Assembly (NCBI RefSeq): GCF_000971395.1 | Contig: NZ_BBME01000015.1 | Coordinates: forward strand, 124,001-188,000 | Origin: Demequina iriomotensis | GTDB taxonomy: Bacteria; Actinomycetota; Actinomycetes; Actinomycetales; Demequinaceae | DNA: 64,000 nt | Direction of reading: 5' to 3' | Part shown: one piece after another, positions 1-64,000 of the stretch | Position numbering within the stretch: the first letter of the stretch is position 1 | How the letters are laid out: each line of letters starts with the position of its first letter | The notes under the pieces: generated by a model | Told to the model about the DNA's origin: nothing | What the model saw: the letters and a program-made list of their open reading frames with translations, nothing else | Databases searched by the model: none | Translations under genes and position numbers: made by a program

Positions 1-1078
1 ACGTCTCGTTGAGGAGCACGCGCGCGGCGTTGCCCGATCGCAGCGTGAAGTCGCCCACCTCGATGGGAGGGGCACCGTCGAGCATCCAGCCCAGCGCGAC
101 CGGATCGACGGAGACGACGCCGTCGACGGGATCCCGACCGTCGGCCTGCCAGAAGCGCGTCAGCATCTGGGCCGCACGCGGGTACTCGGGCGTGAAGGTG
201 ACGTCCTGGGGGTAGACCTGCATGCGGTCGGTGAAGATGCGCTGCTCGTCCGCGGTGAGGCCGCCGACGCCGTCGCGGTCGACCAGGTTCGAGGCGGCGA
301 CGTACTCCCCCAGGTCCATGCGGCCTTCGTCGACCTTGAGCTCAAGGATCGCGCCGGGTATGCCGCCGATCGCGCGGGGCTCGGCGTTGTTCTGCACCAT
401 GACTAGATAAGTGCGCGCGCCCTCGCCGCCGAGCATGGGTGGAAGGAGCTCGGCCGCGACGCGACCACCGTGCACTAGGTCGCCCACCTCGCGCAGCTGG
501 TCGCGGAGGTCGATGATGCGCTCGGAGATGAGCTGGTCCGTGCGGGAGAGGTCGAGGGCGGCCAGCGCGTCTATCTGCGCCGCGAGAGCGTCGTCGGCCT
601 GGGTCATTGGCGCCTGGGCTGCCGCGAAGATGTCCGGGTCGATGCGCCCGTTCTCGAAGCCGGGTACCTCGAGGGCGTCGATCACGGCCTGGTCGGAGAG
701 CGGATCAAGGACATCGTCGGCGAGGACGGTCGCAGCCTCGCCCACGGCGACGACGGGGATCGCCTGGTTCTTGACCCAGGGCAGGTGCGTCGCGATCCAC
801 CAGTGCGGGCCGTCCGTAGCCGCGGCCAGTGTGGCCGCGGACCGCTGCAGTGCCTCGACCTCGGCGCTGAGTGTGGCGGCGTCGCGTTCCTTGAGCGCTG
901 CCTGGGCCGCCGATGCTTGCTGCTTGACGTCGCGCGCGGCGCCAGCGAGCTGGAGCGCGTCCCACGCGAGGGCACCAGCCCAGGCGATGATCGCGATAGC
1001 TAGTGCCGTGACTGCCCAGGGCCAGATGCGGCGGCGGTCGCGCGGCGCACCATCCTCATCGTCATCGGGGTCAGCCAC
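1..1078 (-). CDS. DUF4012 domain protein (copy 1, C-terminus cut by window edge)
   Basis: The reading frame opens at GTG 1078 and runs off the left edge after about 359 codons. An in-frame stop lies a short way upstream, and GTG is the first usable start. A charged Asp/Arg-rich N-terminus is followed by a membrane segment beginning IWPWAV, then an extracytoplasmic region. It matches the copies at 11400-13160 and 20949-22700 closely, including GPHWWIA, LLPPMLGGEGARTYLVMVQNNAEPRA, and YPQDVTFTPEYPRAA-like stretches. The full copies have 583-586 residues, so roughly 225 are missing. The function of DUF4012 is not established; the family is common near actinobacterial polysaccharide genes, and all three copies here sit among such genes. 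A type II membrane protein acting on glycan outside the cell is inference. Confidence 0.88.
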   Translation of the reverse strand, partial: MADPDDDEDGAPRDRRRIWPWAVTALAIAIIAWAGALAWDALQLAGAARDVKQQASAAQAALKERDAATLSAEVEALQRSAATLAAATDGPHWWIATHLPWVKNQAIPVVAVGEAATVLADDVLDPLSDQAVIDALEVPGFENGRIDPDIFAAAQAPMTQADDALAAQIDALAALDLSRTDQLISERIIDLRDQLREVGDLVHGGRVAAELLPPMLGGEGARTYLVMVQNNAEPRAIGGIPGAILELKVDEGRMDLGEYVAASNLVDRDGVGGLTADEQRIFTDRMQVYPQDVTFTPEYPRAAQMLTRFWQADGRDPVDGVVSVDPVALGWMLDGAPPIEVGDFTLRSGNAARVLLNET

Positions 1079-1200
1079 GCCCGACCGTGCTTCCGCGTGG
1101 ACATGGTGTAATCGCGATCATGGCGCTCACGCTAGCCTGCCGGCGTTGGGATCACACGGCCTATGCCGCAAGGGTGGTCTGCAGCGGCGCGATAGCGACG

Positions 1201-1212
1201 TGACACGTGTCA
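1201..1212. promoter_or_regulatory. 12-bp perfect palindrome TGACACGTGTCA
   Basis: A perfect palindrome lies in the 249-bp gap between the sulfotransferase stop and the DUF4012 start, about 120 bp upstream of the latter. It could be an operator or the core of a small hairpin. The rest of the gap (1079-1327) shows no convincing gene. Confidence 0.3.
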
Positions 1213-1327
1213 GCCGCTGCCGCGATCATCCCCCGCACCCGCGGCATCGACTTGCGAACTACCCTGTCTCCGCATGGCATCGTCCAAAAACGCGCTCCGC
1301 ACATCGGTATCCTCCGCGATCTACGGA

Positions 1328-2248
1328 TTACGGGTTGAGTTGAGCGATAGTCGGGAAGACGTTGTGATCGTCGATATCGTATCCGCGCGCTCGGATACCT
1401 GCTGCGAACTCTCGGGCGAGCACCCGATGATTGCGGGGGCCGAATACCGGAGCCACGAAGGTCTCGAGGAGCCGCGGAATGAAGCTGAGACGCCGTTGAA
1501 TGGGGTTCAGCGGCTCGAAGCGTCCCACAGCCCTTGGACCCTTCCCGATCGTATCCCAGTAGTCGAAATACTTTCGAGACTCGTCGCGCACCTCGATTTC
1601 GCTGTGAGTTCGGGGCGCGAGCCCACAGAAATCGTCCAACGACCTTATGACGCGCTCGGGTTCGGCAACAAGCTCCTCGTGGGAGACAACGAACACCTTG
1701 TGCAAGTAGGGACGATCGATCTCGAACGACTTGTGCACGCGGTCCCAGTGCGCAACTGCTCGGTGAAAGTTCAAGCCTATCTGCATCGCCCGCGGCGCCC
1801 ACTTTCGCACGGCCAAGCCCTGAGCGATCGGATTCCTCATAACTACAACGAAGCGCGCGTCGGGGAAGATCTCTTGAAGAAACCGAGTCTTCATGATGTT
1901 GCTGGGCGTCTTCTCGACGAGCACCGATGCACCAGACACCGACCAATAGGGCGCCCATGCGGCGGTGAGCCGCTCACGTCCATCCGGGATCCGTCGCGCG
2001 TCGACCTCCGTCAAGTGGGCCAGCGGATGTCGCGACCACGCCAAGGTTTGACCGCGGGCCCGGCCCCAGCGCGTCCCCATGCGCGCGTCATCGACATAGA
2101 CGTCCTGTAGGAACTGGCCCTCGTCCTCCATTACGCCGGTGTCCACCAGGCCTGCAGCGTCAGGGTGCTCGGCAAGGATCCGCGCAACTAGCGTGGTTCC
2201 ACTGCGGTGCAGGCCACCGACGAAGACCATTCTCGATTCTGTGCTCAT
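1328..2248 (-). CDS. sulfotransferase family protein
   Basis: A 306-residue protein probably transferring sulfate from PAPS to a hydroxyl, here most likely on a glycan or lipid-linked precursor. The 5'-phosphosulfate loop GGLHRSGTTL is at residues 11-20, EKTPSN at 112-117 and the 3'-phosphate motif with RNP at about 138-140. These fit the tyrosyl/carbohydrate sulfotransferase 3 group. ATG 2248 is preferred over GTG 2260 because GGGGGAA lies just upstream of it. It is downstream of the flippase on the same strand, and its base composition is lower in G+C than the rml or catabolic genes. The acceptor is not deducible; sulfation of the exported polysaccharide is inferred from position. Confidence 0.85.
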   Translation of the reverse strand: MSTESRMVFVGGLHRSGTTLVARILAEHPDAAGLVDTGVMEDEGQFLQDVYVDDARMGTRWGRARGQTLAWSRHPLAHLTEVDARRIPDGRERLTAAWAPYWSVSGASVLVEKTPSNIMKTRFLQEIFPDARFVVVMRNPIAQGLAVRKWAPRAMQIGLNFHRAVAHWDRVHKSFEIDRPYLHKVFVVSHEELVAEPERVIRSLDDFCGLAPRTHSEIEVRDESRKYFDYWDTIGKGPRAVGRFEPLNPIQRRLSFIPRLLETFVAPVFGPRNHRVLAREFAAGIRARGYDIDDHNVFPTIAQLNP

Positions 2249-2357
2249 TGGTTCCCCCACGTTCCTAGTGCAACTGGAAAATGCAAGTCGACTCGCAGGC
2301 GTCCGCGCTTCACACGTCTCGCTTGCGCCACCGCGTGGACGGGAGCCAGATGCACGG

Positions 2358-3806
2358 TCATATAGACGACCGCCCGCCCGCTTGTCGGCCTACCTTGGAC
2401 ATTGCGTACTCGCGCAACGGCGCTATGCCGAGTACCAACGCGCATGCGATAACGATCGGTGCCGCCAGAGCCGCTCCGAGTGTGGGCAGAACCCCGTCCA
2501 CCTGGCTCGACACGAGCGCAGCACATCCTGCTGCAGGCGCACCGATGCCGAGGATCGCGATCGCAGTATCTCGCCAGAGGGTCCACTGCGACGTACCGAC
2601 AATCCGCGCGGTCACCGCGAGCTGCACCACGGTCGCGATCCAGGCGCCCGCACACGTGCCAATTGCTACACCACGAACTCCCCCGAAAAGTCCTAGCACT
2701 CCGAATGCCAGCACCAGTGGCTGCGCTATCACGTTGAATCGCAACAGCACTGCGTACCGCCCCGATGCAGCCAGCACCCAGTCACTGGATAGCGCCGAGG
2801 CTCGCGCGAGCGACGCGAGCGCAAGGATCTGGAGGAGCGGCACAGCCTCGTTCCATCCGTTACCGAGCACGAGCATGACGACCGGATCTGCCAAGACTGC
2901 CAGCAGAAGAAACATCACCGCCGAGCCCGCGGTCACGGCCAGGTGGACGCGTAGCCAGCGGCGAGACAGCTCCGCGCCACTGTCACGTGCGAGGCGAGGC
3001 ACTGCCACACGTGACAACTGGCTCAGAACCGATGTCACCGGAACAGTGGCAAACTGCTGCGCTCGGTCAAGCAGTCCGACCGCGTGCGACGGGAGCGCTG
3101 TTGCCACGGCAGGAACAAGCATGAGTCGTCCCGAGTTCCTCAGCGTTTGCACTCCGAACATGCGCGCGCCGTTCGCGAGCACGTCACGCGCGTCACCAAG
3201 CCGACCAGGGCGTCCGGGGCGCCAGCCCGCGACCGCGATCACAGCGACAGAAACGACCAACGCTTGGGTTACGGGAATCGCCACGACTGACCAGTACCCG
3301 GCGCCCGCCAATCCAAGAACGACACCAACCGTCGCCGCCACCACGCCGGCGGATACCTCGCACCATGCAAGAGCACGGAGTCTGCCCAGCCTGATGAGCG
3401 CTACGCGCGACTGCACGTGCGTCCCCAAGAGCACCGGCGCAAACGCGACGAGCATTAGTGCGCTGGCCAAATCGGGCTCGCCGTAGAATCCCGAAATTGC
3501 CGAGGCGGACGAAGCTACGATCACGCCAAGGCCCAGCCCCACGCCCACATTGACCCACCATAGGGTCGAGTGGAGGCGCCGCGAGAGTTCGTGAAGCTGG
3601 ATTTCAACTTCTGGCAGACCCATGTAGAGAATAGTCTGCACCAGCGCCGCGATAGCCGTTGCGACCGCTACCGAACCGAACTCTGCGGGACCGAGCACTC
3701 TCCCCAAGACGGCCATCGCGACGAACTGAGCCCCGATTGCAAGCCCAGACGAAAGTACAGTCGCGAAGACATCCCGGCGCGCACTTGCGCCGCGCGGGGC
3801 CGCCAC
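2358..3806 (-). CDS. Wzx-like polysaccharide flippase (MOP superfamily)
   Basis: A 482-residue, very hydrophobic protein with about 12-14 membrane spans from residue 15 onward. The order of helices and the N-terminal GxxxxxQFVAMAVLGRVLGPAEFG segment are typical of the oligosaccharidyl-lipid flippase family, which moves undecaprenyl-linked repeat units across the membrane. The GTG start directly abuts the TAG stop of the polymerase gene (TAGGTG), indicating translational coupling. It is the only recognisable flippase in the window, although two polymerases and two priming transferases are present. G+C is lower than in the flanking rml genes. Confidence 0.87.
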   Translation of the reverse strand: MAAPRGASARRDVFATVLSSGLAIGAQFVAMAVLGRVLGPAEFGSVAVATAIAALVQTILYMGLPEVEIQLHELSRRLHSTLWWVNVGVGLGLGVIVASSASAISGFYGEPDLASALMLVAFAPVLLGTHVQSRVALIRLGRLRALAWCEVSAGVVAATVGVVLGLAGAGYWSVVAIPVTQALVVSVAVIAVAGWRPGRPGRLGDARDVLANGARMFGVQTLRNSGRLMLVPAVATALPSHAVGLLDRAQQFATVPVTSVLSQLSRVAVPRLARDSGAELSRRWLRVHLAVTAGSAVMFLLLAVLADPVVMLVLGNGWNEAVPLLQILALASLARASALSSDWVLAASGRYAVLLRFNVIAQPLVLAFGVLGLFGGVRGVAIGTCAGAWIATVVQLAVTARIVGTSQWTLWRDTAIAILGIGAPAAGCAALVSSQVDGVLPTLGAALAAPIVIACALVLGIAPLREYAMSKVGRQAGGRSSI

Positions 3807-5390
3807 CTACTGCACGCTCCCGTGCAATCCGGAGCGACGTCCGGCGCTTCGTCGCCGGCGCGAGGCCCCGGCCAACGGGCGCGGCAAAGCAGCGCGAGCA
3901 GGTTCTGACTTCGACAAGGACTGTCCGATGAGCAAGCCAAGCGCAACGAAGTACACCGCACAGGAATTTGGGCTTAGCGCGACTTCGTTGAACATCATGT
4001 TGAGGACAAAAGCTAGCAAGAGCGCCGTCGTTGCCACGCGCGCGCGCAAGTCGACGATGCTCAGGCACGCCCGTGCGAGCCCGACCAGAAATACGGTGAA
4101 CACAGCGACGCCGACAACTCCCAGCGTGCCCACGATCGCCCCGAGACCACTCTCGGTAACCGCTGACTCGGCTCCCTCGCCAAACAGCCCCGCAAGGACG
4201 CCGGTTCGCCCGGCGCCGTGCCCGAATGGGTTAGTTGGCAGCTCCAAGAACGCTGCGAACAGGCCATTGATATGCGCTGTCGTGCTGCCGGTGGAACTAC
4301 TTTGAGTAAATCCATAGAACACCACGCCAGCGGCAACGGTGGTCACCAACGACAAGACGAACACCACACGATCAGCCAAGTAGCGCGTCCACACGGTGGC
4401 GTAGACGAGGAAACCGAGAAACGCGCCCTTGGACACTACAGGTACGGCGGCGAGCAGCATGAGGAGCGCAACGAACCGTCGCCTGAAGTACCACGAGAGG
4501 ACGAACGCGGCGAAAAGGAATGTTCCGAAGTTCACCGGATCCGCAAACGTTCCGACCATGCGCCGAAGCTGCTCCCCACCCAGCATCTCGGACGAATGGA
4601 AATTGCTCGGCAGCCCGGTCCCCGCATTGACCTCGATGCCCTTCTTGGACCAGAGCTCCGCGATCCCCGCGTCTATCCAGAAGCTCGGGACCAGGTACCT
4701 CTCGTAGACTCCGAATGCTACTGAAACGACACCGAGCGCGCTGATGTAGAAGCCGTATCGCCTTGCACTCGCGCGCCGGCTGGCGTAGAGACCGATAAGA
4801 AGGAACAGGAACGGGGCCGTAAGGTTGCGTGTTGTCGCGAGCATCGCGATCGGCGAAGCACCGTGTAGAAGGCCAAGCGCAGCGCCATAGAATGCCACTA
4901 CCGCCAGCGACCATGCGCCCACGCGCTTGAGCCGACCGACACGCTCGTTCTCGACAGTTCTGCCTCGACCCGCAATGGCTGCGAGCACGAGAACGAGCAC
5001 AACGGCATAGGCCCAATTGAATACGATCACAGCCTGCATGGCATCGGTACTGACCTGACCCGCCACCGGCAGCAGGTAGACATTCTGGAGTACCGAGAGC
5101 ACCGTTGGGACGGCCAAGAATGGCGCGAGATCGTGGCTCCGCTGAACCGCTACAACCAGAGGCACGATCAACGCAGCAATGGCGACCGCGAGGGTTGCGA
5201 TCACGCCAAATAGGTCGCCGACCTGCAACGACACCACCGTCGCGATGACGAAGAGCCCGAGTAGCAGGAGAGCGGGTGCGCCTGCCCCCGCTGGTTGGGC
5301 CTCTACATGGGCGTCTTCGTCCGAGACAGGCGGGCTCGTGACCGAATGTACGTCCTCGACCGTGTTGATCGGGCTAGGCACGGTAATCAC
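3807..5390 (-). CDS. O-antigen ligase/Wzy-like polymerase (set A)
   Basis: A polytopic membrane protein of 527 residues with about 10-12 spans and a large extracytoplasmic loop in the C-terminal half, the architecture of Wzy polymerases and O-antigen ligases. The open frame extends upstream to 5558, but GTG 5390 is chosen: GGGAG lies 9 nt before it and it overlaps the end of the preceding glycosyltransferase by 17 nt. It probably joins repeat units outside the membrane. Polymerase versus ligase cannot be separated by eye; position between flippase and glycosyltransferases favours polymerase. The C-terminal tail is strongly basic (many Arg). Confidence 0.8.
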   Translation of the reverse strand: MITVPSPINTVEDVHSVTSPPVSDEDAHVEAQPAGAGAPALLLLGLFVIATVVSLQVGDLFGVIATLAVAIAALIVPLVVAVQRSHDLAPFLAVPTVLSVLQNVYLLPVAGQVSTDAMQAVIVFNWAYAVVLVLVLAAIAGRGRTVENERVGRLKRVGAWSLAVVAFYGAALGLLHGASPIAMLATTRNLTAPFLFLLIGLYASRRASARRYGFYISALGVVSVAFGVYERYLVPSFWIDAGIAELWSKKGIEVNAGTGLPSNFHSSEMLGGEQLRRMVGTFADPVNFGTFLFAAFVLSWYFRRRFVALLMLLAAVPVVSKGAFLGFLVYATVWTRYLADRVVFVLSLVTTVAAGVVFYGFTQSSSTGSTTAHINGLFAAFLELPTNPFGHGAGRTGVLAGLFGEGAESAVTESGLGAIVGTLGVVGVAVFTVFLVGLARACLSIVDLRARVATTALLLAFVLNMMFNEVALSPNSCAVYFVALGLLIGQSLSKSEPARAALPRPLAGASRRRRSAGRRSGLHGSVQ

Positions 5391-6360
5391 CCGCCAGTTC
5401 TCCCAGCAGCGCATTCCATGACTCGTCGACACGGCGTCTGAAGTCACCGAGCGCCTGGGTGGCGCCAGAGCGATCAAGGGACACCGTCTCGACAATCGCT
5501 CGTGCATAGGCGTGTGCCGTGCCCGAGTCCACGAGTGAAGGCGAACGTCGACCGACAAGCACCTCGAGGAAGTCCGTCCGACGGCCCACCGTCAAGGTGC
5601 CGTTCTCGAGTGCACGAACAGCGATGCCGCTCTGGAAATAGTGCGAGTAAGGCAGGACGACGGCGGATGCCGAGGCAAGAAGCTCATCGAGCTCACTCTC
5701 CGGAACAAATCGGTTCTCGACTTCCCAACCTGCGAGGTCGGGCCAACCGCGGCCAACGATTCGGCCACGAAGCCCATGCTGTGGCAGGAGCCTGCCGAGC
5801 GCCGCAATAAGTTCGACGTCACGGGCCGGTTTGAACTGCCCCGCGATCAGCACAGTATTCGACAGGGATTCGGCACCGATAGGCTCGTGGCTAAGCACTG
5901 GGTGCAACGCGAAGCGACGAACATGCTGCGGCAACAGTTCCTCAACGACCCTGTCCGCGGCATGAGAATGCACGACAATTGTCGGGCGCTTTTTCGATGG
6001 TGCTGAAGCCGCCCATCGCGTGACCAACGGCCCGAATCCGACCTGCCGTCGCAGCGGCACCGGGTCATGCAACACGAGTAGCTGCGGTGAGCGCGGGGCG
6101 CTGACGGACCGTGCTTCGAGCAATCCAAGCGAGGGCCACAAGTCGAGCACGGGTCCACCATGACGCGATCTGAGCGAGCGATTTGCCAGCGCGTTCGTGA
6201 GCATGCGCGCCCGGCCACGGAATCCATCGAGCCCCTCGACTGGAGACACGCCAAGCAGACTGTCTGTGACGCCGATGCGCTCGAGAGTTTGCCCAAGCTC
6301 GCGTGCGTAGTGGTCAAGTGCCGCCGGCAATGCATTTGCGACCGCGATTTGCGCACTCAT
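5374..6360 (-). CDS. GT-B-type glycosyltransferase
   Basis: A 328-residue soluble protein with alternating beta/alpha segments. A nucleotide-sugar-binding C-terminal half is suggested by VLIAGQFKPARDVELI, GRIVGRG and the acidic SASAVVLPYSHYFQSG stretch, comparable to the E-x7-E region of GT4 enzymes. The N-terminal half is short for the family. It overlaps the DUF1972 glycosyltransferase by ATGA (6357-6360) and the polymerase by 17 nt, so the three are translationally coupled. Donor and acceptor are unknown. The assignment to GT-B is by fold-like pattern and context rather than a clear motif. Confidence 0.7.
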   Translation of the reverse strand: MSAQIAVANALPAALDHYARELGQTLERIGVTDSLLGVSPVEGLDGFRGRARMLTNALANRSLRSRHGGPVLDLWPSLGLLEARSVSAPRSPQLLVLHDPVPLRRQVGFGPLVTRWAASAPSKKRPTIVVHSHAADRVVEELLPQHVRRFALHPVLSHEPIGAESLSNTVLIAGQFKPARDVELIAALGRLLPQHGLRGRIVGRGWPDLAGWEVENRFVPESELDELLASASAVVLPYSHYFQSGIAVRALENGTLTVGRRTDFLEVLVGRRSPSLVDSGTAHAYARAIVETVSLDRSGATQALGDFRRRVDESWNALLGELAGDYRA

Positions 6361-7472
6361 GGTCCGTTTCCGACCACGTCATGAGCACTCCCCGGGAGAA
6401 GCGCAGTCTCGTAGGCTTCGCACACACCCTGCCAGTTATAGTGCTTCAGAGCGCGCTCACGGGCCCCGGAGCCGAGGGCTTTTTGCGCTTCACGCGACTG
6501 TGCAACTTCGGAGAGAGCCTCAGCGATGTCGTGGAGCACCGGCTTTACGAATCGCGCAGAATCGGCAAGAACCTCCCTCGAGTACTTGGTATCTCGGGCC
6601 ACTACCGGAGCGCCGCACATCATTGCCTGCACCAAGGCCGGATTGGTGCCGCCGACGCTATGCCCATGGAAGTACGCACCCGCGTGCTGCCACAACGCGA
6701 ACAAGCGCGGGTCATCGCTGACGTGCCCCAGCCAATGGACATTCGCGTGGCGTTCCGCGAGCGCGGCTGCTCGCTCATCGAGTGGGCCGCCGTAGCCGCT
6801 CGACCCGACGATCACGACCGGCCTCTCCGCCGCAATCAGTTCGGCGGCGTCGAAGAACTCCTCGATCGTATTCTCAGGAACGAAGCGCGCCACCGCCAGC
6901 ACGTATTCGCCGCTCGCGAACTCATCCTTGAGCGGAAGTTCGGCGACCTCTTCGCCTCCGTACGGGATGAACGTCGTCGTTGCACCGAATAATTGCTCCC
7001 ACGTCTTGCCGATCTCTACCGAGTCCACCACGAGCACTGTGGCGTGAGTCGCGGTGAGCCGCGCCCCAAGACGAAAGACGAACTTGCCAAGGCGCGACCA
7101 CTTCGCCCGCTCCCATTCGATACCGTCGACGTTGACCACCGTGCGGATGCGCGCCAAACGCAGCAGCGGCAGCCAGTATCCGTTAGCGACGTTCATCACC
7201 AGTACCGCATCTGGCCGCTTGACGAGGGCGTGCAGCACCGCTGTCAAGCCGTGGGAAAGAGTGGAGAGTGCCGAGCTCTCGATGCCTGGCGTCTCGATTG
7301 ACCTCACACGCGGATCGCGCGTGGGGTCGTCGGCCTTCGTGCCGCCGCGACGACCATAGACCGTTACATCGTGCTCACGATCGGCAAGGAACGGCGCCAG
7401 TTTGCGGACGGCTGTCTCGAAGCCACCGTAGTAACTCGGGTAGCCGCGCGTGCCGATGATCGCGATCTTCAC
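6357..7472 (-). CDS. DUF1972/GT4 glycosyltransferase (rhamnosyltransferase-like)
   Basis: 371 residues. The N-terminus KIAIIGTRGYPSYYGGFETAV is the DUF1972 signature found in bacterial glycosyltransferases, several of which transfer rhamnose. A Rossmann-like C-terminal half has YVLAVARFVPENTIEEF and a glycine-rich GTNPALVQAMMCGAPVVA segment that binds the donor. The open frame begins at 7514, but GTG 7472 is chosen: AGGA is 6 nt before it and the KIAIIGTRG motif starts immediately after. With dTDP-rhamnose genes nearby, rhamnose transfer is possible but not shown. Confidence 0.88.
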   Translation of the reverse strand: MKIAIIGTRGYPSYYGGFETAVRKLAPFLADREHDVTVYGRRGGTKADDPTRDPRVRSIETPGIESSALSTLSHGLTAVLHALVKRPDAVLVMNVANGYWLPLLRLARIRTVVNVDGIEWERAKWSRLGKFVFRLGARLTATHATVLVVDSVEIGKTWEQLFGATTTFIPYGGEEVAELPLKDEFASGEYVLAVARFVPENTIEEFFDAAELIAAERPVVIVGSSGYGGPLDERAAALAERHANVHWLGHVSDDPRLFALWQHAGAYFHGHSVGGTNPALVQAMMCGAPVVARDTKYSREVLADSARFVKPVLHDIAEALSEVAQSREAQKALGSGARERALKHYNWQGVCEAYETALLPGSAHDVVGNGP

Positions 7473-7550
7473 TGAAGTCCTATCCAATCCTCCATTGCGC
7501 CGCCTGGGTCGCAATGGTCTTTCCTTGCCTGCAAAGTAGTCATCCGCGTG

Positions 7551-9026
7551 TCAATAGGCGCCCCGGCCTGCCAGCACCGCCCATGCGGTCCTCGCGACGA
7601 TCAACGCATCCCCGCCCAAGCTCCAATTCTCGGTGTAGTAGAGGTCGAGCCGGACGCTTTCTTCCCACGAGAGGTCGGAACGGCCGCTCACCTGCCACAG
7701 TCCGGTCAACCCGGGGCGTACCAGTTGGCGTCTGGCGGTCCGCTCATCCCACAACTCGGTCTCGCTCGGCAATGGCGGTCGCGGCCCCACCACGGACATC
7801 TCACCTCGCAGGACGTTGATGAGCTGTGGGAGTTCGTCCAGCGAGTAGCGGCGAAGCACCTTGCCGACGCGCGTCACGCGCGGATCCTGACGCATCTTGA
7901 AGAGAACGCCGTTGCCGTCGCTCGAACCCTCGAGGTCAGCGAGCCGCACCTCCGCGTCCGTGTACATCGAGCGGAACTTGAGCATTTCAAACAGCTGATG
8001 GTCGCGTCCCACGCGAACCTGCCGGAACAGCACCGGCCCAGGCGACGTGATGCGAATTGCGGCGGCGATGGCGAGCATGGGCAACGACAGCATCACTAGC
8101 GCGAGGACGGCACCCACCCTGTCTGCGATTGACTTGAGCGCCAGTTTGGGCCCGCTGAAATGCGGCTCCTCGACGTGCAGCAGTGGAAGGCCCTCAACGG
8201 GAGACATCTGCACGCGGGGCCCAGCAACGTCGACCATCGACGGTGCGACGATCAGACCGATGCCCGAACCCTCGAGCGACCAGCCGAGAGAGCGTGCTTC
8301 TCGCAGGGACATGGCGTCGCTGCCAGACAAGAGGATGAACTCCGCGCCTATGGCTGCGGCTTGCAGCACAGGATCACCCAGCGGACCGAGAACTGGTACT
8401 CCCTCGGCCTCGTCCACCTCTGTCGCTGAGTCCCCAGGAGGAGTGCAGATTCCCACGACGTGGTAGCCAGCGCGGCGAGCGCCATTGATCCGTCGCACCA
8501 TCTGCTGCGATGTCCGGAGCGGTCCCACGACCAGGACTTGCGCCTGCAGGTACCCGGCGTCGCGCTGCGAGTGGATCCACAATCGCCACGCGGCCCTATA
8601 TATGAGGAGCACGATAGTCCCGAAGGGGATCGCGAAGAACAGATAGCCACGACTGATGTCGAGCTTGAGCAGGAACGCCGCGATCGCGACGATCGCGAAG
8701 GTCCAGAAACCGGCAGCGATGACACGCTGAAACTCCTGCGGGCCGTGCCCGAGGATCCGCGCCGAGCGCGAGCGCGTCGCCGTAAGCTCTAGCATCCACA
8801 GTGCGCCGATCGCGATCGTCACCAGGAGGTACGGCGGAGCGAGGTCGCCCGATACTCGCTCGAGGGGGTTCCAGCCGAACCGGGCAGCCTGCGCCATCAC
8901 CATGATCAGAGTGACGACGAAGAGATCGGAGAGCAAAAGCCGCAAAAGGTACTTTCGCGACCAGCCGCTCCTACCGTGCATCTGTTGCGCCGATGCGCGC
9001 GGAAGTACAGCCGCCCCCAGCCTCAT
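7551..9026 (-). CDS. polyprenyl glycosylphosphotransferase (sugar transferase, set A)
   Basis: About 491 residues. Four to five N-terminal membrane helices and a CoA-binding-like middle domain are followed by the bacterial sugar-transferase domain (about 300-490), with PVLFRQVRVG, FEMLKFRSMY, DELPQLINVL and VGPRPPLPSE. Such enzymes transfer sugar-1-phosphate to undecaprenyl phosphate and start repeat-unit synthesis. The start is uncertain: ATG 9026 gives a tail of about the same length as the paralogue at 34319-35782; ATG 9065 is the alternative. It is divergent from the Wzz-kinase gene. Confidence 0.92.
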   Translation of the reverse strand: MRLGAAVLPRASAQQMHGRSGWSRKYLLRLLLSDLFVVTLIMVMAQAARFGWNPLERVSGDLAPPYLLVTIAIGALWMLELTATRSRSARILGHGPQEFQRVIAAGFWTFAIVAIAAFLLKLDISRGYLFFAIPFGTIVLLIYRAAWRLWIHSQRDAGYLQAQVLVVGPLRTSQQMVRRINGARRAGYHVVGICTPPGDSATEVDEAEGVPVLGPLGDPVLQAAAIGAEFILLSGSDAMSLREARSLGWSLEGSGIGLIVAPSMVDVAGPRVQMSPVEGLPLLHVEEPHFSGPKLALKSIADRVGAVLALVMLSLPMLAIAAAIRITSPGPVLFRQVRVGRDHQLFEMLKFRSMYTDAEVRLADLEGSSDGNGVLFKMRQDPRVTRVGKVLRRYSLDELPQLINVLRGEMSVVGPRPPLPSETELWDERTARRQLVRPGLTGLWQVSGRSDLSWEESVRLDLYYTENWSLGGDALIVARTAWAVLAGRGAY

Positions 9027-9149
9027 GCCGCAAGGGTACCCGCGAGGCTGGCCACCGACGGACATCCGCGCCGCGCCGCGTGGCCCCGCCTTGTATACGT
9101 GGAAGAATGCTCGCGGCGGCGCCGGGGGTGCGCAGGCCAGAGGAGAGCT
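9027..9149. promoter_or_regulatory. divergent promoter region, sugar transferase / Wzz-kinase
   Basis: A 123-bp spacer between divergent start codons. The only AT-rich patch is around 9089-9110 (TTGTATACGTGG), containing TATAC on both strands that could serve as a -10 either way. No clear -35 pair was found, so the call rests mainly on the divergent arrangement. Confidence 0.4.
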
Positions 9150-10529
9150 GTGGAACTTCAGGACTACCTTCGCATCCTGCGCAAGTACTGGATCGCGATC
9201 ATCGTGCTCACGCTACTGGGCGCGGGTGCCGGCATCGGCTACTCGTACCTTGCGACCCCCACGTACACGGCATCTGCCAAGGTATTCGTGTCGACGAGCA
9301 ACTCCGCCAACGTCTCAGATCTTGCTCAGGGCAACTCGTTCACCCAGCAGCGCGTCAAGACTTACGCCGACCTCGTGACCACCTCGGCCGTCCTCCAGCC
9401 GGTCATCACCGACCTCGCGCTTCCGCGCTCCGTTGCGCAGCTCCGTGATCAGGTTTCTGCCTCGACGCCCCTCAACACGACCGTGATCAATGTCACAGTG
9501 AACGACGAGGACCCCGTCTTCGCCGCCACACTGGCTACGGCCACCGCTGAGCAGCTCATCGTGACCGTGGAGGATATCGAGACCACCGACCCGATCGAAG
9601 GTTCTCCCGTGCGACTCTCGGTCGTTCAGGAGGCAGAGGTCTCGACCAATGCGACGTCGCCCAAGCGCCCGCTCAACGCCGCGCTGGGCGTGATCCTCGG
9701 CCTTGCGGCCGGCGTCGGCTTCGCGCTGCTCCGCGCGACGCTCGACACCAAGATCCGCAACGAACGCGACATCGAGCGCATCACCGACGCTCCCGTGCTC
9801 GGCGGCATCGTTTTCGATCCCAAGGCCAAGCAGCGCCCGCTCATCGTCCACGAGGACTCCATGAGCCCTCGCGCCGAGTCCTTCCGCACGCTGCGCACCA
9901 ACCTCCAGTTCCTCGACGCCGGCCGCGCCGAGCGCTCCTTCGTGGTGACCTCCTCGATCCAGTCCGAGGGCAAGTCCACCACCACCGCCAACCTTGCGAT
10001 CACGCTTGCGGACGCAGGCGCACGAGTCCTGCTCGTGGGCGCCGACCTGCGCCGCCCCAAGGCGGGTTCCTACATGGGGGTGGAGAGCGCGGTGGGCCTC
10101 ACCGACGTCCTTATCGGGCGCGTCGACCTTGAGACCGCCGTACAGCGTTGGGGCCGCAGCGAGCTGTTCGTCCTTCCTGCCGGCGCCATCCCACCGAACC
10201 CTTCGGAACTCCTCGGCAGTTCGCTCATGGAGTCGCTCATCCAGCGCCTCGACAGCGAATTCGACGTGGTGCTCTACGACGCACCCCCGCTGCTCCCCGT
10301 CACGGACGCCGCAGTCCTGGCGCGTCTGGTGGGCGGCACCGTGCTCATCGTCGCCGCGGGTCGCGCGCACGCGCCGCAGGTCGTCAGTGCCATCCAGTCC
10401 CTCGAGACCGTGGGCGCGCCACTCTCCGGGGTGGTGCTCACCATGCTCCCGACAAAGGGTCCGGACGCCTACGGCTACGGGCGCTACGGCTACTCCTATA
10501 CCTATGCGGAGGCCGCGAACGCGGGCTGA
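9150..10529 (+). CDS. Wzz-BY-kinase fusion, capsular exopolysaccharide family (set A)
   Basis: 459 residues. A Wzz chain-length domain lies between membrane helices at about 14-34 and 177-195, followed by a cytoplasmic BY-kinase domain: Walker A QSEGKST (271-277), Walker A' GADLRRP (297-303), Walker B VVLYDAPP (373-380). The C-terminus has six tyrosines within 441-452, the expected autophosphorylation cluster. In Walker A' the usual first Asp (DADLRRP) is Gly here. GTG 9150 is chosen because AGGAGA precedes it and the VELQDYLRILRK start is typical; the frame is open to 8976. It would control polymer length through phosphorylation cycles, with a cognate LMW phosphatase (16735 or 22889). Confidence 0.93.
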   Translation: MELQDYLRILRKYWIAIIVLTLLGAGAGIGYSYLATPTYTASAKVFVSTSNSANVSDLAQGNSFTQQRVKTYADLVTTSAVLQPVITDLALPRSVAQLRDQVSASTPLNTTVINVTVNDEDPVFAATLATATAEQLIVTVEDIETTDPIEGSPVRLSVVQEAEVSTNATSPKRPLNAALGVILGLAAGVGFALLRATLDTKIRNERDIERITDAPVLGGIVFDPKAKQRPLIVHEDSMSPRAESFRTLRTNLQFLDAGRAERSFVVTSSIQSEGKSTTTANLAITLADAGARVLLVGADLRRPKAGSYMGVESAVGLTDVLIGRVDLETAVQRWGRSELFVLPAGAIPPNPSELLGSSLMESLIQRLDSEFDVVLYDAPPLLPVTDAAVLARLVGGTVLIVAAGRAHAPQVVSAIQSLETVGAPLSGVVLTMLPTKGPDAYGYGRYGYSYTYAEAANAG

Positions 10530-10553
10530 CCCGCGGAGCTACGCCACGAGGAG

Positions 10554-10583
10554 AGGCGCCTCACCGTCATCGGTGGGGCGCCT
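10554..10583 (+). terminator. hairpin terminator after Wzz-kinase (set A)
   Basis: AGGCGCCTCACC and GGTGGGGCGCCT form a 12-bp stem with one G-T pair and a 6-nt loop, followed by TTCCTCTTC. It begins 25 bp past the kinase stop. Confidence 0.8.
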
Positions 10584-10760
10584 TTCCTCTTCGCTGCTCA
10601 CTTCTGAGGTCACGCACCCGCGCCTTGGGCAGGCTGCGACCGGCTGTCTGGCCTGGTCTCTGCCGAATGCCGGCCCATGCGTCGGTCACACGGATGCCTA
10701 CGCAGTGGGATCGAAGCGGCGGGCCGAGGAGGGCGAGTGGAGGAATGCACCTCACAAGCA

Positions 10761-10798
10761 ACGAGGCCCTCTCCCGCCAAGGCGGGAGAGGGCCTCGT
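10761..10798. terminator. long perfect hairpin between convergent genes
   Basis: An 18-bp perfect inverted repeat (arms 10761-10778 and 10781-10798) with a 2-nt spacer sits 15 bp past the stop of the minus-strand LSxTG gene. Reading minus, it is followed by a T-containing stretch. It probably ends transcription from the LSxTG gene and blocks read-through from the kinase side. Confidence 0.8.
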
Positions 10799-10812
10799 GA
10801 GGCTGGTGCGAG

Positions 10813-11337
10813 TTACGCGTTGGCACCCGCGCGGCGACGGGCCGCGATGGTGACGGCGCCCGCGCCGGCGACGAGCAGCACGCCCGCGCCCGCGACGAGG
10901 CCGCCGTTCTCGAAGCCGGTGCTCGACAGCTCGTCAGCCGCGGCGGCGTCCGTGGCGAGCTCGATGGTCGCGGTGTCGACGACCTCGCCGTTGACGTACG
11001 AGGTGATGCCGACGGTGCCGGTCGCGTCCTCGGGGATCTCGACATCGAAGTTCGCGCCCACTTCGCCCTCAGCGATGGTGTAGGACTCCGAGGTCACCGT
11101 GCCGGCGACGATCGGGTACGGGTGCCCGATCTTGAAGGTGTGGCCCGCGATGGTGATGGTGATGTACACGACGTCGAACTCGTTGCCGTAGACGCCGACG
11201 GTCGTGGTGCCGCCTGCCGTGAGGGTGCCGGGGGCCGTGATGTCACCAGCGGACTCGCCGTAGGCGAACGCGGCGGTCGGGGCAAGGGCGAGCGCGCCCG
11301 CGGCGATGGCGGTGGTCGCAAGGGTACGGAACTTCAT
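10813..11337 (-). CDS. small secreted protein with LSxTG cell-wall sorting tail
   Basis: 174 residues. Signal peptide (MKFRTL then a hydrophobic core ending TAAFA), an Ig-like beta domain of about 100 residues, then LSSTGF followed by a hydrophobic helix and the basic tail RRRAGANA. That order is a sortase substrate; LSxTG resembles the LAxTG motif used by class E sortases in high-G+C actinobacteria. GGGAGG precedes ATG 11337. No sortase gene is in the window. It lies 62 bp downstream of DUF4012 copy 2 and may share its transcript. The paralogue in architecture is 35843-36475. Binding partner unknown. Confidence 0.82.
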   Translation of the reverse strand: MKFRTLATTAIAAGALALAPTAAFAYGESAGDITAPGTLTAGGTTTVGVYGNEFDVVYITITIAGHTFKIGHPYPIVAGTVTSESYTIAEGEVGANFDVEIPEDATGTVGITSYVNGEVVDTATIELATDAAAADELSSTGFENGGLVAGAGVLLVAGAGAVTIAARRRAGANA

Positions 11338-11399
11338 TAATGAGCCTCCCAGATCATTCGGTGCCCTCAGCGGCGACCGGTTGCTAGACGGTGGATAGG

Positions 11400-13160
11400 T
11401 TAACAGCCGTCTACCAGGTATTCGGCACGGGTTGCGTAAACATTAGGTTTCGCTCCCGGAGTGACCACCAGATCGGATGCGAGCAGCCCGGAGGCGAGCG
11501 CGTCCACTTCGTAGGAGAGTGTCCGGGTTTGCCCAGGGGCCAATTCCACCCAAACCTCGCTCATGGCCCGGCCATCGAGAATCTCGGGAGCCAGGCCGGA
11601 GGTCCCACCATCGACAGTGAGATTCGTCACGCCGGTTCCCACCGCGGGAAAGACGAGCACATTGCCCGCGAATTCCCCCTCGGGCACCTTGTTCCCGCCA
11701 CCGCTCACATACCAAGGAAGCGCTGAGACATCGCCGTCGAACGTATGCGTGAGCGTCACGTCGACCGTCTGTCCCGCGAGCGATCCGTCGGTGCACATCC
11801 GGTTGGTCAACGTCGTCTCGACGTCGACGTAGTAGCCGATCTTCGACTCGCTGCCGTCGTTGACGAACACGCCCACCGCATCGTCCCGCTCGAGGAAGGC
11901 ACCGGCGATCGCGGTGCGGTCAAGGAGATCCTGCTCGTCCTCGTGCGCGGACCACACCATGAAGCGGCCGGCTTCGATGGACCTCTCGACGCCCTCCAGG
12001 GCGGTGCCGTCGCCGGAGACGATGCGCCCGAACAGCTCAGACGAGGCGCGGCCGAAGAACGCGTCCTGGTCCTGCGGGTCCGGGTACTCGAGGTAGGACT
12101 CGTTGAGCATGACCTGGGCGAGGTTGTCGCCCGTGATCGAGAACGGCCCCACCTCGACGGGGTCGGCGCCCTCGAGCATCCAACCGAGCGCGACCGGGTC
12201 CACAGAGATGACGCCGTCGACCTCGGTGCCGTACTCGGCCGCCCAGAAGCGTGTCATCTGCTCGGCCGCACGCGGATACTCGGGGGTGAACGTGACGTCC
12301 TGGGGGTAGATCTCCATGAGGTCGCCGAAGATGCGGGCCTCGTCGTCGGTGAGGCCTCCGACGCCCTCGGGTTTGGTGAGAGGGCCCGCCGACGAGTACG
12401 TGCTCATCTCCATGCGCCCGTCGTCGACGGCAAGCGAGATGACCGCGCCGGGGATGCCGCCCGTCGCGCGCGGCTCCGCGTTGTTCTGCACCATCACCAG
12501 GTACGTGCGCGCGCCCTCGCCGCCCAGCATCGTCGGCAGGAGCTCCGCCGCGACGTGCCCGCCCTCGACCAGGTCGCCAACAGTGGCGAGCTGCGCGCGG
12601 AGGTCTTGGAAGGGCTCGGCGACCTCGTCGCGGGTGCGCGACAGGTCGACGGCGGCCAACGCATCGTCCTGCGCCTCGAGCGTCATGGACGCCTGCGCGA
12701 GCGCGGCGCGGTACGGCTCGAGCGTGTAGGGGTCGATGCGGCCGTCCTCGAAGCCGGGCACCGCGAGCGCGTCGAGGTTGTCCATCGCCGCAAGCGGCGC
12801 GAGCGCGTCGGCGGCAAGCGCCTCGACCGCGCGGCCAGCCGCCACCAGGGGCCGCGCCTGGTCCTTGACCCACGGGATCTGCGACGCGATCCACCAGTGC
12901 GGGCCGTCGGTGGCACCCGCGAAGTCGCGCGCCGCCGTCTCGAGATCGTCGACTGCGACGGTGAGGGCCTGCGGGTCGCCGTCCGTGAGCGCGTCCTTCG
13001 CGGCGGCGGCGTTCTCGGTGAGGGCATCCTTCGAGTGGAGCAGCTGGAGCCCGTCCCAGACGAACGCCGCGGCCCCGATCATCGCCACCCCGACGGCGCC
13101 CGCGACCACCCACGGCCAGACGCGGCGAGGGCGGATGGACGAGGCATGACGGCGCGTCAT
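11400..13160 (-). CDS. DUF4012 domain protein (copy 2)
   Basis: 586 residues: short basic N-terminus, one membrane helix (about 15-35, starting WPWVVAG), then a long extracytoplasmic region. Conserved blocks shared with the other copies include TDGPHWWIA, LLPTMLGGEGARTYL, YPQDVTFTPEYPRAAEQM, DPVALGWMLEG and a C-terminal beta-rich part with KIGYYVDVETT and CTDGSLAGQTVDVTL. The start ATG overlaps the rmlD stop by ATGA, so it is made from the same transcript as the last step of dTDP-rhamnose synthesis. That coupling suggests a role with rhamnose-containing glycan at the cell surface, but no activity is known for the family. Confidence 0.9.
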   Translation of the reverse strand: MTRRHASSIRPRRVWPWVVAGAVGVAMIGAAAFVWDGLQLLHSKDALTENAAAAKDALTDGDPQALTVAVDDLETAARDFAGATDGPHWWIASQIPWVKDQARPLVAAGRAVEALAADALAPLAAMDNLDALAVPGFEDGRIDPYTLEPYRAALAQASMTLEAQDDALAAVDLSRTRDEVAEPFQDLRAQLATVGDLVEGGHVAAELLPTMLGGEGARTYLVMVQNNAEPRATGGIPGAVISLAVDDGRMEMSTYSSAGPLTKPEGVGGLTDDEARIFGDLMEIYPQDVTFTPEYPRAAEQMTRFWAAEYGTEVDGVISVDPVALGWMLEGADPVEVGPFSITGDNLAQVMLNESYLEYPDPQDQDAFFGRASSELFGRIVSGDGTALEGVERSIEAGRFMVWSAHEDEQDLLDRTAIAGAFLERDDAVGVFVNDGSESKIGYYVDVETTLTNRMCTDGSLAGQTVDVTLTHTFDGDVSALPWYVSGGGNKVPEGEFAGNVLVFPAVGTGVTNLTVDGGTSGLAPEILDGRAMSEVWVELAPGQTRTLSYEVDALASGLLASDLVVTPGAKPNVYATRAEYLVDGC

Positions 13161-14020
13161 CGAGCGTCGAGCACCGACGATGCGGCAATATCCCAGCGCT
13201 CGCGCCAGTCACCGATAGGGGCGACGCCCGCCTGCAGGCTCGCGCGGTGTCCGAGCACCGACCAGGCGGGACGCGGCGCGGGCCTCACGAACGCCGTCGA
13301 GTCCGTCGGCTCAACCGTGGAGGGCACGCCGCTGGCCGCGACGATGGCATCGGCGAAGCCGAACCACGAGGTCTGCCCGCTCGAGGTGCCGTGATAGATG
13401 CCCGCGGGGGCGCCGGCCGCCAGCAATCCCACGATGAACTCGGCGAGGTCTCGCGTCCACGTCGGTTGACCAACCTGGTCGTCGACAACCTTGAGTTGTC
13501 CGCGCTCCGCAGCCACGCGCGCAATCGTCTTCGGAAAGCAGGCACCATGCGCGCCGTAGAGCCAGGCGGTCCGCACGACCAGGGCATCCGCCCCGCTCGC
13601 TTCGACAGCGACCTCACCGGCGGCCTTGGTGCGACCGTAGGCCGAGAGCGGCGCGCGCGCAGCATCCTCGCCGTACGGCGCATCGGCATCGCCCGCGAAG
13701 ACATAGTCCGTGGAGACGTGGACCAGACGGGCACCACGCTCGATCGCGACCTGAGCGACGTTTGCTGCACCGTCCGCGTTCACGCCGTGGGCAGAGGCCT
13801 CATCTTCCTCGGCCTGGTCCACCGCCGTGTAGGCAGCGCAGTTGACGATGACGTCGCACTCGGGCACCGCTGCGCGAAGCGAATCGACGTCGGTGATGTC
13901 GGCATCGTCGCGCCCCAGGCGAACCACGGTCGCGCCGCCATCGCTCGCGACCTCGACCATGTCGACGCCGAGCATGCCGTACGCGCCTACCACTACCCAC
14001 GTCTGTCCCTCAACACGCAT
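13157..14020 (-). CDS. rmlD: dTDP-4-dehydrorhamnose reductase
   Basis: 287 residues, an extended-type SDR making dTDP-L-rhamnose from the 4-keto sugar with NAD(P)H. N-terminal VGAYGMLGVDMV binds the cofactor; the segment NCAAYTAVDQAEEDE is highly characteristic of RmlD; STDYVFAGD, YGRTKAAGE (catalytic Tyr/Lys) and RTAWLYG follow. It is divergent from rmlCBA across only 59 bp, and ATGA-coupled to DUF4012 copy 2 downstream. Confidence 0.96.
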   Translation of the reverse strand: MRVEGQTWVVVGAYGMLGVDMVEVASDGGATVVRLGRDDADITDVDSLRAAVPECDVIVNCAAYTAVDQAEEDEASAHGVNADGAANVAQVAIERGARLVHVSTDYVFAGDADAPYGEDAARAPLSAYGRTKAAGEVAVEASGADALVVRTAWLYGAHGACFPKTIARVAAERGQLKVVDDQVGQPTWTRDLAEFIVGLLAAGAPAGIYHGTSSGQTSWFGFADAIVAASGVPSTVEPTDSTAFVRPAPRPAWSVLGHRASLQAGVAPIGDWRERWDIAASSVLDAR

Positions 14021-14044
14021 GGTCAGGCAGTGTAGGCGAGCGGC

Positions 14045-14060
14045 TAGAATGTGCGCACAT
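14045..14060 (+). promoter_or_regulatory. -10 element and overlapping palindrome upstream of rmlC
   Basis: TAGAAT (14045-14050) is a good -10 for rmlC. It overlaps the perfect 12-bp palindrome ATGTGCGCACAT (14049-14060). In the 59-bp spacer between rmlD and rmlC, a protein bound here would block the rmlC promoter. No convincing -35 was found. Confidence 0.55.
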
Positions 14061-14079
14061 CAATCTGCTGAGGGGCACG

Positions 14080-15689
<1,610 letters not shown>

Positions 15690-15699
15690 GGAGCGACAG

Positions 15700-16593
15700 A
15701 TGAAGGGCATCATCCTCGCTGGCGGTTCAGGCACGCGGCTTCACCCGATCACGCTCGGGACCAGCAAGCAGCTGGTCCCCGTCTATGACAAGCCGATGAT
15801 CTACTACCCCCTGTCGACGCTCATCCTCGCGGGCATCGACGAGGTGCTGATCATCACGACGCCGCACGACGCCGACGCCTTCAAGCGTCTCCTCGGCGAC
15901 GGCTCGCAGTTCGGCATCTCCATCTCGTACACCGTCCAGGAGCAGCCGAACGGGCTCGCTCAGGCGTTCGTGCTCGGTGCGGACTTCATCGGGGACGGCT
16001 CGGTCGCGCTGGTGCTCGGCGACAACATCTTCTACGGTCCGGGCCTCGGGTCGAAGCTCACGCGCTTCGACCACATCAAGGGTGCCGCGGTCTTCGCCGC
16101 GTGGGTGGCGGACCCGACGGCGTACGGCGTGGTCGAGTTCGACTCGCGCGGCCGCGCGATCTCGCTCGAGGAGAAGCCTGCCGCGCCGCGGTCGAACTAT
16201 GCGGTTCCCGGCCTCTACTTCTACGACAACGACGTGGTCGAGATCGCTCGCAATCTCAAGCCGAGCGCGCGCGGCGAGTACGAGATCACCGACGTCAACC
16301 GCACCTACATGGAGCAGGGACGGCTCGCCGTCGAGGTGCTTCACCGCGGGACCGCCTGGCTCGACACCGGCACCTTCGAATCGCTGCTCGAGGCCACGCA
16401 GTTCGTCCACACGGTCCAGCACCGCCAGGGCCTCATCATCGGCTCCCCGGAAGAGGCGGCGTGGCACCGCGGGTTCCTGAGCGACGAGGGCCTGCTGGAA
16501 AGCGCCGACACCTATGCCAAGTCTGGCTATGGCGAGTACCTGCGCCGGCTGCTGACTCAGCCGCACGAGCCTTCCCTCGCACTGGTCGGCTAG
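15700..16593 (+). CDS. rmlA: glucose-1-phosphate thymidylyltransferase
   Basis: 297 residues. N-terminal [17 protein letters not shown] with the nucleotide-binding signature, [29 protein letters not shown] and [13 protein letters not shown] are diagnostic of RmlA, which makes dTDP-glucose from dTTP and glucose-1-phosphate. ATG 15700 follows GGGAGCGACAG. Unusual gene order C-B-A, with rmlD on the opposite strand. A strong terminator follows. Confidence 0.97.
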
Positions 16594-16604
16594 CAACGAA
16601 CCCC

Positions 16605-16645
16605 AAGGGTCTGGCGCCTTGCCGAGAGGAAGGCGCCAGACCCTT
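16605..16645 (+). terminator. Rho-independent terminator after rmlA
   Basis: AAGGGTCTGGCGCCTT (16605-16620) and its exact complement (16630-16645) form a 16-bp stem with a 9-nt loop, followed by TCGCTTTGG. Ends the rmlCBA transcript. Confidence 0.92.
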
Positions 16646-16734
16646 TCGCTTTGGCAAATTGCCTGCAAAGATGACCATGCCGGCAATGTGGCGAACGGCG
16701 ACGCCACCCCGGCGCGTCGCCAGGAGGGTGTCCA

Positions 16735-17328
16735 GTGGCGACCGTGCTGATGGTGTGCAGCGGCAATCTGTGCCGCTCCCCCGCCGCCGCCCTGCTCCTC
16801 CAGACCCACCTTCCCGACCAGGTCGAGGTCATCAGCGCAGGCACGGCCGCCAACGAGGGCGACGCCATCCCCCGCCAGATGCGCAAGGAGCTGCGCGCGA
16901 ACGGCCTCGACGGCCGCGCGCATCGTGCCCGCAGGATCACGCGGGCCATGGTCGACCGCGCGGACCTCATCATCCCCATGGCGCAGCGCCAGCGGCAGTA
17001 CGTCGCGCTCATGACGCCCGACGCGAGCGAGCGGACCTTCGTGCTGGGCCACCTCGCGGCGCTCGCGCAGGCGGTGCCGCCCCCGCCTGGCGAGAGCGTC
17101 GCGGAGCGGATCGCGCGCGTGCCCGCGATGGGCGCGCACCACCTGCAGGACATGGTCGGGTCGCGCTCCGGCGATATCCCCGACCCGTACGGAGGCAAGG
17201 CCGCCGAGTATCAGGCGAGCTACCGCATCATCCGGGACATGGTGTCGACGGTCGCGGGGTGGATCTCCGTCGGCGACACGGCGGGTGTGGCGCAGCAGGC
17301 GCACGATGCCCCTCTCGACCGTCGATGA
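16735..17328 (+). CDS. low-molecular-weight protein tyrosine phosphatase (first)
   Basis: 197 residues. The catalytic loop C8-SGNLC-R14-SP is near the N-terminus and the acid D150 lies in DIPDPYGG. Length exceeds the usual 150-160, with an insertion at 105-140 and a C-terminal extension of about 20 residues. Family members dephosphorylate BY-kinases and release capsule assembly; two Wzz-BY-kinases are in the window. GTG 16735 follows AGGAGG at a 7-nt spacing. It stands alone between the rmlA terminator and gmd. Confidence 0.93.
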   Translation: MATVLMVCSGNLCRSPAAALLLQTHLPDQVEVISAGTAANEGDAIPRQMRKELRANGLDGRAHRARRITRAMVDRADLIIPMAQRQRQYVALMTPDASERTFVLGHLAALAQAVPPPPGESVAERIARVPAMGAHHLQDMVGSRSGDIPDPYGGKAAEYQASYRIIRDMVSTVAGWISVGDTAGVAQQAHDAPLDRR

Positions 17329-17445
17329 ACCTGCACTACTCTGCGATTACCGGGACATGCGCGACGTTTCACCCGCGCAGTGCTGAGCTCCTTCGTCACG
17401 GTCATCTGTCTCATCACGAATCTGGCTACAAGGGGGGACGATTCA

Positions 17446-18495
17446 ATGAGCAAGGTTGCCTTCATCACCGGCATCACGGGTCAGGACGGCTCGTACCTGG
17501 CGGAGCTGCTGCTCGCCAAGGGCTACGAGGTGCACGGGTTGATCCGGCGCGCGTCCACGTTCAACACGCATCGCATCGACCACCTGTATCTGGACCCGCA
17601 CGAGCCCAACGCGAAGCTCTTCCTCCACTACGGAGACCTCTCGGACGGCGCCCGCATGGTGACGCTGCTCGCCACCATCAACCCCGATGAGGTCTACAAC
17701 CTCGCCGCCCAGTCGCATGTGCGCGTGAGCTTCGACGAGCCCGAGCACACCGCCGACACCACCGGCACCGGCACGATCCGCCTCCTCGAGGCCGTGCGCC
17801 TCTCCGGCATCCAGACGCGCTTCTACCAGGCGTCGACGTCGGAGCTGTACGGTGCGACGCCGCCGCCGCAGAGCGAGACCACGCCGTTCTACCCGCGCTC
17901 GCCGTACGCGGCGGCCAAGCTCTACAGCTACTGGATCACCAAGAACTACCGCGAGGCCTACGACCTGTTCGCCGTCAACGGCATCCTGTTCAACCACGAG
18001 TCCCCGCGCCGCGGCGAGACCTTCGTGACGCGCAAGATCACCCGCACGGTGGCGCGCATCAAGGCCGGCGTGCAGAAGGACATCTACCTGGGCAACCTCG
18101 ACTCGATCCGGGACTGGGGCTACGCGGCCGAGTACGTCGAGGGCATGTGGCGCATGCTGCAAGTCGACGAGCCCGAGGACTTCGTGCTCGCCACGGGCAC
18201 GGGGTACACGATCAAGGACTTCCTCGAGACGTCGTTCGGCCACGCCGGGCTCGACTGGCAGGAGTTCGTGAAGTTCGACGAGCGCTACCTGCGCCCCACC
18301 GAGGTCGACGCCCTGATCGGGGACCCGTCCAAGGCCGCGGACAAGCTCGGCTGGACCCCGACCATCGACGGCAAGGAGCTCGCGAAGCTCATGGTCGACG
18401 CCGACATCGAGGCCCTCGAGAAGGGCGGCGACTGGATCGACACCGTGGACCTCGCCTCGTGGACCACGGACGACACCATCAAGGTCGCGAAGTGA
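17446..18495 (+). CDS. gmd: GDP-mannose 4,6-dehydratase
   Basis: 349 residues. [57 protein letters not shown], the catalytic [10 protein letters not shown] and [17 protein letters not shown] are standard Gmd blocks. It makes GDP-4-keto-6-deoxymannose. ATG 17446 is preceded by AAGGGGGG. Its end overlaps fcl by GTGA, giving a two-gene GDP-L-fucose operon. About 117 bp upstream are non-coding. Confidence 0.97.
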
Positions 18496-19472
18496 CCGCG
18501 CCCGACAGCGTCGAGTATACTCCGGCGCCGCTCGACCGCACCGCGACGTTCTACGTCGCGGGCCACCGCGGGCTGGTCGGCTCGGCCATCGTGCGTCGGC
18601 TCGAACGGGCCGGCTTCACCAACGTGGTGGGACGGACCTCGGCGGAGCTGGACCTCAAGGACCGCGAGGCGACCTTCGCCTACTTCGCCGAGACCAAGCC
18701 GCGCTACGTGGTGCTCGCCGCCGCGAAGGTGGGCGGCATCCTCGCGAACAGCACCTATCCGGTCGACTTCCTCAGCGACAACATTCGCATCCAGACCAAC
18801 GTCATCGACGCGGCGCTGGCCCACGACGTCGAGCGGCTGCTGTTCCTGGGCTCGAGCTGCATCTACCCCAAGCACGCCCCGCAGCCCATCCCCGAGGACG
18901 CACTGCTCACGGGCCACCTCGAGCCGACCAACGACGCGTACGCGATCGCGAAGATCGCCGGCATCCTCCACATCCAGGCCGCGCGCCGCCAGCACGGCAA
19001 GGCGTGGATCTCCGCGATGCCCACCAACCTCTACGGGCCGCACGACAACTTCTCACCGCAGGGCTCCCACGTCCTCCCCGCGCTCATCCGCCGCTACGAC
19101 GAGGCCGCCCGATCCGGCGCGACCACCGTCACCAACTGGGGCACGGGCACGCCGCGACGCGAGTTCCTCCACAGCGACGACATGGCCGATGCATGCCTCC
19201 ACCTGCTCGAGCACTACGACGGCCCGTCGCAGGTCAACGTGGGCACGGGCACCGACGTCACCATCCGCGAGATCGCCGAGACCATCGCGACAGTGACCGG
19301 CTACACCGGCGCCACCGAGTGGGACACCTCCAAGCCCGACGGCACCCCGCAGAAGCTGCTCGACGTGTCGCTGCTCACCTCGCTCGGGTGGACCGCGCAG
19401 ATCCCCCTCGAGGAGGGCCTGCGCCGCACCTACGCCTGGTACCAGGAGCACGCGGCGAGCCTGCGCGGCTGA
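18492..19472 (+). CDS. fcl: GDP-L-fucose synthase
   Basis: 326 residues, epimerase/reductase finishing GDP-L-fucose. [31 protein letters not shown], the catalytic YAIAKIAGI and [13 protein letters not shown] are characteristic. GTG 18492 overlaps the gmd stop. A short N-terminal extension (about 17 residues, [14 protein letters not shown]) precedes the dinucleotide-binding motif. Confidence 0.96.
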
Positions 19473-19475
19473 GGC

Positions 19476-19493
19476 GCGGGCCCACGGGCCCGC
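19476..19493. terminator. bidirectional hairpin between fcl and glycosyltransferase
   Basis: GCGGGCCC and GGGCCCGC flank a 2-nt spacer, lying between the convergent stops of fcl (19472) and the 19503 gene. No T-run, so termination strength is uncertain. Confidence 0.55.
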
Positions 19494-19502
19494 CGCCCGG
19501 CG

Positions 19503-20834
19503 CTACGCCACGCGCGGCTCGTGCCGCGCGGGCGCCTCGACCGGCGCACCGCCGCGACGGCGGTCCGGGAAGGGCAACGGCAGCGACGAGCGGTTCTTGC
19601 GCCGGTCCTCGACACCGAGCAGACCCGCGAAGGCGTCCACGGCGGACGTCTCCGAGAGCACGCGCTCACGGTAGGCCCGGCCGTTGGCGCCCAGCACGTC
19701 GCCGCGCACGCGGTTGCCGCCCAGGTCGAGCGCCGCGGCGACCAGCGCCTCGGGATCGCCCGAGGGCACCACCACGCCGGCATCGGCCGCATGCACCTCG
19801 GCCGCCGTGATGCCGAACGGGTCGGTCGCGGCGAGCACGGGACGGCCCGCGTCGAAGTAGGACGTGAGCTTGCTGGGCACGGCCATCTCGGACACGCCCG
19901 GGGCCTCGTGCACCAGGAGCACGTCGGCGCCGGCGAGGGCCTTGCGGAACAGGTCGTCGTCCAACGGGTCGACGAAGTCGAGGTTGGGCAGCCCGGCCGC
20001 GAGGCGCTCGAGGCGCGCCCGTTCGCCGCCGTCGCCCACGAGCACGAAGCGCAGCCGCGCGCCGCGCTCGGCCGCGACCCGCGCCGCCGTCACCACGTGG
20101 TCGAGCCCCTGCTTCACGCCCATGTTGCCCGCGTGCAGCACCACAGGCTCCTCGCCCCAGCCCATCGCGGCGCGCGCCTCGCGGCGGTCGGCGGGCACGC
20201 ACGGCGCGAGGTGCGTCCAGTTGCGCACCACGCTCACGCGCTCGGGGTCGACCCCGTACTCGCGACAGATGGTGTCCTTGAAGTGCTGGTGGATCACCAC
20301 CACGCGGTCCGCATCGCGCAGCACACGCCCCTCGACCGCGCGGATCACCTTCTCGGCGGCACCGCCGCCCGAGGTCTCGCTCACGCCCTTGCCGTAGAGG
20401 TCCTGCACCCACACCACCACCTGCGTGCGCCGGTCGCGCAGCCGCGCCCGCGCCTGGAGGATCGCGGTCGAGAACAGCGCGGGCGACACGAGCAGCAGCA
20501 CCGAGGGGTGCCCCACCTTGCCGTCGAGCGCGACCCGCCCGCCGAAGGCGAGCTCGGACGCGAGTCGCGCGATCCCCTGCGGATGCTTGGGCACCATGTG
20601 GAGCCGCCGGTGCACCTCGAGCCCGTGGTCGAGCTCGTCGCTGCTCCAGCGGTGGTAGCCCTCGTGGACGCGCCACTCCGGGTAGTGCGGCTGCGCCGTG
20701 GTCACCGCCACGTCGCAGCCGCGCGCCGCGAGACCGCGCGCGAGCGCGCCGGTGTACGGTGCGATGCCCGTCCGCTCGGGCGGATAGTTGATGCCGACGA
20801 TGGCGACGCTGTGCCGCGCGACCGAGTCCGTCAC
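19503..20834 (-). CDS. GT4 glycosyltransferase, WcaI-like
   Basis: 443 residues. N-terminal VGINYPPERTGIAPYTG is the hallmark of the WcaI group (fucosyl/colanic-acid type glycosyltransferases). The donor-binding half has VLHAGNMGVKQGLDHVV and ADVLLVHEAPGVSEMAVPSKLTSY, where the family E-x7-E lies in a modified form. The C-terminal 30 residues are Arg/Pro-rich. Placed convergent to gmd-fcl, so use of GDP-fucose is plausible, not proven. Confidence 0.88.
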   Translation of the reverse strand: MTDSVARHSVAIVGINYPPERTGIAPYTGALARGLAARGCDVAVTTAQPHYPEWRVHEGYHRWSSDELDHGLEVHRRLHMVPKHPQGIARLASELAFGGRVALDGKVGHPSVLLLVSPALFSTAILQARARLRDRRTQVVVWVQDLYGKGVSETSGGGAAEKVIRAVEGRVLRDADRVVVIHQHFKDTICREYGVDPERVSVVRNWTHLAPCVPADRREARAAMGWGEEPVVLHAGNMGVKQGLDHVVTAARVAAERGARLRFVLVGDGGERARLERLAAGLPNLDFVDPLDDDLFRKALAGADVLLVHEAPGVSEMAVPSKLTSYFDAGRPVLAATDPFGITAAEVHAADAGVVVPSGDPEALVAAALDLGGNRVRGDVLGANGRAYRERVLSETSAVDAFAGLLGVEDRRKNRSSLPLPFPDRRRGGAPVEAPARHEPRVA

Positions 20835-20948
20835 GACTCCCCCTCCGCGGGCCCGCCCCCATAGGACCCGCTGAAGCGAGACTAGAACGGAACAGACGGG
20901 AAGAAAAGGGGAAAAGGGATATTCACCACGGATGATGCCGAATGGGAC
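20835..20948 (-). promoter_or_regulatory. spacer with 22-nt homopurine run
   Basis: Between DUF4012 copy 3 and the WcaI-like gene, the plus strand has an uninterrupted purine run at 20898-20919 (mixed G and A), giving a pyrimidine-only leader on the coding strand. TAGTCT further down could be a -10 for the glycosyltransferase. Nothing else recognisable. Confidence 0.3.
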
Positions 20949-22700
20949 TCAGCACCCGGCCGCCGCATCGTCCACCCGGACCACCTCGGTGGCGCGCGGC
21001 CCCGGCGTCACCACCACGCCCGACGCGGCCACCGCGCCGCCCTGACCCTCGAGCTCGTACTGCGCGACCAGCCCGTTCCCCGGCGCGAGCTCCACGCGCG
21101 CCGTCGCGACCGTCCGGCCCTCGACCGTGTCCGCCTGCAGCGGCAGCGGCTCCCCGTCGAGCGTCGCGGACACGAGCGTCAGCCCCGGCGGCGGCACCAC
21201 CAGCAGGTTCGCGGCGAACTGGCCGGCGGGCACGAAGGTGCCGCCGGCGACATACGCGGGCAGGTCCGCGACGTCGCCGTCGAAGGTGTGGTCGAGCGAC
21301 ACCGCGACGGTCTGCCCGGCCACCGTGCCGTCGGTGCACAGGTGGTCCGTGACCGTCACCGCCGCGTCGAGGTAGTAGCCGATCTTGGAGCCCGAGCCGT
21401 CGTTGAGGAACACCCCCAGGGAGTCGCCGTCGAGGAAGTCCCCGGCCACCTCGGAGCCCGCGAGGACGGCCTGCTCGGCATCGTCCGCCGACCAGATGAG
21501 CAGCCGGCGCTCGTCGATCGCGCGCTCGATGCCCGCGCCGAGCCCCGGCGCCCCGCGCAGCACCTCGCGGAACAGCGCGCCGGCCGCCTCGGCGAAGAAG
21601 GCGTCCTGGGCGGAGGCGTCCTCGATCTCCAGGTAGGCCCGGTTGAGCATGAGCGGCGCGACCGTCTTCGCATCGAGCGCGACGCCGGCCACGTCGACGG
21701 GCGACGCGCCCTGCAGCAGGTAGCCCAGCACCACCGGGTCGAGCGCGAGCACGCCGTCGACGTCCTCGCCGTACTTCCGCGACCAGAACTCCGTCACCAG
21801 CGCCGCCGCGCGCGGGAACTCGGGGGTGAAGTTGACGTCCTGGGGGTACATCGCCATCTGCACCGAGAACGTCTGCTCCTCCTCCGCGGTGAGCCCCTCG
21901 ACGGGCTCCGCGGTCCGCGCCGCGATGAGGTCGCTCGACGCGACGTAGCGGCCGCGCGAGATCTGGCCGTCGTCCACGTTGAGCTTCACCACCGCGCCGG
22001 TGATGCCGCCCGTCGCGCGCGGCTCCGCGTTGTTCTGCACCATCACCAGGTACGAGCGTGGCTCCTCGCCGCCGAGCATCGTCGGCAGCAGCTCCGCGGC
22101 ACGATGCGCGCCGTCGACCAGCGCCGCCATCTCCCCCACCTGGTCGGCGGCGTCGCGGTATTGGTCCGCGAGAAAATCTTCGGTCCCGGCGAGCGACACC
22201 GCACCGAGCGCCTCCTCCTGGGCCACGAGCGTCGCGGCCGCCTGCCCCAGCGGCTCGCGGGCCGGCTCGAGCAGGTACGGGTCGATGCGGCCCTTGACGA
22301 TGCTCGGCCCGGACAGCGCATCGAGGTCGGCCAGCTCCGCGAGCGGGGCGAGCGCCTCGTCGGCGATCGCGACCGAGGACTCCGCCATCGCACGCACCGG
22401 CCGCACCTGGTCCCCCACCCACGGCATCACGGCAGCCGCCGCCCACAAGGGACCGTCGGTCGCGTCCTCGAGACGATGCGCGGCGTCCTGCAGCCCGCCG
22501 ACCTCGGCCCGCAAGGCGTCGGCGTCGCGCGCGATCAGCGCGGCGCGCGCGTCCGTCGAGTGCGAGGACAGGTCCTCCGACGCTTGATACGCACGCCACG
22601 CATCGGCCGCCATGAGGCCGCCCGCGACCAGGATCGCGACCACCACCCCCGCGACGATCCACGGCCAGCGCCGCCGACGCTTGCGCCCACCCTCAGCCAT
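20949..22700 (-). CDS. DUF4012 domain protein (copy 3)
   Basis: 583 residues from ATG 22700, chosen because GGGGG precedes it and the basic tail plus membrane helix (RRWPWIVAGVVVAI) then match copies 1 and 2; an ATG at 22793 would add 31 residues. Blocks shared with the paralogues: ATDGPLWAAAAVMPWVGDQ, LLPTMLGGEEPRSYL, YPQDVNFTPEFPRAAALV, KIGYYLDAAVTV. It is the most diverged copy: HWWIA is changed and the second half is Ala-rich. Divergent from an LMW phosphatase and adjacent to Wzz-kinase 2. Confidence 0.9.
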   Translation of the reverse strand: MAEGGRKRRRRWPWIVAGVVVAILVAGGLMAADAWRAYQASEDLSSHSTDARAALIARDADALRAEVGGLQDAAHRLEDATDGPLWAAAAVMPWVGDQVRPVRAMAESSVAIADEALAPLAELADLDALSGPSIVKGRIDPYLLEPAREPLGQAAATLVAQEEALGAVSLAGTEDFLADQYRDAADQVGEMAALVDGAHRAAELLPTMLGGEEPRSYLVMVQNNAEPRATGGITGAVVKLNVDDGQISRGRYVASSDLIAARTAEPVEGLTAEEEQTFSVQMAMYPQDVNFTPEFPRAAALVTEFWSRKYGEDVDGVLALDPVVLGYLLQGASPVDVAGVALDAKTVAPLMLNRAYLEIEDASAQDAFFAEAAGALFREVLRGAPGLGAGIERAIDERRLLIWSADDAEQAVLAGSEVAGDFLDGDSLGVFLNDGSGSKIGYYLDAAVTVTDHLCTDGTVAGQTVAVSLDHTFDGDVADLPAYVAGGTFVPAGQFAANLLVVPPPGLTLVSATLDGEPLPLQADTVEGRTVATARVELAPGNGLVAQYELEGQGGAVAASGVVVTPGPRATEVVRVDDAAAGC

Positions 22701-22888
22701 CCGTGCCCCCAGTCCCGCCGGTCGCCGCCGCCCCTCAGCCGCGGCCCCGCGTCCCTGCCTCCGAGAATACGCAGAACCGGGTGATTCGGACATGGGTGCG
22801 CATCGATTCGGGCCTGCTGGGACCGCATCCGGTCAGGTATCCTCATGGGTCGGGGTCGAGCCGCGTCCCCGACGAGGCGAGGAGCACC

Positions 22889-23434
22889 ATGCCGACGATT
22901 CTCACGGTGTGCACCGGCAACATCTGCCGGTCACCTGCGACGGAGCTGCTGCTGGCCCGCACGCTCGGCTCGCACGCCACGGTCGCGAGCGCCGGCACCC
23001 ACGCGCTGGTGGGCCACGGCATCCCGGACCCGATGCTCGCGGAGCTCGCGCGCGACGGCATCGACGGCGCGGGCCACCACGCGCGCCTGCTCACCGACGG
23101 CCTCATGCGCGAGGCGGACCTCATCATCACCATGACCGCCGAGCACCGTCGCCTGGCCGTGTCGACCGGCCCCTCGGCGCTCAAGCGCACCTTCACGCTC
23201 TCGGAGCTGGCCGCCGCGGCCGGCACCGGTGCGGTGCTCGAGGGTGCGACGCCCGAGGAGCGGCTCGCGGACGTGCCGCGTGCCGTCGCCGCGCATCGTG
23301 CCGTGCTCGCGGGCTACGACCTGGACGACGTCCCCGACCCGTACCGCCAGGACGAGGCCGCCTACCACGAGTCCTACGTGCTCATCCGCGGCGCGGTCGC
23401 CGAGATCGACGCCTGGCTGCGGGGCGCTGGCTAG
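22889..23434 (+). CDS. low-molecular-weight protein tyrosine phosphatase (second)
   Basis: 181 residues, catalytic loop C8-TGNIC-R14-SP and acid D150 in DVPDPYRQ. About 40% of visible positions match the first phosphatase (16735), including the long insertion at 100-140. AGGCGAGGAG precedes ATG 22889. Its stop codon TAG overlaps the TAG of Wzz-kinase 2 on the other strand within a shared CTAG (23431-23434), so kinase and phosphatase genes meet tail to tail. A kinase-phosphatase pair controlling polymer assembly is strongly implied. Confidence 0.93.
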   Translation: MPTILTVCTGNICRSPATELLLARTLGSHATVASAGTHALVGHGIPDPMLAELARDGIDGAGHHARLLTDGLMREADLIITMTAEHRRLAVSTGPSALKRTFTLSELAAAAGTGAVLEGATPEERLADVPRAVAAHRAVLAGYDLDDVPDPYRQDEAAYHESYVLIRGAVAEIDAWLRGAG

Positions 23435-25146
23435 GACCGGAACAGCCGGCCCAGGTGCGCGAGGCGCATCGAGTCGCCGTCCTCCACGCCGCTCCCGCCG
23501 ACGGCGACCTCGACCGCGTCGCCGCCCGGACCGCCGCCGTCGCCACCCAGGAGCTCCTCGGGCGCGGCGTCAGCGGGGTCCGGCGCATCGTCCTCGCCGG
23601 CATGCTCCGTCGCGAGGTCGTCGCCGTCCGGCGCCGGGCCGTACGCGAGCTCGTCGTCGCTCCCGACGAGGCCGTTGAGGTCGTCGCCGACGCTCAGCAC
23701 CGCCTCGGGCGGCGACGTCGCTGCCGCCACGCCGCCCTCCGAGAGGGTGGCCTCCGCCGCGATCGGCGCGGTGAGCGTCGACAGGCCCGGCGTCGCGGCG
23801 TTGCCATAGCTGTAGCCGTAGTGCTTGACCCGCGGCCCGACCGGGGCGACGCCGTCGAGGATCACGCCGAGCGCGCGGCCCTGGACCCGCTCGAGGATGC
23901 GCAGCGCCTCCTCGAGCATGTCCGAGCTGGTCGCGCCTGAGCGCGCCACCACCAGCGCTCCATCGGTGCGCGCGGCGAGCACCGCGCCGTCCGAGACCGG
24001 CACCAGCGGCGGGCTGTCGACGATCACCATCGTGTCCTCGGGGAACGAGTACAGCAGCGCGCGCATGGTGTCGGACCCGACCAGCTCCGACGGGTTGGGC
24101 GGGATCACCCCCGCGGTGATGACGCTGAAGCGGCCCGAGTCGCCGACGGGCTGGATGACCTCGGAGATCGACGCCTGGTTCGCGAGCACCGAGGTGAGCC
24201 CCGCCTCGCACGTGATGCCCAGCGCCTTGGCGAGCGTCGGGCGGCGAAGGTCGGCGTCCACCAGGACCACGTCGCGCCCCGACTCCGCGATCGCCGCCGC
24301 GAGCATGATCGACATCGTCGACTTGCCGTCGCCGGGCACGGGCGAGGTGATGACCAGCACGCGGGGCGGATGGTCGACGTCCATGAACTGGAGGTTGGTG
24401 CGCAGCTGCCGCATCGCCTCGGTGAACGCGAACGCGGGCACGGCGTTGAGCGGGCCGCGCTTCGCGACCGCCCCGTCCCACGGCACCGTGCCCACCACGG
24501 GCACGCCGAACTGCAGCTCCACATCGTTGCGGGAGCGCAGGCGCCGGTCGAGCGCGGCGCGCGTGAAGGCGTAGGCGAGCCCGATCACCAGGCCGATCAG
24601 CACGCCGATCGCGGTGTTCTGCTTGATCGCGGGCGAGGCCGGCACCACGGGGAGGCGCGCCTGCTGGAGCACCATCACGTTGATGACGGCGCGTGCAGGG
24701 TTCGAGATCCCGAGCGACGATCGCTCGATGTCGCTCACCACCTGGAACGTCGCGTCGATCCAGGCGTTGACCAGCTCCTGGGCCGACTCCGGGGTGCGCC
24801 CGCTCGCGGTGAACTTCATGATCGCGGTCTCGGCGGATCCCGACACGGAGACGCGCCCCTGCAGCTGATCCGCGGTGCCGTTCATGCCGTCCATCTTCAC
24901 CACGGCGGCCGCCACCTGATCCGACGTCGCCAGCTCGGTGTAGACCGACATCCGCTGGTCGACGTTGACGGACTGGCCGTCCGCAGTCACGTTGCCCACC
25001 GGCGTGACGAGCACCTCGGCCGACGCGCGGTAGACGCGTGGCTGGGAGTCGGACCACCAGTAGGCGATCCCTCCCGCAAGCACGGCGCACAGCACGATGG
25101 CCAGCCACCGCGCTCGCAACACCCCCAGATAGTCGCGAAACTCCAT
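23431..25146 (-). CDS. Wzz-BY-kinase fusion (set B) with acidic C-terminal tail
   Basis: 571 residues. Wzz region between helices at about 14-32 and 179-195; BY-kinase Walker A PGDGKST (271-277), Walker A' DADLRRP (297-303), Walker B MVIVDSPP (373-380). Tyrosines 443, 445 and 447 (HYGYSYG) mark where most family members end, but here a further 124 residues follow, rich in Gly, Asp, Glu and Ala, ending in a basic LGRLFRS. ATG 25146 follows GGGAGGGGGA; the open frame to 25485 is upstream read-through. Divergent from the second polymerase. Confidence 0.92.
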   Translation of the reverse strand: MEFRDYLGVLRARWLAIVLCAVLAGGIAYWWSDSQPRVYRASAEVLVTPVGNVTADGQSVNVDQRMSVYTELATSDQVAAAVVKMDGMNGTADQLQGRVSVSGSAETAIMKFTASGRTPESAQELVNAWIDATFQVVSDIERSSLGISNPARAVINVMVLQQARLPVVPASPAIKQNTAIGVLIGLVIGLAYAFTRAALDRRLRSRNDVELQFGVPVVGTVPWDGAVAKRGPLNAVPAFAFTEAMRQLRTNLQFMDVDHPPRVLVITSPVPGDGKSTMSIMLAAAIAESGRDVVLVDADLRRPTLAKALGITCEAGLTSVLANQASISEVIQPVGDSGRFSVITAGVIPPNPSELVGSDTMRALLYSFPEDTMVIVDSPPLVPVSDGAVLAARTDGALVVARSGATSSDMLEEALRILERVQGRALGVILDGVAPVGPRVKHYGYSYGNAATPGLSTLTAPIAAEATLSEGGVAAATSPPEAVLSVGDDLNGLVGSDDELAYGPAPDGDDLATEHAGEDDAPDPADAAPEELLGGDGGGPGGDAVEVAVGGSGVEDGDSMRLAHLGRLFRS

Positions 25147-25375
25147 GCCGGGTCCCCCTCCCGCCCTTCTCCGAGACAGCATAGGCGTATCCGGCGATTC
25201 CTCCCAGAGATCGCTTTCGCCCTCGTTTGCGATCCATGCGCCCGTACCCTCCCACGATGCCGCCCCCGGCCCTAGGCAGAGGCAGCTGCGCACGGTTACC
25301 ATCGGCGGGAAGACCACCCGACCGCAGCGCGGACCCGGGCTCCCGGTCTCCGTGCATTGACGAGGGGGGTCGAAG
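25147..25375. promoter_or_regulatory. divergent promoter region, Wzz-kinase 2 / polymerase 2
   Basis: A 229-bp spacer between divergent starts. Both genes have strong Shine-Dalgarno sequences at its ends. No convincing -10/-35 pair, palindrome or gene was seen. Confidence 0.35.
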
Positions 25376-26782
25376 ATGCGCGCATCAGTCGCGGCGCCTC
25401 CCGCGCGCGTGTCCGCCACGGCCCCTCGCGTCCGCTTGATGACCCGCGCGGTGTCCCACGAGACGCTCGAGATCGTCACCCGCATCGCCGCGCGTCGCGT
25501 GGTGGTCGGCTACCTGGTGCTGTGGGTGCTCGAGGGGGCGGCCCGCAAGTGGGGCCCCGGCGCTCTCGACGAGGTCTTCTACATCGGCCGCGACGTCATG
25601 CTCGTCGGCGCGCTGCTCGCCTTCTACATCCAAGGGCTCCCGCGCCGACGGCACCCCTGGTGGCCGCTCCTGTGGGCGGGGGCGCTGATCCTCGGCATCC
25701 ACGGCGCGATCGCGATGATCCTCGGCACCATCGACCCGATGACGCTGGCGATGGGCATGCGCGGCTACCTGTCGGGCCTGATGCTGCTGGTCTTCACCCT
25801 CACCTACGCCGACGGCTCGATCCTCGACACGCTCACGGACGCCATCGCGATCCTCGCGCTCATCAGCCTGCCGATCGTCATCACCCAGGTGCTCTCGGCG
25901 CCCGACGCGGTCATCAACCAGGAGACCGTCGCCGAGTCCGCCAACTTCGTCAACGGCGACGGCGTGGTGCGCCCCTCGGGGACCTTCACCGCGCCGATGG
26001 GTCTCGCCTCGTTCATCTCGCTCGGGCTGGCGGTGTCGGTCTCGCGGGTGACGTTCGGCACGCGACGCCGGACCCTGCACGGCTTCGCGCTCGGGGCCCT
26101 CGCGCTCATGTCGGCGATCAGCGGCTCGCGCACCATCGCGATCGTGGGCGTCGCGCTCGTGGTGGTGCTGCTCTACATCGCCGCCCGCCGGTTCACCGTG
26201 CGGTCCGCGATGGCCGTGCTGGGGATGCTCACCGCCGTCGGGGTCGGGCTCATGGTCGCGAACCGCGTGTTCGCCACGGTCCTCGAGGCGTTCTCCGACC
26301 GCGTCGACCAGGCCTCGAAGCAGGAGGACAGCGGCGGCCGCGTGCTCGACAGCATCTTCGGCTTCATCACCAGCCCCATGGACCTGTGGGGCGCCGGTGC
26401 CGGCGCGTACTCACCTCTGGGCTCGCAGCGGCTCGGCACCTCGTGGGAAGAGGTGGACAAGGACAAGTACGTCGCCGAGCTCGGGGTGCTCGGCTACGCG
26501 CTCGCATTCATCGCCCTCGCCGGCGCCGTGTGGGCGCTGCTCCACATCATCGTGCGCGGCGGCTCCGCACCGCCCGACCGGCTCATGGTCCTCGCCATCC
26601 TCGCGTCGACGCTCCTGTTCGTGGGCGTCACCCAGCAGCCGAGCACCCAGGGCGGCTTCGCGATCATGGTCACCTTGCTGGTGCTGACCGGCCGCGGCTT
26701 CGATCCCCCGCCCGGAGACGCTCCCGAGGCGCCCGGCTCGACAGCCCGCACCCTCGCCGCGCCCGGCCCGAGGCGAGGCTGA
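25376..26782 (+). CDS. O-antigen ligase/Wzy-like polymerase (set B)
   Basis: 468 residues, about 10-12 membrane spans after a 45-residue cytoplasmic N-terminus. The region GPGALDEVFYIGRDVML near the first loop and the extracytoplasmic loop with GGRVLDSIFGF...WGAGAGAYSP are typical of actinobacterial O-antigen ligase-domain proteins. GAGGGGGG lies before ATG 25376. A one-base gap (26783) separates it from the next glycosyltransferase start. Likely polymerises the repeat unit of the second glycan. Confidence 0.82.
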   Translation: MRASVAAPPARVSATAPRVRLMTRAVSHETLEIVTRIAARRVVVGYLVLWVLEGAARKWGPGALDEVFYIGRDVMLVGALLAFYIQGLPRRRHPWWPLLWAGALILGIHGAIAMILGTIDPMTLAMGMRGYLSGLMLLVFTLTYADGSILDTLTDAIAILALISLPIVITQVLSAPDAVINQETVAESANFVNGDGVVRPSGTFTAPMGLASFISLGLAVSVSRVTFGTRRRTLHGFALGALALMSAISGSRTIAIVGVALVVVLLYIAARRFTVRSAMAVLGMLTAVGVGLMVANRVFATVLEAFSDRVDQASKQEDSGGRVLDSIFGFITSPMDLWGAGAGAYSPLGSQRLGTSWEEVDKDKYVAELGVLGYALAFIALAGAVWALLHIIVRGGSAPPDRLMVLAILASTLLFVGVTQQPSTQGGFAIMVTLLVLTGRGFDPPPGDAPEAPGSTARTLAAPGPRRG

Positions 26783-26783
26783 C

Positions 26784-27914
26784 GTGGCGCGCATCGACCT
26801 GGTGTTCCCCGCCGCCGATGTCCCCTTCAACGGCATCGGCGACCACACCGCGCGCCTCGCCGCCGCGCTGAGCGACCGCGGCCACCACGTGCGCATCCTC
26901 ACCCGCGCCACCACCTCGGGCCACGGATACCCCTCGCCCCACATCGACGCGTGGGGCGATCGCCCCCTGCGGCGGCTCACCGGCGTGGTCGAGGCCGTCA
27001 GAGAGGCACCGCCCGACCTGCTGGTGCTGCAGTTCGAGCAGTTCGCGTACGGCGCGTACGGCTTCAACCCGGAGCTGCTCACGCTCATGCGCCGCCTTCG
27101 CAGGGCCGCGCCGACGGCGCAGCTGCTGCTCTTCGCCCACGAGACCTACGTCTCGCGCGGCTCGTGGTCCCACACGCTCATGTGGGCCTACCAGCGCCGT
27201 CAGCTGCGAGCCCTCGCGCGCGGCGCCGACGGCGTGCTCGCCAACTGCGCCCTGGGGATGCGTCGCATCGGCGCGTTCACCGACCACGTCACGCTGGTAC
27301 CGGTGCCGTCCAACCTGCCGCAGTCGACCGCGACGCGCGCGGCCGCCCGCGAGGCGCTCGGGCTCGATGCCGCCGCGCTGTACGCGGCGGTGTTCGGTCA
27401 CCTCGACCCCGGCCGCCTCGCGTACCTCGAGGCGGCCCTGGCGAACGCGAGCGCCGATGCGCCGATCCGGCTGCTGTACGTGGGCAAGGACGAATCCACG
27501 GCCCGCGCGCTGGCGGCCCGCGCGGAGGTCCCCGCGGTGGTCCTCGCGCAGGCGGCGCCGGACGATGCGGCGCTCGCCCTGCGCGCGGCCGACGTGGGCT
27601 TCTGCCCGTTCGGCGACGGTGCGAGCGGCAAGCGCGGCAGCCTCGCCGCATGCCTCGACCACCGCCTGCCCACCGTCACGAACGGGGGCCCGGACACCGA
27701 CCGCTTCCTGCACGAGGCGGCCACCGCCGGAGCGCTGACGCTCACCGCGTCCGAGGTCTGCGCGTACGCGGTCGCGGCGCGCGACCTGTGCGTGTCCGCG
27801 CCCACGCGAGCGGCGATGACCCGCGCGTTGGAGGCTCCCGGGCTGACCCTCGCCTCGTGGGAGGCCACCGCCGATGCCGTGGAGGCCCACCTCTCGAGCG
27901 AGGTCCATGCATGA
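26784..27914 (+). CDS. GT4-like glycosyltransferase
   Basis: 376 residues. FPAADVPFNGIGDHTARLAAAL at the N-terminus is the acceptor-side glycine loop of GT-B enzymes; LLLFAHETYVSRGSW and ADVGFCPFGDGASGKRGSLAACL follow, where the usual E-x7-E is replaced by a D-x-A-S-G-K-R-G segment. GTG 26784 lies next to the polymerase stop and the stop overlaps the next gene by ATGA. Donor unknown. Confidence 0.82.
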   Translation: MARIDLVFPAADVPFNGIGDHTARLAAALSDRGHHVRILTRATTSGHGYPSPHIDAWGDRPLRRLTGVVEAVREAPPDLLVLQFEQFAYGAYGFNPELLTLMRRLRRAAPTAQLLLFAHETYVSRGSWSHTLMWAYQRRQLRALARGADGVLANCALGMRRIGAFTDHVTLVPVPSNLPQSTATRAAAREALGLDAAALYAAVFGHLDPGRLAYLEAALANASADAPIRLLYVGKDESTARALAARAEVPAVVLAQAAPDDAALALRAADVGFCPFGDGASGKRGSLAACLDHRLPTVTNGGPDTDRFLHEAATAGALTLTASEVCAYAVAARDLCVSAPTRAAMTRALEAPGLTLASWEATADAVEAHLSSEVHA

Positions 27915-29185
27915 GCCGCGTCATCCTCGGCCACCCGAATGCCAACGCCAACGTGCGCGAGGCCGCGCTCGCGCTCCACGAGCGCGGCCTGCTCGCCGAG
28001 TTCCACGTGGGCCTCGACACCACCCGGCTCGCGCGCCGGGCCCCCGCGCGGCTGCGCGGGGAGCTCGGGCGGCGCTCCTTCGACCCGCGCCTCGCGAGCG
28101 CGATCCGCACGCACCCCGTCCCGGAGGCCACCCGGCTGCTGCTCGAGCGCCAGCGGATCGTCCGCGTCGACATGCGCGACGGCTACTTCTCGATCCGCCG
28201 CCGCGGCGAGGCGATCGACGCCGCGGTCGCCGCACGTCTCCGCACGGGCACGTTCGACGGGGTCTACCTCTACGAGGATTGCGCCGCCACCAGCTTCGAG
28301 GCTGCGCGGGACCTGGGCCTGCCGCGCATCTACGACCTCCCGATCGGCTACTGGCGCGAGGCGCGCCGGATCCTGGGCGAGGAGGCGGAGCGGCGGCCCG
28401 CGTGGGCCTCGACGATGGCGGGGCTCCAGGATCCGCCCGACAAGCTCGCGCGCAAGGACCGGGAGATCGAGCTCGCGTCGACCATCGTGGTGGCCAGCTC
28501 GTTCACGCGGCGCACCCTCGAGGCCGCGCCGGGCGCGCACGCGCTCGATGTCTCCGTGATCCCCTACGGCGTGCCGGAGCCCACGCGCGAGGCGCGCACT
28601 CCCTCGACCGGTCCGCTCAAGGTGCTCTACGTCGGCGGCCTGTCGCAGCGCAAGGGGATCTCGTACCTATTCGATGCGGTCGCGGCGCTGGGCGGCGACG
28701 TCGCCCTCACCGTGGTGGGGCGCCCGGCGGACGCCGGCAACGCCGCGCTCCGTACGGCGCTGGCCCGCGTCACCCACATCGGCTCGCTGCCGCTGACCGG
28801 GGTGCTCGCCCTCATGCGCGCGCACGACGTGCTGGTGCTCCCGTCCCTGTTCGAGGGCTTCGGCCTGGTGCTCGCCGAGGCGCTGTCGCAAGGCACGCCG
28901 TTCATCGCGACCGACCACACCGCGGGCCCGGAGCTGGTCGGCGACCGCGCGGGCGAGGGCGCCCCCGGATGGATCGTCCCCATCCGGGACGCCGACGCGA
29001 TCGCCTCGCGGCTGGCCGCGCTCGCGCAGGACAGGGACCTGCGCGAGGCGAGCAGCGCCGCCGCGCTCGCCCGTGCGGCCGAGCTGCCGTGGAGCGTCCA
29101 CCGCGACGCGCTCGGCGCCGCGGTGGACCAGGCGCTGAGGCCGGCACCCGCGCGAGAGGGCGCGCCGCGGGCGCACCGCGCGTGA
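27911..29185 (+). CDS. GT4 glycosyltransferase
   Basis: 424 residues. N-terminal VILGHPNANANVREAALAL, central IYDLPIGYWR, then the donor-binding half with LYVGGLSQRKGISYLFDAV and LPSLFEGFGLVLAEALSQGTP containing the intact E-x7-E motif. ATG 27911 overlaps the preceding stop (ATGA). The pattern ASSFTRRTL before a VIPYGV segment is typical of GT4 mannosyl/glucosyl-type transferases. Confidence 0.92.
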   Translation: MSRVILGHPNANANVREAALALHERGLLAEFHVGLDTTRLARRAPARLRGELGRRSFDPRLASAIRTHPVPEATRLLLERQRIVRVDMRDGYFSIRRRGEAIDAAVAARLRTGTFDGVYLYEDCAATSFEAARDLGLPRIYDLPIGYWREARRILGEEAERRPAWASTMAGLQDPPDKLARKDREIELASTIVVASSFTRRTLEAAPGAHALDVSVIPYGVPEPTREARTPSTGPLKVLYVGGLSQRKGISYLFDAVAALGGDVALTVVGRPADAGNAALRTALARVTHIGSLPLTGVLALMRAHDVLVLPSLFEGFGLVLAEALSQGTPFIATDHTAGPELVGDRAGEGAPGWIVPIRDADAIASRLAALAQDRDLREASSAAALARAAELPWSVHRDALGAAVDQALRPAPAREGAPRAHRA

Positions 29186-29246
29186 GCCCCTTCACACGGC
29201 CGCCGGCGCGCGGCATGATCGAGGCACGACTGAGGGGGGACCGATC

Positions 29247-30179
29247 GTGAGCATCGTGCTGTGCACTCTCTACGAGGGCGACTACCACCACGGCGTCGCG
29301 GCGCTGGCGAACTCGCTCGCGTCGAACGGCTTCGCGGGCGAGCTGGTGGTCGGCGTCCGCGGACCCGCGCCTGCGTGGGCCGAGCCCGGCGCCACCGCCG
29401 CCGATGGCTCGACCTCGCTGACGGTCGCGCCGGGCTTCGACGTGAGGTTCGTGCCGCTCACCACGCCGATGCACCTCACGCTCTACAAGCCCGACTTCAT
29501 GCTCGAGGTCCTGGACACGCACGCGCCGGACGCGGACGTGGTCGCCTACATCGACCCCGACATCGTCCTCAAGTGCCCGTGGGGCAACTTCGCGCCGTGG
29601 CTCGAGAGCGCGGACGTGTGCGTGGTCGAGGATGTCAACGCGCACCTGCCCCGCAGCGCGCCGATGCGCGCGCTGTGGCGCCGGCACCTCACGGAGAAGG
29701 GCCTCGCGGAGGTCCGGCCCATGGACGTCTACTTCAACGGCGGCTTCGTCAGCACCGCCCGCTCCGCGCGCGTGTTCCTCGAGACGTGGCAGCGACTGTG
29801 CACCGATGCGCGCGATGCGCTCGGCAAGGAGGCCGGGCTCAAGGCGGGCCACGCCACCAGCCTGTTCTCGACGCCCGACCAGGACGCCATGAACATGGCG
29901 TTCATGATCACGGACGTCTCCATCGGCGCCGCGGGCCAGGCCGCGATGGACTTTGCCCCGGGCGGCGAGTATCTCGCCCACGCCGTGGGCCCGCACAAGC
30001 CGTGGCGCGGGCGCTTCGTGCGCCACGCGCTGCGCGGCACACCCCCGTCGAAGGCGGCGAAGGCCTACCTCGGCTACGCCGACGGCCCCGTCCGCAGCCA
30101 TAGCGAGCGCGACCTGCGGCGCATGCGCGCGTCGCAGCGCACGGCGTCGCTCATCGGGCGCTTCTACCGCCGCGCCTGA
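29247..30179 (+). CDS. GT-A-type glycosyltransferase with DPD motif
   Basis: 310 residues. SIVLCTLYEGDYHHGVAALANSL resembles the start of GT8-like enzymes; VVAYIDPDIVLK holds an Asp-Pro-Asp that fits the metal-binding DxD; YFNGGFVS and PDQDAMNMAFM fit the acceptor side. GTG 29247 follows GAGGGGGGA. Exact family not certain. It is convergent to the 30208 gene with a 28-bp gap. Confidence 0.75.
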   Translation: MSIVLCTLYEGDYHHGVAALANSLASNGFAGELVVGVRGPAPAWAEPGATAADGSTSLTVAPGFDVRFVPLTTPMHLTLYKPDFMLEVLDTHAPDADVVAYIDPDIVLKCPWGNFAPWLESADVCVVEDVNAHLPRSAPMRALWRRHLTEKGLAEVRPMDVYFNGGFVSTARSARVFLETWQRLCTDARDALGKEAGLKAGHATSLFSTPDQDAMNMAFMITDVSIGAAGQAAMDFAPGGEYLAHAVGPHKPWRGRFVRHALRGTPPSKAAKAYLGYADGPVRSHSERDLRRMRASQRTASLIGRFYRRA

Positions 30180-30193
30180 GGCCCGGGCGGCGG

Positions 30194-30205
30194 CGCGGAT
30201 CCGCG
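30194..30205. terminator. palindrome between convergent glycosyltransferases
   Basis: CGCGGATCCGCG is a perfect 12-bp palindrome in the 28-bp gap between two convergent stops. It is short and lacks a T-run, so termination is only a possibility. Confidence 0.35.
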
Positions 30206-30207
30206 GC

Positions 30208-31134
30208 TCAGCCCCGGGGCCATCCCGCCATGCCGGCGAAGGTGCGCTCGATCTGCGCGGTGTTCTCGTCCCGCACCACGTTGCCGCGGCTGAGCCCCGT
30301 GTTCCGTGTGCCCGCCACCGCCGCGAAGTCGACGCTCACCGGGTCCGCGAGGCGGATGGTGAAACCGCCGTCGCGCGCGAGGCGGTTCAGCCACACATCG
30401 TCGGCGCGCGCGCACAGGTTGAGGAAGTCCGTGCCGCGCGCGAGCGCGAGCGCCGCGAAGCCGCTGGGGTACACCGCGCCGGACACGCCCGTGAGGAACA
30501 GGTCCTCCGCGGGGGTCGCGGCCGTCGCGAGCGGCCACGCGTCGTAGCGGGACGGAGCGCCCCTCGGGGCGGTCATGGCGCGCGCCCGGAAGCACGTGAC
30601 GATGCCTCCGCGCGGCTCCGCCTCCTGCGCCGCCCGCAGGTCCGCCAGCCAGCGCCGCGGGTAGATGACGTCATCGTCCGCGGTGACGAGCGGCCGCCCG
30701 CTCGCGACGGCCAGCTCGAGCGCGCCGAAGTACTTGGTGTGCGGGCCCAGGCCCGGCCGCGCCTCGAGGACCTCGAGCCCGCGCGCGCGCAACCGGTCCC
30801 ATCGCCGCCCGCTGACCGCAGGCAGGTCCGTGGGCTCGAGCCACAGGATCAACCGCGCAGGCCGCTCGACGCCGCGCCCGATCGACACCGCCGCGCGCCA
30901 CGCCTTCCCGGCACGCTTGCCGTGTGACGTGTAGGTGACGATCCCGTAGCCGCCGCGATCGACGAGCGGCCTGCGTGAGAGGACCGCGTGCGCGTCCACG
31001 ACAGCCGTGGCCGCGAGGTCCTGGAGCCGCACGCGCACCGCTCGCCCGGCGCGCACCGCGAGCGCGCGCACGCGGGCGAGGCCGCCCGAGCGCCCTGCGG
31101 CGGCCTCCTCGCGACGCCCGGTGATGACGGTCAT
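30208..31134 (-). CDS. GT-A-type glycosyltransferase with DDD motif
   Basis: 308 residues. An Arg-rich N-terminal 50 residues precede YGIVTYTSHGKRAG; LVTADDDVIYPRRWL holds the metal-binding acidic triplet; EDLFLTGVSGAVYPSGF and ADDVWLNRLARDGGF fit the acceptor and catalytic region. It resembles small hypothetical glycosyltransferases near capsule genes. ATG overlaps the upstream stop by ATGA. Confidence 0.72.
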   Translation of the reverse strand: MTVITGRREEAAAGRSGGLARVRALAVRAGRAVRVRLQDLAATAVVDAHAVLSRRPLVDRGGYGIVTYTSHGKRAGKAWRAAVSIGRGVERPARLILWLEPTDLPAVSGRRWDRLRARGLEVLEARPGLGPHTKYFGALELAVASGRPLVTADDDVIYPRRWLADLRAAQEAEPRGGIVTCFRARAMTAPRGAPSRYDAWPLATAATPAEDLFLTGVSGAVYPSGFAALALARGTDFLNLCARADDVWLNRLARDGGFTIRLADPVSVDFAAVAGTRNTGLSRGNVVRDENTAQIERTFAGMAGWPRG

Positions 31135-32291
31135 CCGCGGCCACCCGCGGCAGCCGGGGCCGGCACCGCCCGGCCGGTCGCCCCCGCGGCGGCGACCAGC
31201 GCATCGTGCCAGCGTCCGCCCACCGCCTCCCAGGCGTAGTGCTCCGCGGCGACCGCGCGCGCGCCGGCGCGCAGCCGTGCGAAGTCGGGCGTCGCGCGCA
31301 GCTCCTCGACAGCATCGGCGAGCTGCTCCGCGGACACCTCCGCGATCACGCGGCCAGCGACGCCGTCCGCGGGCAGCGCCGCACCCACGAAGCGCGTCGC
31401 GGCGACGGGGAGGCCATGCGCGAGCCCCTCCGCGATGGAGATCCCGAAGTTCTCGTCCTCGCTGGGCGCGAGCATGACGTCCGCGCCCGACAGCAGCGGG
31501 CCCTTCGCTCCCCCGCGTACCTCGCCCGCGAGCTCGACGCGTTCCTCGAGGTCCTGTTCCGTCACCTGGGCGCGCAACGTCGCCATGAGCTCGGGATCCC
31601 CCGTACCGGCGACGGTGAGCCTCGCCTCGACCCCGCGCTCACGCAGCAGCGCGACCGCCTCGATCGCGACGTCGATGCGCTTCTTGGGCGCGATCCGCGA
31701 CAGGGTCACGAGGCGCAGCGGCTCGTGGCGTTCTCCCGCGGCCGGCGACTCAGGCATAGCGGTGCCGACCCCCACCGCGACGGCCGCGATGCCCGGGTAG
31801 GCCTGAGCGAGCTCGCCGCGCTCGTCCTCGGTCGCGACCACGAAGGACGCCGCGCCGCGCCGCGCGGCGCGGCCGCCCAGGAGGTCGAACACCGCCTTCT
31901 TCAGGCGCGACTGCCGCCGCTGATACCCCGTGAAGACGCCGTGCGGCATCACCACGTAGGGCACGCCGCGGATCCGGCACGCGAGCGCCACCCATGGCAC
32001 CCACGGGAGGTAGATGCCGTGGATCACCACCACCTCGGACGCGCCGACCCGCTGCCAGACCTCGCGCGGCCCGCTGGGGCGCTCCGCCGTCCGCACGTGC
32101 GCGGGCACGCCGTCGGCGAGGTGGGACGCATGGGCCGCGCCGCGGAACCACAGCAGCCGCGCTCGCGCGTCGTCGCGTGCGTTGAGCGCGGCGTTGACCT
32201 CGAGCGAGTGCCGCGCCGGCCCGCCGTCGGAGACGGCCAGCGTGTTCACCACCTGCAGGACCGAGAGCCGCGCAGGGGTGGGGCAGGTCAT
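31131..32291 (-). CDS. GT4 glycosyltransferase
   Basis: 386 residues. LQVVNTLAVSDGGPARHSLEV is the GT4 N-terminal loop; YVVMPHGVF and the donor half LVTLSRIAPKKRIDVAIEAV with SEDENFGISIAEGLAHGLPV complete the fold, the E-x7-E being ENFGISIAE. The open frame runs to 32957, but ATG 32291 is chosen since it overlaps the stop of the GT2 gene (ATGA). Part of a minus-strand run from UDP-xylose synthase to 30208. Confidence 0.92.
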   Translation of the reverse strand: MTCPTPARLSVLQVVNTLAVSDGGPARHSLEVNAALNARDDARARLLWFRGAAHASHLADGVPAHVRTAERPSGPREVWQRVGASEVVVIHGIYLPWVPWVALACRIRGVPYVVMPHGVFTGYQRRQSRLKKAVFDLLGGRAARRGAASFVVATEDERGELAQAYPGIAAVAVGVGTAMPESPAAGERHEPLRLVTLSRIAPKKRIDVAIEAVALLRERGVEARLTVAGTGDPELMATLRAQVTEQDLEERVELAGEVRGGAKGPLLSGADVMLAPSEDENFGISIAEGLAHGLPVAATRFVGAALPADGVAGRVIAEVSAEQLADAVEELRATPDFARLRAGARAVAAEHYAWEAVGGRWHDALVAAAGATGRAVPAPAAAGGRG

Positions 32292-33166
32292 GCCCCGGCG
32301 AGCTCGCGCCGCCGCAGCTCCCTCACCTTCACGCCGATCTGCCAGTAGTAGGCGGCGAGGCCGAACGCGTAGTCGAAGCCGCGGCGGCCGTCGAGGAAGC
32401 CCAGGCGAACGATGTACGAGTAGACGAAGAACACCAGGGGCTTCATGGGCACGCGATCCCAGAACTCGCCCTTCGCGGTGCGCTTGGTCGCGAGGTCGCG
32501 GCGCGCCTGGGGGTGCATGTGGAGGTGCGCCTCCCAGTCGGAGTAGTGGTTGTGGCGCGCGAACCAGCTGGTGACGGGGTCGCGGTCGTCGTGCACCAGG
32601 CGGGTGCGCATCATCCCGATCGGGAGCTCGGTCTGCGGCTGGAAGTGCAGCTCGATCTCGCGGATGCCCGGCGCGTACAGATCGTCCACCTCGGGGAAGA
32701 AGCTCTGCTCGAGGTCCACGAGCGAGCGCTTGGTGACGCGGTGTCCGTGCTTGAGGAACTCGCCCTCCCAGCGGTAGCGCAGGTGCATCTCGTAGGCGCC
32801 GTACCGCCCGCTCTCGAGCTCGGGCAGCAGCTCCCGGAGCTCGTCCACCATCTCCTCGCTCGGGAACTCGTCGGCGTCGAGCAGCAGCGCCCACCGGTGC
32901 TTCGAGCCGGCGTGCATCATGCTCCACTGCTTCTTCTTCGGGTACTCGCCGTTCCACGCGAAGTCGACCACCCGCGCGCCGGCGGCACGCGCGATGTCCG
33001 CGGTGCCGTCCTCGCTGAGCGAGTCGATCACCACGACGTCCTCGAACGCGTCGAGGTGCGACAGGGTGTTGCCGATGGTCTCGGCCTCGTTCTTGGCGAA
33101 CACGATGACGGAGATCGGGAGGGCGGTGATGGTGGCCTCGTCCTGGGTGGCGGGTGAGAGCGACAT
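32288..33166 (-). CDS. GT2 glycosyltransferase
   Basis: 292 residues. ISVIVFAKNEAETIGNTL and VVVIDSLSEDGTADIA are the GT2 nucleotide-binding start; ALLLDADEF holds the DxD. It resembles the WaaE/KdtX group of GT2 enzymes involved in core or capsule assembly. ATG 33166 is preceded by AAGGAA; the frame is open to 33973 but that part is the shadow of the next gene. Confidence 0.9.
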   Translation of the reverse strand: MSLSPATQDEATITALPISVIVFAKNEAETIGNTLSHLDAFEDVVVIDSLSEDGTADIARAAGARVVDFAWNGEYPKKKQWSMMHAGSKHRWALLLDADEFPSEEMVDELRELLPELESGRYGAYEMHLRYRWEGEFLKHGHRVTKRSLVDLEQSFFPEVDDLYAPGIREIELHFQPQTELPIGMMRTRLVHDDRDPVTSWFARHNHYSDWEAHLHMHPQARRDLATKRTAKGEFWDRVPMKPLVFFVYSYIVRLGFLDGRRGFDYAFGLAAYYWQIGVKVRELRRRELAGA

Positions 33167-33228
33167 GGCATCGGTTCCTTCAGCTGTGGTCGACGTCGTG
33201 GTGACAGGGAGGCCGGCGGCGCGCCGGC

Positions 33229-34197
33229 TCACGCGGCCCGGTCGAGCGGCCGCTGCGCCTCGAGGACGCCACGGAAGTACGCGATGGTCTTCTCGAGGCC
33301 CTGCTCGAGCGGCACGTGCGGCGTCCATCCCAGGCCGTCCCGCGCGATGCCGATGTCGGGCTTGCGCTGGCGAGGGTCGTCCGCGGGGAGCGGCCGGTAC
33401 TCGATGCTGGACTGGCTGCCCGTGAGCCGCACCGTCGCCTCCGCGAGCTCCGCGATCGTGAACTCCACGGGGTTGCCCACATTCACCGGCCCGGTGAATC
33501 CGGGCTTGGTCCCCATGAGCCGCACCATGCCGTCGATCAGGTCGTCGACGTAGCAGAACGAGCGGGTCTGCGAGCCGTCGCCGTAGATGGTGATCGGCTC
33601 GCCCTTGAGCGCCTGCACGATGAAGTTCGACACCACGCGTCCGTCGTTCGCGTCCATCCGCGGCCCGTACGTGTTGAAGATGCGGATGACCTTGATGTCG
33701 AGCCCGTGCTGGCGGCGGTAGTCGAAGAAGAGCGTCTCCGCGGCCCGCTTGCCCTCGTCGTAGCACGCGCGCGTCCCGACCGGGTTGACGCGGCCCCAGT
33801 ACGACTCGTCCTGCGGGTGGACCTCGGGGTCGCCGTACACCTCGGAGGTGGACGCCTGGAGGATCGGCACGTGCAGGCGCTTCGCCAGGCCCAGCATGTT
33901 GATGGCGCCCAGCACGCTGGTCTTGGTGGTCTGCACGGGGTCGCGCTGATAGTGGATGGGCGACGCCGGGCACGCGAGGTTGTAGATGCGGTCCACCTCG
34001 ACGTACAGCGGGAACGTCACGTCGTGCCGGAGCAGCTCGAAGCGCGGGTGGCCCAGCAGGTGGTCAATGTTGCGGCGCGAGCCGGTGAAGAAGTTGTCGA
34101 CGCAGAGGACCTCGTGCCCCTCGGCGATCAGCCTGTCGACCAGGTGAGAACCGAGGAAGCCCCCGCCCCCGGTCACCAGTACACGTTCCATATCCAT
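33229..34197 (-). CDS. UDP-glucuronate decarboxylase (UDP-xylose synthase)
   Basis: 322 residues, extended [62 protein letters not shown], the catalytic YDEGKRAAE and FNTYGPRM are highly characteristic of the UXS group, which makes UDP-xylose from UDP-glucuronate. First gene of the minus-strand glycosyltransferase run, preceded by a 121-bp regulatory spacer. Suggests xylose, or a derived pentose, in one of the glycans. Confidence 0.93.
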
Positions 34198-34218
34198 CCG
34201 TGGCCCCCCTACCTTCGG

Positions 34219-34236
34219 ACGTCATTCACATGACGT
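34219..34236 (-). promoter_or_regulatory. inverted repeat ACGTCAT-N4-ATGACGT upstream of UDP-xylose synthase
   Basis: A perfect 7-4-7 inverted repeat 22 bp upstream of the ATG, in the otherwise AT-richer 34198-34318 spacer. GATAAC next to it on the coding strand could be a -10. A second small repeat GCAC-AAC-GTGC lies at 34247-34257. Looks like an operator; the binding protein is unknown. Confidence 0.5.
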
Positions 34237-34318
34237 GGTTATCCAAGCACAACGTGCGCAGACTGCTCAATAGCCATATTTCGCCCGACGATGCGCGCGA
34301 GACCTCGCCCGGGCACCA

Positions 34319-35782
34319 TCAGTACGCCCCCTTGCCGGCCAGGACCGCACGCACGGTGCGGAGCATGATCACGGCGTCGAGCCCGAGCGTCCAGTTCTGC
34401 GTGTAGTGCAGGTCCAGGCGCACGCTCTCGTCCCACGAGAGGTTCGAGCGGCCGCTCACCTGCCACAGCCCGGTCATGCCGGGACGCACCAGCTGACGGC
34501 GCGACACGTCCTCGTCCCACAGCTCGGTCTCCGCGGGCAGCGGCGGGCGCGGCCCGACCAGCGACATGTCGCCCTTGAGGACGTTGATGAGCTGCGGGAG
34601 CTCGTCGAGCGAGTAGCGGCGCAGGATGCGCCCGACCGACGTCACCCGCGGGTCGTCCCGGCGCTTGGCGAGCACGCCGTTGCCGTCGTCCTCCGCCGCC
34701 ATCACCTCGGCCTTGCGCTCCTCTGCGTCGACGTACATCGAGCGGAACTTGAGCATCTCGAAGTGCTCGTGCCCCAGCCCCACCCGGCGCTGGCGGAACA
34801 GGACCGGCCCGGGGCTGGTGAGCGTGATCGCGAGCGCGATCACCAGCATCGGCAGCCCGACGATCGCGAGGATCACGGCGGCGCTCACCTTGTCGGCCCC
34901 GTACTTGAGCGCCCGCGTGGGACCCGTGAAGCGCGGCGGGTCGACATGCATGAGCGGCAGCCCCGCGACCTCGCTCACCGCGACGCGCGGGATCGCGACG
35001 TCGGCGACGGTCGGCGCGACGATCAGCCCGACGCCCGTGTCCTCGAGCGCGAACTCGAGCTTGCGCGCCTCGCGCAGCGACACCTCCTCGGTGCCGGCAA
35101 GCACGATGAACTCCGCCTCGACGTCGCCCGCGAGGCGAGGCGCGTCGCCGATGGGACCCAGCACCCGCATCGGCCCGATGTCAGGGGCGAGCGCGGCGGT
35201 GGGCGAACCCGACAGGCACACGCCGGCGATCTCGTAGGGGTGGTCCTTCTCGCTGCGGCGGAGGCGACGGATCATCTGCTCGACCGTGCGCTGCGGCCCG
35301 GCGAGCACCACGCGCTGGCGCATGCGGCCCAGGTTGCGCTGCTCCTGCAGCCACAGCCGCCACGCACGCCGATACCCGAAGAGCACGAGCGTGCCCAGCG
35401 GGATCGCGAACAACAGGTATCCGCGGCTGATCCCCCACTGCGTGAGGAAGCCGATGATCGCGACGATGGCGAAGGTCCGCCAGCCTGCCGCTGCCACCCG
35501 TTCGTACTCCTCCGGACCCGTGCCCACGATGCGGATGTCACGCGAGCGGGTCCACGACAGCTCCAGCAGCCACAGCGCGGAGATCGACACGGTCAGCCAC
35601 CACGGCGCGGGGCCAGACGGACCCATCAGCCCCACGAACGGGTCCCACCCGAACCGGAGGCCGTGCGCGATCACCATGACCAGGCCGATCACGAAGGCGT
35701 CCGTCACGGCGATGCGCCTCTGGAGAGAGACCTCCCAGGGGCGCACCGTGACCCGCACGGGTGCGGCAACCGCTACCGACAT
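34319..35782 (-). CDS. polyprenyl glycosylphosphotransferase (sugar transferase, set B)
   Basis: 487 residues, same architecture as 7551-9026: N-terminal helices, a CoA-binding-like middle part, then the sugar-transferase domain with PVLFRQRRVG, FEMLKFRSMY, DELPQLINVL, VGPRPPLPAE and a shared C-terminus ending VLAGKGAY (VLAGRGAY in the other). ATG 35782 is chosen, with GGGGGG 6 nt upstream; GTG 35785 is the alternative. The two are clear paralogues, so each glycan set has its own priming enzyme. Confidence 0.93.
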   Translation of the reverse strand: MSVAVAAPVRVTVRPWEVSLQRRIAVTDAFVIGLVMVIAHGLRFGWDPFVGLMGPSGPAPWWLTVSISALWLLELSWTRSRDIRIVGTGPEEYERVAAAGWRTFAIVAIIGFLTQWGISRGYLLFAIPLGTLVLFGYRRAWRLWLQEQRNLGRMRQRVVLAGPQRTVEQMIRRLRRSEKDHPYEIAGVCLSGSPTAALAPDIGPMRVLGPIGDAPRLAGDVEAEFIVLAGTEEVSLREARKLEFALEDTGVGLIVAPTVADVAIPRVAVSEVAGLPLMHVDPPRFTGPTRALKYGADKVSAAVILAIVGLPMLVIALAITLTSPGPVLFRQRRVGLGHEHFEMLKFRSMYVDAEERKAEVMAAEDDGNGVLAKRRDDPRVTSVGRILRRYSLDELPQLINVLKGDMSLVGPRPPLPAETELWDEDVSRRQLVRPGMTGLWQVSGRSNLSWDESVRLDLHYTQNWTLGLDAVIMLRTVRAVLAGKGAY

Positions 35783-35842
35783 CACCGACCCCCCGTCAGC
35801 TTCATCGTGTGATTCCGTCGGCGCGGCGCGCCGGTCTCCTCG

Positions 35843-36475
35843 CTACTCGCTCTGCCTCGACGTGGTGCGACGCGCGGCGACCACCACGACGGCCGCGCCT
35901 GCGACCAGCAGCAGCGCCGCACCCGCCGCCATGGGAACGCCGTCGAAGCCCGTGCCCGACAGGACCGCACCCGTGGTGGTGTCGGTGGGCGGCGCGTTCT
36001 CGACGACGGTGATCTCGCTCGGCTCGGGCGTGCTGCCGGACTCCGAGGGCTCCGGCGTGCTCTCCGACGGCGACGGCGTCGGGCCGCTCTGCACCTCGAT
36101 GAGGCCGATGCGGCACGTCCCCACCTCGACGCCGTCGACGAATCCCGTGGCGACCGTGGAGGACGTCGCATCCGCGGCGGTGGTGATGTTGAAGATCACC
36201 CGGCCGTCGACGATCGCCCGAGGCGAGGACGTCACGCTGCCCGCGATGATCGCGTCGCCGCCGTCGTTGGTCACCTGGATGGTGGCCTCGGCGCCTTCGG
36301 GGCCCGTGATGACCACGATGAACGGGTTGCCGGGCGGAGTGAAGAGCGGGGCGCACGCCATGCGCGGCCCTCCGCTCGGATAGTCCGGCGGCGGCTCGGT
36401 GCTCGCGACCGCGACCGCTGGCGCAAGCGCCAGTCCGCCGGCAAGAAGTGTCGCTACGACGGCACGACCAAACAT
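35843..36475 (-). CDS. secreted protein with LSxTG sorting tail
   Basis: 210 residues. Signal peptide ending VAVAS, a beta-rich domain of about 100 residues, a Pro/Ser/Glu-rich linker with SESTPEPSE repeats, then LSGTGF, a hydrophobic helix and the basic end RRTTSRQSE. A sortase substrate of the same layout as 10813-11337. The Pro/Ser/Thr linker would span the wall. No sortase in the window. Confidence 0.82.
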   Translation of the reverse strand: MFGRAVVATLLAGGLALAPAVAVASTEPPPDYPSGGPRMACAPLFTPPGNPFIVVITGPEGAEATIQVTNDGGDAIIAGSVTSSPRAIVDGRVIFNITTAADATSSTVATGFVDGVEVGTCRIGLIEVQSGPTPSPSESTPEPSESGSTPEPSEITVVENAPPTDTTTGAVLSGTGFDGVPMAAGAALLLVAGAAVVVVAARRTTSRQSE

Positions 36476-36531
36476 GGTCCCTCAACCCCCTCCACCCGCG
36501 TGGCCCCCCTGACCGCGCGGCTGCTCCCCTG

Positions 36532-36560
36532 ACGCTAGCACCGTGCGGGCGGAATGTCGC
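36532..36560 (-). promoter_or_regulatory. promoter of the LSxTG gene, overlapped by an inverted repeat
   Basis: On the minus strand GCGACA (36555-36560) is 17 bp from TAGCGT (36532-36537), a fair -35/-10 pair. The -35 lies inside the left arm of an imperfect 11-bp inverted repeat (CGGAATGTCGC 36550-36560, GCGGCATTCCG 36574-36584) with an AT-rich loop. The same repeat is 3' of the CAP gene and may instead be its terminator. Confidence 0.45.
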
Positions 36561-36615
36561 TATTTTCTTGTTCGCGGCATTCCGATCTGGAGAAGATCGA
36601 TGCGGACCAGGGGTT

Positions 36616-37077
36616 TCAGTCGGGGGTTTCGCCCTCGTAGAGGAACGAGCACGCGCGCATGCCGCTGTCCTGGCCCTCAGGTCCCGGATCCGCGGCCACG
36701 CAGCCCACCGCCGCGATGGTGAAGTCGGCGTCGAGGAGGTTCATGCGGTGGCCCGCGGAGTTCATCCAGGCGTCCACCACGTCCGCCGCGGGCAGGTCCG
36801 CACGGGAGAGGTTCTCGCCCGCCTTCGCGCCCTCGTGGCACGTCGACACCAGGACGTCATGCTCGAGCTGAGGGTTGTCGATGAAGGGCTCCGCGCGCTC
36901 GAGCGCCTTCTCCTCGAGGCAGTCGCTCCACTCGACGGGCGCGACGCCCTCCGCGACGCGCTCCTCGTTGGCCAGGTCGAACATCTCGCGCGCGAGCTCG
37001 TCCGGCGGCGGAGGCGTGCTCGAGCAGCCGGCGAGCAGCAGCGCCGCCCCGGCGAGGGCGACCGCTCGCCTCAGCAT
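36616..37077 (-). CDS. CAP-domain (SCP/PR1-like) lipoprotein
   Basis: 153 residues. Lipoprotein signal with LLLAGC, Cys18, then a compact CAP domain: MFDLANEERVAEGVAPVEW at the N-terminal side and NSAGHRMNLLDADFTIAAVGC, the conserved H-R-x-N-x-L block. ATG 37077 overlaps the DUF218 stop by 7 bp; the frame is open further up but that is the neighbour's shadow. Extracellular; function unknown for bacterial members. Confidence 0.88.
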   Translation of the reverse strand: MLRRAVALAGAALLLAGCSSTPPPPDELAREMFDLANEERVAEGVAPVEWSDCLEEKALERAEPFIDNPQLEHDVLVSTCHEGAKAGENLSRADLPAADVVDAWMNSAGHRMNLLDADFTIAAVGCVAADPGPEGQDSGMRACSFLYEGETPD

Positions 37078-37619
37078 CCGTCCTGCGCGGCCACCTTCGC
37101 GAACGCCGCCGTCTGATACGCGTACTGGTACGCCCATTGCCATGGCCAGAGCCTCTCCTCCGAGTCGATGTATGCGAGGTCCCCGTCCCAGCACCTCTCC
37201 ATGATGACCCGCGTCCGGGTGAGGTGCGGGGTGGTGGTGACGACCGCGACGGCATCCCAGCCGTGCTCGTCCGCCAGGTCGCGCAGCCAGCGCGCCTCGC
37301 CGCGCGTGGCGAACGGGTCGGGCTCCGAGCACAGCACCGCGAAGTCCTGCGGCTCCTCGCACGCGCGCACGGCGGCCGGTCGCTGGGATCGCTCCACCGG
37401 ATCCTCGCCGAGCGAGACCACCAACGTGTCCGCGAGCCCGTCGCGGACCATGCCCTCCGCCAACGCGATCCGCTCGTCCGTCGGCGGACCGATGACGTAG
37501 ACGGCGTCGACATCGCGCGGCTCATCGTGCGCAGGCGCGACGTAGAACGGCCAGCCGAGCGCGGTCGCGAGGACGCCGCACGCGAGCATGCCGATGACGA
37601 TCCTCATCCCCCGACCCAC
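37071..37619 (-). CDS. YdcF/SanA-like DUF218 protein
   Basis: 182 residues with an N-terminal hydrophobic segment (IVIGMLACGVLATALGWPF) that anchors or exports it. YVIGPPTDERIALAEGMV, TLVVSLGEDP and VVTTTPHLTRTRVIMERC match the DUF218 fold, including the T-x-x-x-H-x-x-R region. The family is tied to envelope integrity, and members have been proposed to act on lipid-linked intermediates. Coupled to the CAP lipoprotein. Confidence 0.82.
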   Translation of the reverse strand: MGRGMRIVIGMLACGVLATALGWPFYVAPAHDEPRDVDAVYVIGPPTDERIALAEGMVRDGLADTLVVSLGEDPVERSQRPAAVRACEEPQDFAVLCSEPDPFATRGEARWLRDLADEHGWDAVAVVTTTPHLTRTRVIMERCWDGDLAYIDSEERLWPWQWAYQYAYQTAAFAKVAAQDGC

Positions 37620-37693
37620 ACGCGCACCCTACCTGCAGGGTCAGCCGCCGGATGGCGCGAGTGCCATCGCGAGCAGCGCCGCGGACGCGCGGC

Positions 37694-38815
37694 TCACCCC
37701 CACGGCTGGTCCGCGACGACCACGTCGGCGCGCGTGCGCGCGGACTCCACGATCGCGAGGCCCAACGCGTGATCCCACAGGCCCTGCGCGAGCGGGTACG
37801 GCTCCGGCCCCTCGCCGCGCGCCCAGCGCCCCGTGTCGAGCAGGATCTGCGCCACCGCCAGGTCGTCCTCCGACATGCGGGACGCGTGCCACGCGTTGCG
37901 GTAGACCACCTCCCCGTCGAACGAGCTGTGCCACAGCGCGTTGCCCTCGAAGTTGAGGTCGTGGCCGGTGCGGCGGTGCTCGAGACGCGAGCCCACGGGC
38001 CCGTCCGGGGTGAGGCGCAGCACCGCGTCGTCCGCGATCTCGCCGTGCGAGCCGCGGATGACGATGCGCCGGTGCAGGTAGGGGTTCCACCACTGGTTGT
38101 CGACGAAGTCGTACAGGCCCATGCGCCCGTCGCCGAAGTCGAGCGTCGCGATGGTGGTGGTGCGCGGCTCGGGCTCGCCGGAGCCGGTCCAGCCGGCGGG
38201 GGTGAGGGGGTCGACCATCGGCGCGGTGAACGTGCGCGCGGTCACGGTGGCCCCGGTGACGCGGGACGCGTCGCCCGCCCCGAGCATCGTCCGCATGAGC
38301 GAGACCGCGTGATAGAGGTGCGTCGACGACAGCTCGACGGTGTGCGGCGCGCCGATGACGCCGCGCTCGAGCAGCGCGATGCGCGCAGCATGGCCGGGCA
38401 TGCGGGTGTACTGCTCGGCGACCTGCACCAGTCCGCTCGCGCCGACGGCGTCCCACAGCGCGCGCAGACCGTCGAGGTCCGGTGCCGGCGGGGTCTCCGC
38501 GAGCACGGGCACGCCCGCGGCGACCACGTCGCGGATCACGCCGGGGCTCGCCTCCCACGGGACGGCGGCGACCACGAAGTCGGGGCGGAGGCTCAGCGCG
38601 TGGTCGAGACCGTCGACGGCCAGGCGATCGTCCAGGTGCGCGGTGTGCGGCGAGGCGTCCACGCGGGCCTCGCGCACGGCGTCGCGCGCGCGGGACGGCG
38701 TGCGTCCCACGACGGCGACGGGCTCGAGCGCCTCGGGCGCCATCGCGGCGAGGCGCAGCATGAACCGGGTGCGCCAGCCCGTGCCGACCACCGCGAAGCG
38801 GACGGGCGCGCTCAT
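37694..38815 (-). CDS. Gfo/Idh/MocA family oxidoreductase
   Basis: 373 residues. N-terminal Rossmann RFAVVGTGWRTRFMLRLA, PDFVVAAVPWEASPGVIRDVVAAGVPVLAETPPA (the EKP-type site here is ETPP, so the usual Lys is replaced), then the C-terminal beta domain. NAD(P)-dependent sugar or polyol dehydrogenase-like. ATG 38815 overlaps the FAD oxidase stop by ATGA. With the active-site Lys missing, activity may differ from typical members. Confidence 0.88.
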   Translation of the reverse strand: MSAPVRFAVVGTGWRTRFMLRLAAMAPEALEPVAVVGRTPSRARDAVREARVDASPHTAHLDDRLAVDGLDHALSLRPDFVVAAVPWEASPGVIRDVVAAGVPVLAETPPAPDLDGLRALWDAVGASGLVQVAEQYTRMPGHAARIALLERGVIGAPHTVELSSTHLYHAVSLMRTMLGAGDASRVTGATVTARTFTAPMVDPLTPAGWTGSGEPEPRTTTIATLDFGDGRMGLYDFVDNQWWNPYLHRRIVIRGSHGEIADDAVLRLTPDGPVGSRLEHRRTGHDLNFEGNALWHSSFDGEVVYRNAWHASRMSEDDLAVAQILLDTGRWARGEGPEPYPLAQGLWDHALGLAIVESARTRADVVVADQPWG

Positions 38816-41682
38816 CGCGACGCCCGGCGCTCCGCGAGGAGCTCCGCGAGGTGGCGGCCCTGCACGCCCGCGAGGTCGTCGGCCTGCGTGCGGCAGCTGA
38901 CGCCGTCGGCGAGGTAGATGCTCCCGGGAGGCGCCTCGCGCAGGGCGGGCAGCAGCGAGTTCTCGGCGACCTTGACCGACGTGTCGTAGTGGCCCTTCTC
39001 GGTGCCCCAGTTGCCGGCCAGGCCGCAGCAGCCCGCCGTCTCGGTGACGGTCGCGCCCGCACGGGCGAGAAGCTCGCGGTCGGCGGCGTAGCCGAGCACC
39101 GAGTACTGGTGGCAGTGCGGCTGGACCACCGCGGTGACGTCCTCGAGGCTCGGCGGGCGCCAGTCCTCGCGGGGCTTGGCGGGGGCGCGGCCCGTGAGGA
39201 CCTCCGCGAGCGTGTAGGTGTGCGACGCGACCGCATGCGCGCGCGGGTCCTCGGGCAGCAGCTCCGTGAGGTCGCCGCGCAGCACGCCCATGCAGCTGGG
39301 TTCGACGCCCACGATGGGCACGCCGTTGACCGCCCACGGCCCGAGCACCCCGAGCAGGTGCTCGAGGTGCTTCTTGGCGCCGTCGAGCTGCCCGGTCGAG
39401 ATCCAGGTGACGCCGCAGCACGCGTCGCCCGCGACCACCACCACGTCGAGTCCCGCGTCCTCGAGCACCTCGACCACCGCCGTGGGGATCTGCGGGTCGA
39501 GCCCGTCCGTGAAGCTGTCGGCCCACAGCACCACGAGGTTGTCGAGGCGGGTCGCGCGGTCGGGATCGGCGCGACGGGTGCGCGCGACCTCGGAACGACG
39601 GAACGGCACCGCGAACGCGGGCAGGCGCCGGCGCGTGTCCATGCCGGCGATCGACACCGCCATCCGCTGGATCGGCGCGGGGCGCAGCACCGCCGTGATG
39701 AGCCTCGGCGCGAGGCCCACCACCTTGAGCCAGCGGGGCAGCCACCCGATCGAGTAGTGCGTCACCGGACGCACCTTGTTCTTGTACGTGCGGTGGAGCA
39801 CCTCGGACTTGTAGGCGGCCATGTCGACGCCGCTGGGGCAGTCGCTGCTGCACGCCTTGCAGCTGAGGCACAGGTCCAGGCTCTCGCGCACCTCGGGCGC
39901 GGTGAGGCCGCCGATGAGCGTGCCGTTGAGCGCGTCCTGCAGCACGCGGGCGCGGCCGCGCGTCACGTCCTTCTCGTCACCCGTGGCCTGATAGCTGGGG
40001 CACATGAAGCCCGAGCCGGAGCCGATGGAGTCCGCGCGGCACTTGCCCACGCCCGTGCAGCGGTGCAGCGCCTCCGCGAGGTCGCCGTGATCGTGCTCGA
40101 GGGCGAGGCCGATGCTCGGGGTGCGCGGCGCGGCCGGGCGGCGCAGGTGCGCGTCGAGCGGGTCGGGGTCGACGATGACGCCGGGGTTGAGGACGTTCTC
40201 GGGGTCGAAGAGATGCTTGACGCCCTTGAAGAGGTCCACGGCCTCCGCGCTGTACATGGCCGAGAGCAGCTCGGAGCGGGCGCGGCCGTCGCCGTGCTCG
40301 CCGCTCAGCGAGCCGCCGTGCGAGGCGACCAGTGCCGCGGCGTCCTCCATGAAGGCGCGCAGGGGGCGGCCGTCCTCCTGCAGCGGGATCCCGAGGCGCA
40401 CGTGGATGCAACCGTCGCCGAAGTGCCCGAAGGGCTGCCCGACCACGCCGTGGCGGTCCATGAGCGCGTCGAAGTCGCGCAGGTACTGCCCCAGCCGCTC
40501 GGGCGGGACGGCGGCGTCCTCCCAGCCCGGCCAGGCCTCGTGGTTGTCGGGCGTCCGGCCCGAGAGCCCCGCGCCGTCCGCGCGGATGGCCCACAGGCGG
40601 GCGGCCTCCCTCGGGTCGTCGACGGCCCGCCAGGCGTCGGTGCCGGAGTCCGCGGCGAGCGCGGCGAGCGTGGCGCGCGCCTCCTCCTCGGTCGCGCCGC
40701 CCACCTCGACGAACAGCCAGCCCGCTCCCGCGGGGAGGTCCGGCACGGGCCCGGTCGCCCCGGCCACGCGCGCGACCAGGCGCGCGTCGAGCCCCTCGAC
40801 CGCCTGGGGCGAGTGGCGGAGCATCGGCACCACCGCATCGGCCGCCGCGGGCATGTCCGCGTAGCCGAACGCAGCGGTGAGGCGCACCGGCGGCACGTCG
40901 ACGAGCGCGACGGTCGCCTCGAGCACGGTCGCGAGGGTGCCCTCGGTGCCGACCAGGAAGCGCGCGAGGTCGCCGCCCAGCTCGGGCAGCAGGTGCTCGA
41001 GCGAGTAGCCGCTCACCTGGCGCGAGAAGCGGCCGAACTCGGTGCGGATGAGCGCGAGGTTCGCCTTCACCAGGTCCTCGAGCCCCGGCACCGCCCCGAC
41101 GCCGCCTCGCACCGCGTCGAAGCGGCGTCCCAGGCCGTCGGCCACGTCGAGCGCGACCACGTTGTCGGCCGTGCGGCCGAAGGCGACGGCGTGCGGACCG
41201 CACGCGTTGTTGCCGATCATCCCGCCGAGCGTCGCGCGGGTCGAGGTGCTCGGGTCCGGGCCGAAGCGCAGCGCGGCGCCCGCGACGCGCTTCTGCAGGT
41301 CCGAGAGGATGACGCCCGGCTGCACGCGCGCGGTGCGCGCCTCGACGTCGACGTCGAGGATGCGGTTCATGTGGCGGCTGACGTCGAGCACGATGCCCGT
41401 GCCGATCGCGTTGCCCGCCACCGAGGTGCCGCCACCGCGCATCGTCACCGGCACGCGTGCCTCGCGCGCGACCGCGAGCGCCGCGAGCACGTCGTCCGCG
41501 TCGCGCGGGTAGGCCACCACGCGCGGCGGGATCCGGTAGTTCGACGCGTCGGTGCTGTACTCGGCGCGCCGGCGCGCGCCCGTGTCGACCTCCCCCTCCA
41601 TCGCGCGCGCGAGGGAGGCCGCGAGGTCCGCGGCGTCGGCGGGGGCGAGGGACTGCGAGGCCGTCGTCGTCACGCGGGCCAT
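38812..41682 (-). CDS. FAD-linked oxidase with Fe-S domains (GlcD/Dld-like 2-hydroxyacid dehydrogenase)
   Basis: 956 residues, a fusion. The PCMH-type FAD domain has VTMRGGGTSVAGNAIGTG near residue 95 and DPSTSTRATLGGMIGNNACG; next come the FAD-oxidase C domain with GEHGDGRARSE, a 4Fe-4S segment CLSCKACSSDCP, and two CCG motifs (GDACCGV and AGCCGLAG) of the heterodisulfide-reductase type. Members oxidise D-lactate, glycolate or related 2-hydroxyacids at the membrane. ATG 41682 is chosen; 41718 is the alternative. Coupled to the Gfo/Idh gene. Confidence 0.93.
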   Translation of the reverse strand: MARVTTTASQSLAPADAADLAASLARAMEGEVDTGARRRAEYSTDASNYRIPPRVVAYPRDADDVLAALAVAREARVPVTMRGGGTSVAGNAIGTGIVLDVSRHMNRILDVDVEARTARVQPGVILSDLQKRVAGAALRFGPDPSTSTRATLGGMIGNNACGPHAVAFGRTADNVVALDVADGLGRRFDAVRGGVGAVPGLEDLVKANLALIRTEFGRFSRQVSGYSLEHLLPELGGDLARFLVGTEGTLATVLEATVALVDVPPVRLTAAFGYADMPAAADAVVPMLRHSPQAVEGLDARLVARVAGATGPVPDLPAGAGWLFVEVGGATEEEARATLAALAADSGTDAWRAVDDPREAARLWAIRADGAGLSGRTPDNHEAWPGWEDAAVPPERLGQYLRDFDALMDRHGVVGQPFGHFGDGCIHVRLGIPLQEDGRPLRAFMEDAAALVASHGGSLSGEHGDGRARSELLSAMYSAEAVDLFKGVKHLFDPENVLNPGVIVDPDPLDAHLRRPAAPRTPSIGLALEHDHGDLAEALHRCTGVGKCRADSIGSGSGFMCPSYQATGDEKDVTRGRARVLQDALNGTLIGGLTAPEVRESLDLCLSCKACSSDCPSGVDMAAYKSEVLHRTYKNKVRPVTHYSIGWLPRWLKVVGLAPRLITAVLRPAPIQRMAVSIAGMDTRRRLPAFAVPFRRSEVARTRRADPDRATRLDNLVVLWADSFTDGLDPQIPTAVVEVLEDAGLDVVVVAGDACCGVTWISTGQLDGAKKHLEHLLGVLGPWAVNGVPIVGVEPSCMGVLRGDLTELLPEDPRAHAVASHTYTLAEVLTGRAPAKPREDWRPPSLEDVTAVVQPHCHQYSVLGYAADRELLARAGATVTETAGCCGLAGNWGTEKGHYDTSVKVAENSLLPALREAPPGSIYLADGVSCRTQADDLAGVQGRHLAELLAERRASR

Positions 41683-41798
41683 TCTTCCACCCGCGCGCCG
41701 CGCTCGTGCCAGGGACATCGGGCCCGGGGCGAGCGGCGCTCACCGCGCGAACCGGGCACATCGGACGCATGATGAGAGCAGGCTCGAGGGAGGCCACC

Positions 41799-42557
41799 AT
41801 GAATCTGCTGCGCGCGTCCGCGCTCGCCGGCGCCGTCATGCTCGTCACCGCGGGGGCGGCCGTGATCGCCACCGCCCCGTCCGGCGAGCTCGCCCCCGGG
41901 GTCGACCCGCCGATGGGCGTGGTCAACGTCTCGTGCGGCACGCAGATGAACCTCGACCTCACCTACGGCACGCCGGACAACCCCGAGGACGGCTTCAACT
42001 CCTGGCTGTTCGACTGGTCCTTCGACGTCTACATCGACGGCGAGTACCTCACCACGCTCGACGACGAGGACGGGGACCTGCGCGGCTTCCACGGCGTGGT
42101 CGCCGCGGACCAGCTGCCCGACGTCAACTACACGTGGTCGGTCGACGCGCACTACGGCGAGGAGCTCTTCCCCGGCGCGTTCAGCGGCGAGGTGGTGTGC
42201 ACCGTCGAGGTGACCCCGCAGGAGCCGACGCTCACCGACCCGTGCGGCCCTGACAACGCGTCCTGGACGCTGCCCGAGCCGGGCGAGGGCTACACGTACG
42301 AGACCTCGACGGACGGCGACCTCCTCATCGTCACCGCGATCGCCGCGGACGGGTACTCGTTCGCGGACGGCGCCACCACCGTGACCTGGACGGGCACGGA
42401 CTCGGGCGTCGCGTGCGACGTGGTGGTCGAGCCCACCCCGGAGCCGACGGACGACGGCGGCACCGATGTGGGAGGCGTCGACGGCGGCGGCGGCTCCGGC
42501 GTAGCGGGGGTCGGCGGCGCGGACCCTGTGCCGGGCACGGCGGGCTACACGGGCTGA
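41799..42557 (+). CDS. secreted acidic protein ending in YTG
   Basis: 252 residues. Signal peptide (LLRASALAGAVMLVTAGAAVIA), then an acidic beta-rich region with few Lys or Arg, two Cys pairs, a repeat-like PEPGEGYTYETS block and a Gly-rich tail ending DPVPGTAGYTG with no membrane helix. GAGGGAGG precedes ATG 41799. I do not recognise the family. The ending resembles that of the 709-residue protein at 43554 (VTGVATYTG). Its last 13 bp overlap the ArsR-phosphatase gene on the other strand. Confidence 0.78.
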   Translation: MNLLRASALAGAVMLVTAGAAVIATAPSGELAPGVDPPMGVVNVSCGTQMNLDLTYGTPDNPEDGFNSWLFDWSFDVYIDGEYLTTLDDEDGDLRGFHGVVAADQLPDVNYTWSVDAHYGEELFPGAFSGEVVCTVEVTPQEPTLTDPCGPDNASWTLPEPGEGYTYETSTDGDLLIVTAIAADGYSFADGATTVTWTGTDSGVACDVVVEPTPEPTDDGGTDVGGVDGGGGSGVAGVGGADPVPGTAGYTG

Positions 42558-43210
42558 GCGAGCGTCGCCGCGAGCCGGCGCACGCGCGGCGCGAGCGCGT
42601 CGAACGCCGCCGCGAACGCGCGCGTGGTGCCCTCGGCCGCGGGGTCCGGCACGGACCAGTGGGCGTCGCCGCCGCACTCCTCGTAGGCGAGGTCGCACAC
42701 CGTGATGAGCAGGTCGCCCTCGCGTCGCACATCGTCGAGCCGCGCGGGCGCGAAGGCCGCCGGCGCAAGCCCGCGCCGGTCGAGCTCGTCGAGCGCGAGC
42801 GGGTGGATGCGCCCGGCAGGGTCGGTGCCGCCCGAGGCCACGGGGACGATGCGCTCGGCGGCGAGCATCGCGGCCGCCATCTGCGAGCGCGCGGCGTTGG
42901 CGGCGCACGCGAACACCACGCGCGCGGGCGCCGGCTGACCCTCGGGACGCGACTCCGCCTCCACGGTCGCCACCACGAGCGGGGACCACACGAGCGTGAG
43001 GTACGAGCGCCTGCCGTCGGCGTCGGAGCGGCGGCGTGCGACCACGCCCGCGCGCTCGAGCACGCGGACGTGGTGCGCGAGCAGGCTCGACGCGAGGCCG
43101 CTGCGCGAGGCGAGCTCGCCCGGGGCGAGGTCGCTCGCGGCGAGCGCGTCGACGATCGCGAGCCGATGCGCGTCCGCGAGCGCGGCGAGCATGTGGGCGC
43201 GATCGATCAT
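42545..43210 (-). CDS. ArsR-type HTH fused to LMW phosphatase/arsenate reductase domain
   Basis: 221 residues from ATG 43210; GTG 43216 would add two. Residues 1-80 are a winged helix: LADAHRLAIVDALA, then ELASRSGLASSLLAHHVRVLERAGVV. Residues 95-215 are a LMW-PTP-like domain with the loop C102-AANAA-R108-SQ and the acid in VPDPAAEG (D189). The ArsC/LMW fold and ArsR are often separate ars genes; here they are one chain. Arsenate sensing and reduction, or redox sensing, is inferred. A matching operator lies just upstream. Confidence 0.88.
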   Translation of the reverse strand: MIDRAHMLAALADAHRLAIVDALAASDLAPGELASRSGLASSLLAHHVRVLERAGVVARRRSDADGRRSYLTLVWSPLVVATVEAESRPEGQPAPARVVFACAANAARSQMAAAMLAAERIVPVASGGTDPAGRIHPLALDELDRRGLAPAAFAPARLDDVRREGDLLITVCDLAYEECGGDAHWSVPDPAAEGTTRAFAAAFDALAPRVRRLAATLAQPV

Positions 43211-43223
43211 GGACACACGTTAT

Positions 43224-43239
43224 CTCAACCCGGCTTGAG
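43224..43239. promoter_or_regulatory. candidate ArsR operator CTCAA-N6-TTGAG
   Basis: A perfect inverted repeat about 14 bp upstream of the ArsR-phosphatase start. TCAA-N6-TTGA matches the core of known ArsR-type sites, so autoregulation is likely. Confidence 0.6.
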
Positions 43240-43490
43240 GTACCGCCGGGCACCCTTGCCGCGCCCTTCTCGCGCCTCTCGCCCGCCGCGATCACGCGGG
43301 GCACCAGCGACGATGCACCTGCGACACGCCGTGCCACGTTCGCGTGCGGTCGGCCGCGGCGGGGTCAGACTTGAGCCGATAACGCTCTCACTTCTGTCAC
43401 ATCCTTCACGCCCGTATATCCACGGCACATGCGTTGATGTGACGGTCGCCACACCTTTGACGGCCCCGAGGCCCGGCCCGAGCATGGGGG

Positions 43491-43543
43491 CGACCTGGAG
43501 GACCACCGACATCGCTGAGGGCGTCGGTCAGCCTCCCAGGTCG
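43491..43543 (+). promoter_or_regulatory. long leader hairpin next to the Shine-Dalgarno
   Basis: CGACCTGGAGG (43491-43501) pairs with CCTCCCAGGTCG (43532-43543), and inside it ACCGAC (43505-43510) pairs with GTCGGT (43523-43528). The Shine-Dalgarno GGAGG (43544-43548) follows directly and could compete for the CCTCC arm. Could modulate translation of the surface protein. Confidence 0.5.
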
Positions 43544-43553
43544 GGAGGACGAC

Positions 43554-45683
43554 ATGAAGCTGAGGGAGCTGGCTGTCGCCATGGTGGCGACGGCCTTGAT
43601 GATCATGGGGGTCGCGCCCGCCGCACAGGCGACGCAGGGCGGGACCGGCGGGGACGGCGGCACCGCGAAGGTGTGGGTCTGCAAGTACTCCGGCACCCCG
43701 TACGTGGACGAGACGCTCAAGAGCGGCAAGAACCCCATCGCGGTGAGCGCCTCGGCGACCACCGGGACGTGGTTCAAGGACCGCCACGGGCAGTCCTACG
43801 TGCTCGACCAGGTGACGTGGCGCACCACCGCGCGCGACGGCAGCTACAGCGGCGGCGCGACCTGCCCGACCGGGCGCACGTTCGACTGGGACTGGACCTA
43901 CGACGCGCCCACGTGCGCCGCTCTCACGGTCGAGTACCCCGCGACGCTGCCGTCCGGTCAGGCCAAGGACGTCAACGTCACCATCAAGAACACCGCGACC
44001 GGCGCGACGAAGACGCTGAACTTCCACAAGGGCTACGGCACGTGGTCGGGCACGCAGACGTTCACGTTCGCCTCCCACCCGCAGTGGCCGGGCTGGTCGC
44101 AGTACGCGGTGACCTGGATCCAGGTCGCCGGCACCAACCACCACTGGCAGGGCTCGGTGTCGTGCGGCGAGCGCGAGAAGCCGGCGAAGCCTGAGCCCCG
44201 GGTGACCACCGGCAGCTGGGAGATCTCCGACTACCTGTGCGGCACGTCCACCGTGAAGAAGACGCGGACCGTCACCACCACGGACTGGACCTGGGACGCG
44301 ACGGCGTGGGAGTGGAAGCCCGCCACCGCATCCTCCACCTCCACCGAGACCAAGACGCGCGCCATGACCGCCGAGGAGAAGGCCGAGCACTGCGGCACGA
44401 CCGAGATCGACGTGTGCTCGAACATCGACGGCATCCAGACGTCCGCGCCGTCCGGGTGGACGGCCAACAGCGACGGCACCTGCTCGAAGTGCAAGCCGCC
44501 GAAGGTCGATGTCTGCACCAACCTCCCCGGCGACCAGACCACCGTGCCCGAGGGCATGGAGGTCGACGAGAAGGGCCGCTGCACCACGCCGCCGCCCGTG
44601 GACGTCTGCGCCAACATCGAGGGCGACCAGGCCGAGGTGCCCGAGGGCATGGAGGTCGACGACGAGGGCACGTGCGCCCCGCCGCCCACCGACCTCTGCC
44701 TCAACGTCGACGGCGTCCAGGCCGAGCTGCCCGCGGGCGTCGAGGTCGACGAGCACGGCGACTGCGCGATGGAGGCGACCACGGCCTACGGCGACTGGAA
44801 CGGCGCGCCCGTGTGCGGCGTGAGCTCGTACACCAAGTGGCGCACCGGCACGCTCACCACGTACGCCCCGGCCCTGGTCGACGGCGTGTGGGAGTGGGTG
44901 GTCGACACGGTCGAGGACCTGGGCACCTTCTACATGAAGGTGGACCTCGAGGAGGTCGTCCCCTGCGAGGACGCGGCAGCCTCCATCGACGTGACGCCCG
45001 CGAGGTGCGACGCCCCCGGGGCGCTCGGCGCCGTGACCGCGGAGCACGCGACCGCGCAGGAGGAGCCGGCGACCACGCCCGGCACCCACACGGTGACCTT
45101 CGTGGCGGCCGCGGGACACGCCTTCGCCGGCGGTGCCAGCGAGCTGGCGGTCGAGTACACGATCGAGGACCAGCTCACCGACGGCTGCGCCGGCGAGCCG
45201 CAGGAGCCGTCGATCGACGGCACGCTCCTGGGCGAGCAGTGCACCGCCGACGCGCCGTACCTCACGTACGACATCGTGCTCGACGACCCGGACGGGCTGT
45301 CGACCGACGACGGCACGGCGACCATCCGGTTCGTCCACCCGACCGACGCGGCCCTCGACTGGACCACCACGGTGGACATCGGCTCGGGCCGGATCCTGTG
45401 GCCGGGCGCCGACGTCGACGAGGACGGCGTCGCGATCGCCTGGCCCAGCTGGGAGTACAACGCGGCCACCGAGGAGTGGGAGCCCGTCGGCGACGGCAAC
45501 TACGGCTGGACCCGCGAGCCCGACACCCAGGTGATCATCGAGGTCAACCCGACCAAGGAGTTCACGGTCACGTACCCGCCGGCCACGCCCGAGTGCAACT
45601 CGGAGCCGCCCACGGACATCGTGGTCGTCCTGGACGCCCCGCCCGCGACCGCGGTCACCGGCGTGGCCACGTACACCGGCTGA
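43554..45683 (+). CDS. large secreted repeat surface protein, no membrane anchor
   Basis: 709 residues. Signal peptide ending AAQA, an N-terminal domain starting KVWVCKYSGTPYVDE, then four Cys-rich units beginning DVC or DLC near residues 285, 319, 349 and 379 (about 30 residues each: a DVC start, a GDQ middle, a PEGMEVD end). Further beta domains follow. Relatives in actinobacteria usually end in an LPxTG anchor; this one ends PATAVTGVATYTG with no helix. GGGAGG precedes ATG. Role in adhesion or structure is inferred. Confidence 0.85.
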   Translation: MKLRELAVAMVATALMIMGVAPAAQATQGGTGGDGGTAKVWVCKYSGTPYVDETLKSGKNPIAVSASATTGTWFKDRHGQSYVLDQVTWRTTARDGSYSGGATCPTGRTFDWDWTYDAPTCAALTVEYPATLPSGQAKDVNVTIKNTATGATKTLNFHKGYGTWSGTQTFTFASHPQWPGWSQYAVTWIQVAGTNHHWQGSVSCGEREKPAKPEPRVTTGSWEISDYLCGTSTVKKTRTVTTTDWTWDATAWEWKPATASSTSTETKTRAMTAEEKAEHCGTTEIDVCSNIDGIQTSAPSGWTANSDGTCSKCKPPKVDVCTNLPGDQTTVPEGMEVDEKGRCTTPPPVDVCANIEGDQAEVPEGMEVDDEGTCAPPPTDLCLNVDGVQAELPAGVEVDEHGDCAMEATTAYGDWNGAPVCGVSSYTKWRTGTLTTYAPALVDGVWEWVVDTVEDLGTFYMKVDLEEVVPCEDAAASIDVTPARCDAPGALGAVTAEHATAQEEPATTPGTHTVTFVAAAGHAFAGGASELAVEYTIEDQLTDGCAGEPQEPSIDGTLLGEQCTADAPYLTYDIVLDDPDGLSTDDGTATIRFVHPTDAALDWTTTVDIGSGRILWPGADVDEDGVAIAWPSWEYNAATEEWEPVGDGNYGWTREPDTQVIIEVNPTKEFTVTYPPATPECNSEPPTDIVVVLDAPPATAVTGVATYTG

Positions 45684-45707
45684 TCCCCGGTGTGCCCGCC
45701 CGGGGGC

Positions 45708-45730
45708 ACGGACCTACCTCAGCGGTCCGT
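45708..45730. terminator. bidirectional terminator hairpin
   Basis: ACGGACC (45708-45714) and GGTCCGT (45724-45730) form a 7-bp stem with a 9-nt loop, followed by TCCCCC, between the convergent 45683 and 45755 stops. A second small hairpin GTGCCC/GGGCAC lies just before it (about 45692-45709). Confidence 0.7.
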
Positions 45731-45754
45731 TCCCCCGGGCTTCGCCGTTCCCGG

Positions 45755-46558
45755 TCAGCCCTCGATGTACACCGGCGTGCCGAGCGGGATGCCGATGTCC
45801 TCGACCAGCTCCGTGATCACGTCGTTGGGCAGACGGATGCAGCCGTGGGAGACGGCCTCGCCGATCGAGCCCGGGTCGTCCGTGCCATGGATGCCGATGA
45901 CCGCGTCGCCGCCGGCGAACTCGTCGAGCACCGGCGAGAAGCCCGACAGCCCGTAGGCGTAGGGGCCGTAGGCGCCGTCCGGGTCCGGCGGCTGCAGCAG
46001 CTCGCGCACGTAGTAGACGCCGCCTGGGGTCGGGAGTTCGTCCGTGCCGAGTCCGATCTCGGTCGCGAGCACCACGTCGTCGCCGTTCCAGACCGTCAGC
46101 TCGAAGTCCGCGAGGGAGACGTCGACGCGGAAGTCGGTGGCGCTCAGCACCACGTCGTCGGCGGAGATCCAGCCGGTGGTGCCGTTCGGCCTCACGGGGA
46201 GATAGACCTCGACCCATGACCCCTGGATCTGGTCGACCAGGAACACCAGCGGCGTCTGGTCGGGGACGGTGAGCACGTCCGCGGCCGCGATCTCCACCTG
46301 CTCGGCGCCACCGGGCTCGGTGAGGACCGTGACCTCGGCGGCCTTCGCGCGCGCGATGTAGGCCGTGGTGGGCTCGCCGGCGACCACCGAGGTGCCGGGG
46401 CTCGGCGCGGCGGCGGCGGACGCGTCCGCCGTCACGGCGGGCACCGACGCGGTGGTGGACGATGCGCCCGGAGACGGCGCCTCCTGCGCGGCGGGGGTGC
46501 ACCCCGCCAGGACGGCCGCCCCTGCGGCGATGGACGACAGCACGACGATGCGACGCAT
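45755..46558 (-). CDS. L,D-transpeptidase lipoprotein (YkuD domain)
   Basis: 267 residues. Lipobox LAGC with Cys20, a Ser/Ala/Thr linker, an SH3-like segment, then a YkuD domain whose catalytic motif HGTDD...SHGCIRLPN has the nucleophile near C240. It would cross-link peptidoglycan or attach proteins outside the membrane. ATG 46558 follows GGGAGG. The frame opens at 46591 but that start lacks a Shine-Dalgarno. Confidence 0.92.
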   Translation of the reverse strand: MRRIVVLSSIAAGAAVLAGCTPAAQEAPSPGASSTTASVPAVTADASAAAAPSPGTSVVAGEPTTAYIARAKAAEVTVLTEPGGAEQVEIAAADVLTVPDQTPLVFLVDQIQGSWVEVYLPVRPNGTTGWISADDVVLSATDFRVDVSLADFELTVWNGDDVVLATEIGLGTDELPTPGGVYYVRELLQPPDPDGAYGPYAYGLSGFSPVLDEFAGGDAVIGIHGTDDPGSIGEAVSHGCIRLPNDVITELVEDIGIPLGTPVYIEG

Positions 46559-46601
46559 CGGACCTCCCTCAGACCCTCGGCGCCCCCACACTACGGGGCG
46601 A

Positions 46602-46635
46602 CCGCCCGGCCTGGGTAGGTTCCCAGGCCGGGCGG
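46602..46635 (-). terminator. strong hairpin 3' of the sugar symporter
   Basis: CCGCCCGGCCTGGG and its exact complement flank a 6-nt loop: a 14-bp perfect stem 22 bp past the symporter stop. No T-run. The adjacent text CCGGCGCATCGTCCC also occurs inside the repeat hairpin at 61681-61781. Confidence 0.75.
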
Positions 46636-46657
46636 CCGGCGCATCGTCCCGCGGTGG

Positions 46658-47968
46658 TCAGGCGGCGACGAGCTCGCGCTCCTCGGGGTCGCGCCGGTCC
46701 GCGTCCTCGAGGCGCTTGTCGTTGCGCATGAGCAGGCTCGCGATCACCGTGACGCCGATGATGACGGCGGCCATCACCAGGTAGGCGTCCGCGAAGCCGA
46801 TGGTCTCGTAGGCGTGGCCGAAGGGCAGCGAGAACGCGGCGACGCCGATGGACTTCGCGACGCCGAAGCCGAGCATGTAGGCCGTCGCGGAGATCTTCAC
46901 GTCGAACATCCGGGTGATGTACTTCATCACCGAGACGAGCATGAGCGGCATCTCGATGGCCGCGAGCAGGCGCCACGCGATGAGCGCCTCGGTGGTGGTG
47001 ACCATCGCCGAGCCGAGCACGCGGACCACCAGGATCGCGGCGAACAGCTGCAGGCCGCGCTTCGCGCCGATCTTGTTGACGAACCACGGCGCGACCAGCA
47101 TGACGGCCGCCTCCGCGAAGATCTGGATGGTGACCACGTTGGCGAACAGCGAGACGGGGTCGCCGTGGTTGACGTGCTGCTCGAAGTAGATGGAGAACTG
47201 CTGGTCGAAGACGTCGTAGAGCGCGGCGGTGCCGAACATCAGCACCACGAAGCCGACGAAGCTGCGGTTGCGCACGAGGCCCTTGATGGTGTCCTTGCTG
47301 ACCTTCGCCTCGGAGCCCTCGCCCTTCGCGGCGTTCTCGGCGGCCTGGTGCGGCACCTTCGCGACGAACAGCAGCGCGCCGAGCACGAGCGCGCAGAACG
47401 ATGCGGCCCACCAGATCGAGTCCGGGTTGACGTGCGTCCAGATCCAGCCGCCGATGGCGGTGATGGTGCCGCCCGCGATCGAGCCGAACAGGCGCGCGTG
47501 ACCGTACTCGAACTTGTTGGCGCGGCTCGCGCGCTCGTTGAAGGCCTCGACCACGGACACGCCGGCGAGCAGCACGAGCGACATGTACATGCCGGCGACG
47601 ACGGCGGCGCCCGTGACGTTCCACTGCAGCAGCGACGGGAAGGCGAGGCCGAAGAACGGGCCCACCATCGCGCCGCACAGGACGACGAAGGAGAAGAGGT
47701 GCTTCTTGAGGCCCAGGCGGTCCTGGAGGTAGCCGTACAGCGGCTGGAGGCACAGGGCCGTGATCGCCATCACGGTGTTGATGAGGCCGATGTCGCCCTC
47801 GCCCATGCCCGCCTGCTTGAACCACAGGCCGTGGAAGGAGAAGAAGATCTGCCAGATGGCGAAGTAGAAGAAGTACAGCCCGCCGTAGTTCCAGAACACG
47901 CCGCGCTTGAGCGAGGCGAGGATGGACCCGCCGCCGGTGGCGGGCGTGGCGGTGGTAGGTGCGCTCAT
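46658..47968 (-). CDS. LacY-type oligosaccharide:H+ symporter (MFS)
   Basis: 436 residues, 12 membrane helices. FWNYGGLYFFYFAIWQIFFSF at the start and FEYGHARLFGSIAGG (aligning with the FEFGRARMFG segment that holds LacY Arg144) place it in the oligosaccharide:proton symporter family (lactose, raffinose, sucrose). ATG 47968 is preceded by AAGGGA; the frame extends to 48124 but upstream codons overlap the promoter. Coupled in function with the GH43 enzyme upstream: import followed by hydrolysis inside the cell. Confidence 0.9.
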   Translation of the reverse strand: MSAPTTATPATGGGSILASLKRGVFWNYGGLYFFYFAIWQIFFSFHGLWFKQAGMGEGDIGLINTVMAITALCLQPLYGYLQDRLGLKKHLFSFVVLCGAMVGPFFGLAFPSLLQWNVTGAAVVAGMYMSLVLLAGVSVVEAFNERASRANKFEYGHARLFGSIAGGTITAIGGWIWTHVNPDSIWWAASFCALVLGALLFVAKVPHQAAENAAKGEGSEAKVSKDTIKGLVRNRSFVGFVVLMFGTAALYDVFDQQFSIYFEQHVNHGDPVSLFANVVTIQIFAEAAVMLVAPWFVNKIGAKRGLQLFAAILVVRVLGSAMVTTTEALIAWRLLAAIEMPLMLVSVMKYITRMFDVKISATAYMLGFGVAKSIGVAAFSLPFGHAYETIGFADAYLVMAAVIIGVTVIASLLMRNDKRLEDADRRDPEERELVAA

Positions 47969-48214
47969 GGCACATCCCTTCCGGGGAGTCTGGTGAGGTG
48001 CGGCCGACGGTGGCCGGAACGGTCGGGAGCCGCGGGCGGCCTTCGCCCGCGCATGCTCGATGCGATCGTTCGTCCGGGGCGGTCCTGCGTCACCCCGTGT
48101 CCGAATCACAATAGTTGGCGGCATACAACAAAAGGCGGGACGTTGCGCCTATAACGGAGTTCTCGCCCTCTCCCTCGGCTCGCCCCGCCCGGCCCCGTCG
48201 GGAGGCGGGGCGGC
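47969..48214 (-). promoter_or_regulatory. promoter-like AT-rich region before the symporter
   Basis: The segment around 48100-48135 is AT-rich for this genome and contains the inverted repeat GTTG-N8-CAAC (48114-48129), a possible repressor site. A GC-rich hairpin (CGCCCCGCC 48181-48189, GGCGGGGCG 48204-48212) sits just past the GH43 stop and may attenuate or terminate that transcript. Confidence 0.45.
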
Positions 48215-49231
48215 TCAGGTCATGGTCCCGTCGGGCGGGAGGACCTCGACGCCCGACGGGGCCGGGCGCGTGAGCGGGAGCGGCCTGCCCCACACGGGCT
48301 CGCCGTCGCCGTCGAACGGCAGCACCTGCGCGCACGCCTGGCGGTTGGGCTCCCACAGGGGGTTGCCCTCCAGCTCCGTGTAGGTGCGGGCGTGGTAGAC
48401 CAGCACGGTCTCCCCTACATCGTCCTCGGTGAAGCTGTTGTGGCCCGGGCCGTAGATGCCGTTCTCCGGCGCGGACGTGAAGACCGGGGTCGGGCTCTTG
48501 GTCCAGGAGGCGGGATCGAGGAGGTCGGCGTCCGCATCCGCGGTGAGGAGCCCCATCGCGTACTCGATGCCCGTCGCCGACGCGGAGTAGGTGAGGTACA
48601 GCTTCCCGTTCCTCTGGAGCACGCTGGGCCCCTCGGCCACCCAGAACGTGACGATCTCCCAGTCGAACTCCGGCTTGCACAGCATGGTGGCGGGCGTCGC
48701 GAGCGTCCACGGGTTCTCCATGCGCGCGATGTAGAGGTTGGAGTGTCCCTTCACCGCGAAGTCCTGCTGCGCCCACACGAGGTACTGGTCGCCGTCCTTC
48801 ACGAAGCTCGTCGCGTCGAGCGCGAAGGACTCCCAGCCCGTGTCGACCTGCCCCTTCTCGGTCCAGGTGCCGGTGAGCGGGTCATCGTCGAGGCACTCGA
48901 GGCAGTAGACGCGGTGGTTGAACGTGTCATCCGCGTCGGGGACGTCGAAGGTGACGTCCATGTTCGGCGCGGCCGCGTAGTAGATGTACCAGGCGCCGTT
49001 CACGCGATGGATCTCGGGGGCCCAGATGAGGCTGCTCTGCGGGCCCGCGTCGGGCTTGGTCCAGATGGTCACCTCGGGCGCCGCCTGGAGGTCCTCGAGG
49101 CGCGCAGCGCGCCGCAGCACGATGCGGTCGTACAGCGGGTAGGAGCCCGTGAAGTAGTACCAGCCCTCGTGGCGCAGCACGCACGGGTCCGCGCGCTGGA
49201 GGACGATCGGGTTCGGGATGGGCTCGGGCAC
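48215..49231 (-). CDS. GH43 family glycoside hydrolase
   Basis: 338 residues, a single five-blade-propeller catalytic domain with no signal peptide. ADPCVLRHEGWYYFTGSY has the general base Asp14, LDATSFVKDGDQYLVW the middle Asp and VAEGPSVLQRNGKLYLTY the acid Glu. The family splits arabinosyl or xylosyl linkages. Cytoplasmic and just upstream of the symporter, so it likely acts on imported oligosaccharides. Substrate within GH43 cannot be told. Confidence 0.92.
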   Translation of the reverse strand: MPEPIPNPIVLQRADPCVLRHEGWYYFTGSYPLYDRIVLRRAARLEDLQAAPEVTIWTKPDAGPQSSLIWAPEIHRVNGAWYIYYAAAPNMDVTFDVPDADDTFNHRVYCLECLDDDPLTGTWTEKGQVDTGWESFALDATSFVKDGDQYLVWAQQDFAVKGHSNLYIARMENPWTLATPATMLCKPEFDWEIVTFWVAEGPSVLQRNGKLYLTYSASATGIEYAMGLLTADADADLLDPASWTKSPTPVFTSAPENGIYGPGHNSFTEDDVGETVLVYHARTYTELEGNPLWEPNRQACAQVLPFDGDGEPVWGRPLPLTRPAPSGVEVLPPDGTMT

Positions 49232-49603
49232 GATCGCTCCTGGTGTCGCGGGAGAAGGGGCTCTCCTCGCACCCTAGGGGAGCGCGCGTGCGCCCGCTCG
49301 ATGAAGGCGGCGATCTGCGCGGTGCGGTTGCGCGGGGCGGCACGTCGCGGCGCGATGTGTCCCCGTTCGAGTGCTTCAGCGAGGGTTGAAACGGGCTCGC
49401 CGCGAGACCGAGTCGCACGTTCGGAGGCGCGCGGCAGCCCACGGTGTTTCAGCCACAGGTGCAGAACCCGAACGAAGACACACCACCGCGCGCGCGAGCC
49501 GGCCTTCCCCCACACCACCGCGCGCGCAACCCCGCCCCGTCTCACACCGCCGCGCGGGCGAGCCGGCCTCCCCCACACCGCCGGGTCGGGTCGAACGCCG
49601 GGT
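49232..49603. other. 372-bp non-coding region
   Basis: No supportable gene; the short open frames here are chance frames through GC-rich repeats. It contains a 32-bp tandem repeat (49479-49590) and a weak CCCGTT/AACGGG inverted repeat near 49363-49398. Confidence 0.6.
49479..49590. repeat. 32-bp tandem repeat, about 3.4 copies
   Basis: Units begin CACACCACCGCG at 49479 and 49511, and CACACCGCCG at 49543 and 49574 (periods 32, 32 and 31). Units 1 and 3 share CGAGCCGGCC in their second half. Located just past the HpaI-like stop on the minus strand. Confidence 0.75.
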
Positions 49604-50407
49604 TCAGTAGGACGCCGTGGGCCCGTCCTCCGCCGCCGGGACCCAGCGGGCCGCGAGCGCCTCCGAGCCTCGCGCGAGCATCGCGACGTCCGCCGCGTGC
49701 AGCACGAACGTCGCCCCGGCGTCGAGGTACCCCTGCGCCACCTCCGGGTCGAAGGCGTTGACGCCCACGGGCTTGCCGGCACCGAGCACGGCGGAGAAGG
49801 CGCGCCGCACCGCGGCGGTCACCTCGGGATGAGACTGCTGCCCGAGCAGCCCCATCGAGGCCGCGAGATCGGACGGCCCCACGAACACGCCGTCGACGCC
49901 GTCGACCGCGGCGATCTCACCGGCGGCCTCGACCGCGGCGGCCGTCTCCACCTGGACGAACAGCGCGACGTGTTCGTCGGCGTCCTCGAGGTAGCCCGGG
50001 ACCCGGTTCCACCGCGCCGAGCGCGCGAGCGCCGATCCGACCCCTCGCCGCCCGCGCGGCGGGTAGCGCACCGCCTCGACCGCGGCACGCGCCTCGTCGG
50101 CGCTGTTGACCATGGGCACCAGCACGTTCTGCGCGCCCAGGTCGAGCACCTGCTTGATCAGCACCGGATCGTTCTTCGCGACGCGCACCACGGGCGTCAC
50201 CGGGTACGCCGCCACCGCCTGCAGCTGCGCCAGCACCGACTCGAGGCCGCTGGGCCCGTGCTCCATGTCGATGAGCAGCCAGTCGAGCCCTGCGCCCGCG
50301 CAGATCTCCGCGACCAGCGGCGAGCCCGAGCACACCCACATGCCGGCGAGCGGCCGCCCGGCCCGCGCGAGCCGGGTGGCCAGGGTCGGGTCTAGACGAA
50401 GCGGCAT
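49604..50407 (-). CDS. hpaI: HpcH/HpaI aldolase family protein
   Basis: 267 residues. LLIDMEHGP (His50), VVRVAKND (Arg75), VQVETAAAV (Glu154) and VGPSDLAASMG (Asp180) match the acid-base His, Arg and metal ligands of HpaI, which cleaves 4-hydroxy-2-oxoheptanedioate to pyruvate and succinic semialdehyde. ATG 50407 overlaps the hydratase by 16 bp. Last gene of the ring-cleavage run. Related enzymes act on other 2-oxo-4-hydroxy acids, so the natural substrate is uncertain. Confidence 0.88.
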   Translation of the reverse strand: MPLRLDPTLATRLARAGRPLAGMWVCSGSPLVAEICAGAGLDWLLIDMEHGPSGLESVLAQLQAVAAYPVTPVVRVAKNDPVLIKQVLDLGAQNVLVPMVNSADEARAAVEAVRYPPRGRRGVGSALARSARWNRVPGYLEDADEHVALFVQVETAAAVEAAGEIAAVDGVDGVFVGPSDLAASMGLLGQQSHPEVTAAVRRAFSAVLGAGKPVGVNAFDPEVAQGYLDAGATFVLHAADVAMLARGSEALAARWVPAAEDGPTASY

Positions 50408-51177
50408 TCGACAACCCCCAGAGGTCCGTAGTCGGCGAGAACAGTGTCGCCCGGATGCACCCACATCGGCCGGGTGAACGAGCCCGCGAGGATGATCTCC
50501 CCCGCCTCGAGACGGTCGCCATGCGGGGCGAGCGTGTTCGCGAGCCACGCGACCCCGGTCGCCGGGTGTCCGAGCACGCCCGCCGCGACGCCGGTCTCCT
50601 CGATCTCGCCGTTGCGCGACAGCAGCGCCGCGACCCAGCGGAGGTCCACGTCGCCGGGCGCCACTCTCGTGTCGCCCACCACCATGGCGCCGTACGCGGC
50701 GTTGTCCGCGATGGTGTCGACGATGGTCCGGCCCTCGAGCCGGATGTGACTGTTGAGGACCTCGAGCGCCGGCACCACGTGCTCGGTGGCCGCCATGACG
50801 TCCTCGAGCGTGCAGCCGGGACCGGCGAGCGGGCGCGACAGCACGAACGCGAGCTCGACCTCGATGCGCACGTTCGAGTAGTCGGCGTGGGCGAGCGAGT
50901 CGCCCGAGGCCAGCACCGTGTCCTCGAACATCACGCCGTAGTCGGGCTCGGTGATGCCGGTCGCGGCCTGCATCGCCTTGGAGGTGAGGCCGATCTTGCG
51001 GCCCGCGATGCGCCGCCCGTCCGCGAGACCCTTGTCGCGCCACACGCCCTGGATCGCGTAGGAGTCCTCGACGGTCGCCTCGGGGTGGCGCGCGGTGATC
51101 CGCTCGATCACGCCATGCTCGCGGTCGGCGCGCGCGAGCTCCTCGGCGATCGCGGTGATGGTCTCGGGGGGAAGCAA
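50392..51177 (-). CDS. hpaH: 2-oxo-hept-4-ene-1,7-dioate hydratase-like
   Basis: 261 residues, fumarylacetoacetase-fold hydratase. AGRKIGLTSKAMQ, DYGVMFEDTVL, and IEVELAFVLSRPL with Glu106 and Glu108 and a third Glu139 in PALEVLNSHI form the metal site of HpaH/MhpD. It would hydrate the 2-oxo-enoate before the HpaI-type aldolase. Downstream aldolase overlaps; the upstream RraA-like gene is separated by a 112-bp spacer with a hairpin. Confidence 0.85.
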   Translation of the reverse strand: MLPPETITAIAEELARADREHGVIERITARHPEATVEDSYAIQGVWRDKGLADGRRIAGRKIGLTSKAMQAATGITEPDYGVMFEDTVLASGDSLAHADYSNVRIEVELAFVLSRPLAGPGCTLEDVMAATEHVVPALEVLNSHIRLEGRTIVDTIADNAAYGAMVVGDTRVAPGDVDLRWVAALLSRNGEIEETGVAAGVLGHPATGVAWLANTLAPHGDRLEAGEIILAGSFTRPMWVHPGDTVLADYGPLGVVECRFV

Positions 51178-51195
51178 CGGCGCTCCTGTCAGTGT

Positions 51196-51269
51196 GGGAT
51201 GGCGGTGAGGACGATGCGACGGCCGGGTGAGGGGCGACGGCCGGGTCCTCGCCCGCCGCCCCCTATCCC
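51196..51269. repeat. hairpin element D (possible diverged member of the repeat family)
   Basis: GGGAT (51196-51200) pairs with ATCCC (51265-51269), and GGCGG..AGGAC with GTCCT..CCGCC further in. The loop contains GACGATGCG, the complement of CGCATCGTC found in the loop of element C. It lies just 3' of the RraA-like stop, like elements A-C. Membership is tentative. Confidence 0.4.
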
Positions 51270-51289
51270 GTCGCCGGCCATGAGGGGGG

Positions 51290-51988
51290 TCACCCGTCGA
51301 GGCCGGCCTCGTAGCGGTCGCGCCACTCCTGGCTCATGGGGAAGAGGCCCTCGAGCGGATGCCCCTCAGCAACGCGCTCGGCGATCCACGCGTCCTCCTC
51401 CTCCTGAGCCAGGGCGGCGTCGACCACCTCCGCGGCGATCGACGGCGGGATCACGACCACGCCGTCGGTGTCGCCGACGATGATGTCGCCGGGCAGCACC
51501 GTCGCGCCGCCGCAGGCGACCGCGACATCGTGCTCCCACGGCACGTGCAGGCGGCCGAGCACCGCCGGGTGAGCGCCGGCGGCGAAGACGGGCACGCCCA
51601 CCGCCGCCACCGCATCGTGATCCCGCACGCCGCCGTCGGTCACGATGCCAGCGGCGCCGCGCGCGAAGGCGCGCAGCGCGAGGATGTCGCCGAGCGTGCC
51701 CGAGCCCGCCAGCCCGCGCGCCTCGATCACGATGACCTCGCCCGCGTCGACGGCGTCGAACAGCCGCTTCTGCGCGTTCTGGCCGCCGCCATGCGAGGCG
51801 AACAGGTCGGGACGATGCGGCACGTACCTAAGCGTGCGGGCGGTGCCGATCAGCTTGCCCGCGCCGGGCAGCGCGCGCACGCCGTCGATGTGGATGGACT
51901 CGTAGCCGCGCTTGCGCAGCTGCGCGGACAGGCCCGCGACGGGCGCCTTCTCGAGGCGCTCGCGCAGGGAGGGAGACAGCGTCGTCAT
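51290..51988 (-). CDS. RraA-like aldolase/decarboxylase
   Basis: 232 residues. GTLGDILALRAFARGAAGIVTDGGVRDHD includes the family G-x20-R-D-x2-D metal motif (R122, D123), and GDTDGVVVIPP is the conserved C-terminal block. RraA-fold enzymes include 4-hydroxy-4-methyl-2-oxoglutarate/4-carboxy-4-hydroxy-2-oxoadipate aldolase and oxaloacetate decarboxylase. ATG 51988 is chosen; ATG 52000, overlapping the dioxygenase stop (TGATG), is the alternative. In a ring-cleavage operon it probably works on a late oxo-acid. Confidence 0.86.
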   Translation of the reverse strand: MTTLSPSLRERLEKAPVAGLSAQLRKRGYESIHIDGVRALPGAGKLIGTARTLRYVPHRPDLFASHGGGQNAQKRLFDAVDAGEVIVIEARGLAGSGTLGDILALRAFARGAAGIVTDGGVRDHDAVAAVGVPVFAAGAHPAVLGRLHVPWEHDVAVACGGATVLPGDIIVGDTDGVVVIPPSIAAEVVDAALAQEEEDAWIAERVAEGHPLEGLFPMSQEWRDRYEAGLDG

Positions 51989-51999
51989 GCGGGGCCCCA

Positions 52000-52998
52000 T
52001 CAGTGAATGGCCAGGTAATCCTCGAGCGTATCGGGCGTGGCCGTGAGCATGGGCTCGGTGACCACCTCGCCCGGGAACTCGCTCGCCTCGAAGAACCACC
52101 GACGCGAGGCCGGCATCCCCCACTGCTGCGCGCGGCGCGGGTCGGAGACGTCCCACCGGATGGGCTGATCCTCGAGGTCGATGAACTGGTAGTGCGTGGT
52201 GAACAGCTCGATGCGGTGCTGATCGGGGTCGCGCAGGTAGAGGAACAGCGCGTTGGAGATGCCGTGGCGGCCGGGGCCGCGGTCGATCTCCTGGCCGAAG
52301 CCGCGCGCTCCCGCGACGTCCGCCGCGTGGATGATGTGGGTCGCGTCCGGCACGGTGTAGGCGAAGTGGTGCAGGCGCGGGCCGCGGCCGTTGGTGAACA
52401 CCAGGTCATGCGTGTTGCCCTTGACCTCCATCCAGGAGCCCCACAGCTCGTCGGTGCCGTCCTTCGCGGTGTACTCCGACATGCGCATGCCGAGGCCGGT
52501 CCAGAAGTCGGTCGCCTCCTGCACGTCGTAGGTGACCACCTGGTAGTGGTCGAGGCGCTGCGGGGCGCCCGCGACGAACTCGTCGAACGCCGCCATCTTG
52601 CGCTCGACCAGGCTCATCTCGGAGGTGACCTCCATGAGCGTGCCGACGGGATCGCGGAAGCGCAGCGTCGGGCCCTGGTGGTCGACCTCGACCCGCTCGT
52701 GCTCGATGCCGACCGCCTTGAAGTACCTCTCCGCGTTCAGCACATCGCTCTCGCGCTTCACCCGCAGCCCCACGCGGTGGGCCTTCGCCTCGGGGGTCCA
52801 CTCGAGCACGAGCGAGTGGTGCGCCGCCTCCTCGAGGCCGCGCATGTAGATCGCGGTGTCCGTCTCCTCGGTCACCACGAGGCCGACGGTGTCGCGGTAG
52901 AAGTCGCGGCTCTTCTCGAGGTCGGTGCAGCCCATCCGCACGTGGCTCGCACGCGTGATCTCGAACGGGGCGTCCTCGTTGGTGCTGGGGAGGGTCAT
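52000..52998 (-). CDS. type I extradiol ring-cleavage dioxygenase (homoprotocatechuate 2,3-dioxygenase-like)
   Basis: 332 residues with two VOC modules. The iron site is H151 (RLDHYQVV), H210 or H211 (RLHHFAYTV) and E264 (HRIELFTTHY), with the spacing of the actinobacterial 3,4-dihydroxyphenylacetate 2,3-dioxygenase. The C-terminal segment RWDVSDPRRAQQWGMPA is also typical of that group. First gene of the ring-cleavage run, divergent from a LysR gene. Substrate could be homoprotocatechuate or a related catechol. Confidence 0.9.
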   Translation of the reverse strand: MTLPSTNEDAPFEITRASHVRMGCTDLEKSRDFYRDTVGLVVTEETDTAIYMRGLEEAAHHSLVLEWTPEAKAHRVGLRVKRESDVLNAERYFKAVGIEHERVEVDHQGPTLRFRDPVGTLMEVTSEMSLVERKMAAFDEFVAGAPQRLDHYQVVTYDVQEATDFWTGLGMRMSEYTAKDGTDELWGSWMEVKGNTHDLVFTNGRGPRLHHFAYTVPDATHIIHAADVAGARGFGQEIDRGPGRHGISNALFLYLRDPDQHRIELFTTHYQFIDLEDQPIRWDVSDPRRAQQWGMPASRRWFFEASEFPGEVVTEPMLTATPDTLEDYLAIH

Positions 52999-53126
52999 GA
53001 CGGGTCCTTACGTGTCGGCGTTGACCCGTCCAGGATGACGATGCGCGCCGCGCCTGGGAACTACCGTTTCCCTTCGCGCGGTATAGGTCTGGCATATGGC
53101 AGGCCTGGCGCGATAGCCTCAGCGCT
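52999..53126. promoter_or_regulatory. divergent LysR-dioxygenase control region
   Basis: TATAGGTCTGGCATA (53082-53096) contains T-N11-A with TAT/ATA ends, the LysR-type binding pattern. Layout with divergent LysR and target gene is the classical one. No strong -35/-10 pair was identified. Confidence 0.5.
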
Positions 53127-54047
53127 ATGGAGCTGCGCCACCTCAGGTACTTCGCGGCGGTGGTCGAGGCCGGCTCGCTCACGTCCGCGGCCCAGGCGCT
53201 GCACATGTCGCAGCCTCCGCTGTCGGTCGCGATCCAGAAGCTCGAGGCCGAGGTCGGCGTGCCGCTGCTCACCCGCACCCCGCGCGGCGTGGAGCCCACG
53301 AGCGCGGGGCGGTTCCTGCTCGACCAGTCCGCGCGGGTGCTGGGCGATGTGGACGACATGGTCGCGGCGCTCGCGCGCTTCGGCGCCGGTACCGCGGGCG
53401 CGCTCACCATGGCGGCCGTGCCCGCGCTGCTGTGGCACCGCGTCCCCCGCCTGCTGCGCGCCTACGCCGAGGTCGCCCCGGAGGTCGAGATCCGCCTGGT
53501 GGACCCGCCGCCGTGGACCGCGATCGACATGATCCAGCAGCGCAAGGCGGACCTCGCCGCGATCATGGTCGCCGACGCGGACCGCTTCGCGCGCCGCCAC
53601 CGCGGCGTGCTCGACATCGTCGACTGGGGCGAGGTCCCCCTGGTCGCCGCGCTCCCGCCGGGAGAGGACGATGCGCCGGACCCCCTCCCCCTCGCATCGT
53701 TCGACGGCGCGACCGTGGTGATGCCCCGCGGCACCGCGGCGGTGCCGAGCCTGCCGGAGGCCGTGGCCGGCGCGTTCCGACGCCACGGCGTCAGCCCCGC
53801 GCGGATCCGCACGGTCGAGACCATCCAGACGTCGGTGCCGCTCGTGGAGGCGGGAATCGCGCGCGCCGTGCTCCCCGACCCCGACCGCGCGAGCCTCGCG
53901 CGCTTCGATCTCACCCTGCGGCGCATCGTCCCCGAGCCCCGGCCGCTGCGGGCCCTGGTGCTCACCCGCGCGGGCGCCGGGAAGGACCCCGTGCTCGCGC
54001 GGCTGCTGACTGAGATAGCGGGGAATTCGCCGAAGGATCGGATGTGA
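53127..54047 (+). CDS. LysR-type transcriptional regulator
   Basis: 306 residues. N-terminal winged helix MELRHLRYFAAVVEAGSLTSAAQALHMSQPPLSVAIQKLE (residues 1-40) followed by a periplasmic-binding-like inducer domain. Divergent from the dioxygenase, so probably the activator of the ring-cleavage genes, responding to an aromatic acid or intermediate. Confidence 0.95.
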   Translation: MELRHLRYFAAVVEAGSLTSAAQALHMSQPPLSVAIQKLEAEVGVPLLTRTPRGVEPTSAGRFLLDQSARVLGDVDDMVAALARFGAGTAGALTMAAVPALLWHRVPRLLRAYAEVAPEVEIRLVDPPPWTAIDMIQQRKADLAAIMVADADRFARRHRGVLDIVDWGEVPLVAALPPGEDDAPDPLPLASFDGATVVMPRGTAAVPSLPEAVAGAFRRHGVSPARIRTVETIQTSVPLVEAGIARAVLPDPDRASLARFDLTLRRIVPEPRPLRALVLTRAGAGKDPVLARLLTEIAGNSPKDRM

Positions 54048-54144
54048 TGTGCGATACGATCGCCACTCGGGCGCTGCGCACGGGGAGAGCGGCGCGGCCG
54101 TCGCCCGTCGCGCTTCATCGTTGCAGCGGTAGGGAGGACCGGCA

Positions 54145-54804
54145 GTGGCCGTGAGCAAGGCTGACCAGGCGTACGACATCCTCAAGCATCGGATCATGGA
54201 CGGCGCCTACGGGCCGGGCCACCGGCTGGTCATCGACCAGCTCGCGCGCGAGCACGGTATCTCGTCCGTGCCCTGGCGGGAGTCGCTGCGGCGCCTCGAG
54301 GCCGAGGGCTGGGTCGACATCGTCCCCAACGTCGGCGCCCTGGTGAAGACGTTCGACACGGACGCCTTCGAGCGCTCGATGCGCCTGCTCGCCCGCCTCG
54401 AGGGGCTCGCGACGGCGCTGTCGGCCGCTCACCTCGACGCCGACGACATCGCTGAGGCCCGGCGCGTCAACAAGGCCGCCGCCGACGCGCTCGCGAGCTT
54501 CGACACGATGCGCTTCGGCAAGCTCAACCGCGAGTTCCACGAGCTGCTGTGCTCGCGCTGCGGGGACGACCGCCTGGTCGACCTGGTCCACCACGAGTGG
54601 ACGCGCATGGACGTGATCCGGCGCTCGGCGTTCTTCTACGCGCCGGGGCGCGCGCTCGCGTCGATCTCGGAGCACGACGCGATCCTCGACCTCATCGAGG
54701 GCGGCGCCGACCCGGAGATGATCGAGACCGCGGCGCGACGGCACGAGGTCAACAACCTCAACGCCATCAAGGAGTACGACCGCGAGCGCAACGAGGCCCG
54801 CTGA
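54145..54804 (+). CDS. GntR-family regulator (FCD domain)
   Basis: 219 residues. Winged helix with YDILKHRIMDGAYGPGHRLVIDQLAREHGIS and VPWRESLRRLEAEGWV (about 10-65), then an all-helical FCD domain with the metal/ligand His in NREFHELL and ISEHDAILDLI. GTG 54145 follows GGGAGGA. Convergent to the MetE-like gene; probably controls one of the catabolic transcripts in response to a small organic acid. Confidence 0.94.
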   Translation: MAVSKADQAYDILKHRIMDGAYGPGHRLVIDQLAREHGISSVPWRESLRRLEAEGWVDIVPNVGALVKTFDTDAFERSMRLLARLEGLATALSAAHLDADDIAEARRVNKAAADALASFDTMRFGKLNREFHELLCSRCGDDRLVDLVHHEWTRMDVIRRSAFFYAPGRALASISEHDAILDLIEGGADPEMIETAARRHEVNNLNAIKEYDRERNEAR

Positions 54805-54811
54805 CCTCGCG

Positions 54812-54922
54812 CCCCCAAGTTCGCTGCGCACGGTCTCAGGCGCGACACGCGGGCGAGGCGGCGGCTTGCGCCCCGATTCAGCGGCGCGTCGGAGCCCGGA
54901 CCGTGCTGAGCGAACTCGGGGG
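54812..54922. repeat. hairpin element A (repeat family)
   Basis: Imperfect palindrome of 111 nt: CCCCC/GGGGG, AGTTCGCT (54818-54825)/AGCGAACT (54909-54916), GCACGGTC (54828-54835)/GACCGTGC (54899-54906), and a third paired block around CGACACGC. Sits between the convergent GntR and MetE-like stops. Homologous in arm and loop to elements B and C. Confidence 0.8.
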
Positions 54923-54930
54923 AGGGCTCG

Positions 54931-55989
54931 CTACAACGCCTCCGACACCTCGCGGTGGAGCGCGAACAGGCCCGCCACGGCGTCGGCCGGCGCGCGACCG
55001 ATGCCGCATTCCGTCGCCACGCCGAAGCCGCTCACCACGGACGATGCGGCCGCGATGCGGCGCTCCGCGCCCTCGACGCCGTCCTGGCGGTGGATGAGCC
55101 CGAGGAACAGCGCGGTCTCGGCGGGCAGCCGGAGCGAGGCGAGCGGCGCGAAGTAGGCCTCGTCGTCACGCTCGATCGGCACGGGCAGGTGGATCCAGTC
55201 GATGCGGCGGTCGACGTCCTCGACCAGATTCTGGGCGAAGCGCACCAGGAAGCCCGCGTCGGTGGGCTCGACGTAGTGCTTCTCGCCGATGTCGCCGTAG
55301 CAGAGGTGATAGCCGAGCGCCACGGCGGACGGCACCTGCGCCGCCTGGCGCGCGGACCGGACCGCGAGCGCGCCGAGCACGTCCTCGCCGAACCAGCCGC
55401 GGTCCGTCGAGCCGCGGTAGCCCGCACCCTCGAGGTAGCCGAACTCGAGCGCGTTGTCCCACTGGATCGCGAGCCTCTCGTGCGGGATCGCCTCGAGGAT
55501 CTGCGCAAGCTCCTTGAACAGCGCGCGCTCGTACACCGGCTCGAAGCGCGCCCGGTCGGCGGCGCGCACCATCGAGCCGACCACGCCCACCGGCGTCGGC
55601 AGCGACACCTGGAAGCGCGTGGTCGCGGGGATGACGCCCTCGTCCTGGAGGCGCGCGAACACCGCCCACGAGGATAGCGCGGCCTCCGCGTAGCCCAGCG
55701 GCGCGAGCTCGAGCGCGTCAAGGTCGAGGTCCTCGGGCACCGTGATCTTCCGGATGTCGAGCGTGCCGACCATGATCGGATGGTCGCCCTCGCGGCCCAG
55801 GCCCGGCGTCTGCGCGAGGCGGTCGGGCTGGAACGCGACCCAGTGGAAGCGCTCGCCCACCTCGCCGTCGGGGATCCGCGCGAGGCGGTCGCCCAGCTCC
55901 GCGGCGGCGGTGCGCATCACGGTGTCGGCATCGGGCAGGTTGATGGAGCCGACGAGGTGAGCGCCGTGGGGGCGGGGGACGGCGATCAT
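54931..55989 (-). CDS. MetE-like (cobalamin-independent methionine synthase C-domain) protein
   Basis: 352 residues, a single barrel of the UROD/MetE superfamily, half the length of MetE. Zinc-type ligands remain: H228 and C230 in GYHLCYGD and C328 in ATECGIG, matching the H-x-C and late Cys of MetE. The N-terminus HGAHLVGSINLPD is the usual start of these short forms. Such proteins are proposed methyltransferases of unknown acceptor. In this operon it could take a methyl group from an O-methylated substrate (inference). Confidence 0.82.
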   Translation of the reverse strand: MIAVPRPHGAHLVGSINLPDADTVMRTAAAELGDRLARIPDGEVGERFHWVAFQPDRLAQTPGLGREGDHPIMVGTLDIRKITVPEDLDLDALELAPLGYAEAALSSWAVFARLQDEGVIPATTRFQVSLPTPVGVVGSMVRAADRARFEPVYERALFKELAQILEAIPHERLAIQWDNALEFGYLEGAGYRGSTDRGWFGEDVLGALAVRSARQAAQVPSAVALGYHLCYGDIGEKHYVEPTDAGFLVRFAQNLVEDVDRRIDWIHLPVPIERDDEAYFAPLASLRLPAETALFLGLIHRQDGVEGAERRIAAASSVVSGFGVATECGIGRAPADAVAGLFALHREVSEAL

Positions 55990-56224
55990 GAGTCTCTCTT
56001 CTCTCGGGGGACACGGTGCGCGACGCATCAGTCTGGCACCGTCCGCCGGTCTCCCCGACGCTCCGCCGCCGCCCCACGACCCCGCGCGCACCGCATCGTG
56101 CGAATCCGGGCGCCCAGCGCCCGCCCCCTCGTGACAGCACCAACGGATCTCGGGCCGACACGCCGGGCGGAACCGGCGCATCGCCCGCCTCACCGGCGTG
56201 TCGCGGCCAACTCCGTTGTCAGTG
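55990..56224. other. 235-bp spacer between DUF3500 and MetE-like genes
   Basis: Holds hairpin element B. The rest (55990-56130) shows only the Shine-Dalgarno of the MetE-like gene and no clear promoter. Confidence 0.5.
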
Positions 56225-56227
56225 TCA
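56132..56227. repeat. hairpin element B (repeat family)
   Basis: Two 35-nt arms (56132-56166 and 56193-56227): TGACA/TGTCA, AACGGA/TCCGTT and GACACGCCGG/CCGGCGTGTC pair exactly, with unpaired steps between. Arm length and loop (CCGGCGCATCGCCC) match element C. The right arm runs 3 bp into the DUF3500 stop codon. Confidence 0.85.
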
Positions 56228-57520
56228 GGTGAGGCGGGCCTGGCGGATGAACGCCTTGCCGTAGTCGTTGCCGTGCGGCAGGCGCAGCGTGGTGTGGACG
56301 TGGAAGCGCTGCGGCACCCGGTTCGACAGCCACACCCCCGCGTGGTGGTCGAGCTCGCCCAGGAAGGACGGCCCGTGGATGCGCAGGTAGAACGGCTGCG
56401 ATCCGTCGGTCGCGCCGTACCAGGCGAGGTGGGTGTCCGCGAGGTGGCGCTCGACGTCCGCGAGCGCGAGCGCCCGCTGATCGTCGGGAAGCAACAGGAG
56501 GAAGTCCCCGACGATCCCGCGCAGCAGCGCGCGCTGCGCCGTCGACAGACGGTCCGCACGGAGCCCCTCGTACGGGACGATGCGGTTGTCGCGGAACGCG
56601 CCGGCGACGTGGCGCTCGTCGGCGGGGTGGAGACGCCCCTCGGGCATCGCGGGGTCGAGCACCGAGGCGTACACGACCGCCTCGGACCGCTGCGCGTCGG
56701 TGAGCGACGAGGCCAGCGACACCGCGAGCGCCTCACGGTCCGCGAACAGCGGCGGCCGGGCCCCGTCGGACAGCGCCGGCTCGGCACCGATGAACACCGG
56801 GGCGATCACCTCCCGCCCGCCCACGAACACCACGTTGAGCGCGAGGTGGTGGCCGAACAGCTGCCAGCCCCACGCATCGTCCACCGACGGCGTGCCGTAC
56901 AGCGCGATCCAGTAGGAGCGATCGTTCATGAGGGTCGGCAGCCCGGTGAGCTCGCCGAGGTAGCCGTTGAGCCCCATGGCCTCCCGCGCCCGCGCGTAGC
57001 CGGGCGCGCTCAGCGAGGCCTCGACGAGCGCGAGGGCGGCGCGCACCGCGGGCTCGGGCAGCTCCTCGAGCCGCAGCCCGACGCGGTGGATGACGAACTC
57101 CGGGTTGGACCACGCGCGCCACTGCGGCGCGTCGAGCGGGTACGAGACCGCGGCGCGCGCCTCGTCCCCGAGCACGGCGAGCAGCGACTCCGCCGCGGCG
57201 ACCGGGGCCGCCGGGTTGGGCCGCGCGTCGCCGAGCGCCCAGACGTCGTCGCGGACCTCGCCGCCGGTGGTGATGCCGGCGAAGGGCTCCTCGTAGAGCG
57301 CCTGCCAGTCGCCCAGCAGGGCCTGGACGAAGTCGGGCTCGCGCTTGCGGCGCGAGAACTCCTCGTACCCGAGCCCGCGCCACGGCGCGAGGGTCGACGA
57401 CTCGAGCTCGTAGAGGAAGTCGCGGTAGGTGCGCGCGGTGAGCGTCACGGCCTCCTCGCGCGCGGTGACCCGCGCCGAGGAGAACGAGCCGTCGAGGTCG
57501 CGGTCCTGCTCGGTGGTCAT
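56225..57520 (-). CDS. DUF3500 protein
   Basis: 431 residues. The DUF3500 signature segments are present: a central GWQLFGHHLALNVVFVGG, VIAPVFIGAEPAL and the C-terminal HYHAGVW-like DHHAGVWLSNRVPQRFHVHTTLRLPHGNDYG. Function of the family is unknown. No signal peptide. ATG 57520 overlaps the ABC ATPase stop by ATGA, so it is made with the importer, which suggests it acts on the imported compound. Confidence 0.85.
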   Translation of the reverse strand: MTTEQDRDLDGSFSSARVTAREEAVTLTARTYRDFLYELESSTLAPWRGLGYEEFSRRKREPDFVQALLGDWQALYEEPFAGITTGGEVRDDVWALGDARPNPAAPVAAAESLLAVLGDEARAAVSYPLDAPQWRAWSNPEFVIHRVGLRLEELPEPAVRAALALVEASLSAPGYARAREAMGLNGYLGELTGLPTLMNDRSYWIALYGTPSVDDAWGWQLFGHHLALNVVFVGGREVIAPVFIGAEPALSDGARPPLFADREALAVSLASSLTDAQRSEAVVYASVLDPAMPEGRLHPADERHVAGAFRDNRIVPYEGLRADRLSTAQRALLRGIVGDFLLLLPDDQRALALADVERHLADTHLAWYGATDGSQPFYLRIHGPSFLGELDHHAGVWLSNRVPQRFHVHTTLRLPHGNDYGKAFIRQARLT

Positions 57521-59160
57521 GCGTGCCCCTCGGACGCTGCGCCGGAGGGCCGAGGCGCACCGGCGCCGTGCCCGCGGGGGCGCAGCTGCGCCCGTGAACC
57601 GCCCGCGTAGATCGCCTCGACGATGTCGTCGGGCGAGCACGGGCCCGCGAGCTCACGCGCGATCCGTCCCTCCTCGAAGACGAGCACGCGATCGCACAGG
57701 AGCGCCAGCTCGTTCTCATCCGAGCCAGCGACGAGGACGTGCAGCCCGGTCTCCGCCATCGCGTGGATCGCCTCGACGATCGTGTGGCGCGCTCCCACAT
57801 CGACGGCCTGCGTGGGCTCGTGAAGCAGCAGGAAGGTCGGGTCGGTGGCGAGCCACTTCGCGATGAACACCTTCTGCTGGTTGCCGCCCGAGTACGTGTT
57901 CACGAGGGCGTGCGGCTTGCGCGGCACCACGCCGAGCTTGTCGAACCACTCCCCCACCAGCGCGAGCTCGTTGGCGCGCGACACGGGGGCGAGCGGTGAG
58001 CCGGCGCGGGCGGTCTGCGCGAACGCGATGTTCTCGGCCACCGACTCGTGCATCGCGAGGCCCGAGTGCTCACGCCCCTCGGGCACGAGCGCGATGCCGG
58101 CGTCGATCGCGGCGACGGAGTCGAGCCCCGCAAGCGCGAGCCGACCGCTCGGCAGGACCACCGCGCCCGCCTCCGCACGGCTCGCGCCGGCAAGGAGGTA
58201 GGGAAGGTCGTCGTAGCCGGAGCCGCCGAGCCCGGTGAGGCCCACGATCTCCCCGCGTCGGACGGTGAACGAGACGTCACGGACGGCGAGACCCGTGACG
58301 CCGTCGACCGCGATGCTCGGCGTGTCCGGACCCAGCTCGAGGTGCTCCCGGGCGTCGAGGTCGCCCAGGTTGCGTCCCAGGATCAGCGAGGTGAGCTCCG
58401 CCTCGGTCATGTCGCCGACCTCGCGGCCGGACACGACGGAGCGGCCGTCGCGCAGGATGGTCACGCGGTCGGCCGCGCCGACCACCTCCTCGAGACGGTG
58501 CGTGATCATCAGCACCGAGGTGCCGGTCGCGACGATCTCGTCGAGGATCGCGAAGAAGTGCTCGAGCGACCGGCGGCTCAGCGCGCGGGTCGACTCGTCG
58601 AAGACGATGAGCCCCGTGCCTGGGGTCGCATCCTGGAGGGCGCGCGCGATGGCGACCGTCGCGCGGTCCTCCTCGAGCAGCGAGCCCACGGGCGCGTGGA
58701 GGGGTACGCGGCGACCGATGCGGGCGAACACCGCCTCCGCCTCCTGGCGTTCGCGCTCCCAATCGATACGGCGCGTGAAACGGGAACCACGCAGACGACC
58801 GACGCGCATGTTCTCCAACACCGAGAACTCGTCGACCAGGCCCAGGCTCTGGTGCACCACCGCCATGCCGTGGGCGCGCGACTCCTGCGGCAGCACCGGA
58901 AGGTCGAGCGCGCGTCCGTCGATCTCCACCGACGCGCCCGGGTCGGGGGTGTAGATCCCCGTGAGGATCTTCGCGACGGTCGACTTGCCGGAGCCGTTCT
59001 GCCCGACGAGCGCGTGGAGCTCGCCCGGTGCGACCTCGAGGCGCACATCGGTGAGGACGCGGTTGTCCCCGAAGGTCTTGTTCAGCGACGCCACGCGCAG
59101 GCGCGGCGCCGGAGGCGCGGGCGTGACCGCCCGCGCCTCCTGGTGTTGTGCCACGGTCAC
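57517..59160 (-). CDS. sugar-type ABC importer ATPase (two domains, atypical sites)
   Basis: 547 residues, RbsA/XylG layout. Domain 1: Walker A GQNGSGKST (53-61), but the signature is SLLEEDR (160-166) instead of LSxGQ, and Walker B is FDEST (188-192). Domain 2: degenerate P-loop GLGGSGYDD (310-318), intact signature YSGGNQQ (423-429), and Walker B LLLHEPT with His447 where Asp is usual. GTG 59160 overlaps the binding-protein stop. Drives uptake with 60437 and 59157; atypical residues may reflect altered ATP hydrolysis. Confidence 0.92.
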   Translation of the reverse strand: MTVAQHQEARAVTPAPPAPRLRVASLNKTFGDNRVLTDVRLEVAPGELHALVGQNGSGKSTVAKILTGIYTPDPGASVEIDGRALDLPVLPQESRAHGMAVVHQSLGLVDEFSVLENMRVGRLRGSRFTRRIDWERERQEAEAVFARIGRRVPLHAPVGSLLEEDRATVAIARALQDATPGTGLIVFDESTRALSRRSLEHFFAILDEIVATGTSVLMITHRLEEVVGAADRVTILRDGRSVVSGREVGDMTEAELTSLILGRNLGDLDAREHLELGPDTPSIAVDGVTGLAVRDVSFTVRRGEIVGLTGLGGSGYDDLPYLLAGASRAEAGAVVLPSGRLALAGLDSVAAIDAGIALVPEGREHSGLAMHESVAENIAFAQTARAGSPLAPVSRANELALVGEWFDKLGVVPRKPHALVNTYSGGNQQKVFIAKWLATDPTFLLLHEPTQAVDVGARHTIVEAIHAMAETGLHVLVAGSDENELALLCDRVLVFEEGRIARELAGPCSPDDIVEAIYAGGSRAQLRPRGHGAGAPRPSGAASEGHA

Positions 59161-60347
59161 GCCGCTCCCCACAGGGCCTTGAAGTCGTCCTTGAAGGTGG
59201 TGGGTCCGTACCACGAGCCGCTGGTCTCGCCCTCCTCGGAGAGGTCGACGTCGGCCATGCTGTCCGCGGTGAACAGTCGCACCGGGATGGTGTACTCCGG
59301 GAGCTCCAGACCGAGAGCGAGACGCATGGACGCGTCCGCGTAGACCCAGCCGTGGAACGCGGAGGCCTGGCCGGCCGCGACCTGGAGGCTGCCGCCCTGC
59401 AGCGCCTGGAGCGCGCCGAGCTGGGCCGAGCCCGTCATCAGGGTCACGTCCGTGGTCTTGCCCGCCGTGGTGATGCCCTGCTGCGTGGGCTGGAGGAACT
59501 GAGCGAACTGCGCGACCACGTAGTCGACATCCGGGTCCTTGAGCAGCGCCGCGGAGGTGGACGACGGGACCAGGTCGAAGCTGGCCGACGTGACCTCGTT
59601 GATGGTCGTGGTGCAGCCGGGGCACGTACCCTCGAGCGCGCCGATCGCCGCCTTCATGTAGAGGCCGGGCGTCATACCGTCCGCGGTCTGGTTGATGAGG
59701 ATGTCCGCGTCGCCGCCGGAGTCCTCACCCGCCCACTGCAGGAGCATGGTCGACATCTGCTCGCCGGCGCCCTCGACGTACGCGAGCGTCTCGTCCGCGG
59801 GCGCCTCGGGGTAGGGCTTCTGGTTGCCCACGATGACCGGGATGCCCGCGGCCCTCGCGTCGTCATAGGCCTGGGAGACCATGGCGTACGAGATCGCGTC
59901 GCCGATGATCGCCATCGCGTCGGCGTTGACGGCCTGCGTGATGCACTTGCCGATCTCGGTCGGGTTGCCCTGACCGTTGCACGTCTGGACGTTGATCCCC
60001 ACGGACTCGAGCGCCTCGGTGACCTGAGGGCCGGTGATCGCGAACTGCGGCGACTGCTGCGTGATCGGGATGTAGTAGACGGTCTTGCCCTCGAGCGAGC
60101 TCGCGTCGATCGGCTCCTCAGGAAGCGGGTAGGCATCCATCGGGGCCATGTACTCGGCGAGCGCCGAGGTGGGCGCGGCCGGCTCCGACGTCGCCGTCGT
60201 GGGCTCCGCTGCGGAGGAGCCGGAGGTCTCCGCGCCGGGGTCGGTGTCGGACGCGCACGCTGCGAGCGAGAGGGTGGCGATCGCGAGCGCGCTCGCCACA
60301 CCCATGCCGCGCAGGCGGCGGGCGGAGGTGAGAACCGGGGACTTCAT
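59157..60347 (-). CDS. ABC importer substrate-binding lipoprotein (RbsB-like)
   Basis: 396 residues. Signal with lipobox LSLAAC, Cys31, a Ser/Thr/Ala linker, then a type 1 periplasmic-binding fold: VYYIPITQQSPQFAI, MAIIGDAISYAMVSQAYDDARAAGIPVIV. AGGAGT lies before ATG 60347. Ligand unknown; the RbsB class mostly binds sugars but also other small polar compounds. Upstream of the ATPase in one operon. Confidence 0.92.
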   Translation of the reverse strand: MKSPVLTSARRLRGMGVASALAIATLSLAACASDTDPGAETSGSSAAEPTTATSEPAAPTSALAEYMAPMDAYPLPEEPIDASSLEGKTVYYIPITQQSPQFAITGPQVTEALESVGINVQTCNGQGNPTEIGKCITQAVNADAMAIIGDAISYAMVSQAYDDARAAGIPVIVGNQKPYPEAPADETLAYVEGAGEQMSTMLLQWAGEDSGGDADILINQTADGMTPGLYMKAAIGALEGTCPGCTTTINEVTSASFDLVPSSTSAALLKDPDVDYVVAQFAQFLQPTQQGITTAGKTTDVTLMTGSAQLGALQALQGGSLQVAAGQASAFHGWVYADASMRLALGLELPEYTIPVRLFTADSMADVDLSEEGETSGSWYGPTTFKDDFKALWGAA

Positions 60348-60436
60348 CGGTGGTACTCCTTCTTGACTACGTTGACAATCAGGACTGCGGTGGTGCGTCG
60401 TGGATGATGGTGGACGGTGACGCGGTGGTCGCGCCC

Positions 60437-61483
60437 TCAGCGGGCCCTGCGGGACAGGACCGTCGAGATGGTGACGGCGATCACCAGGACGCCTCCGTAG
60501 AAGACGGAGGACACCCACGAGGTGCCGCCGAGCAGCTGGAGCCCGAGCACACCCGTCGCGAGGAAGTACACCGCGATGAGCGTGCCGAGCGGGTTGAAGC
60601 GACCGGGCTGCAGGATCGCGGTGCCGAGGAACGTGGCAGCGAACATGGGCAGCAGGTAGCTGTGGGAGACCGAGGGGTCGTAGCCGCCCGACGCCGCGGC
60701 CGTGAGCACGCCGCCCACGCCCGCGATCGCACCGCCCGCGACGAACGCGAGGAAGCGGATCCGGGTGACGGGCACACCGGCGAGGCGGCTGACCTCGCGG
60801 TTGGCGCCGACGAAGCGCATGTTGCGACCGAGCGGCGTGAACGCGAGCAGGTACGCGAACGCGAGCATCAGGATGAGGCCCAGGTAGAAGCTCACGGGCA
60901 GGCCCAGGATCTTGTAGAGCGCGATCTGCGAGAACTCTCGGGGCAGACCGGCGACGGGCACCAGGTTGCTCGACCACAGCGCGATGCCGGTGATGAAGGT
61001 GCCCATGCCGAGCGTGACGACGATGGTGTTGACCCCCACCTTCACCACGAGCCACGCGTTCAGCACCCCCACCGCGGTGGCGGCGACGACGGCGGCGACG
61101 GCCGCGAGCCACACGTTCCACCCGTGGTTGACGGTGAGCACCGGCACCAGGATCGCCGCGAGCCCAAAGTTCGAGGCGAGGGACATGTCGACGAACTCGC
61201 CGACGATGATGGTGCACAGGAGCGCCGCCGCGAGGAAGACGAGCGCCTGCTGGCTGCCGAGGATCGTCGCGAACGTGCCGGCGTTGAGGAAGGTGTCCGG
61301 CAGGAGCGCGCCGTACAGCGCGATCATGAGCGCCCACACGATGATCACCGCGTAGCGCGCGACCCCGCTGCCGCCGGTGAGCCACGACGGAAGCGCGCGT
61401 TTGGTGGTGTTCTCCGCGTGGGTCGCGGCGGCCGCGGCGACGTCCGCGCCGCGGGGCGTCTCGGTGGTCGAGGTGTCGGTCAT
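60437..61483 (-). CDS. ABC importer permease (RbsC-like)
   Basis: 348 residues, about 8-10 helices. GEFVDMSLASNFGLAAILVPVL and FVGANREVSRLAGVPVTRIRFLAFVAGGAIAGVGGVL are the conserved permease blocks, the latter containing the EAA-like coupling loop. First gene of the importer operon, preceded by a 310-bp spacer with an operator-like palindrome and element C. Confidence 0.93.
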   Translation of the reverse strand: MTDTSTTETPRGADVAAAAATHAENTTKRALPSWLTGGSGVARYAVIIVWALMIALYGALLPDTFLNAGTFATILGSQQALVFLAAALLCTIIVGEFVDMSLASNFGLAAILVPVLTVNHGWNVWLAAVAAVVAATAVGVLNAWLVVKVGVNTIVVTLGMGTFITGIALWSSNLVPVAGLPREFSQIALYKILGLPVSFYLGLILMLAFAYLLAFTPLGRNMRFVGANREVSRLAGVPVTRIRFLAFVAGGAIAGVGGVLTAAASGGYDPSVSHSYLLPMFAATFLGTAILQPGRFNPLGTLIAVYFLATGVLGLQLLGGTSWVSSVFYGGVLVIAVTISTVLSRRAR

Positions 61484-61581
61484 GCTGGGAAAGCTCCGTT
61501 CGTCGCGTCGTTGCGAACTGTGCGCACCGCGATGTGCGCCTGGCCTGCCGGAGGGTTCCGGAGGAGTGACCCCCGAAACCC

Positions 61582-61597
61582 CACACGGCCTCGTGTG
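61582..61597. promoter_or_regulatory. operator-like palindrome CACACG-N4-CGTGTG
   Basis: Perfect 6-4-6 inverted repeat about 100 bp upstream of the permease start, just downstream of a TATACG -10-like box on the coding strand. Likely target of the GntR, MarR or LysR regulator nearby. Confidence 0.55.
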
Positions 61598-61680
61598 CGA
61601 AATCGTATAGGGAATGGAGAGGGATGACTAGAGCCGATCAAGGGACCAAGGTCCCGATTCGGCAAAGACCCGGTCGCCGC

Positions 61681-61781
61681 CCTGACAGTGCGCACGGATT
61701 CGGTCACGACACGCCGGACGCAGCCGGCGCATCGTCCCAGATCCACGGCGTGTTGCTGCGAGATCCGTGCGCACTGTCGGG
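61681..61781. repeat. hairpin element C (repeat family)
   Basis: GACAGTGCGCACGGAT (61684-61699) is exactly complementary to 61763-61778, and ACACGCCG (61709-61716) to CGGCGTGT (61746-61753). The internal steps have equal length on both arms. Begins 13 bp past the amidohydrolase stop. Best-preserved copy of the family. Confidence 0.85.
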
Positions 61782-61793
61782 GCGGGCGGGACA

Positions 61794-62840
61794 TCAGACC
61801 GGCAGGTTGAACATCTTCTTGGCGTTGCCGAAGAGGATCGCCTCGCGGTCCGCGTCGGAGATGTCGAGCTCGTCCTTCACGAACGAGACCCCCTGGCTCA
61901 TCCAGGAGTAGAACACCGGGAAGCTCGACCCGAACATGTAGTGGTCCGCGCCGTTGATCCGCAGCGCGGCCTCGACCTGCTCCTTGCCCCACGAGTGCGG
62001 GTGGGTCATGTCGAAGAAGATGTTGTTCTCGAGGTACCTCTTGATCGCCTCGCCGCCCGTGGGGTCGAGCCGCTGCATCGCCTCGGCCTTCGGGGGACGA
62101 TGCGGCGTCAGCAGGGCAGTGTTGGCGAACCAGTTGCCACCGAACATCGTGTGCGTGAACTTGAGGTTCGGGAACCTGTCGAACATCCCCGAGAACAGCT
62201 CGCGGCCCACGGCCGTGGCCTGGTCCTGGATGCGGCCGAACTCACGGCGGAAGTTCGTGTAGTCGATGATCGAGCGCCACTCCACCGGCAGCGGGGTGTG
62301 GTGGACGATGACCGGCACGTCGAGGTCGTCGATGACGGAGAGGTACTCCTCGAAGGCCTCGTCGTCCAGGTAGAGCTGCCCGTAGTGGCACGCGAGCTGG
62401 ACCGCGACGGCGCCGTTGTCGAGGCAGCGCTTGAGCTCGTCGATGTTGGCCTGACCGCCCCACGGCGGCACGCACGCGGTCGAGAACAGCCGGCCGCCCG
62501 ATTTCGCGACGATCTCGTGGGCGTTGTCGTTGACCGCCTTGCAGGTGTCGAGCCGGAGCCACTCCTGCCACACGGGCACGCGCATGATGCCGTAGTCGAC
62601 GCCGGCCTCGTCCATGGCGCGGAGCTTGGCGTCGACGGAGTAGTCGCCCTCGACGTAGTTGAGGTTCTGGTAGCCCTTGGGCTTCTCGAGGATGAGCTGC
62701 TTGCGGCCGTCCTCCATCTCCTTGACGGTCGCGATCTCCCCGAAGCCGCGCGGGGCGGTCGAGAGGAAGCCGTCGAGCATCGTCGGGTTGTCGAAGAGGT
62801 CCTCGGGCAGGTGGTGGATGTTGATATCGATGACAGGCAT
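61794..62840 (-). CDS. amidohydrolase-2 (ACMSD-like) family protein with altered metal site
   Basis: 348 residues. The barrel pattern, VIVHHTPLP and FTHTMFGGN His blocks, and the C-terminal ILFGNAKKMF match the decarboxylase/hydratase branch of amidohydrolase-2. The first metal motif, normally DxHxH, reads IDINIHH (N7, H9, H10), and the usual GSD near the end reads GSS (Ser306 for Asp). Two canonical ligands are therefore replaced. Relatives act on aromatic or muconate acids. Divergent from MarR with operator-rich spacer. Confidence 0.85.
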   Translation of the reverse strand: MPVIDINIHHLPEDLFDNPTMLDGFLSTAPRGFGEIATVKEMEDGRKQLILEKPKGYQNLNYVEGDYSVDAKLRAMDEAGVDYGIMRVPVWQEWLRLDTCKAVNDNAHEIVAKSGGRLFSTACVPPWGGQANIDELKRCLDNGAVAVQLACHYGQLYLDDEAFEEYLSVIDDLDVPVIVHHTPLPVEWRSIIDYTNFRREFGRIQDQATAVGRELFSGMFDRFPNLKFTHTMFGGNWFANTALLTPHRPPKAEAMQRLDPTGGEAIKRYLENNIFFDMTHPHSWGKEQVEAALRINGADHYMFGSSFPVFYSWMSQGVSFVKDELDISDADREAILFGNAKKMFNLPV

Positions 62841-63034
62841 GTCGAGCCTTCTCTGTGCGGGGGATGGGGGGACGATGCGGTGCTTGCGCTCCCGCGCTCC
62901 TCACCCGGGCGGCGCGAGGTTCCGGCCGGGGTGCACCCGGCGCGCGGCCGCTGAGACGACTGATGCCACGGTGCCCTCCATCGGGCCCGAGGCGGAGACC
63001 GCGCCGATGCGGCCCCCTCCCCCGGGGTGCGGCC

Positions 63035-63064
63035 ATGGTAGCCACAGTAGTTAAGCAAGGTAAA
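63035..63064 (-). promoter_or_regulatory. promoter of the amidohydrolase gene
   Basis: On the minus strand TTTACC (63059-63064) is 18 bp from TACCAT (63035-63040). The pair lies about 195 bp before the ATG and next to the palindrome at 63071. Confidence 0.45.
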
Positions 63065-63070
63065 GCACTT

Positions 63071-63090
63071 TGATGAAGAGACCTTCATCA
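63071..63090. promoter_or_regulatory. MarR-type operator TGATGAAG-N4-CTTCATCA
   Basis: A perfect 8-4-8 inverted repeat between the divergent amidohydrolase and MarR genes. Its right arm overlaps TTCATC (63084-63089), 18 bp from TAGCGT (63108-63113), a plausible MarR promoter. Fits autoregulation and control of the amidohydrolase. Confidence 0.7.
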
Positions 63091-63139
63091 TCCGGCGGAG
63101 GCCCTGCTAGCGTGCGCGGGAGAGTTCGAGGAGGAACCC

Positions 63140-63667
63140 ATGGAGCAGGACGCGGATCTCGCGCGGCTCGCGGAGGCGACCGCCTTCGCCGAGACGATGG
63201 CCTCGCTGTGGGCGCTCAGCACCTACATCTCGCGCACCACGTCCGCGCTGCCCACGCTCCCGCCGGCGCAGGCGAGCGCGCTCCGCCGCATCGTCGCCGC
63301 CGGGTCCGCGGGCGTCACCCCCAGCGACCTCGCGGCCGCGATGGGGGTCTCGCGCGCCATGGTGAGCGACCACATCCGCAAGCTGCAGGCCCACGGCCTC
63401 GTGGCGCGCCGGCGCGCGGACGGCGACGGCCGGTCCGCGATCGTCTCGGTCACCGCCCACGGCCTCGAGGTCCACCGATCGTTCCACTCCGGCCTCGCCC
63501 TGGCCGTCGCCGAGGCGTTCTCGACCCTGCCGCACGAGGACCTCGAGCGCATCACGCGCGCCGAGGAGTCCTTCACGCGGCTCAAGGAGCACCTCACCGC
63601 GATCGCCGACCGGGTCGGCGCCGCAGGCGAGGCGGCCGAGGGCCCGAGCGCGGCCCCGGCGAGCTAG
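63140..63667 (+). CDS. MarR-family transcriptional regulator
   Basis: 175 residues. Winged helix VTPSDLAAAMGVSRAMVSDHIRKLQAHGLVARRRADGDGRSAIVSVT (about 55-105) with the DGRS wing, flanked by dimerisation helices. AGGAGG before ATG 63140. MarR proteins often respond to phenolic acids, fitting this catabolic setting. Confidence 0.94.
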   Translation: MEQDADLARLAEATAFAETMASLWALSTYISRTTSALPTLPPAQASALRRIVAAGSAGVTPSDLAAAMGVSRAMVSDHIRKLQAHGLVARRRADGDGRSAIVSVTAHGLEVHRSFHSGLALAVAEAFSTLPHEDLERITRAEESFTRLKEHLTAIADRVGAAGEAAEGPSAAPAS

Positions 63668-63775
63668 CCGGCCCGGCAGGGCGGCTGGGCGGCGAGCCAG
63701 CCGACCCGGACAAGCCGGCCGGCGAGCCAGCCGGCCCAGCGAGCCAGCCCGCCCGAGAACCGGGACCTCCACCCC
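63668..63775. repeat. GCGAGCCAGCC short repeats
   Basis: GCGAGCCAGCC occurs at 63692, 63722 and 63739 within a G/C-only stretch between MarR and the right-edge promoter. Low-complexity; no gene. Confidence 0.5.
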
Positions 63776-63811
63776 ATCACACTTGAAATCGTATGTGATA
63801 TCGCCTACGGT
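63776..63811 (+). promoter_or_regulatory. promoter and operator of the dienelactone hydrolase gene
   Basis: TTGAAA (63783-63788) is 17 bp from TACGGT (63806-63811), the clearest sigma-70-type promoter in the window. ATCACA (63776-63781) and TGTGAT (63794-63799) form an inverted repeat around the -35. Confidence 0.7.
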
Positions 63812-63918
63812 GACTCCTACGTTCACGGTCGAGCGAAGCCTCGCCACCACGGTCCCCTCCCGCGCCCCGCGCCGGCGACCACGGCGGCGCGCGGCGCGCG
63901 GCCACGTCAGGAGGCCCG

Positions 63919-64000
63919 ATGCAGACACCCGCGCCCGCGATGCTCGCCCGCGACATCGAGTACTCGCACCAGGGGACCCGCATGCTCGGGCGCCTGGTGG
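63919..64000 (+). CDS. dienelactone hydrolase family protein (N-terminus only)
   Basis: 27 residues before the window ends. RDIEYSHQGTRMLGRLV is the usual opening of dienelactone-hydrolase-like alpha/beta hydrolases. AGGAGG lies 5 nt before ATG 63919. Catalytic residues are beyond the edge. Confidence 0.6.
   Translation, partial: MQTPAPAMLARDIEYSHQGTRMLGRLV

Follow-up and report, generated by a model that had tools for sequence, protein, structure and literature searches.

Results

The window, a stretch of 64,000 nucleotides from contig NZ_BBME01000015.1 of Demequina iriomotensis, contains three imperfect hairpins, A, B and C, which our search model matches on the minus strand. Element A (54815..54919), a family II hairpin, sits between two convergent genes, a plus-strand GntR/FCD regulator (54145-54804) and a minus-strand gene (54931-55989) with no Pfam family; by our gene calls it lies 11 nt from the minus-strand stop and, on its other side, 10 nt from the plus-strand stop. 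Its outer arms read GAGTTCGCT..GCACGGT and ACCGTGC..AGCGAACT. The other two elements are family I hairpins: B (56130..56229, core 56133-56226) overlaps the stop codon of a minus-strand DUF3500 gene (56225-57520), and C (61681..61781, core 61684-61778) is found 12 nt from the stop of a minus-strand amidohydrolase gene (61794-62840). A preliminary description of this DNA had placed the hairpins at these positions, each about 15 bp or less from a minus-strand stop, and had noted the loop CCGGCGCATCG common to B and C, all of which agrees with our results. The arm motif GCACGG, which it had assigned to all three, is present in A and C, while B carries CAACGG instead.

Our analysis confirms the three hairpins as real features that chance does not account for. 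In each case the native sequence has a better fold than any of 200 dinucleotide shuffles, with z-scores on the two strands of -4.9 and -7.9 for A, -3.8 and -4.0 for B, and -8.7 and -6.5 for C. The window contains 13 instances of the core motif CGACACGCCGG at one mismatch, where 11.7 would be expected, so that this short motif is uninformative by itself. At the place orthologous to A, D. gelatinilytica has a family I hairpin and genome G005 has 3.9 kb of other genes; the place orthologous to B holds no element in D. gelatinilytica, and the element at the place of C is present in both D. gelatinilytica and G005.

A search with the model, which was built from 23 copies that therefore match by construction, locates 68 distinct places in the 3.16 Mb genome (at least 23.9 bits; 137 strand-wise matches at E <= 1), as well as matches in 34 of 37 Demequina genomes. 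The elements are thus palindromes dispersed close to the 3' ends of genes and present in numerous copies both in this genome and in its relatives, in line with the REP/MITE-like character that had been suggested for them. An over-represented decamer is visible in a second-order Markov test and hidden in the highest-order test. One copy (C9:646-746) is left out of the counts of own sites given below.

The copies fall into families I, II, III, IV and others, which have the inner motif CGACACGCCG in common and unlike outer arms. The total length within a family is nearly constant and the loop is free. Among 96 distinct family I copies, counted with lengths from 62 to 182 bp permitted, 49 measure 95 bp, 35 measure 96 bp, seven 94 bp, four 97 bp and one 86 bp, and all 22 family IV copies of D. 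subtropica measure 116 bp with the arm spacing left free. Family IV includes about 40 nt that are unalike from copy to copy; folding of this variable region gives no signal (mean z -0.24). Recent paralogues are alike across the whole core, loop included, and have unlike flanks.

With our own simple gene caller, 50 of 66 copies overlap a stop codon or lie no more than 25 nt from one, 25 are located between convergent genes and only five between divergent genes. This location right after stop codons, together with the strong folds on both strands and the conservation of sites across species, is what would be expected if the hairpins were functional 3' elements, that is, selected bidirectional terminators or mRNA 3'-end hairpins, with the nuclease described below being unrelated or a lodger. 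Sequence conservation also speaks for this explanation: where an orthologue has been retained in place, identity is 99% at positions 1-4 and 97% at positions 9-15, compared to 63% in the flanks.

The arms of the hairpins, on the other hand, argue against it. In the 56 family I copies of this genome we count 1418 arm pairs, against a mean of 1410.7 and a largest value of 1453 in shuffled sets. Across 133 distinct family I copies of several species there is no net arm covariation over the shuffled background (total z -0.03), and mismatches are kept. Compensation is limited to positions 4, 9 and 10 (z 9.2, 5.2 and 7.4), and positions 16, 19, 21 and 23 are anti-complementary (z -3.1, -6.9, -3.5 and -3.7). 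Stem pairing past the core does not exceed that of shuffles. The earlier reading, in which paired changes point to selection for structure, is thus unsupported; the arm change between A and C on which it drew is a difference between family II and family I. Because the arms do not covary overall, and because a scan of the window against Rfam gave no match at the gathering score, we rejected RNA structure as the main cause. The arms hold spaced invariant blocks, GACA-N4-(C)AACGGA, and the left and right sub-terminal parts of the elements differ.

Other observations also weigh against functional 3' elements. Dozens of sites carry long stretches of near-identical sequence, which requires copying. 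Multi-copy family IV in full form is confined to two of 44 genomes, the orientation of the elements seems by inspection not to be tied to transcription, and the hairpin family tracks the nuclease allele. Taken together, we find it unlikely that a selected 3'-end function is what explains these hairpins.

Many of the sites are shared between species. Elements at matching places are found in D. gelatinilytica for 34 own sites and in at least one relative for 41, and the hairpins at such a site frequently differ in subtype or family. When orthologues were ranked against 64 own paralogues, with both orientations used, the orthologue was among the three nearest in 25 of 54 pairs, ranked 4-25 in 14 pairs and was more distant still, at rank 26 or beyond, in 15. 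All six family II copies occupy sites at which a relative has family I (five in D. gelatinilytica, one in genome G025). Similarly, 12 of the 22 family IV copies of D. subtropica have flanks among the loci of this genome and D. gelatinilytica; 11 of these 12 sites carry family I or II in both genomes and one is at a site lacking such an element, the remaining ten copies being away from any known family I or II site. The possibility that the variable positions 5-8 derive from the site, and stay while the interior is exchanged, was rejected as unsupported, since replaced pairs show 42 matches of 112 compared to 42.1 expected. No clear target emerged from the empty sites, which weighs against the nuclease-driven spread proposed below.

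The dispersed inverted repeats, with their sharp copy edges and with unlike left and right sub-terminal parts such as transposon ends often have, could also be ordinary REP/REPIN or MITE elements mobilised in trans by a conventional transposase. The Y1 transposase (PF01797), the only transposase family that we searched for, is absent from all 41 Demequina genomes, while the control search gave matches in 5 of 14 known genomes. Flanking target duplications, proposed as a check in the preliminary description, are absent as well: abutting direct repeats of at least 3 nt occur in none of 55 family I copies (0.3 expected), and at 3 nt in one of 22 family IV copies (0.6 expected). Resident elements are moreover replaced at shared sites, and we regard this explanation as very unlikely.

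In D. gelatinilytica and D. subtropica, two elements enclose an ECF sigma operon, which is absent from that position in this genome; we read this arrangement as recombination between repeats and not as gene cargo.

Outside the window, the hpt-ftsH locus of four Demequina genomes contains an AbiEi_4-DUF559 gene between two hairpins of the same family; these loci were mostly fetched for their hairpins, and the four-of-four bracketing is biased accordingly. The hairpin family and the nuclease allele change jointly across the four genomes (II, I, IV and IV). Among this genome and those of named species, three in all, the flanks align up to the outer hairpin edges with a DNA identity of 88-95%, and the neighbouring FtsH and phosphoribosyltransferase show 87-99% protein identity. 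The nucleases, by comparison, are 34-47% identical between families and 63% identical within family IV across genomes (145 aa); the reading frame of the G026 nuclease is broken. In this genome the cassette at this locus is of family II, yet family I copies form the majority.

The N terminus of the nuclease is an AbiEi-type winged helix (fold match 6y8q, E 4e-5). A sequence profile matches the endonuclease-like protein 3hrl (E 5.7e-4), and the predicted fold is weakly similar to the catalytic domain of the homing endonuclease I-Bth0305I (E 0.47, prob 0.82). DUF559 scores below the Pfam cut-off in the D. gelatinilytica protein, as does MTES_1575 in all three, and the C-terminal domain is poorly modelled, with a pLDDT of about 50-75 (35-57 in the other four models).

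We also collected homologues by protein search, ignoring hairpins, and one of five is clearly bracketed: that of A. oris, outside the genus, which lies between two 122-bp hairpins that are 88% alike. These hairpins show no spread in the 415 kb record, in which four places fit two palindromes on both strands. A second homologue (MT837367.1) is partly bracketed, with a hairpin about 10 nt past the stop and one matching arm upstream, and the three Tsukamurella homologues are not bracketed.

The winged helix would also suit a regulator or defence protein for which the hairpins are dispersed binding sites; the changes of family would then stem from co-evolving specificities and from ordinary ectopic gene conversion among palindromes, no selfish homing being involved. 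The invariant blocks of the arms are as expected of a double-strand binding site, and gene conversion in REP evolution was reportedly proposed long ago, by Higgins in 1988. The sites, however, follow stop codons and are not at promoters, the protein has a nuclease domain, and its gene is bracketed by hairpins and exchanged together with them. A regulatory or defence role of this kind is, in our assessment, quite improbable.

Discussion

We propose that A, B and C are non-autonomous small palindromic mobile elements whose homing-like spread, comparable in its working to that of REP-RAYT, depends on the cognate nuclease at hpt-ftsH, a reading based on sequence comparison to which we assign a probability of just under 60%. 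According to this proposal, each hairpin family would depend on its own nuclease, composed of an AbiEi_4 winged helix and a DUF559 domain, which would recognise and cut the hairpins. The break would be mended with a cognate copy as template, overwriting the resident hairpin, as may have happened in this genome (family I replaced by II) and in D. subtropica (I replaced by IV); occasionally the process would establish an element at an additional position. The gene and its two hairpins would be swapped as a single cassette. The retention of copies directly downstream of stop codons would reflect tolerance at these positions, and perhaps also a benefit as 3' ends.

More tentatively, and with somewhat less than even confidence, these elements might represent a new selfish class. 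In it, a DUF559 (Vsr-like) nuclease flanked on either side by a cognate hairpin would release satellites consisting of the hairpin alone, of fixed length and with free loops. These would overwrite the satellites of rival families wherever a site is already taken, so that the families would compete for one set of positions downstream of stop codons. The entire cassette would be exchanged at a single chromosomal locus, and relatives with unrelated hairpins would occur in other actinobacteria such as Actinomyces. If true, this would be an undescribed kind of selfish DNA, palindromes that travel with a hairpin-framed nuclease gene, and a second solution alongside REP-RAYT. DUF559, a common family without known function, would gain a role as the engine of dispersed bacterial palindromes, and the fixed sites would be explained despite the turnover of sequence family. 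The locus in four genomes, where hairpins and nuclease change while the neighbours stay constant, makes the old question of the spread of palindromes and their retention at gene ends directly testable; a single purified protein, together with DNAs of about 100 bp, would suffice.

Among known systems, integron attC sites are imperfect hairpins after a stop codon, with two paired boxes, an unpaired spacer and a variable end, and the Demequina elements share this anatomy. They differ in being dispersed rather than arrayed and in their fixed length. We rejected attC as an identity, since no integron integrase scores above the TIGR02249 cut-off in 44 genomes; sub-threshold matches occur also in all 14 control genomes.

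ERIC/IRU and bacterial MITEs such as NEMIS, RUP and BOX are, like the Demequina elements, long imperfect intergenic palindromes of about 100-127 bp, and are often transcribed. ERIC sites differ between species. In contrast, the several Demequina families differ in their outer arms within a single genus, turn over at shared sites, and are linked to a nuclease locus; unlike ERIC and DDE-type MITEs, they lack target duplications.

RAYT genes are flanked by their repeats, and REPs carry GTAG/CGTC tags. The Demequina palindromes resemble this system in being dispersed, intergenic and near gene ends, and in an enzyme gene bracketed by repeats (in four Demequina genomes and A. oris), although the enzyme is unrelated. 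In one published account (PMC3733652), REPs are found chiefly where neighbouring genes converge or run in the same direction, directly past coding regions. The Demequina enzyme is AbiEi_4-DUF559 and not Y1, its elements have a fixed length of 95-116 bp, and its copies replace other families at shared sites; with no Y1 transposase in the 41 genomes, we rejected REP-RAYT.

Homing endonucleases offer a further comparison, through the weak resemblance of the predicted fold to the EDxHD (Vsr-like) enzyme I-Bth0305I and through the spread by cutting and templated repair that we propose. Six homing families are listed in PMC6083498, with EDxHD among them. The Demequina system differs in having no intron or intein, and in that the spreading unit would chiefly be a small hairpin, present at dozens of sites, and not just the gene.

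Distribution of the hairpins in Demequina

The hairpins A (54815-54919), B (56130-56229) and C (61681-61781) reported in a preliminary description of the window were located, and each of them folds better than every shuffle. A BLAST search with C as query matched at least 49 places in the genome of D. iriomotensis (3,164,437 bases in 27 contigs). A covariance model built from 23 copies gave 137 strand-wise matches at E <= 1 in this genome, corresponding to 68 distinct places scoring at least 23.9 bits once two weak matches are excluded; most places were matched on both strands because the element is a palindrome. One extra place, at position 85502 of the window's contig (C13), was found with a family II copy as query. 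The model search for further copies that had been suggested earlier also extends to the genus, with at least one match at E <= 0.01 in 34 of 37 Demequina genomes, the source genome counted, and none in three. Among other families of the order, 7 of 22 genomes gave matches, mostly single and weak. Scanning a genome collection for the arm pattern returned 48 stretches, 47 of them Demequina and one a Rhodospirillales MAG, the latter probably a chance match. Of contigs C7, C9, C14 and C16 of the source assembly, three start or stop within an element and the fourth stops 13 nt past a partial one; the hairpins therefore probably broke the assembly.

Anatomy and constraint

The hairpins form families with differing outer arms and a common inner motif. 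Family I, which includes B and C, has the layout CCN-GACA-N4-CAACGGA-N8-CGACACGCCG-loop-inner arm-N8-TCCGTTG-N4-TGTC-NGG. Across 133 distinct copies from the source genome and its relatives, not independent where species are related, positions 1-4 (GACA) and 11-15 (ACGGA) are near-invariant, positions 5-8 vary freely, and positions 16, 19, 21 and 23 show mismatches at a higher rate than random arm pairing predicts. With 62-182 bp permitted, 95 of the 96 distinct copies have a core of 94-97 bp, and the remaining core measures 86 bp. Family II comprises A and five other places in the source genome and has outer arms GAGTTCGCTCCGCACGGT, while a third family was noticed by eye in another genome (G005, locus L127, about 7150-7290). 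Family IV occupies 27 places in D. subtropica and consists of two arms in direct repeat, 21 bp apart, CGGCGTGTCGtCGGCGTGTCG, a stretch of about 40 nt unlike between copies, and an inverted arm; it is 116 bp long in all 22 copies examined there and in 10 of 11 distinct copies in genome G026 (115 bp in one). We read the arms, partly by inspection, as exchangeable types, and the inner motif therefore as inward-facing or directly repeated.

We remark only that 95 and 116 bp are near 9 and 11 helical turns. Genome G021 (loci L246, L248, L250, L252 and L254) carries another hairpin type, with outer arm CTCCACACA, which has a double CGGCGTGTCG block in common with family IV. In G005, site A holds three called genes in about 3.9 kb (L127:3411-7311) instead of the element, the last gene being followed by a hairpin of a different family.

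The proposal that paired changes imply selection for structure was not supported: paired cells number 1418 in 56 copies of the source genome versus 1410.7 in shuffles, and compensation in the 133 copies is confined to positions 4, 9 and 10. The 34 element-keeping orthologue pairs are 99% identical at positions 1-4, 97% at 9-15, 54% at 5-8, 91% at 24-33 and 72% at the loop edge; the flanks, for which a generous shift was allowed, reach 63%. The constraint is on sequence at fixed positions, not on pairing alone.

Position and turnover

With genes called by our own simple codon-usage caller, which misses some, 66 places in the source genome lie between convergent (25), co-directional (33) or divergent (5) genes, or at contig ends (3). 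Sixty face a stop codon, 50 lie within 25 nt of a stop or overlap it, and in eight the element's own edge is the stop codon TGA (distance -5).

A matching-place element is present in at least one relative for 41 of the source genome's places and, on curation, in D. gelatinilytica for 34; since the relatives' loci were chosen mainly for holding elements, these counts are lower bounds and say little on absences. Two absences are clear, those of B in D. gelatinilytica and of C12:148488 in D. subtropica. When 54 orthologue pairs were ranked against 64 paralogues of the source genome, the orthologue was among the nearest three in 25 and 26th or worse in 15.

Families replace one another in place. 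All six family II places of the source genome hold family I in a relative (five in D. gelatinilytica, one in genome G025), a family II-like hairpin was seen by eye in genome G016 (L071) at a place that holds family I in the source genome, and two D. subtropica places first taken as empty hold family IV. Eleven of 22 family IV copies lie at exactly the places that carry family I or II in both the source genome and D. gelatinilytica, two of these being the hairpins of the nuclease cassette described below; one lies where both have none, and ten are without a matching locus for comparison. Whole cores are copied: recently copied pairs are alike across the core, including the loop, and not beyond.

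At C19:473006 the source genome has one element, and D. subtropica (L161:2499-4310) and D. gelatinilytica (L152:1399-3213) have two each. Two genes, one of them for an ECF sigma factor, lie between these; neither is present in the source genome at this place. The two elements of D. gelatinilytica agree over the 80 bases compared.

A nuclease gene bracketed by hairpins

A single gene lies between the family II places at C13:85502 and 86583; its 279-aa product combines an AbiEi_4 winged helix with a DUF559 domain. Searching 282 fetched loci (1.46 Mb summed, overlaps counted) with a profile derived from three such nucleases found four distinct units and none beyond them. Longer stretches belonging to five other genome sets, 215.6 kb in all, yielded the G026 unit and nothing else. 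All four units lie between two hairpins of the same family, namely II in the source genome, I in D. gelatinilytica and IV in D. subtropica and in G026, the last with a broken nuclease frame. They share one locus, with a phosphoribosyltransferase gene (PF00156; called hpt from its synteny with tilS) on one side and the AAA-M41 protease gene ftsH on the other.

Gene and hairpins are exchanged together. The flanking DNA can be aligned up to the outer hairpin edges, at 92% and 89% between the source genome and D. subtropica, 94% and 95% between D. gelatinilytica and D. subtropica, and 92% and 88% between D. gelatinilytica and the source genome. The nucleases are 47% (families II and I), 37% (II and IV) and 34% (I and IV) identical among these three species, and 63% over 145 aa within family IV (D. 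subtropica and G026); the allele thus tracks the hairpin family rather than the species.

An over-represented motif

The window's most over-represented 10-mer is GGACGATGCG (18 copies versus 0.83 expected, e.g. at 46640, 51812, 61728 and 62097), also the top 10-mer of element-masked Demequina DNA (124 versus 3.7 in 240 kb, in which some relatives' loci overlap). The motif GGGACGATGCG occurs 496 times in the source genome, evenly on both strands, versus 2 for its reversed control; there are 120-884 copies in 13 of the 37 genus genomes, 1-52 in the other 24, and 1-8 in the 22 genomes examined from other families. The motif resembles a DNA uptake sequence, of which the literature searched offered no over-represented example in Actinobacteria. 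CGATGCG or its complement lies in the hairpin loops of 22 of 65 elements in the source genome, e.g. at 61728, and is unaltered in three orthologues of C. Yet elements are likewise common where the motif is scarce, for example in genomes G002, G027 and G033.

Proposed mechanism and comparison with known systems

We propose that the nuclease recognizes the arms through its winged helix and cuts hairpins already in place, for which the shared inner motif is a candidate site, and that repair would copy a cognate hairpin into the gap, while the nuclease gene would travel together with the two hairpins beside it. Recognition would then require the fixed length and the retained mismatches, and a place at gene ends may be of benefit. 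In literature coverage that lacks nearly all preprints and many journals, we found no link of DUF559 or AbiEi with dispersed hairpins, and nothing seemingly related on palindromes in Demequina.

A protein search of plasmid and phage records found homologues in five. The Actinomyces oris homologue is flanked by two 122-bp hairpins, whose sequences are 88% alike and bear no relation to the Demequina hairpins; the downstream hairpin overlaps the annotated gene end. The faecal scaffold MT837367.1, labelled phage, has a clear hairpin (L286:3892-3997) about 10 nt past the stop and one matching arm upstream (2780-2806), so that bracketing is partial; no matching pair was found in three Tsukamurella records.

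The best AlphaFold2 model, from three sequences, has a mean pLDDT of 76 (about 93 in the winged helix, about 50-75 in the nuclease part), the other four models being far worse. The fifth fold match of this predicted structure, a weak one involving the poorly modelled nuclease part, is the homing endonuclease I-Bth0305I domain (E 0.47), and the top match is the AbiEi antitoxin 6y8q (E 4.3e-5). By sequence profile, the nuclease matches 3hrl, an endonuclease-like protein (E 5.7e-4).
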